Virus record (IMG/VR): IMGVR_UViG_3300025141_001013
Location: 1 to 20,203 of that record
Reading direction: 5' to 3' (one strand)
Length of the DNA: 20,203 nucleotides
Origin: a virus
Shown here: piece after piece, positions 1-20,203 of the stretch
How the letters are laid out: every line of letters starts with the position of its first letter
Position numbering within the stretch: position 1 is the stretch's first letter
The notes under the pieces: generated by a model
The model's input: only the letters and a program-made list of their open reading frames with translations
Databases searched by the model: none
Told to the model about the DNA's origin: nothing
Program-made: the position numbers and the translations under genes

Positions 1-316
1 GCACAAAGAGACTCTTCGCGAGCTTCTTGCTCTCCTCATCGTTGTTGTCAACTCCCTCGCGCCAAAGCGAAGAAGCAAATTCACACACGGGGCAGTGCTC
101 GCCAAAGTTGCGCTTTGGACAGAGGATTCCCCCGCGATGCTCACCCACATTATAGTGGAAGAACATTTCCTTTAGTGGATCGCCATCATTTGTCGGCACG
201 ATCCGAATAACTGTATCTCCCTCATCTGGCTTGAACCAGGGTGAGTTTGCGTCCTTGTTTCCTTCGCCGCGAAGGGATGCGAGCTTCTGTCGCATCAGTT
301 CCATATCAATTCCCAT
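1..316 (-). CDS. 32: Single-stranded-DNA-binding protein, T4 gp32-like (partial, N-terminal part)
   Basis: Frame read by hand from the sequence; it runs off the left edge after about 105 codons. It begins MGIDMELMRQKLASLRGE, the basic N-terminal pattern of gp32 proteins used for cooperative binding. It then has WFKPDEGD (27-34), IRIVP (37-41), FFHYNVG (52-58) and a zinc-site pattern: C66, C75 and C78 with H54 or H60 as the fourth ligand. T4 gp32 uses one His and three Cys in the same order. The product should coat single-stranded DNA during replication, recombination and repair. The start at 316 follows AGGAG (329-325) with 8 bases between. A second Met at codon 5 is possible. The gene has its own strong promoter just upstream. 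Family assignment is from pattern recall, not a search; the zinc spacing and flanking motifs make it fairly secure. Confidence 0.85.
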   Translation of the reverse strand, partial: MGIDMELMRQKLASLRGEGNKDANSPWFKPDEGDTVIRIVPTNDGDPLKEMFFHYNVGEHRGGILCPKRNFGEHCPVCEFASSLWREGVDNNDEESKKLAKSLFV

Positions 317-345
317 TTTATTTTCTCCTATTTGTTGGGTAAAGC

Positions 346-366
346 AAATCAAGCTTTCCTTGATTT
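346..366 (-). promoter_or_regulatory. Inverted repeat at the gp32 transcription start (operator or leader hairpin)
   Basis: Minus strand carries AAATCAAG (366-359), a 5-base loop GAAAG, and CTTGATTT (353-346): two perfect 8-base arms. It begins 3 bases after the -10 box and covers the expected start site. As DNA it is placed like a repressor operator. As RNA only the inner part (about CAAG/CTTG) would be in the transcript. T4 gene 32 is autoregulated through its leader, so some leader or operator control is plausible, but the mechanism here is inferred. Confidence 0.5.
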
Positions 367-368
367 CT

Positions 369-397
369 ATTGTATAACACTCAACGTAGCTTGTCAA
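369..397 (-). promoter_or_regulatory. Near-consensus sigma70-type promoter for gp32
   Basis: On the minus strand TTGACA (397-392) and TACAAT (374-369) are separated by exactly 17 bases. This is a perfect -35 and a one-mismatch -10 for the host housekeeping sigma factor. The -35 box overlaps the stop codon of the upstream tubulin-like gene (396-394), so the promoter is squeezed into the only gap available. It points to early or middle expression of gp32 by unmodified host polymerase, unlike the structural genes upstream. Start of transcription is expected near 361-363. Confidence 0.85.
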
Positions 398-1233
398 GTG
401 TATTCTTGTATTGCGTTAGTGTGGGCAACGCAGAGCCCAAAGTCATCGTGTTCTGTTTCATAGATCGCGTAAGAAATACGTCGAAATGCATTATGAGGTT
501 TTTCCTTAAGCATGTCAACAATCTTCTTATGCAATCCTCCTTCATTTTCTAATTTGTCCTTATTGATACATAGATAATAGCACAGGTCTCGCTCCATGTC
601 AAGGTTATAAAGCCATTTTTCTTCAAGATTTTTAGGATCAATAACCCCATATGTTCGAATACGATTAATATCCAGCGGCTTGGAGATCATTCCAATTTCT
701 GGCTCAGCATGTGTAAAATAATTGATGTAATGGACTGTGGAAAATATCGATTCATTGATCTTTTCGTAGTACGACTTGATGGGAATATTTCCAATAGATT
801 TTTCGATCATTGTATTCGACAAAGGAGTAAAAGAGTTCAATAGGCCTGATCTCGCATACTCCTGTAAAATACTAAATACCACCTTATCTAAGACCTTGGG
901 GATCCCCGTCATAAGCTCCGTGTCGGGAGCAATATAAAAAAGGTCTACTTTTTTGTTTTTAAGCTGCTCAAGAACGCCAAGTGAATAGTTGGAGCTGTAC
1001 GAAGAGCCTACCACAAAAAATTGCACATGATCGTCAATCTCTGCAAAAAACTTGGCCACGTTGGGAATATTTTTTTCATACTCTTCGGCATTCTCGTATG
1101 ATTTTAGTTTAAATTTATACTTTGAGTTTCGCTGAACTTTGTCGTTCATCGTGTATACATTATAGTTTTTAGTTTTCTTGAACTTTTCGGCAACTCTAGA
1201 GGCCGCATTGCCTAGCCCCACAATCGAAATCAT
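394..1233 (-). CDS. Putative FtsZ/tubulin-like protein with degenerate GTPase motifs
   Basis: 279 residues. Several stretches fit the FtsZ/tubulin fold in order. An N-terminal strand and glycine turn, IVGLGNAASRVAEKF (4-18), resembles the FtsZ VGVGGGGGNAVNRM segment. After hydrophobic strand QFFVV (71-75), GSSYSSN (76-82) sits where FtsZ has its GTP signature GGGTGTG. Next come strand VDLFYIAPD (96-104), a helix (112-128), TPLSN (136-140, compare IPND) and a long helix (153-172). IGMISKPLDINRIRT (180-194) lines up with the T7 loop of FtsZ; one aspartate (D188) is kept, but the other two acidic/amide positions appear to be P and R. The start ATG overlaps the polymerase stop as ATGA, so it is translationally coupled, with no clear ribosome site. 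Known phage tubulins (PhuZ) position DNA or the phage nucleus. Alternative: a Rossmann-type NAD-binding protein. Fold by eye only; nucleotide hydrolysis is doubtful. Confidence 0.55.
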   Translation of the reverse strand: MISIVGLGNAASRVAEKFKKTKNYNVYTMNDKVQRNSKYKFKLKSYENAEEYEKNIPNVAKFFAEIDDHVQFFVVGSSYSSNYSLGVLEQLKNKKVDLFYIAPDTELMTGIPKVLDKVVFSILQEYARSGLLNSFTPLSNTMIEKSIGNIPIKSYYEKINESIFSTVHYINYFTHAEPEIGMISKPLDINRIRTYGVIDPKNLEEKWLYNLDMERDLCYYLCINKDKLENEGGLHKKIVDMLKEKPHNAFRRISYAIYETEHDDFGLCVAHTNAIQEYT

Positions 1234-2405
1234 AACTTTAGCTCGTTTAGGTTATAATAATCTTTTCCCGCACGAATGTTGGCCAGATATCCATCTTCAA
1301 AAACATCACGAATCCCGATTACAATATCGCGATCCTCGTCCGAGTAGTCAATCACAATCTCATCATGAACAATATGCGAGATAAACGATTTCTTGCCCTC
1401 TAGCATTTTATCAATCAATACAGCTTTCTCCAGCACGCGATCAGCGGTCGTGCTTTGGATTAAATAATTCAATGCCTTTCTCTGTTCCACTTTAATTTTG
1501 CGCCCGTATGGAGTATGAATATAACCGTCTACGTAATACTTGTCAAGAACTTTTTCGCGATCATAATAATCAGAATCAATATCGTTCGATTCAGGGTTGT
1601 ATAACCATGCAAAGAAATAGAGCTTCGCTTCCTCTCGCGTCATTTCTAAATCATTGATTACATTTTGAATATTCCATTCGTGCACATCATAGGGCGGCTG
1701 TTCTTGGCCGCAGAGATCCAACAGTGTGCGTATCTCTGCCCCATTGTAATCAAGGCTCATCATCAAGTTGTTATGAGGCTTTATTATTCTTCTCAAGTCT
1801 TTCTTGAGCGTTAACATGGGAAATGATTCTGGATGTGTTGTGAGGCGCCCAGTGATAGTTCCGAACATGTTATAATCAATGCGCTTAAAGTTCTTCATAA
1901 GCTCTTGGATCTTCTGGCGATTCATGGAAGAATAAAACAAGTGCTTACAGTCTTCGCTATTAAGGTTAAGCTTCTGATAGCGGATCTTATGGAGCAGTTT
2001 ATATACTGCATCTAAATGCTCATAGTTGTCTGGCTTCTCATATGTTTCAAACACATGTTCAGTAATTTTATTTTTAATCTCGCAAAACCGCACAAGGAAA
2101 TCGTGAGGGATCAAATCAAACACGCAATGATCAGCCATATTAACCTTGGCGATCTTGAAAGACTTTAAATAAGCCTTCATTTTTCTTATCGTGGCCTGAA
2201 GTTCATTACACAATTCTTCTGGGCAGCAATCGGTAATATTGCGCCCTCCAGCGCGTATCCATCCATACTCCACCGATGGGTCAGTAATAGATGCGCTATA
2301 CCGCCATGTCTTTGTTAGGTTTTCTGGAAAATTTTCAAACGACAGTTTGCCGTCTGCGTAAATTCCAATGCATTCTGACTTATCGTCAAGTGCTTGAAAT
2401 ATCAA
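1230..2405 (-). CDS. polA: Family A DNA polymerase, polymerase domain without 3'-5' exonuclease
   Basis: 391 residues. Template-directed DNA synthesis is supported by all core motifs. TGRL is at 185-188. Motif A is SLDYNGAEIR (217-226; D219, E224). DVH (240-242) is followed by motif B, R257-x3-K261-x3-F265-x3-Y269, on the O-helix. TPYGRKI (298-304), Q317 and motif C, VHDE (346-349), follow. About 100 N-terminal residues precede the thumb; I see no DEDD exonuclease motifs there, and the fingers region after motif B is short. It is much smaller than T7 polymerase (about 700) or Pol I (about 930). Proofreading, if any, must come from another protein. The start is TTG at 2405, chosen because GGAGG (2416-2412) lies 6 bases upstream and the next in-frame Met is at residue 76. 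It overlaps the stop of the upstream virion gene by 4 bases (TTGA) and runs into the tubulin-like gene by 4 bases (ATGA). Confidence 0.9.
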   Translation of the reverse strand: MIFQALDDKSECIGIYADGKLSFENFPENLTKTWRYSASITDPSVEYGWIRAGGRNITDCCPEELCNELQATIRKMKAYLKSFKIAKVNMADHCVFDLIPHDFLVRFCEIKNKITEHVFETYEKPDNYEHLDAVYKLLHKIRYQKLNLNSEDCKHLFYSSMNRQKIQELMKNFKRIDYNMFGTITGRLTTHPESFPMLTLKKDLRRIIKPHNNLMMSLDYNGAEIRTLLDLCGQEQPPYDVHEWNIQNVINDLEMTREEAKLYFFAWLYNPESNDIDSDYYDREKVLDKYYVDGYIHTPYGRKIKVEQRKALNYLIQSTTADRVLEKAVLIDKMLEGKKSFISHIVHDEIVIDYSDEDRDIVIGIRDVFEDGYLANIRAGKDYYNLNELKL

Positions 2406-3724
2406 TATCCACCTCCGCTGGCGCCCCTTGCAACAGTTGGTCCAATGGGCGCAGTAGTACCAGATTCGCTTTCCGAGTCTTCAATATCATCTCTAAGAGC
2501 CGGAATGTGTTTTGTATTATTATAATTCAAAGATCCTCGATAGTCAAATGTTTTATTAATAATTGTTTCAAATTTAAGTATAATGCCAGTTGAGTTGCGA
2601 GTGCGGCGCCATTCATCCATACAGTCGGTAACCAACGCTATACGTTGTGCCTCTGAATATATGTTTTCTGATTCCAAAAATCTCATATCAAAATAAAGGC
2701 GTAAAAAATACTCCGGACCAAATTCAACTTTAAAGTCAAAATAAGTATATTGGCGCGCCGTGATATAGTTGGTTATAATATTGCCATGGCATTCTTGAGG
2801 AGTAGCTATAGGAGAGGCCGGCACACACATTGTGTACAATTTAAGCAGATTACGTCGAAACAAGGATTTGTAATAATAATCTGAAGCAAAGATGTAGTTC
2901 TGCATAAATACTGTGTCTGTTTGAGTTATGCCGTATTTTGCCGCATATTTAAGCATTTCGGACGATCCTATATCTGCGACTATGCGCCATGGCGCATTTT
3001 GATCCACCATAAATCCATAACTTCTGCATGCATTAAGATAGAACTCCCAATTTTCACTATCGATAAATAATGTTTTTTTATCCAAATCATTAGACGCGTC
3101 CAAATCGGCAATCTCCACAGCAAGGCCCGACACATTGATGGGGCACTGTCGACTTTTTATAAAAGCCGGAAATGTCAGAGGAAGCGTGCCGGCAGTGCGG
3201 ACTAAAAAAGGCACTAGGTGAGACACAAATTCATCAAAATCTGTGGGATGCTGGCCGGTGCGCTTAAAAGCATCGGCTATTCCTGTGAAATACGCTTGTA
3301 TATATTTGTCATACAACACATAAGGGTCTTCATATGCCCTGTAAACAGTCAAATTGCTTAAATAATTATCGTTGGGATTTATCTTGCCGGTCATTGCACA
3401 CTTCTCGAATTGGAGCGAGAGATCTCTAAACGCATCCACTACAAAATTTAAGGCGCGGAGGTTCGTTTTTTTGCCACTAAGTGTAGCTTTGGTAAAAGAT
3501 TTAAGACCCGATATGCTTTCGGCCGTTGACGCATCATGCCTTTGCATCGAAAAAGGAACGTAGTCGCGACTGACGCGACCATATAAAAATTTTTCAGCCT
3601 GATAGAAGTCGGTCAAATTTGTATATGTTGACGCATAATCTCTCATTATTTTTCGATACAGAACTTTTTTAGAAAACATCAAATCAGTTGAGCCAATATT
3701 GCTTTCACTATAATAAGTTGCCAT
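2402..3724 (-). CDS. Probable virion protein of unknown function
   Basis: 440 residues, no catalytic motif, signal peptide or membrane segment seen. The middle contains TFPAFIKSRQCPINVSGLAV and WEFYLNACRSYGFMVDQNAPWR, which resemble a conserved but uncharacterised structural protein of T4-like marine phages as I remember them; this is recall, not a search. The C-terminus is acidic and serine-rich (DDIEDSESESG), then glycine-rich (GASGGGY), as in flexible tails of virion proteins. ATG at 3724 is preceded by GGAGG (3737-3733) with an 8-base spacer. It is the last gene of the structural run and overlaps the polymerase gene by 4 bases. A tail or baseplate accessory role is guessed from position only. 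Confidence 0.6.
   Translation of the reverse strand: MATYYSESNIGSTDLMFSKKVLYRKIMRDYASTYTNLTDFYQAEKFLYGRVSRDYVPFSMQRHDASTAESISGLKSFTKATLSGKKTNLRALNFVVDAFRDLSLQFEKCAMTGKINPNDNYLSNLTVYRAYEDPYVLYDKYIQAYFTGIADAFKRTGQHPTDFDEFVSHLVPFLVRTAGTLPLTFPAFIKSRQCPINVSGLAVEIADLDASNDLDKKTLFIDSENWEFYLNACRSYGFMVDQNAPWRIVADIGSSEMLKYAAKYGITQTDTVFMQNYIFASDYYYKSLFRRNLLKLYTMCVPASPIATPQECHGNIITNYITARQYTYFDFKVEFGPEYFLRLYFDMRFLESENIYSEAQRIALVTDCMDEWRRTRNSTGIILKFETIINKTFDYRGSLNYNNTKHIPALRDDIEDSESESGTTAPIGPTVARGASGGGY
2406..2416 (-). promoter_or_regulatory. Ribosome binding site fixing the TTG start of the polymerase
   Basis: GGAGG at 2416-2412 and a 6-base spacer precede TTG at 2405. The site lies inside the last codons of the 440-residue gene, whose glycine-rich tail provides the GGAGGTGG sequence. 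This supports a TTG start and translational coupling of the polymerase to the virion gene. Confidence 0.75.
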
Positions 3725-3762
3725 TAAAATATCCTCCCTCGGTCCACTAAACCATTAAAATC

Positions 3763-6700
3763 TTAGTACCCTAGGCACCAGTCTATAAAGCCAACTCCAG
3801 TTGGGCCTTCGTTGTCGGCGCGGGCTTTAGCTTCTGCTGCTCTGGCTTCAGCTTTCTGTTTTTTCTTGGCTGCATTTTCTCGCTGAGCGGCGCGATCGGA
3901 AGCCTCAAAACAAAATTTATCGTCCCCAGGAGAAGAAGCCGGCTTAATTCCATTGGGGCCCGTAGTAACAGATTTAGCGTGGATGCTGGCCACCCATTTA
4001 GCTTGTATTTTAGAATTAGCATATCCGGGGCCGAACGAGTGCTCAGAGCGAATGATCATATGATAACCGCCAATACCAATTTGTGTAAGATCGAATATGT
4101 CACTTCCGACTTTAGAATTAGGAGAAAACCCTTTCGGATCGATGAAAATATAGCTCCCGGGATATGCGTGCACGTTGGCATAGCTAGCTATATCCACGTC
4201 AAAAACTTCGCGTAGCTGTTTTAAACCATCATAGCCTTCTTGCTCAAATCGCAATTCTTTAAGTCCAGTAGTATCCGTCTTGGTGAGCTTTATCGTCTTA
4301 GTAATTCCGCGATCGCGGCCGATTGCATAATGAAAGATCCCGCGTGAAGCATCTTCAGACTCGGATCCGTTCATTTTCTCCACAGGCTGAGAGCGGCCCG
4401 CATAGTATATCATGTAGTTAATCTCATTTTCAATCCCTCCCTCTTGGATGGGGTTGCCGCGGCTCGCAGCAATGTTTAATACCGGTAGCGGATAAGACTT
4501 ACTCCCTTCTTTATATACACTAGTGTTGATTCGACTAGAGGCCGAATAGGTCTTTCTATATTTGATAATATCTCCGGTAATTTCGTCAACTGCAGTTGAT
4601 CCATTAAGAACAGACCTGTTTTTCTCTTTATAGGTGGTGGCGGCCGCTTGGTTAATTCGAGTACGCTGCTTGGCTCCATTGCGAAAACAACGAGAATCAT
4701 TAAGAATATTTCTCAACAAATCATTTAAAAGATCATTTAAGAATTTAGGTAATGAATAATACACCTCATCTCTATCAGACATTTTTTTAGACAGCCATTC
4801 AATAAAATATTTAACAGAAATAGGAACATCTCCCAGCGAAGGAAACATCGAGATATAATTGTTATGATTCACCAGCTCAATCGGCCCAAGTAAAATTCTT
4901 AATTTTTTTAATTGTGTGTCCATCATTTTAAATCTGGTAATTTTTGCTTCAAGAATTTCTTTAGCAAACTTGTGTTGAAAATTAAGATGGGTAGAAAGCG
5001 GTTGATCTTTTAAGGCTTCTATTTTAGAACGGACGCTATTAGGGCTATCTCCATATTTCTCCGAAAGGCCTCCTAATATAACATCAATCAAATCACTCAC
5101 ATAAAAGAAAGCAAGGGGTTGAATCTGAGTATCTGCGCCAGTGGCGGCGAGGGCAGCTAGCTTTCTTTGTTTTACTTTTTCTGTTTTCTTTGCGTCCCCT
5201 TTATCTATTGTCATAATATCGATCTGCTTCTTGATCTCCGAAGACACAATCGCGGTACCGGCACCCACCGTTTGAACACCGCCCTTTGTTCCGGCGATGT
5301 TTTTTCCCTGTAAAACATCTTGAATGCCGGCCCAGCGGGGGCCACGCCGGCGCCACGTATATACATCATCAGGAGTCAGATTTATATACCTCAATTTTTC
5401 TTTTTCTTGCATAAGCCTCATCAAAGCGCGGAAGCTTTCCACTCTATAAACTCCAATATCTTCTGACTGTTCGTCTTGGAGCTGCGACATTTGGTCCGAA
5501 TTACACTTAGCAGCAAATGCTTGTGTTTTAAGATCTCGTAAGGTACGCGCAGTTTCGGTCTCATGCTCTAGACTATGGCGCCCGGCGCGCGTTGGAAGAA
5601 GCGTTTTTTTGACACTGGTGTTGGGGAAAATATTAAAGGCCGGCTGATCGAAAAAATCTTCTACATATGCGAGATAGTTGATAATAAATTTTACTCGACC
5701 CTGCTCATCAATATCAAATTCGTGGACAGTGGGGGTTAAATTTAATGTTATAAACGAATCATATAAAGCGCTTCGCACCCCAGTGCTTAAAGTGTTTAAT
5801 TCATAGGCATCACTCTTATTATCGGCTTTCCATGCATCGCGATAGTTCCAACCTACCACGGCTTTGAGTCTAAATTTAAGTTTATCTAAATTGGCTATCA
5901 CCACATCTGCTTGTTGGGGATTTAGGGAGCCCACGCTAAAACTCTTAGAGACGCCCGTTTTGAGTGCCAAATCCACATATTTAAACTCCTCCAGGCCCGC
6001 GCTAGTGGGGATCCATCGAGCAGCAAGCAATTCAGTAAAATTATTAGCAAAAATTGTTAACTTTGCTTTAATACTTTTCTTGATCGCAAAAGGATTATCC
6101 GCCTCATAAGAAAAAGTAAAATCCTGGATGCCAACACCAGTGCCGCGGCTGTCTTTGTTTCTAAACAACTGCAAGTCATTTTTAGTAAAATAAGACTCAA
6201 ATGGAATTTCCAATTGTCTTTCGGCGCCTTTATCATTAGTTAATATTTTAAACAAGCGTACCAACGGTTGCAAATTAGCAATTTCGCTGGTTTTCATATT
6301 TGCAATCTCGTGATAATTCGGATATTGAGTTAGACGATTCATAAAGCCAAATGGCTCGCCATCCATTTGAAGGCATGCATTTTTGCCATCTGGCTCGGCA
6401 GCAGTCCCGGCGGAATTAACATATGGAAGGCGCTTAAGTTCGGACTTTCCCTCTATTTCGATCACTTTATAGGCACTAAACCACGGCATCTCAGACAAAA
6501 GAAAGCACTGATCTCTAAAAAAGGGCGGTGCATTTTCGGTACCTAATTCCGCAATTGTCATTGCGGCGGCCGCGTCAGCTGCTTCAAGGCCCTTAAGTTC
6601 TAACTCCTCAATACGATCGGCGTCTAAAATATGATATTTTTTGGCGAGTCCCGCATACACGGATTTCTTCTTAGCCAGCTTTTCTTTTAGATTTTGTTCT

Positions 6701-7869
6701 TCGACAAAATAACACTTCACAGTATATGCGTTGCGTGCAAACTTGAGAATAACTTTTTCATATGTCTCAAGCGCTTCTTTGTAAGCTTTCCTTTCTATCG
6801 ACTCGGCATCAGTTCCAGTGGTGCCGACAATGTTGCCGGCACTATCAACGGCACTATCAAGATTATTCTTAGCAGTCTCGATTTTTGTAAGGGTGACCCA
6901 AAGTTTGGTAGTCTGCTTGGTTCGACAAGTGTTATCCTTACATTGAATATACGTATCATACCAATTAGAATCTCCTTTACCGGGATCGAACATCTCGCTT
7001 CCAGAGACCTTTTGAGCGTCGGACAGCGACGTGTACTTATCATTAGCTTCTTTAAGCTGGGTGTTGGCATCCCCAATGGGTTTTTCAACATCGGTTGCAA
7101 GTTGCTGGTTAGCAACGTCTGCTATAGTTTGAGATACCTTGTCAATTGTTTTAAAATCAGATATATTATAAAGCTTATCGGCGTCATCGCCGGCGCCAGT
7201 AGTTGTTCCCTTGCAGGCCGGGTTGGACATGCCATACGTACCGTCAATGCACCTCTCTTTGTCGGCTTCGCTTATCGGGGTCGACGTTCCGGGACTCATG
7301 TGTTTTGCGCAGCCTTCGCCTTTGCCCTCATAGTGCGCCTGCAGCGCTCCTTCCGGATCATTGAACATGCTATTATATACCGCCATTTCTTTTTCATATT
7401 CGCTGATCTGTTCTTGAAGCGCGGTCCAAACTTTGTGGCATTGAGTTTTTCCGGTGGAACCACCGAAGGGAGCCTGGGAACACATGGCAGTGCAGTCGAG
7501 CGGGCCAAACGCTTCGAGGTGGCCACTAGCCGATCTCTTTAAGCACTGTTCAGAAAGCTCAGCTTCAGGGTGCCACTCATACCAAACTGCTGGGTGAGGG
7601 CCCTTTGGGGTGCCTACACATTTGGCGCCATCCTTGCCGCAAACCTGATACTTGCAGCCGGCTTCGGAGAGTTGACCCTTTGCATCTTTACGATGGTGGG
7701 CCACGATGTATACATCCTGGATCGGCTCTTGCGCATAACACTTCTCTGTGCCCACATCGTACATCACAGCGAAGCCGGTACCGGTTTTGCCGGGTCCGGT
7801 GCCGGCGCCTAGCGAAACGGCGCCTGAGCCGCTCTGGAGGTCATAATCTATAGTATTGTGATCGCCCAT
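3763..7869 (-). CDS. Large hub-like virion protein with cysteine-rich N-terminus
   Basis: 1368 residues, the longest gene here. Residues 1-40 are Gly/Thr-rich. Residues 44-219 hold eleven cysteines (44, 72, 77, 84, 109, 126, 130, 144, 187, 207, 219), which is very unusual for a cytoplasmically assembled phage protein and suggests disulfides or metal sites. A helical, Lys/Glu/Ala-rich section follows (about 230-440). The C-terminal part has YPGSYIFIDPKGFSP and LTQIGIGGYHMIIRSEHSF, a pattern I associate with the C-terminal region of baseplate hub proteins. It ends in an Ala/Lys-rich helix and GFIDWCLGY. ATG at 7869 follows AGGAG (7883-7879). It lies directly after the LysM baseplate gene, 4 bases beyond its stop. 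A hub or central baseplate role fits the context; T4 gp27 is only about 390 residues, so this would be a fused or expanded version. I see no lysozyme or peptidase active site. Confidence 0.6.
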   Translation of the reverse strand: MGDHNTIDYDLQSGSGAVSLGAGTGPGKTGTGFAVMYDVGTEKCYAQEPIQDVYIVAHHRKDAKGQLSEAGCKYQVCGKDGAKCVGTPKGPHPAVWYEWHPEAELSEQCLKRSASGHLEAFGPLDCTAMCSQAPFGGSTGKTQCHKVWTALQEQISEYEKEMAVYNSMFNDPEGALQAHYEGKGEGCAKHMSPGTSTPISEADKERCIDGTYGMSNPACKGTTTGAGDDADKLYNISDFKTIDKVSQTIADVANQQLATDVEKPIGDANTQLKEANDKYTSLSDAQKVSGSEMFDPGKGDSNWYDTYIQCKDNTCRTKQTTKLWVTLTKIETAKNNLDSAVDSAGNIVGTTGTDAESIERKAYKEALETYEKVILKFARNAYTVKCYFVEEQNLKEKLAKKKSVYAGLAKKYHILDADRIEELELKGLEAADAAAAMTIAELGTENAPPFFRDQCFLLSEMPWFSAYKVIEIEGKSELKRLPYVNSAGTAAEPDGKNACLQMDGEPFGFMNRLTQYPNYHEIANMKTSEIANLQPLVRLFKILTNDKGAERQLEIPFESYFTKNDLQLFRNKDSRGTGVGIQDFTFSYEADNPFAIKKSIKAKLTIFANNFTELLAARWIPTSAGLEEFKYVDLALKTGVSKSFSVGSLNPQQADVVIANLDKLKFRLKAVVGWNYRDAWKADNKSDAYELNTLSTGVRSALYDSFITLNLTPTVHEFDIDEQGRVKFIINYLAYVEDFFDQPAFNIFPNTSVKKTLLPTRAGRHSLEHETETARTLRDLKTQAFAAKCNSDQMSQLQDEQSEDIGVYRVESFRALMRLMQEKEKLRYINLTPDDVYTWRRRGPRWAGIQDVLQGKNIAGTKGGVQTVGAGTAIVSSEIKKQIDIMTIDKGDAKKTEKVKQRKLAALAATGADTQIQPLAFFYVSDLIDVILGGLSEKYGDSPNSVRSKIEALKDQPLSTHLNFQHKFAKEILEAKITRFKMMDTQLKKLRILLGPIELVNHNNYISMFPSLGDVPISVKYFIEWLSKKMSDRDEVYYSLPKFLNDLLNDLLRNILNDSRCFRNGAKQRTRINQAAATTYKEKNRSVLNGSTAVDEITGDIIKYRKTYSASSRINTSVYKEGSKSYPLPVLNIAASRGNPIQEGGIENEINYMIYYAGRSQPVEKMNGSESEDASRGIFHYAIGRDRGITKTIKLTKTDTTGLKELRFEQEGYDGLKQLREVFDVDIASYANVHAYPGSYIFIDPKGFSPNSKVGSDIFDLTQIGIGGYHMIIRSEHSFGPGYANSKIQAKWVASIHAKSVTTGPNGIKPASSPGDDKFCFEASDRAAQRENAAKKKQKAEARAAEAKARADNEGPTGVGFIDWCLGY

Positions 7870-7873
7870 AAGA

Positions 7874-8209
7874 CTATACTCCTAAAACAGTCAACGCTAT
7901 GGCTATATCCAGGGGAATGCGTAGGACTGCGCCTGTTCTTATGTCTGCTTCGGTGCCGTAGCCATTCCACCATGCGATCACCCACCAAAAAGACGTGTCA
8001 CCATAATAGGTATAAGCTAAATTATACAAGCGGTCTCCGTATTTCCATATATGGTTATCAGTTGGCGTGGCGGCGCGCTGAGGGACTGATGGATTGTTCA
8101 TAATTGGCGTATTATATTGTTCAATTTGTTTGACGTTTCGCTCTTTTCTCAGCGGTTCATAATAGTCGCTATCGTTGATAAATACTCCGGTTTTGTTGTG
8201 TCTAGGCAT
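7874..8209 (-). CDS. LysM-domain baseplate protein, gp53-like
   Basis: 111 residues. A polar N-terminal half leads into a LysM-type module at about 52-98: HIWKYGDRLYNLAYTYYGD, then FWWVIAWWN and VLRIPLD. The aromatic-rich form with WWVIAWWN is typical of tail LysM proteins such as T4 gp53 and phage tail X proteins. These act in wedge or hub assembly, or touch peptidoglycan. The C-terminus is short and hydrophobic (IAIALTVLGV). AGGAG lies about 10 bases upstream of the ATG, inside the end of the preceding gene, whose stop is only 2 bases away. T4 gp53 is longer (about 196 residues), so only the LysM part is shared. Confidence 0.8.
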   Translation of the reverse strand: MPRHNKTGVFINDSDYYEPLRKERNVKQIEQYNTPIMNNPSVPQRAATPTDNHIWKYGDRLYNLAYTYYGDTSFWWVIAWWNGYGTEADIRTGAVLRIPLDIAIALTVLGV

Positions 8210-8211
8210 CT

Positions 8212-9444
8212 TTATTTATCTCCTTTGCCGTTCCATCGCCAACCCTTGGGATAAGTTTTAACAGTGTCGGTAGTAGGGCCACCGGGCAGAATACCGCCCA
8301 CCCATGCATCTGCTGTGCGGTAGCGGTTGGCCCAGCTTTGCTGGCGCGTGGGGCCGCTAGGATCAGTTTGCGGTGTGGGACTAAGCGATGCATCGGTGGC
8401 AGCAGGTCCACTATCTATGCCCGGGTTTACAAGCAGGCCAACGGTTGCTTCCACCACGATTGACATCGCATCTGCAATAAGTCCATCAAGCATAGCTTCA
8501 ACGGATCCGGGAGATGTGTCAGCCTCTTCATTAGCAGATTCGGGCGACGATTCGACTGATTCCGCAACCAAATTGTCAGCCTCATCTAGACCTTCCGTTA
8601 TATTGGTTGCAGCCTGAGAAGCGGCCTCGCTGATCTCGCGAGCCATGGCGCTTTCATCGACCAAAGTAACTCCATAAGGGAACGTCTCCCCATTTGCTGT
8701 CGTGGCCGCGGCCCGATCTTTAGAGTTGTAGGTGGTACCTTTGCCAAAGACCCCATCCAGATCCCAACCCAAAGGATGTTCGTGGATAGGCTCAAAATCC
8801 AAATTTATTTCCAGCACTTTAGGCAAAATAGCTTGAAAGCCTGTAGAATTACCTTTTTCTATAACTCCGGATTCTTGCTCTATATTATGCAGAACATTGA
8901 CATTGGTTATAACTCCCAGGAGACCCTCTCCGTTCATATCATAATTTTCATACATCAGTGTGGCTGCGGTCATAGGACTTGCCTTATTCTCAACACTGTT
9001 AATATTTCTTAATAAATTCATAAATTTAATCCGCACTAGAGGTGAACGCGAAATAGTTTGCGAAACGGAGTCTTCGGCTTGTTGGATATATGTTGGATAT
9101 AAAAATTGCATTAATTTTTGCACCTTTCCAAGATTTTCGTAAGCCTCTCCTGTGGTGGTTGCCGGCACTTTAAATCCTAGAGTAATTTTTCTACGGGTGT
9201 TCTTAAAGATAGGAATCGGGTCGGCGCGGCCGTATACCTCTTCAGTTGTCCAATCGCTGGCGTATGTCTCAGTAAAAGTCGTAACGAAAGCTTTAAAATA
9301 TACTGTAACGTCATTATCTTCCTTGGTCGCAATTCGCGTGATGCCTATTTTCATGCCCTTGTTGGCCATGCTTTCGGCAATAGGGCGGTTCAGCATTTTG
9401 CCGCCGTATCTTAGGTAATTGAATTGTTCGTAAAATTCTGACAT
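8212..9444 (-). CDS. Tube/baseplate-type structural protein, paralogue B
   Basis: 410 residues. The first 240 or so match the preceding gene: both have YFKAF-T-TF near residue 50, DPI--FKNT-R-I-L-F--P-, GEAYENLG-VQ-L-QFLYPTY, SPLVR-K-MNL, GVIEKGN-TG-QAILPK and the sequence PIHEHP-GWD. The remaining C-terminal part is different: acidic, Ser/Glu/Ala-rich, then Pro/Thr-rich, ending WRWNGKGDK. The pattern resembles proteins that sit next to LysM baseplate genes in T4-like marine phages, where a tube-cap or tube-initiator role (T4 gp48/gp54-like) would be expected; this role is inferred from position. The ATG overlaps the stop of the paralogue by 1 base (TAATG), with GGAG just upstream, so the two are co-translated. 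Confidence 0.65.
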   Translation of the reverse strand: MSEFYEQFNYLRYGGKMLNRPIAESMANKGMKIGITRIATKEDNDVTVYFKAFVTTFTETYASDWTTEEVYGRADPIPIFKNTRRKITLGFKVPATTTGEAYENLGKVQKLMQFLYPTYIQQAEDSVSQTISRSPLVRIKFMNLLRNINSVENKASPMTAATLMYENYDMNGEGLLGVITNVNVLHNIEQESGVIEKGNSTGFQAILPKVLEINLDFEPIHEHPLGWDLDGVFGKGTTYNSKDRAAATTANGETFPYGVTLVDESAMAREISEAASQAATNITEGLDEADNLVAESVESSPESANEEADTSPGSVEAMLDGLIADAMSIVVEATVGLLVNPGIDSGPAATDASLSPTPQTDPSGPTRQQSWANRYRTADAWVGGILPGGPTTDTVKTYPKGWRWNGKGDK

Positions 9445-10760
9445 TAGTACTCCGCGGACTGCGATTCCTGCACCCGGCCATAATGGCCGCCTGGCTCGGC
9501 AGGCGCCGACTCAGGCGCCTTGGCGGGCGCCGACTCAGGCGCCTTGGCGGGCGCAGGCTCGGGCGCGTCCGCTTCCGCGGCGGGCTTGACTGCGGCTGCA
9601 GCTTCTTTCTCTTTACGTCTCTTCTCCGCTGCTCGGGCATCGGCCTTTCTCTTTGCTTCGGCGTCGTCGCGCGCTTGGCGTACTTCTGCTAGCATCATCT
9701 CCGTCGCCGTCTGCATCTCGTCAATGGCCGCTTGCGATGCTTGGAGCAGCTCCTGACGCTCCCAATACTCGTCCCATGGTGTTCCATCTGGGCCCACGGC
9801 CACGCCATCAGCCCCATAATAGGGCACCACTATACCGGACAGGGGTCCTTCGCCAATATCGTCTCCAAGGGTACCATCAAGAAAAGCTTGAACCACGGGA
9901 TTTACCTCGGAACCCTCGCTAAGGTTAGCGCTGCCATCTGTGGCTTGGCCAACAATTTTTGTATCGGCAGCGGAAGTATTTTGTTCTGCTTTGGAGCCAG
10001 CTGGCGGATCATAATCTTTGAGCTGAACGCCATAAGGAAAGAGTTGGCCCTCTTCGTTCTTAAAAACTCCAAATTGATCGTGTTCATCCCATCCTACTGG
10101 ATGCTCATGAATAGGGTCGAAATCAAGAGTGATTTCAATAGCTTTAGGAAGAATAGCCTGCAGGCCTGTCTTATTGCCTTTTTCGATGACCCCTGTGTCT
10201 TCGGCCAAATTATGATCAATGCTGATGTTTGGGATAGTGCCGAGTAGACCGCTACCCTCGAAATCATACTCATCAAACATAGACGCTTCTGATAGCGCAT
10301 TATTAAAAGTAAGAGTACTGCAATCACGAACGAGATTCATCACCTTTAAGCGAACAAGGGGCGACTGAACAATGGTTTGCGCTTGTGCGGGGTCCTTGTA
10401 GGTGGGATATAAAAACTGCGCCAATTGTTGGACTCTCCCTAAGTTTTCATATGCTTCGCCTTTATTTTCAGCCGGCACCACAAACGCCAGCGAAATTGTC
10501 CTCTTGGTATTTTTAAACATGTAAATGGGGTCCATGTGCCCCAACACTTGTTCGGTGGCCCAACTAGGCTTATATGCCTCAGCAAAAGTAGTAATAAATG
10601 CCTTAAAGTAAATACTTTTACCAGTCGGAACATGGGTAAATTCCAAATACATGCCCCGATCGGCCATGGAATCCGTGAATGATCGCTGCAGCGTATCCTC
10701 CTTTGTTGAGGCGTACCGTAAATAATTAAAGTTAACTGGATTCGTATAGAATTCCGACAT
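9444..10760 (-). CDS. Tube/baseplate-type structural protein, paralogue A
   Basis: 438 residues. The N-terminal 250 or so residues are homologous to the next gene downstream; over about 70 residues from YFKAF to QFLYPTY roughly two thirds are identical by eye. The C-terminus is different: a long charged helix with ERQELLQASQAAIDEMQ and AAEKRRKEKEAAAA, then a Pro/Ala/Glu linker with repeated KAPESAPA and a short GGHYGRVQESQSAEY tail. The linker is more GC-rich than its surroundings and encoded by tandem DNA repeats. ATG at 10760 follows an AGGAG site. It sits between the tape measure and the LysM gene, where tail-tube initiation and baseplate hub genes usually lie. Two tandem copies suggest stacked rings with related folds, as for tube and tube-cap proteins; that is inference. 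Confidence 0.65.
   Translation of the reverse strand: MSEFYTNPVNFNYLRYASTKEDTLQRSFTDSMADRGMYLEFTHVPTGKSIYFKAFITTFAEAYKPSWATEQVLGHMDPIYMFKNTKRTISLAFVVPAENKGEAYENLGRVQQLAQFLYPTYKDPAQAQTIVQSPLVRLKVMNLVRDCSTLTFNNALSEASMFDEYDFEGSGLLGTIPNISIDHNLAEDTGVIEKGNKTGLQAILPKAIEITLDFDPIHEHPVGWDEHDQFGVFKNEEGQLFPYGVQLKDYDPPAGSKAEQNTSAADTKIVGQATDGSANLSEGSEVNPVVQAFLDGTLGDDIGEGPLSGIVVPYYGADGVAVGPDGTPWDEYWERQELLQASQAAIDEMQTATEMMLAEVRQARDDAEAKRKADARAAEKRRKEKEAAAAVKPAAEADAPEPAPAKAPESAPAKAPESAPAEPGGHYGRVQESQSAEY
9503..9574 (-). repeat. Tandem 24-base repeat encoding KAPESAPA linker
   Basis: Two perfect 24-base copies (9503-9526 and 9527-9550) are followed by a degenerate third (about 9551-9574). Each encodes eight residues of the Pro/Ala/Glu linker in paralogue A, in frame, so copy number changes would lengthen or shorten the linker without breaking the gene. 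Each unit contains the palindrome GGCGCC, which could help slippage. Confidence 0.85.
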
Positions 10761-10800
10761 GGAATTTCTCCTATATCTTAATTAGGTCGATCAACAATAA

Positions 10801-13800
10801 TTATTGACCACACATTTGCGTTTTGACTTCGGCCGCAATTATCCCGGTAGCCTCGCCCTTGGTGAGAAGCTGACTAGTTTGGACCGCATCAAGAGTAATC
10901 TTGGCATCACCCACCAATTCGAACGTTTGTGTTTTAGATTCGCCCCCACCTTCCATTTTGCCGCTCATTCTTGCTTTGGTGTCTGCCGGCGCTGCCTGAA
11001 CCGTAATGACGGCTTTCGTGAGGGCATCCATTGCGCCAGTGAAGGCTATCGCCTCGTCTACAGTTGTTTGATTGATTGCTGCCACAAGCTGCTTGACTTG
11101 AGCAATGGTGGCGCTCAAGTCGAGTGTGGCTAAATCGTGCATTTTATCAAATAAAGGATTGTTGGCGCCTACCGATTGTGTGATCTGCCCTCCCAAATCC
11201 GGCAGAGTTATAGTATTAGCAGATTCCAAAGCCATCTTAAGTTGCAGCATTTTCTCGGCGGGCATGCCCCGAAGGTGTTGTTTTATTGAAGCCAGCGATT
11301 CAGCTACTTTGCTAAGACCTTGACCTTTCATGCCGGCTAGAGACGTAAGAAGAAAGGTATAAGGCTCCAACATGGGCCCAACATTCGCGGCCGATTCTTC
11401 TATTTCTTCAAAAACCGCTCCTAACGCCCATAAGCCCAATAGGCCGCCTACTCCCAAGGCAAGTAGGGCGCCTCCCATGAGTGCCACGGCTCCCGCTAAA
11501 GCACTTAAGCCGGCAGCTAGCGTCAATACATCCGTGGCATTTTTAATTGTCAAGGATTTCATCAGTTCGCCCATTCCTTGCGAAACAAGCCACACGGCGC
11601 CGCCCACAAGAGCGAGGGCAGCGGCAAAAATCACCATTGCTTTCGCTGCAGGAATAGAAGCTGGCGACAAGACAGCCATAGTTTTCATCATAATGGCAAT
11701 AGCGAATGTTGCTGCGATAATACCACCAACAGCAGCTTGCGCATTAAATCCCACGGCGCCGAAAGTTTTAGCCAACTCATTGAGAGAAAGAATAATCACG
11801 GCGATACCTACTCCAATACCTACCGCGGCTAGCCCTACCGCCGCAATTGCGCCAGCATATGCCCACGTAGGCCCAGTGGCGCCGAGAGCAGTTCGTCCCT
11901 GCACTCCTTGGCTTACAGATTGCTTATCCAAGGCGCCGCCGGCAAGACCAGATGAAAGCGATTGTTTCTGGCTGGCGCCGCTTTGGCCGCCTGTAAATTT
12001 TATGGATCGCATTTGAGCTGCTGAAAGTCGCGTGACAGATCCCGTTAGCTTGTCGGTGACTCCACCTTGAACAGTGGTGTCCTTAATGTTTTTCATCTGC
12101 TGGACTTGTAATGCATAATATTGCCGTTGGAGGATTGCCAAGCCGCGGGTTTTCCACGCGATACGAGCCGTGTTCAGCAGCCAGATGCCGGCAAGGATAC
12201 TGCCAATTCGAACAACCGACTTGATCCCTCGCACAACTTTTCGAATCGTATCTGGGAAATCGTTCTTGAGATAGTCAATGAGCTTATCCATGCTCGTAAA
12301 CATGCTAATAATCTCATCGGCGTTTGCAGCTATAGCGGCCTGGAATTGCTCCTGAACGGATTGAACTTTTTGGGATTCTTCGGCTAGCTGTGCGTACTCT
12401 TTGGCACTTTTCTGGGTGGATCCGGCAAGCAGATCAGTTCTTCCCGACATTACCAGGGCCAACTCACTTACGTCCTGAAGTCCTAGTGATTGAGCATAAA
12501 AAATCCGCTGGTAGTATGACATGTCTTTAAATGTGAGGCCCGTATCCATGATGGCATCGCGCATCATCTCAAAACGCTCAACCGGATTTGTTGCCATCAT
12601 AAGATCCATGGCGTTAACCATATTTCCGCCAATCGCCGCATTAAGCTTGCCGGCAGTGGTAGCGGCGCCTTCAAAAGTATCAGCCACGTCTGTCATCTGC
12701 TTAAGTTTACCGATCTCCATGCCTGTGAGCTTGGCTTGGACCTGCAGTTCTTTGAAGATTTGCTTGCCTTCGCCTCCCCACTTGGCCATTTGATTACCGC
12801 TCGCAGCAAAATTGGCAGCTACCTCTGCGGGCGCCATTCCAATTTCTTGTGCAAAAGTGAAAAGATCTCTATTGGCTGCTTCGAGAGCTGGGCCCTGAAG
12901 GCCAAGTATCTTGGTCTGGATCTGGATCATCTTAGCAGACGTTTCAGATGCAACTCCATAGTTTTCGAGAATAGCAGTTGTATCTTGCAAAGATTGGCGC
13001 TGCTGCTCCGACATCATCGTAAAATCAGTAACATTTGTAAAGAGAGCTTTTGCCGCCTTGCTGGCCTCTTCCATAGAAACGCCATACTGTAACGTAGATC
13101 TATAGGTATTGGTCATGCTGCGCGAAAACTCTTCGCTGGCGCCAGTCGTCTTTTCAAATTCTAGCTCTGCGTTAGCCAATCCAAGAACCATATTAAAGAT
13201 GTTGTTAACAAAGCTTCCAATAATACCAAACACAGTACCAGACGCAAAATTAATGATGCTGGCGGTGCCTCCTTGAACTGCTTTGACAAATTTGCCCATC
13301 ATGCCGGCGGCGTCGACACCTGAGAACACCTGAAAAGCTTTACCGAGAGAGTCGCCTAATTGTCCGGCGGCTGCGGCGCCTTCTTCGGCACTAGCCACAA
13401 ATTTCTTCTGGATGCCAAGGAGGGCCTTTTCTGTTTCTACTCTTTTTTCAGATTGTTTTTTTAGTGCAATATACTGCTCTAAAGTCAGCTCGCCCGATTT
13501 AACTTCGGCGTCCATAAGCCGTTGAAGCTCTTGTTCAACCTCAATTCGTTGCATTCGAATTGTGGCATTAGCGCGGAGTCCGACGCCTTCGTCTTGATAT
13601 TGCTTCAGAAGCTTTTGAGACAAGTCGACTCTTTCTTTTGCATAAGCCACGCTTGTTCTTAAAAGCTCTATCTGAGCTTCAAGCCCTTGGATGGTGGCTT
13701 TGAGTCTTTTTTGGCGCTCAGGATCCGAATCTGTGCGCTCGATCTCTTCGTTGATTTCTTTAATCTGCTCTCTAAGCAGGCGTTCTTGTTCTAAACGAGT

Positions 13801-13818
13801 TAGGATGTCATCAGCCAC
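10801..13818 (-). CDS. Tail tape measure protein
   Basis: 1005 residues. An N-terminal coiled coil (about 1-170) with heptad-rich LEQERLLREQIKEINEEIER is followed by a long helical region typical of tape measures (GASEEFSRSMTNTYRSTLQYG, FAQEIGMAPAEVAANFAAS). A hydrophobic Gly/Ala-rich section at about 650-806 has several possible membrane segments, consistent with the tape measure being ejected into the host envelope. The protein sets tail length and scaffolds tube growth. At about 0.15 nm per residue the tail would be near 150 nm, longer than T4 (gp29 is about 590 residues). Start is GTG at 13818 with GAGGAAA upstream; no ATG lies nearby in frame. It is preceded by a terminator and a shared promoter-like motif, so it probably starts its own transcription unit. 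Position after tube and chaperone-like genes is standard. Confidence 0.92.
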   Translation of the reverse strand: MADDILTRLEQERLLREQIKEINEEIERTDSDPERQKRLKATIQGLEAQIELLRTSVAYAKERVDLSQKLLKQYQDEGVGLRANATIRMQRIEVEQELQRLMDAEVKSGELTLEQYIALKKQSEKRVETEKALLGIQKKFVASAEEGAAAAGQLGDSLGKAFQVFSGVDAAGMMGKFVKAVQGGTASIINFASGTVFGIIGSFVNNIFNMVLGLANAELEFEKTTGASEEFSRSMTNTYRSTLQYGVSMEEASKAAKALFTNVTDFTMMSEQQRQSLQDTTAILENYGVASETSAKMIQIQTKILGLQGPALEAANRDLFTFAQEIGMAPAEVAANFAASGNQMAKWGGEGKQIFKELQVQAKLTGMEIGKLKQMTDVADTFEGAATTAGKLNAAIGGNMVNAMDLMMATNPVERFEMMRDAIMDTGLTFKDMSYYQRIFYAQSLGLQDVSELALVMSGRTDLLAGSTQKSAKEYAQLAEESQKVQSVQEQFQAAIAANADEIISMFTSMDKLIDYLKNDFPDTIRKVVRGIKSVVRIGSILAGIWLLNTARIAWKTRGLAILQRQYYALQVQQMKNIKDTTVQGGVTDKLTGSVTRLSAAQMRSIKFTGGQSGASQKQSLSSGLAGGALDKQSVSQGVQGRTALGATGPTWAYAGAIAAVGLAAVGIGVGIAVIILSLNELAKTFGAVGFNAQAAVGGIIAATFAIAIMMKTMAVLSPASIPAAKAMVIFAAALALVGGAVWLVSQGMGELMKSLTIKNATDVLTLAAGLSALAGAVALMGGALLALGVGGLLGLWALGAVFEEIEESAANVGPMLEPYTFLLTSLAGMKGQGLSKVAESLASIKQHLRGMPAEKMLQLKMALESANTITLPDLGGQITQSVGANNPLFDKMHDLATLDLSATIAQVKQLVAAINQTTVDEAIAFTGAMDALTKAVITVQAAPADTKARMSGKMEGGGESKTQTFELVGDAKITLDAVQTSQLLTKGEATGIIAAEVKTQMCGQ

Positions 13819-13848
13819 AAGTATTTCCTCTCTAAAAGTCGTCTATAC

Positions 13849-13856
13849 TAAATAGT
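13849..13856 (-). promoter_or_regulatory. Promoter-like motif ACTATTTA upstream of tape measure
   Basis: ACTATTTA followed by GTATAG lies 31 bases before the GTG start and just downstream of the terminator. The same 8 bases occur before tail tube and tail sheath. Proposed phage late promoter element; function not shown. Confidence 0.45.
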
Positions 13857-13860
13857 TTTA

Positions 13861-13890
13861 TATAGAAAAAGGCAAAGTTTTCACTTTGCC
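13861..13890 (-). terminator. Rho-independent terminator before tape measure
   Basis: On the minus strand GGCAAAGT (13890-13883), loop GAAA and ACTTTGCC (13878-13871) form a perfect 8-pair stem with a stable GAAA tetraloop, followed directly by TTTTTCTATA. On the plus strand the U-run is missing, so it acts leftward only. It lies 20 bases after the stop of the 73-codon frame and closes the sheath-tube-gp26 unit. Confidence 0.9.
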
Positions 13891-13909
13891 TGTTCTTTGA
13901 TTCAAGATC

Positions 13910-14131
13910 TTATAATTTAGGTTTTCGAGGACCGTTATAGGGAGTTAAAGTTTGAGATGACTGGCTGCCGCTGTTCTTTCCTTCCTCTATGGCATCCTTT
14001 TCAGTCTTAAGCTGCTTAATCAAGCGCTCCAAAAACCACTTACGCAAGCCTACCGGGAGATTATATGCTTCCATAAAAGACCAGCCTCCCGAATATTTCA
14101 GATAAAAGAACTGCTCATACACATTCTCCAT
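13910..14131 (-). CDS. Small tail assembly chaperone-like frame, possibly expressed by frameshift
   Basis: 73 codons from the ATG at 14131. The sequence VYEQFFYLKYSGGWSFMEAYNLPVGLRKWFLERL is a compact helical pattern I associate with a small protein region beside gp26-like genes in T4-like phages; the remainder is polar (GKNSGSQSSQ) and basic. It lies between the tube and the tape measure, where tail assembly chaperones (lambda G/GT type) are encoded. The ATG lacks a ribosome site, unlike nearly every other gene here. The reading frame is open upstream through the preceding stop to 14164, covering a run of seven T in the gp26-like gene; a +1 or -2 shift there would fuse the two products. It could instead be made by re-initiation. 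Function is inferred from position. Confidence 0.65.
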   Translation of the reverse strand: MENVYEQFFYLKYSGGWSFMEAYNLPVGLRKWFLERLIKQLKTEKDAIEEGKNSGSQSSQTLTPYNGPRKPKL

Positions 14132-14135
14132 ATAG

Positions 14136-15002
14136 TTATCGCTTAGGCCAAAAAAAGTCCGCAGTCAGCGGGACCTCCATTTCCTGCGTAAAATCACACT
14201 CTGCACAAGTAAATGTTTCTGCGAGTTCTACATTTGGCGTTGCTACACGGTGGGCGAACCGTAAGTGACGAGAATCCATTGAGGGCATATTTTCGATTAA
14301 ATACTTTCTAGCTGCTCCAGAAGAATCTCCATTAACAGCCACTATAATACTGGCCAATTGGGTGGTAACGTTGTTTTCCACTCCTTTAGTCTTTCCTTTG
14401 CGGCTGGTGGCATATTCAATAACTCTCTTTTCGTCCATTCCTGTTAAAAGCTTAAACGTAACATTAACTTTTGTCATAGGAAGCTCTACTTCAAAGGTGC
14501 CGTCTCCATGATCCACAACCTCTAAATTATCCGAAGCCTCTCCTTCGTGAGATTTCGCTTCGATTAAATTAAACGAATATTCTTGAGTAGCATCACACGC
14601 GGGGCATGCCACCTTTGTTTCATATTCTGCGCCGTATGCTGCAATGCGCGCAGCAATAACTATTGCATTTCTGTCTCCAGTGAGCAAGTAATCGGCATTG
14701 ATACTTTTATCAACGATTAAGTTCTGAATGACCCGATCAAGTGCGACTCCCTTCTTTAATAATGCCCGGGAGGTCAAAATATCCTCTTCTTTGGCAGTCA
14801 TATGTTTGATCTCGATAGTATCCGCGTTGTGGAGCGGGTGAGTTTCAACATAATACTTGCCCCGAGAGGGCAGTTCTACAAAAGTCGTGGGAACAACAAA
14901 AGAAAAGGAGCCGCCCTGATCGTTTGTGTTTTGCGTCGGAGGAGTACCGGCGCCCGTGTTAATGTCTTGTGTTCCCCCAAGACGATCTCTATTTCGTGAC
15001 AA
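14136..15002 (-). CDS. 26: gp26-like baseplate/hub assembly protein with two zinc knuckles
   Basis: 288 residues. After a polar N-terminus (1-32) it has PTTFVELPSRGKYYVETHPLHNADTIEIKHMTAKEEDILTSR (38-79, named here only by its key parts PSRGKYY, HPLH, MTAKEEDIL), the hallmark of the T4 gp26-type baseplate family. CPAC (133-136) and CAEC (266-269) probably bind one zinc together. In T4, gp26 is needed to assemble the baseplate hub. The location between tube and tape measure suggests a tail assembly chaperone role as well. The start is TTG at 15002, supported by GAGG (15012-15009) with a 6-base spacer and by no in-frame Met before residue 68. The zero-frame end is ADFFWPKR; the FF codons are a slippery T7 run that could lead into the next frame, giving about 363 residues. 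Confidence 0.75.
   Translation of the reverse strand: MSRNRDRLGGTQDINTGAGTPPTQNTNDQGGSFSFVVPTTFVELPSRGKYYVETHPLHNADTIEIKHMTAKEEDILTSRALLKKGVALDRVIQNLIVDKSINADYLLTGDRNAIVIAARIAAYGAEYETKVACPACDATQEYSFNLIEAKSHEGEASDNLEVVDHGDGTFEVELPMTKVNVTFKLLTGMDEKRVIEYATSRKGKTKGVENNVTTQLASIIVAVNGDSSGAARKYLIENMPSMDSRHLRFAHRVATPNVELAETFTCAECDFTQEMEVPLTADFFWPKR
14150..14156 (-). other. Candidate slippery site for +1 or -2 frameshift
   Basis: Minus strand codons GAC TTT TTT TGG contain seven T in a row. Moving +1 or -2 here gives GGC CTA AGC GAT AAC TAT ATG, which continues into the 73-codon frame without a stop. That frame is only open from 14164, so the slip must happen in this short stretch. Moving -1 meets TAA after three codons. 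Confidence 0.5.
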
Positions 15003-15013
15003 TATACACCTCG
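15003..15013 (-). promoter_or_regulatory. Ribosome binding site fixing the TTG start of the gp26-like gene
   Basis: GAGGTG (15012-15007) followed by TATA precedes TTG at 15002. The strong site compensates for the weak start codon and sets the start. Confidence 0.7.
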
Positions 15014-15040
15014 TTTGTTAGTTGTCTTTTTTAAATTTAT

Positions 15041-15628
15041 CTACTCATCTTTAATGGTGTCGAAGCGAGTCTCGGCACTGTCGCCGGCACCGACCATCGT
15101 GGCCCAGTCATACTTAAGCGTCATGCTCAGCTCTGTCAAATCATCGCCACCATATTCTAAATCACCAAACTTAAATTCTGTGATGAAGGCATTATGAAGA
15201 GTCCAGGTCTCAATTGAGCCTCCGTCTCCATCAAGTTGTGTAATCACAACGGTGCCTAAAGCTCCTGCAGCAGAAGATTTCGTCATAGTAGTAAACGACG
15301 AATCATCGTCAGGAATTCCATATTTAGCTGCGGCCATAATCGCACCAAACGCATCCGCAACATCGGGGCTAGTGGGATCAACTAACGTAATTGTTACATC
15401 TTGCCACGTAACTGTTCCCGGATAATAAAAAGTGTGATTTAAATACTTATGCTCTGCCGCGGCAACCTGAAAAGATGGCTTCGTGGCTGTCTTTGCAAAC
15501 CACACAGTAGAACCATCTGCCTCAGTCCCGGTGAGGCCCGTAATAGACACTTTAAATCTAAATTTTCTTTTGGGATCTTTGATGGGGGTCGTAGTATCAG
15601 CGAAGTTTTTACTCCAAAAATCAGACAT
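15041..15628 (-). CDS. 19: Tail tube protein, gp19-like
   Basis: 195 residues, close to T4 gp19 (163) with small additions. Typical segments: DPKRKFRFKVSITGL (18-32), WFAKTATKPSF, HKYLNHTFYYPGTVTWQDVTI and LVDPTSPD, then LHNAFITEFKFGDLEYGGDDLTELSMTLKYDWA. These form the beta-barrel subunits that stack into the inner tube. ATG at 15628 follows AAGGAG about 10 bases upstream. It directly follows the sheath gene, as in T4, and has a promoter-like ACTATTTA in the 47-base gap, consistent with the need for many copies. Confidence 0.93.
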   Translation of the reverse strand: MSDFWSKNFADTTTPIKDPKRKFRFKVSITGLTGTEADGSTVWFAKTATKPSFQVAAAEHKYLNHTFYYPGTVTWQDVTITLVDPTSPDVADAFGAIMAAAKYGIPDDDSSFTTMTKSSAAGALGTVVITQLDGDGGSIETWTLHNAFITEFKFGDLEYGGDDLTELSMTLKYDWATMVGAGDSAETRFDTIKDE

Positions 15629-15653
15629 ATTCTAGGTTCTCCTTGTTCATTAT

Positions 15654-15661
15654 TAAATAGT
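15654..15661 (-). promoter_or_regulatory. Promoter-like motif ACTATTTA upstream of tail tube
   Basis: ACTATTTA followed by ATAATG lies 26 bases before the tube ATG, in the gap after the sheath stop. Identical in 8 bases to the sites before sheath and tape measure. Confidence 0.4.
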
Positions 15662-15675
15662 CTTGGAACTTATTT

Positions 15676-18600
15676 TTAGTCATCGAATGATGCTCCGGTG
15701 GACATAATCACAAAGTCAATCGCGATGTACTCAATTGCTCTTGTGGGCTTGACCATAATCTTCGCATATAAAATGTTCTGATCAATAAGATCGGGGGTCG
15801 TAGTGCTATCATCTAAAATCAGACGATAATCAGAGATACCATACGCAGTCTTGGTGTTGGCCAACAGCGGGTCAATTAAGGCCTTAAAGTTGATCCACGT
15901 GGCTGCGGTGTTCTGCTCAAACAACACCTGATTAGAAAGAATGGAAATCTGCTTCTTGAGATAGATAACGAGTCTTCTGACATTGATGCGGTCAAGAGCC
16001 GACAGCTTCTCCTGGAGCGTCTTTTGTCCAAATACCACAATTCCAGTAGATGGGAAGGACGCAATCGGATTAATTCTGCTCTCGTATAGGGTATCGCGGT
16101 CCGTCGAAGTAAGCTTCTCTGTCACATTGGTAATGGGGATTCCAGCGGCGCCATCCGAGAGGCCTCCTCGATTAAAGCCTGCAGGAGCAAACCAAACCTG
16201 AGTGGAAGCTTCAGAGCTAGCGAAAACACCCATCATAGCCACACTAGGCGGCACCCACAAAAGGCGTCCTGTGTTAGAATCACGTGTCTGGACCCATGGG
16301 TAGAAAGTACAACCATAACTAGAGTCAATTCTACGGTCTCTCAAGTCATTAGCAGCATTGGTCGGAGTTGTTCCGATACGCTGGTCCTTAGAGTTGTAGT
16401 ATGCCTCTGCGGATGGAATGTATACATTCGCGAGATCAATAACTGCCATCGCATCGCCGCGATCGGCACATACGTTAATCATGTGTTCTGTCAGCGAATT
16501 AACAGTTAAGCCAGGGGCTGCCAATAAATTCATATTGAGAGTTTCTGGATCCGCCACAATGTCAATGGCCCTCTTATAAGTCGCGTAGGCGTAAGAATTG
16601 TCCTCGCTTACACTAGTAATATCGGTCATTCCCTTGTTGTAGAGAGGATCGGGCTTCAAGATATCAAAGCCATCGGCGCCGCCCCAGAAAGGTGCAGTAA
16701 ATTGGTTATATCCCGAATTCAACAGGGTCTCATAAGACGTGCTACCCACGGAAATTCCTCCTGCGCGCGATCCTGACCTATAGAAATAAGCGCTGTTCGC
16801 ATCCTGCGCAATGTCATCCATAGAGAAGACATAAGTCCACGAATCAACTCCGGTAACAGAGTTTTTGGCCGGGGTTTGGCCGGCAACCGGATCATCTACA
16901 AAGTCAGAATACAAAAGGCGATGCATGTCTGCGTAGCTGGTTCCAGCAACCGACGACGAGACCGTGCGTGTATTCATAAAGCCCCAATAAGCCTTCTTGG
17001 GATCTGAGAAGTTTCCATGGGAGGCGGACTCGCGAAGGCGATCTACTGGGAAGTAGAGCGAAGCCGTAAGTCCACGCTGAACCGGGTCGGCATCGCCGAG
17101 GGTGAGGAGGCAGTGGCCACCACTAATGAATGAATTGGCTCCGAGGCCGGTGCCGGCGGGCGCGGGCTTGGGGAGGGTGACCTGCAGGCCTCGCTGGTTG
17201 CTGTTGGGTATACCTCCGGAAGTAATTAAGAACTTGGTGGTAGAGGTCCCTGCGCTAGGCCCGGAAGAAGATAAGATGGGGGTAAACCCAGGAGGTCCGA
17301 AATATCCGAAAGGAAGCAGGCGCGAATCGCTAGCTCCTACTTCCACATCCTCGTTCAGTTCGACATATACGTAAGCAGACTTATTATCATAATCTCCGTA
17401 ATACTTAACACGTCGATTTGTGGCATCCCACTTAGCATACTTGTCTCCAATCTTTCGTGCAATGAAATTCTCGGAAGACGGATCCAATGTACAGTTATCA
17501 AATCTCTCAACTATTTGTGGATCTGCGTCAGTATCAAGCAACTGTCGCAACACTACTGAGAATGTGCCATAATCGCTAGTGGTACTCGTCGATGCGCGCA
17601 CTTTTGTAATTGAGACTTTAAGGTTCTTCTGTATCCACGCGCCATGGCCTCTTCCTTTAAGACGGAAAAGCTTTGCCATTTGGGCCGGCTTATATGTTCC
17701 ATAGTCACCAGAAAGATCCTGACCAATAAACCAGCCGGCCGCGGCCTCACGTGAAGGCTGCGATTTCATATTGTGAGGGCCCGTGGCCGTGGTACCGCTG
17801 AGGGCAATTCCATAAATAACGCCATGCATGGGTTGGCTGGCCAACGAAGTGGTACCAGAAATCATGTAGTTGCGTACATTATCTTCGAAAGATTCCCCTA
17901 CCCAAATATGATCCTGAGTTCCGTAAAAGGTTCCGGAGGCATTCAAAAGCTGTGGGTTTGTATTAAACTTGCGTCGGATGAATGTGTCCTGATCGTCTTG
18001 GAATCCGAATTGAATAGTGTGCTGGGCTTGGCTCGAATCGGTGTAGATGGCTGTAAAAACACCATTGGTGTCGGAGCCAATGGCACACGTTGTGCCTTTC
18101 CATGCACTTCCGATACGGGCGCCGCGCATAGTACCAGTGAGCATAATCGATCCGCTGTTCATGTACCAAATTGCAGCCAAAATACCGGCGGATCCACCAC
18201 CGCAAGGCTCGCCCCCGGGCGTGACCATCTCGGGAGGATCATACATATTGTTAGTACTTCCGGAAGGAAAGACCCAGAGACCATAAGCCCCTCCTACGGT
18301 TATATCCGTAGAATCTTGGGCTCCTAAGTTGTTTGTAGTTTTCCAGCCTGCGGCTGCATCTCCTCCAGCAGCAGAGCCAACAGATGTCTGCTCTCCGAGA
18401 AGGCGAATATAAGTAACTGGCGCAACGTTTGCGTGCAAGAAAGCTTTGGCGGCATAAGTGCCATACATTGGCGATTGATAATTACCATCGCGATATACAT
18501 CACCGCCGGCGCGTCCAGGCACCGTGTCGCCAAAAACATCAATAAAATCAGCAAATGACTGCACAACGGTGGGGGTCATAGCCAATCCTTTTCCGGATCT

Positions 18601-18708
18601 GCCGATAATGACAGGGCCGATAGCGGCGGGGGTGGCTGGGCGTTCCGAATTGTCTATTTCATTAATAAACACTCCAGGAGATACAAATTTAAAACTACTT
18701 ACGGACAT
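15676..18708 (-). CDS. 18: Tail sheath protein, gp18-like, unusually long
   Basis: 1010 residues against 659 in T4 gp18. The N-terminus SFKFVSPGVFINEIDNSERP and GPVIIGRSGKG, then VQSFADFIDVFGD and AKAFLHANVAPVTYIRLLG (to about 110) are the classic sheath start. The C-terminal 150 residues are the conserved contractile core: LYESRINPIASFPSTGIVVFGQKTL, RINVRRLVIYLKKQI, and the closing strand region VKPTRAIEYIAIDFVIMSTG. Between them is a large Gly/Ser/Thr-rich, beta-like insertion (about 115-650) that probably forms surface domains on the sheath. The protein polymerises around the tube and contracts at infection. ATG at 18708 follows GAGGAAC. The gene sits after the neck genes and before the tube, as in T4, with a 110-base leader. 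Confidence 0.95.
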   Translation of the reverse strand: MSVSSFKFVSPGVFINEIDNSERPATPAAIGPVIIGRSGKGLAMTPTVVQSFADFIDVFGDTVPGRAGGDVYRDGNYQSPMYGTYAAKAFLHANVAPVTYIRLLGEQTSVGSAAGGDAAAGWKTTNNLGAQDSTDITVGGAYGLWVFPSGSTNNMYDPPEMVTPGGEPCGGGSAGILAAIWYMNSGSIMLTGTMRGARIGSAWKGTTCAIGSDTNGVFTAIYTDSSQAQHTIQFGFQDDQDTFIRRKFNTNPQLLNASGTFYGTQDHIWVGESFEDNVRNYMISGTTSLASQPMHGVIYGIALSGTTATGPHNMKSQPSREAAAGWFIGQDLSGDYGTYKPAQMAKLFRLKGRGHGAWIQKNLKVSITKVRASTSTTSDYGTFSVVLRQLLDTDADPQIVERFDNCTLDPSSENFIARKIGDKYAKWDATNRRVKYYGDYDNKSAYVYVELNEDVEVGASDSRLLPFGYFGPPGFTPILSSSGPSAGTSTTKFLITSGGIPNSNQRGLQVTLPKPAPAGTGLGANSFISGGHCLLTLGDADPVQRGLTASLYFPVDRLRESASHGNFSDPKKAYWGFMNTRTVSSSVAGTSYADMHRLLYSDFVDDPVAGQTPAKNSVTGVDSWTYVFSMDDIAQDANSAYFYRSGSRAGGISVGSTSYETLLNSGYNQFTAPFWGGADGFDILKPDPLYNKGMTDITSVSEDNSYAYATYKRAIDIVADPETLNMNLLAAPGLTVNSLTEHMINVCADRGDAMAVIDLANVYIPSAEAYYNSKDQRIGTTPTNAANDLRDRRIDSSYGCTFYPWVQTRDSNTGRLLWVPPSVAMMGVFASSEASTQVWFAPAGFNRGGLSDGAAGIPITNVTEKLTSTDRDTLYESRINPIASFPSTGIVVFGQKTLQEKLSALDRINVRRLVIYLKKQISILSNQVLFEQNTAATWINFKALIDPLLANTKTAYGISDYRLILDDSTTTPDLIDQNILYAKIMVKPTRAIEYIAIDFVIMSTGASFDD

Positions 18709-18725
18709 ATTAGGGTTCCTCTTTT

Positions 18726-18748
18726 AAAAAACGAACGAATTGAGTTCG
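18726..18748 (-). promoter_or_regulatory. Small hairpin with T6 tail in the sheath leader
   Basis: Minus strand CGAAC (18748-18744), a 7-base loop and GTTCG (18736-18732) pair, followed by TTTTTT (18731-18726). It looks like a weak terminator or attenuator but lies between the promoter-like motif and the sheath ribosome site, so it would be in the sheath leader. Could be transcript-end for the neck genes or a 5' stabiliser. Confidence 0.35.
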
Positions 18749-18759
18749 CAATCATACTT

Positions 18760-18767
18760 TAAATAGT
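18760..18767 (-). promoter_or_regulatory. Promoter-like motif ACTATTTA upstream of tail sheath
   Basis: ACTATTTAAAGTATG lies 52 bases before the sheath ATG in the longest untranslated gap of the window (18709-18818). The surrounding 16 bases are nearly palindromic (ATACT-TTTAA-AGTAT type). Same 8-mer as before tube and tape measure. The rest of the gap shows no gene or RNA that I recognise. Confidence 0.45.
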
Positions 18768-18818
18768 ATTTTCCAATTCAAAAGGCTCCCCTTAACTTAA
18801 TAAAAGCAATTTTTCAGT

Positions 18819-19694
18819 TCAGGAAGTAATATTAAAATATCCTTCCTCATCTGGGTTTACAATTCCTTCTTGCGGATACATTATTTCAATGATGTTTTCA
18901 TCTACTCTCACAATGTTTCTGTCATCGTTTTTTCCCTCGCCGATCAGGTATCCTAATATTCTAATTGTGATCTCTGAGGAAAACGATCGCAGATCTTCTC
19001 CCATATTGGCCACATTATTGTTATGAGTAAAGCCCTGATCGATGAATCCTTCATATAAATGGCCATTTCGACGCAGCAAGAATCCATTAATCTGTCCTGT
19101 GCGAGTCATAAATGGCGCTAGCAGATCATTCATTTGTTGTTGAAATTCTGTCTTAATTACTATCTTGTAGTCGATATTAACATAGATAGGAATAGGAATG
19201 CTCAAGGTTTTAATGACTATTCTCTTGTTAACTCGCTTAGACCAATTCTGTTCGGTTCCTGAAGTGTTAGTACGTGTACCAATTGCTACTGCTGCATTTC
19301 GCGTCTTGTTCTCCACAATTTTCTTGGCGATAACCCAGCGCCCAGTGCGGCCATTCTTCCTGTCTGAGTAGATCTGGGCCTGAAAGCCTCCTTTGCGAGC
19401 TGGATCTTTAGCGATGCCAGTTCGTTCCACACTAACAAACGGAAGTTTAAGTGCGCCACCATCGTCGCGCAAATCTTTATTGTGTTTAATCTGATATGCT
19501 CTCTCGGGCGCCTGCCATAAAACCGGCACATGAGAAAATCCCTCATTAGAATCTGCGCTTAAACGCAAATCCGTTATCCATTCCACAATGGCGCTGTCTA
19601 TATTTTCTATATCGGAGGCCAATAGGCCAATCTCTGAGAGCTGTAAATCAACCCCCGGCGGTATCATTGCAAAATCAAAATCATCAGGTAGCAT
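18819..19694 (-). CDS. 15: Neck / tail terminator protein, gp15-like
   Basis: 291 residues from the chosen ATG at 19694 (MLPDDFDFAMIPPGVD). The frame extends to a TTG at 19760, but AGGAAGG (19710-19704) lies 9 bases before 19694 and nothing similar precedes 19760 or the ATG at 19745; the chosen start also cuts the overlap with the upstream gene from 77 to 11 bases. LKLPFVSVERTGIAKDP, SIPIPIYVNIDYKIVIKTEFQQQMNDLLAPF and the following beta segments (SFSSEITIRILGYLIG) resemble T4 gp15, which caps the tail tube and sheath and joins them to the head. The position before the sheath gene agrees with T4 order. Fold assignment is by pattern and context. Confidence 0.65.
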   Translation of the reverse strand: MLPDDFDFAMIPPGVDLQLSEIGLLASDIENIDSAIVEWITDLRLSADSNEGFSHVPVLWQAPERAYQIKHNKDLRDDGGALKLPFVSVERTGIAKDPARKGGFQAQIYSDRKNGRTGRWVIAKKIVENKTRNAAVAIGTRTNTSGTEQNWSKRVNKRIVIKTLSIPIPIYVNIDYKIVIKTEFQQQMNDLLAPFMTRTGQINGFLLRRNGHLYEGFIDQGFTHNNNVANMGEDLRSFSSEITIRILGYLIGEGKNDDRNIVRVDENIIEIMYPQEGIVNPDEEGYFNITS

Positions 19695-20175
19695 CAAATA
19701 GTCCCTTCCTTGCTCGTCTACATCTCGCAGAAATCTCAAAACCATGCTCAACTTGACCAAAAAGTTTTTTCTGCTCTGATAGTTTAACTATCTCGTAATA
19801 ATATTCTCCGTACAAAACAAAATCACCTTCTCGAACATATAGGTCTTGATCTTCCTCTAAACGGCGCTTATGAAAGTGAATATTGATTTCCCATGTTTTA
19901 TCAAGGCCTCCACTTTCCATATATTCCGTAGAATAGTCAGTAAACTCCACCAACGCATAAACGCGCACCGGAGGCAAATAAGTTTTATCGATCGCCTCTC
20001 CGTACAGAGGGTGAAAATCAGTAGTCTGGAGATCTATCGGATAATACAAGATTTGTTGGCCGATGATCTTTTCAATCAGCTCATCATTAACTTGTTTTAC
20101 TAAATCTCGTTCTTTCTTCCCGAAAAACAAGGGAGGGGGCGGTGCAGGAGGCCTCTTCCATTCATTATCAGACAT
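19684..20175 (-). CDS. Putative neck / head-tail connector protein
   Basis: 163 residues. Pro-rich start (RPPAPPPPLFFG), a helix KKERDLVKQVNDELIEKIIG, then QQILYYPIDL, HPLYGEAI and a beta-rich second half (YALVEFTDYS, WEINIHFHKRR, GDFVLYGEYYYEIVKL). Such small beta-barrel proteins ahead of the gp15-like and sheath genes are usually head-completion or connector proteins (T4 gp13/gp14 position). I do not recognise the family with certainty. ATG at 20175 has only a weak upstream GAG. The gene upstream lies outside the window; bases 20176-20203 show nothing further. Confidence 0.5.
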   Translation of the reverse strand: MSDNEWKRPPAPPPPLFFGKKERDLVKQVNDELIEKIIGQQILYYPIDLQTTDFHPLYGEAIDKTYLPPVRVYALVEFTDYSTEYMESGGLDKTWEINIHFHKRRLEEDQDLYVREGDFVLYGEYYYEIVKLSEQKKLFGQVEHGFEISARCRRARKGLFDAT

Positions 20176-20203
20176 ATCTCAATTACCCCACAAATATTGG
20201 CAG

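Follow-up and report, generated by a model that had tools for sequence, protein, structure and literature searches.

The gp26-like gene of the marine virus contig studied here and the short reading frame that follows it very probably form a tail assembly chaperone pair of the lambda G/GT type, in which both products would be made from one gene by a +1 frameshift. The window, that is the whole stretch of DNA that was analysed, is a 20,203-base IMG/VR virus contig carrying a contractile-tail module on the minus strand (Table 1). The first-pass annotation had proposed that a +1 or -2 frameshift at a run of seven T fuses the gp26-like protein to the 73-codon frame; a fusion of this kind is supported by the conservation of the slip site and of the overlap, and by an ATG that appears dispensable. 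The frame relation, the dispensable ATG, the slip-site variants, the single gene copy and the constraint upstream of the junction are read directly from the sequences, and from them we infer the occurrence and efficiency of slippage, the role of a stimulator and the chaperone function.

In the proposed mechanism, most ribosomes would read the gp26-like frame to its stop, producing a short form of 288 aa. In a minority of them the tRNA-Phe placed in the P-site on UUU, with UGG in the A-site, would slip forward by one base (UUU_U to UUU); in the window, the P-site UUU (14153-14151) would re-pair at UUU (14152-14150) and GGC (14149-14147) would be the next codon in place of UGG. The slipped ribosomes would then continue in the +1 frame through the 73-codon frame, leading to a long form of 363 aa. 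The +1 slip is probably stimulated by a G-rich and hairpin element within the 24 nt upstream, which would form a duplex adjacent to the E-site. As in lambda, the two forms would be expected to coat the tape measure protein in a fixed ratio and to recruit subunits of the tail tube.

Two IMG/VR scans together with the window provided 158 sequences with both genes, corresponding to 121 distinct fused products, here named window-type. Two further lineages, retrieved with the gp26-like protein alone and thus unselected for the downstream frame, added 126 distinct junctions; in total, the comparison covered about 240 distinct junctions, belonging to three lineages, and 186 distinct sites entered the slip-site tally.

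Table 1. Features of the window and of the gp26-like locus (coordinates refer to the window)
Feature	Position	Strand	Remarks
Tail sheath	15676-18708	-	1010 aa
Tail tube protein, upstream neighbour	15041-15628	-	PHROG 4542, E 1e-28; PF06841
gp26-like ORF	14136-15002	-	288 aa, TTG start
GGAGG element in coding sequence	14174-14178	-	20 nt upstream of shift codon
CCGC-UGACU-GCGG, putative stem-loop on E-site side of slip site	14159-14171	-	synonymous constraint, folding
T7 run	14150-14156	-	
+1 slip site TTT TTT TGG	14148-14156	-	186 distinct sites compared
+1-frame extension	13910-14149	-	79 aa from GGC; the 73-codon ORF is the part after the ATG
73-codon ORF	13910-14131	-	stop at 13910
ATG of 73-codon ORF	14129-14131	-	internal Met codon; no conserved start
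Terminator-like 9-bp stem, T-rich flanks/tail	13870-13891	-	pattern match only
Putative tape measure gene, downstream neighbour	10801-13818	-	1005 aa; basis is length and position
Tandem paralogous ORFs	8212-9444 and 9444-10760	-	abutting
Family A DNA polymerase-like ORF	1230-2405	-	391 aa; PF00476, E 4e-11

The gp26-like gene lies between the tail tube and tape measure genes in the window and, in the same order, in two cultured phages that have the junction, Flavobacterium phage immuto and Microcystis phage Mel-JY01. The putative tape measure protein of the window had no match in Pfam or PHROG; the immuto gene at this position is annotated as tail tape measure. The terminator-like stem follows the 73-codon frame and separates the chaperone unit from the tape measure gene. 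As for the rest of the window, the PHROG 23 match of the sheath protein (about 450 positions) is scattered along its full length, which suggests large insertions in this protein. The two abutting ORFs beyond the tape measure gene are tandem paralogues, with 45% identity over 333 aa and no Pfam family, and a short ORF resembling family A DNA polymerases is found near the tail module. Neither Rfam families nor tRNAs were detected in the window.

The junction and the ATG of the downstream frame

On the minus strand, the gp26-like gene ends with GAC (14159-14157), TTT (14156-14154), TTT (14153-14151), TGG, CCT, AAG, CGA and the stop TAA (14138-14136), followed by CTAT and the ATG (14131-14129). 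The 73-codon frame is +1, or equivalently -2, relative to the gp26-like frame; it was confirmed to be open from 14164, after a stop at 14165-14167, across the T7 run and into the 73-codon ORF, and its translation reads FFGLSDNYMENVYEQ, ending with the stop at 13910. Taken by itself, the window has 11 open codons upstream of the ATG, as often happens by chance; it is the comparison with the relatives that makes the extension significant.

The +1 relation was found in 158/158 sequences with both genes; the gp26-like stop occupies one of two positions, which leaves a gap of 4 or 7 nt. In the other two lineages, 122 of the 126 junctions were complete and +1 by script; three more are truncated contigs, and the last one (L330), assigned to another frame by script, is +1 on inspection. 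The motif FFGL(T/S)xxY is kept in nearly all of the approximately 240 junctions, and reads FFGLTPEYR in the other two lineages. The information per position acquires a three-base periodicity in the +1 frame from the slip site onwards, well ahead of the ATG. The codon immediately before the ATG, which lies outside the gp26-like ORF, specifies Tyr in 120/121 products (TAT 77, TAC 43) and His in the remaining one.

It is very unlikely that the 73-codon frame is a separate gene translated by termination-reinitiation at the ATG after the gp26-like stop. The distance of 4-7 nt between stop and ATG, observed in the window and in 102/121 window-type products, is typical of translational coupling; however, the remaining 19/121 have ATT, ATA, TCA, GCA, AAT or CTC at this position, as expected from the first-pass annotation, which held that the ATG need not be conserved in homologues. 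In the other two lineages, cultured immuto and Mel-JY01 included, the position is mostly occupied by Arg or Lys, and no Met occurs within the first 25 post-slip residues in 106/121 cases; in immuto, the +1 frame has no ATG before codon 44 of 80. Among the sequences compared, L152 and L158 lack any in-frame start upstream, and downstream the first 36-42 codons contain none either. Reinitiation also leaves unaccounted for the conservation, with wobble variation, of the Tyr and of other +1 codons upstream of the ATG. Moreover, the ATG falls inside the first predicted helix of the extension, which begins upstream of it. Finally, the earlier statement that the ATG has no ribosome-binding site proved correct: Shine-Dalgarno pairing there averages -1.7 kcal/mol, versus -2.1 at random positions and -7.2 at the gp26-like start, and no site that would serve a separate 73-codon gene was found. 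Alongside the frameshift, reinitiation could add a separate short product from this ATG in most window-type sequences.

In the cultured phages the two parts are annotated apart. The immuto record (L161, 6833-6943) lists a small ORF with an internal start, immuto26A_233, and that of Mel-JY01 (L160, 6734-6970) a separate overlapping ORF, WWT39326.1; neither is joined to the gp26-like gene. Two far relatives, LR756508 and vB_SagM-GXN1, fit the scheme with UUU_C, and scans with their proteins returned no or one relative. In the 595 kb phage LR756511.1 (L163, 6718-6900), the gp26-like gene ends differently and the junction was not evident; an ATG-bearing frame, YLMDEQFFFLYHLHVGRKDF, follows it in another phase and may be a separate-gene or other-frame version.

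Slip site and direction of the shift

Among the 186 distinct sites, TTT TTT TGG is found 146 times, TTT CTT TGG 21, TTC TTT TGG 10, TTT CTA TGG 3, CTT TTT TGG 3, TTT TTT TAC 2 and TTT CTT TAC once; the codon pairs preceding UGG or UAC are thus TTT TTT (148), TTT CTT (22), TTC TTT (10), TTT CTA (3) and CTT TTT (3). The invariant feature is UUU_U, CUU_U or UUU_C followed by UGG or UAC, and in 183/186 sites the second codon is CUU_U or UUU_U. Re-pairing after a +1 slip is possible at one or both codons in 186/186 sites. The expectation that homologues would keep both the overlap and the T-run held for the overlap and for the slip site as such, but not for the run of seven T, which is lacking in 38/186 sites (about 20%). 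Since these sites have no T7 run, the general mechanism would be +1 ribosomal slippage, and neither a -2 shift nor slippage of the polymerase.

The base preceding TTT TTT or TTT CTT is a T in 0/170 distinct sites, compared with 38% T at the third positions of the gene, and the only 7 preceding T's stand before TTC. The absence of a T before the site indicates that the -1 heptamer U_UUU_UUU and an eighth T are avoided.

Hairpin-aided slippage of the RNA polymerase on the T7 run, yielding mRNAs with one U less or two more in which the frames are fused, appears extremely unlikely. The combination of a hairpin and a U-run resembles stem-loop-mediated transcriptional slippage (Penno 2015, as cited in PMC5009743), and the members with T7 are compatible with it; however, the sites devoid of T7 (TTTCTTTGG, TTCTTTTGG, TTTCTATGG, CTTTTTTGG and others) keep the fusion frame unchanged. 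A -2 ribosomal shift of the Mu type, the other direction left open by the first-pass annotation, is hardly credible, since, although it leads to the same frame as +1 and could re-pair at T7 sites, re-pairing would be mismatched at 35/186 sites (TTT to TCT in 10, CTT to TTC in 22, CTA to TTC in 3), where a +1 slip re-pairs at one of the two codons.

The site proposed for +1 slippage resembles that of prfB, encoding RF2, in having CUU_U or UUU_U followed by U as shift codon and a duplex element upstream. Differently from prfB, where the A-site codon is UGA, here it is a sense codon, UGG or UAC, and no Shine-Dalgarno sequence is found 3 nt from the shift codon. RF2 itself uses CUU_U, with UUU_U as a natural minority variant (PMC5009743).

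A putative stimulator upstream of the slip site

In window-type sequences, synonymous constraint in the gp26-like gene peaks at residues 276-288, just upstream of the slip, with GAG in 117/118, CCG in 106/118, GCG in 93/98 and GAC in 95/105 sequences. The overlapping +1 frame accounts for the constraint on the post-slip codons but not for that on the pre-slip codons, since in several sequences, including the window, this frame is closed by a stop a few codons upstream. This suggests a 5' RNA stimulator upstream of the slip site, with two candidate components. The first is GGAGG, present in 88/91 distinct sequences, whose GAG codon is nearly invariant though GAA is commoner elsewhere; it is a possible stimulator or pause site. 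In RF2 the Shine-Dalgarno sequence is placed 3 nt from the shift codon, a spacing that GGAGG, 20 nt away, exceeds.

The second component is the CCGC/GCGG stem region, where the synonymous constraint is the strongest of the gene. In each of the three lineages, the folding of the 24 nt that precede the slip codons is more stable than that of synonymous recodings, with native versus recoded values of -6.2 vs -2.3 kcal/mol in the window-type and of -3.8 vs -2.6 and -4.6 vs -2.8 in the other two. For the window-type, we hypothesize that this stable folding is due to a CCGC/GCGG stem-loop that ends 5 nt before the P-site codon. Covariation lends no support to this stem, as the paired fraction is 0.78 versus 0.77 in shuffles, with paired columns that hardly vary. 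In the immuto-type, a wobble pair (-22/-13) co-varies to some degree (z 3.5, uncorrected for relatedness), the second best of 79 pairs. Since the covariation signal is equivocal and GGAGG lies outside the RF2 distance, the composite element is to be regarded as a candidate stimulator. A hairpin upstream of the slip site, next to the E-site, raises +1 and lowers -1 slipping on 70S ribosomes (PMC6321510). The same work gives 8-11 nt as the range for -1 shifts, which also excludes GGAGG.

Short and long forms and their relation to T4 gp26 and gp51

The gp26-like protein, corresponding to the short form, matches PF12322 (T4_baseplate; T4 gp26/gp51) with E 8.7e-15 and 55.4 bits, versus a cut-off of 24.5, and PHROG 150 with E 7e-17; it carries two Cys-pair motifs, CPAC and CAEC. 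The two halves of the long form were modelled separately, using the window and IMG/VR sequences only. The AlphaFold model of the short form has a pLDDT of 86, and its two best PDB matches are two chains of the HK97 tail assembly chaperone 2OB9, with probabilities of 0.94 and 0.90 and E-values that are weak (0.13 and 0.19); among viral models, the matches include baseplate hub and gp26-like proteins. The extension is predicted to be the C-terminal domain of the long form, composed of three helices, and in its alignment G1, Y6, P32 and R36 are conserved in every row. The 73-aa sequence had no significant match in Pfam or PHROG and none in annotated phages, and the long form had no sequence relative in the PDB.

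In a relaxed local alignment spanning 246 columns (P 8e-4), a profile of the fused product is colinear with the gp51 family from one end to the other; no match was obtained in global mode, and the profile of the extension alone had no significant match to gp51. The junction FFGL falls at DVFKLL of gp51, close to the end of PF12322, and T4 gp26 ends at about the same point (EFFELL). T4 has two PF12322 proteins, gp26 and gp51. Only one gp26-family gene was found in each long frameshift-type contig searched (up to 184 kb), and likewise in the immuto and Mel-JY01 genomes, which gave no PF12322 match and one match each with profile A2. On comparative grounds, T4 gp51 is thus the likely counterpart of the long form, and gp26 that of the short form; put most simply, T4 would use two genes for the two forms, here derived from one gene and a frameshift. 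The first-pass annotation had extended the frameshift scheme to a zinc-knuckle gp26-like protein: the frameshift is supported, whereas the protein appears to be the counterpart of T4 gp26 and gp51 rather than an unrelated zinc protein. Judging from how Vladimirov et al. 2022 is cited by others, we take these two T4 proteins to be the tail assembly chaperones of T4-like phages treated there.

The arrangement resembles lambda gpG/gpGT in the position of the gene between tail tube and tape measure and in a long form whose C-terminal extension lies in an overlapping frame without its own start; it differs in that lambda shifts by -1 on a heptamer, while here the shift would be +1 at UUU_U or CUU_U and the short form belongs to the T4 gp26 family and has Cys-pair motifs. 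T4 gp26/gp51 of the Straboviridae share PF12322 with the window protein, and gp51 aligns with the fused product, but T4 has two genes where the phages studied here would have one gene and a frameshift. The tail chaperone of Halorubrum virus HSTV-2, an archaeal myovirus compared here through its published description, is also very likely produced by +1 frameshifting (PMC5009743). In Pseudomonas phage Adele and other Vandenendeviridae, a T-rich slip site ends the short-form gene and the downstream ORF is annotated apart (PMC12846349), as here; the shift is instead to the -1 frame, at GTTTTT, and the phage group is different.

According to a 2016 review, G/GT frameshifting is widely conserved in long-tailed phages, T4 excepted (PMC5009743). 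With reference to Vladimirov et al. 2022, the authors of PRFect state that, in place of frameshifting, some T4-like phages have two genes, a short one and a long fused one (PMC10885494); the Adele paper relies on the same study in assigning -1 signals of the poly-T type to the chaperone genes of T4-like phages (PMC12846349). No description of +1 frameshifting in the gp26 family was found in the literature searched; Vladimirov et al. 2022 may already note one-gene members.

Hundreds of uncultured relatives, as well as the two cultured phages, have conserved the slip site. Its variants represent a natural series of bacterial +1 sites with a sense A-site codon, of which few examples have been studied. 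The finding also corrects annotation, as the long form is unannotated in immuto and Mel-JY01 and likely also in hundreds of uncultured contigs. We tentatively propose, as a possibility somewhat short of even, that a large branch of gp26-family myoviruses shares a +1 shift with a sense A-site codon, promoted by a composite 5' element made of the G-rich stretch and the E-site-adjacent hairpin and guarded against -1 slipping through the avoidance of an eighth T, and that the T4 pair arose from a duplication replacing ancestral recoding. One-gene +1 frameshifting within the same family would connect the G/GT arrangement with the two-gene arrangement of T4.
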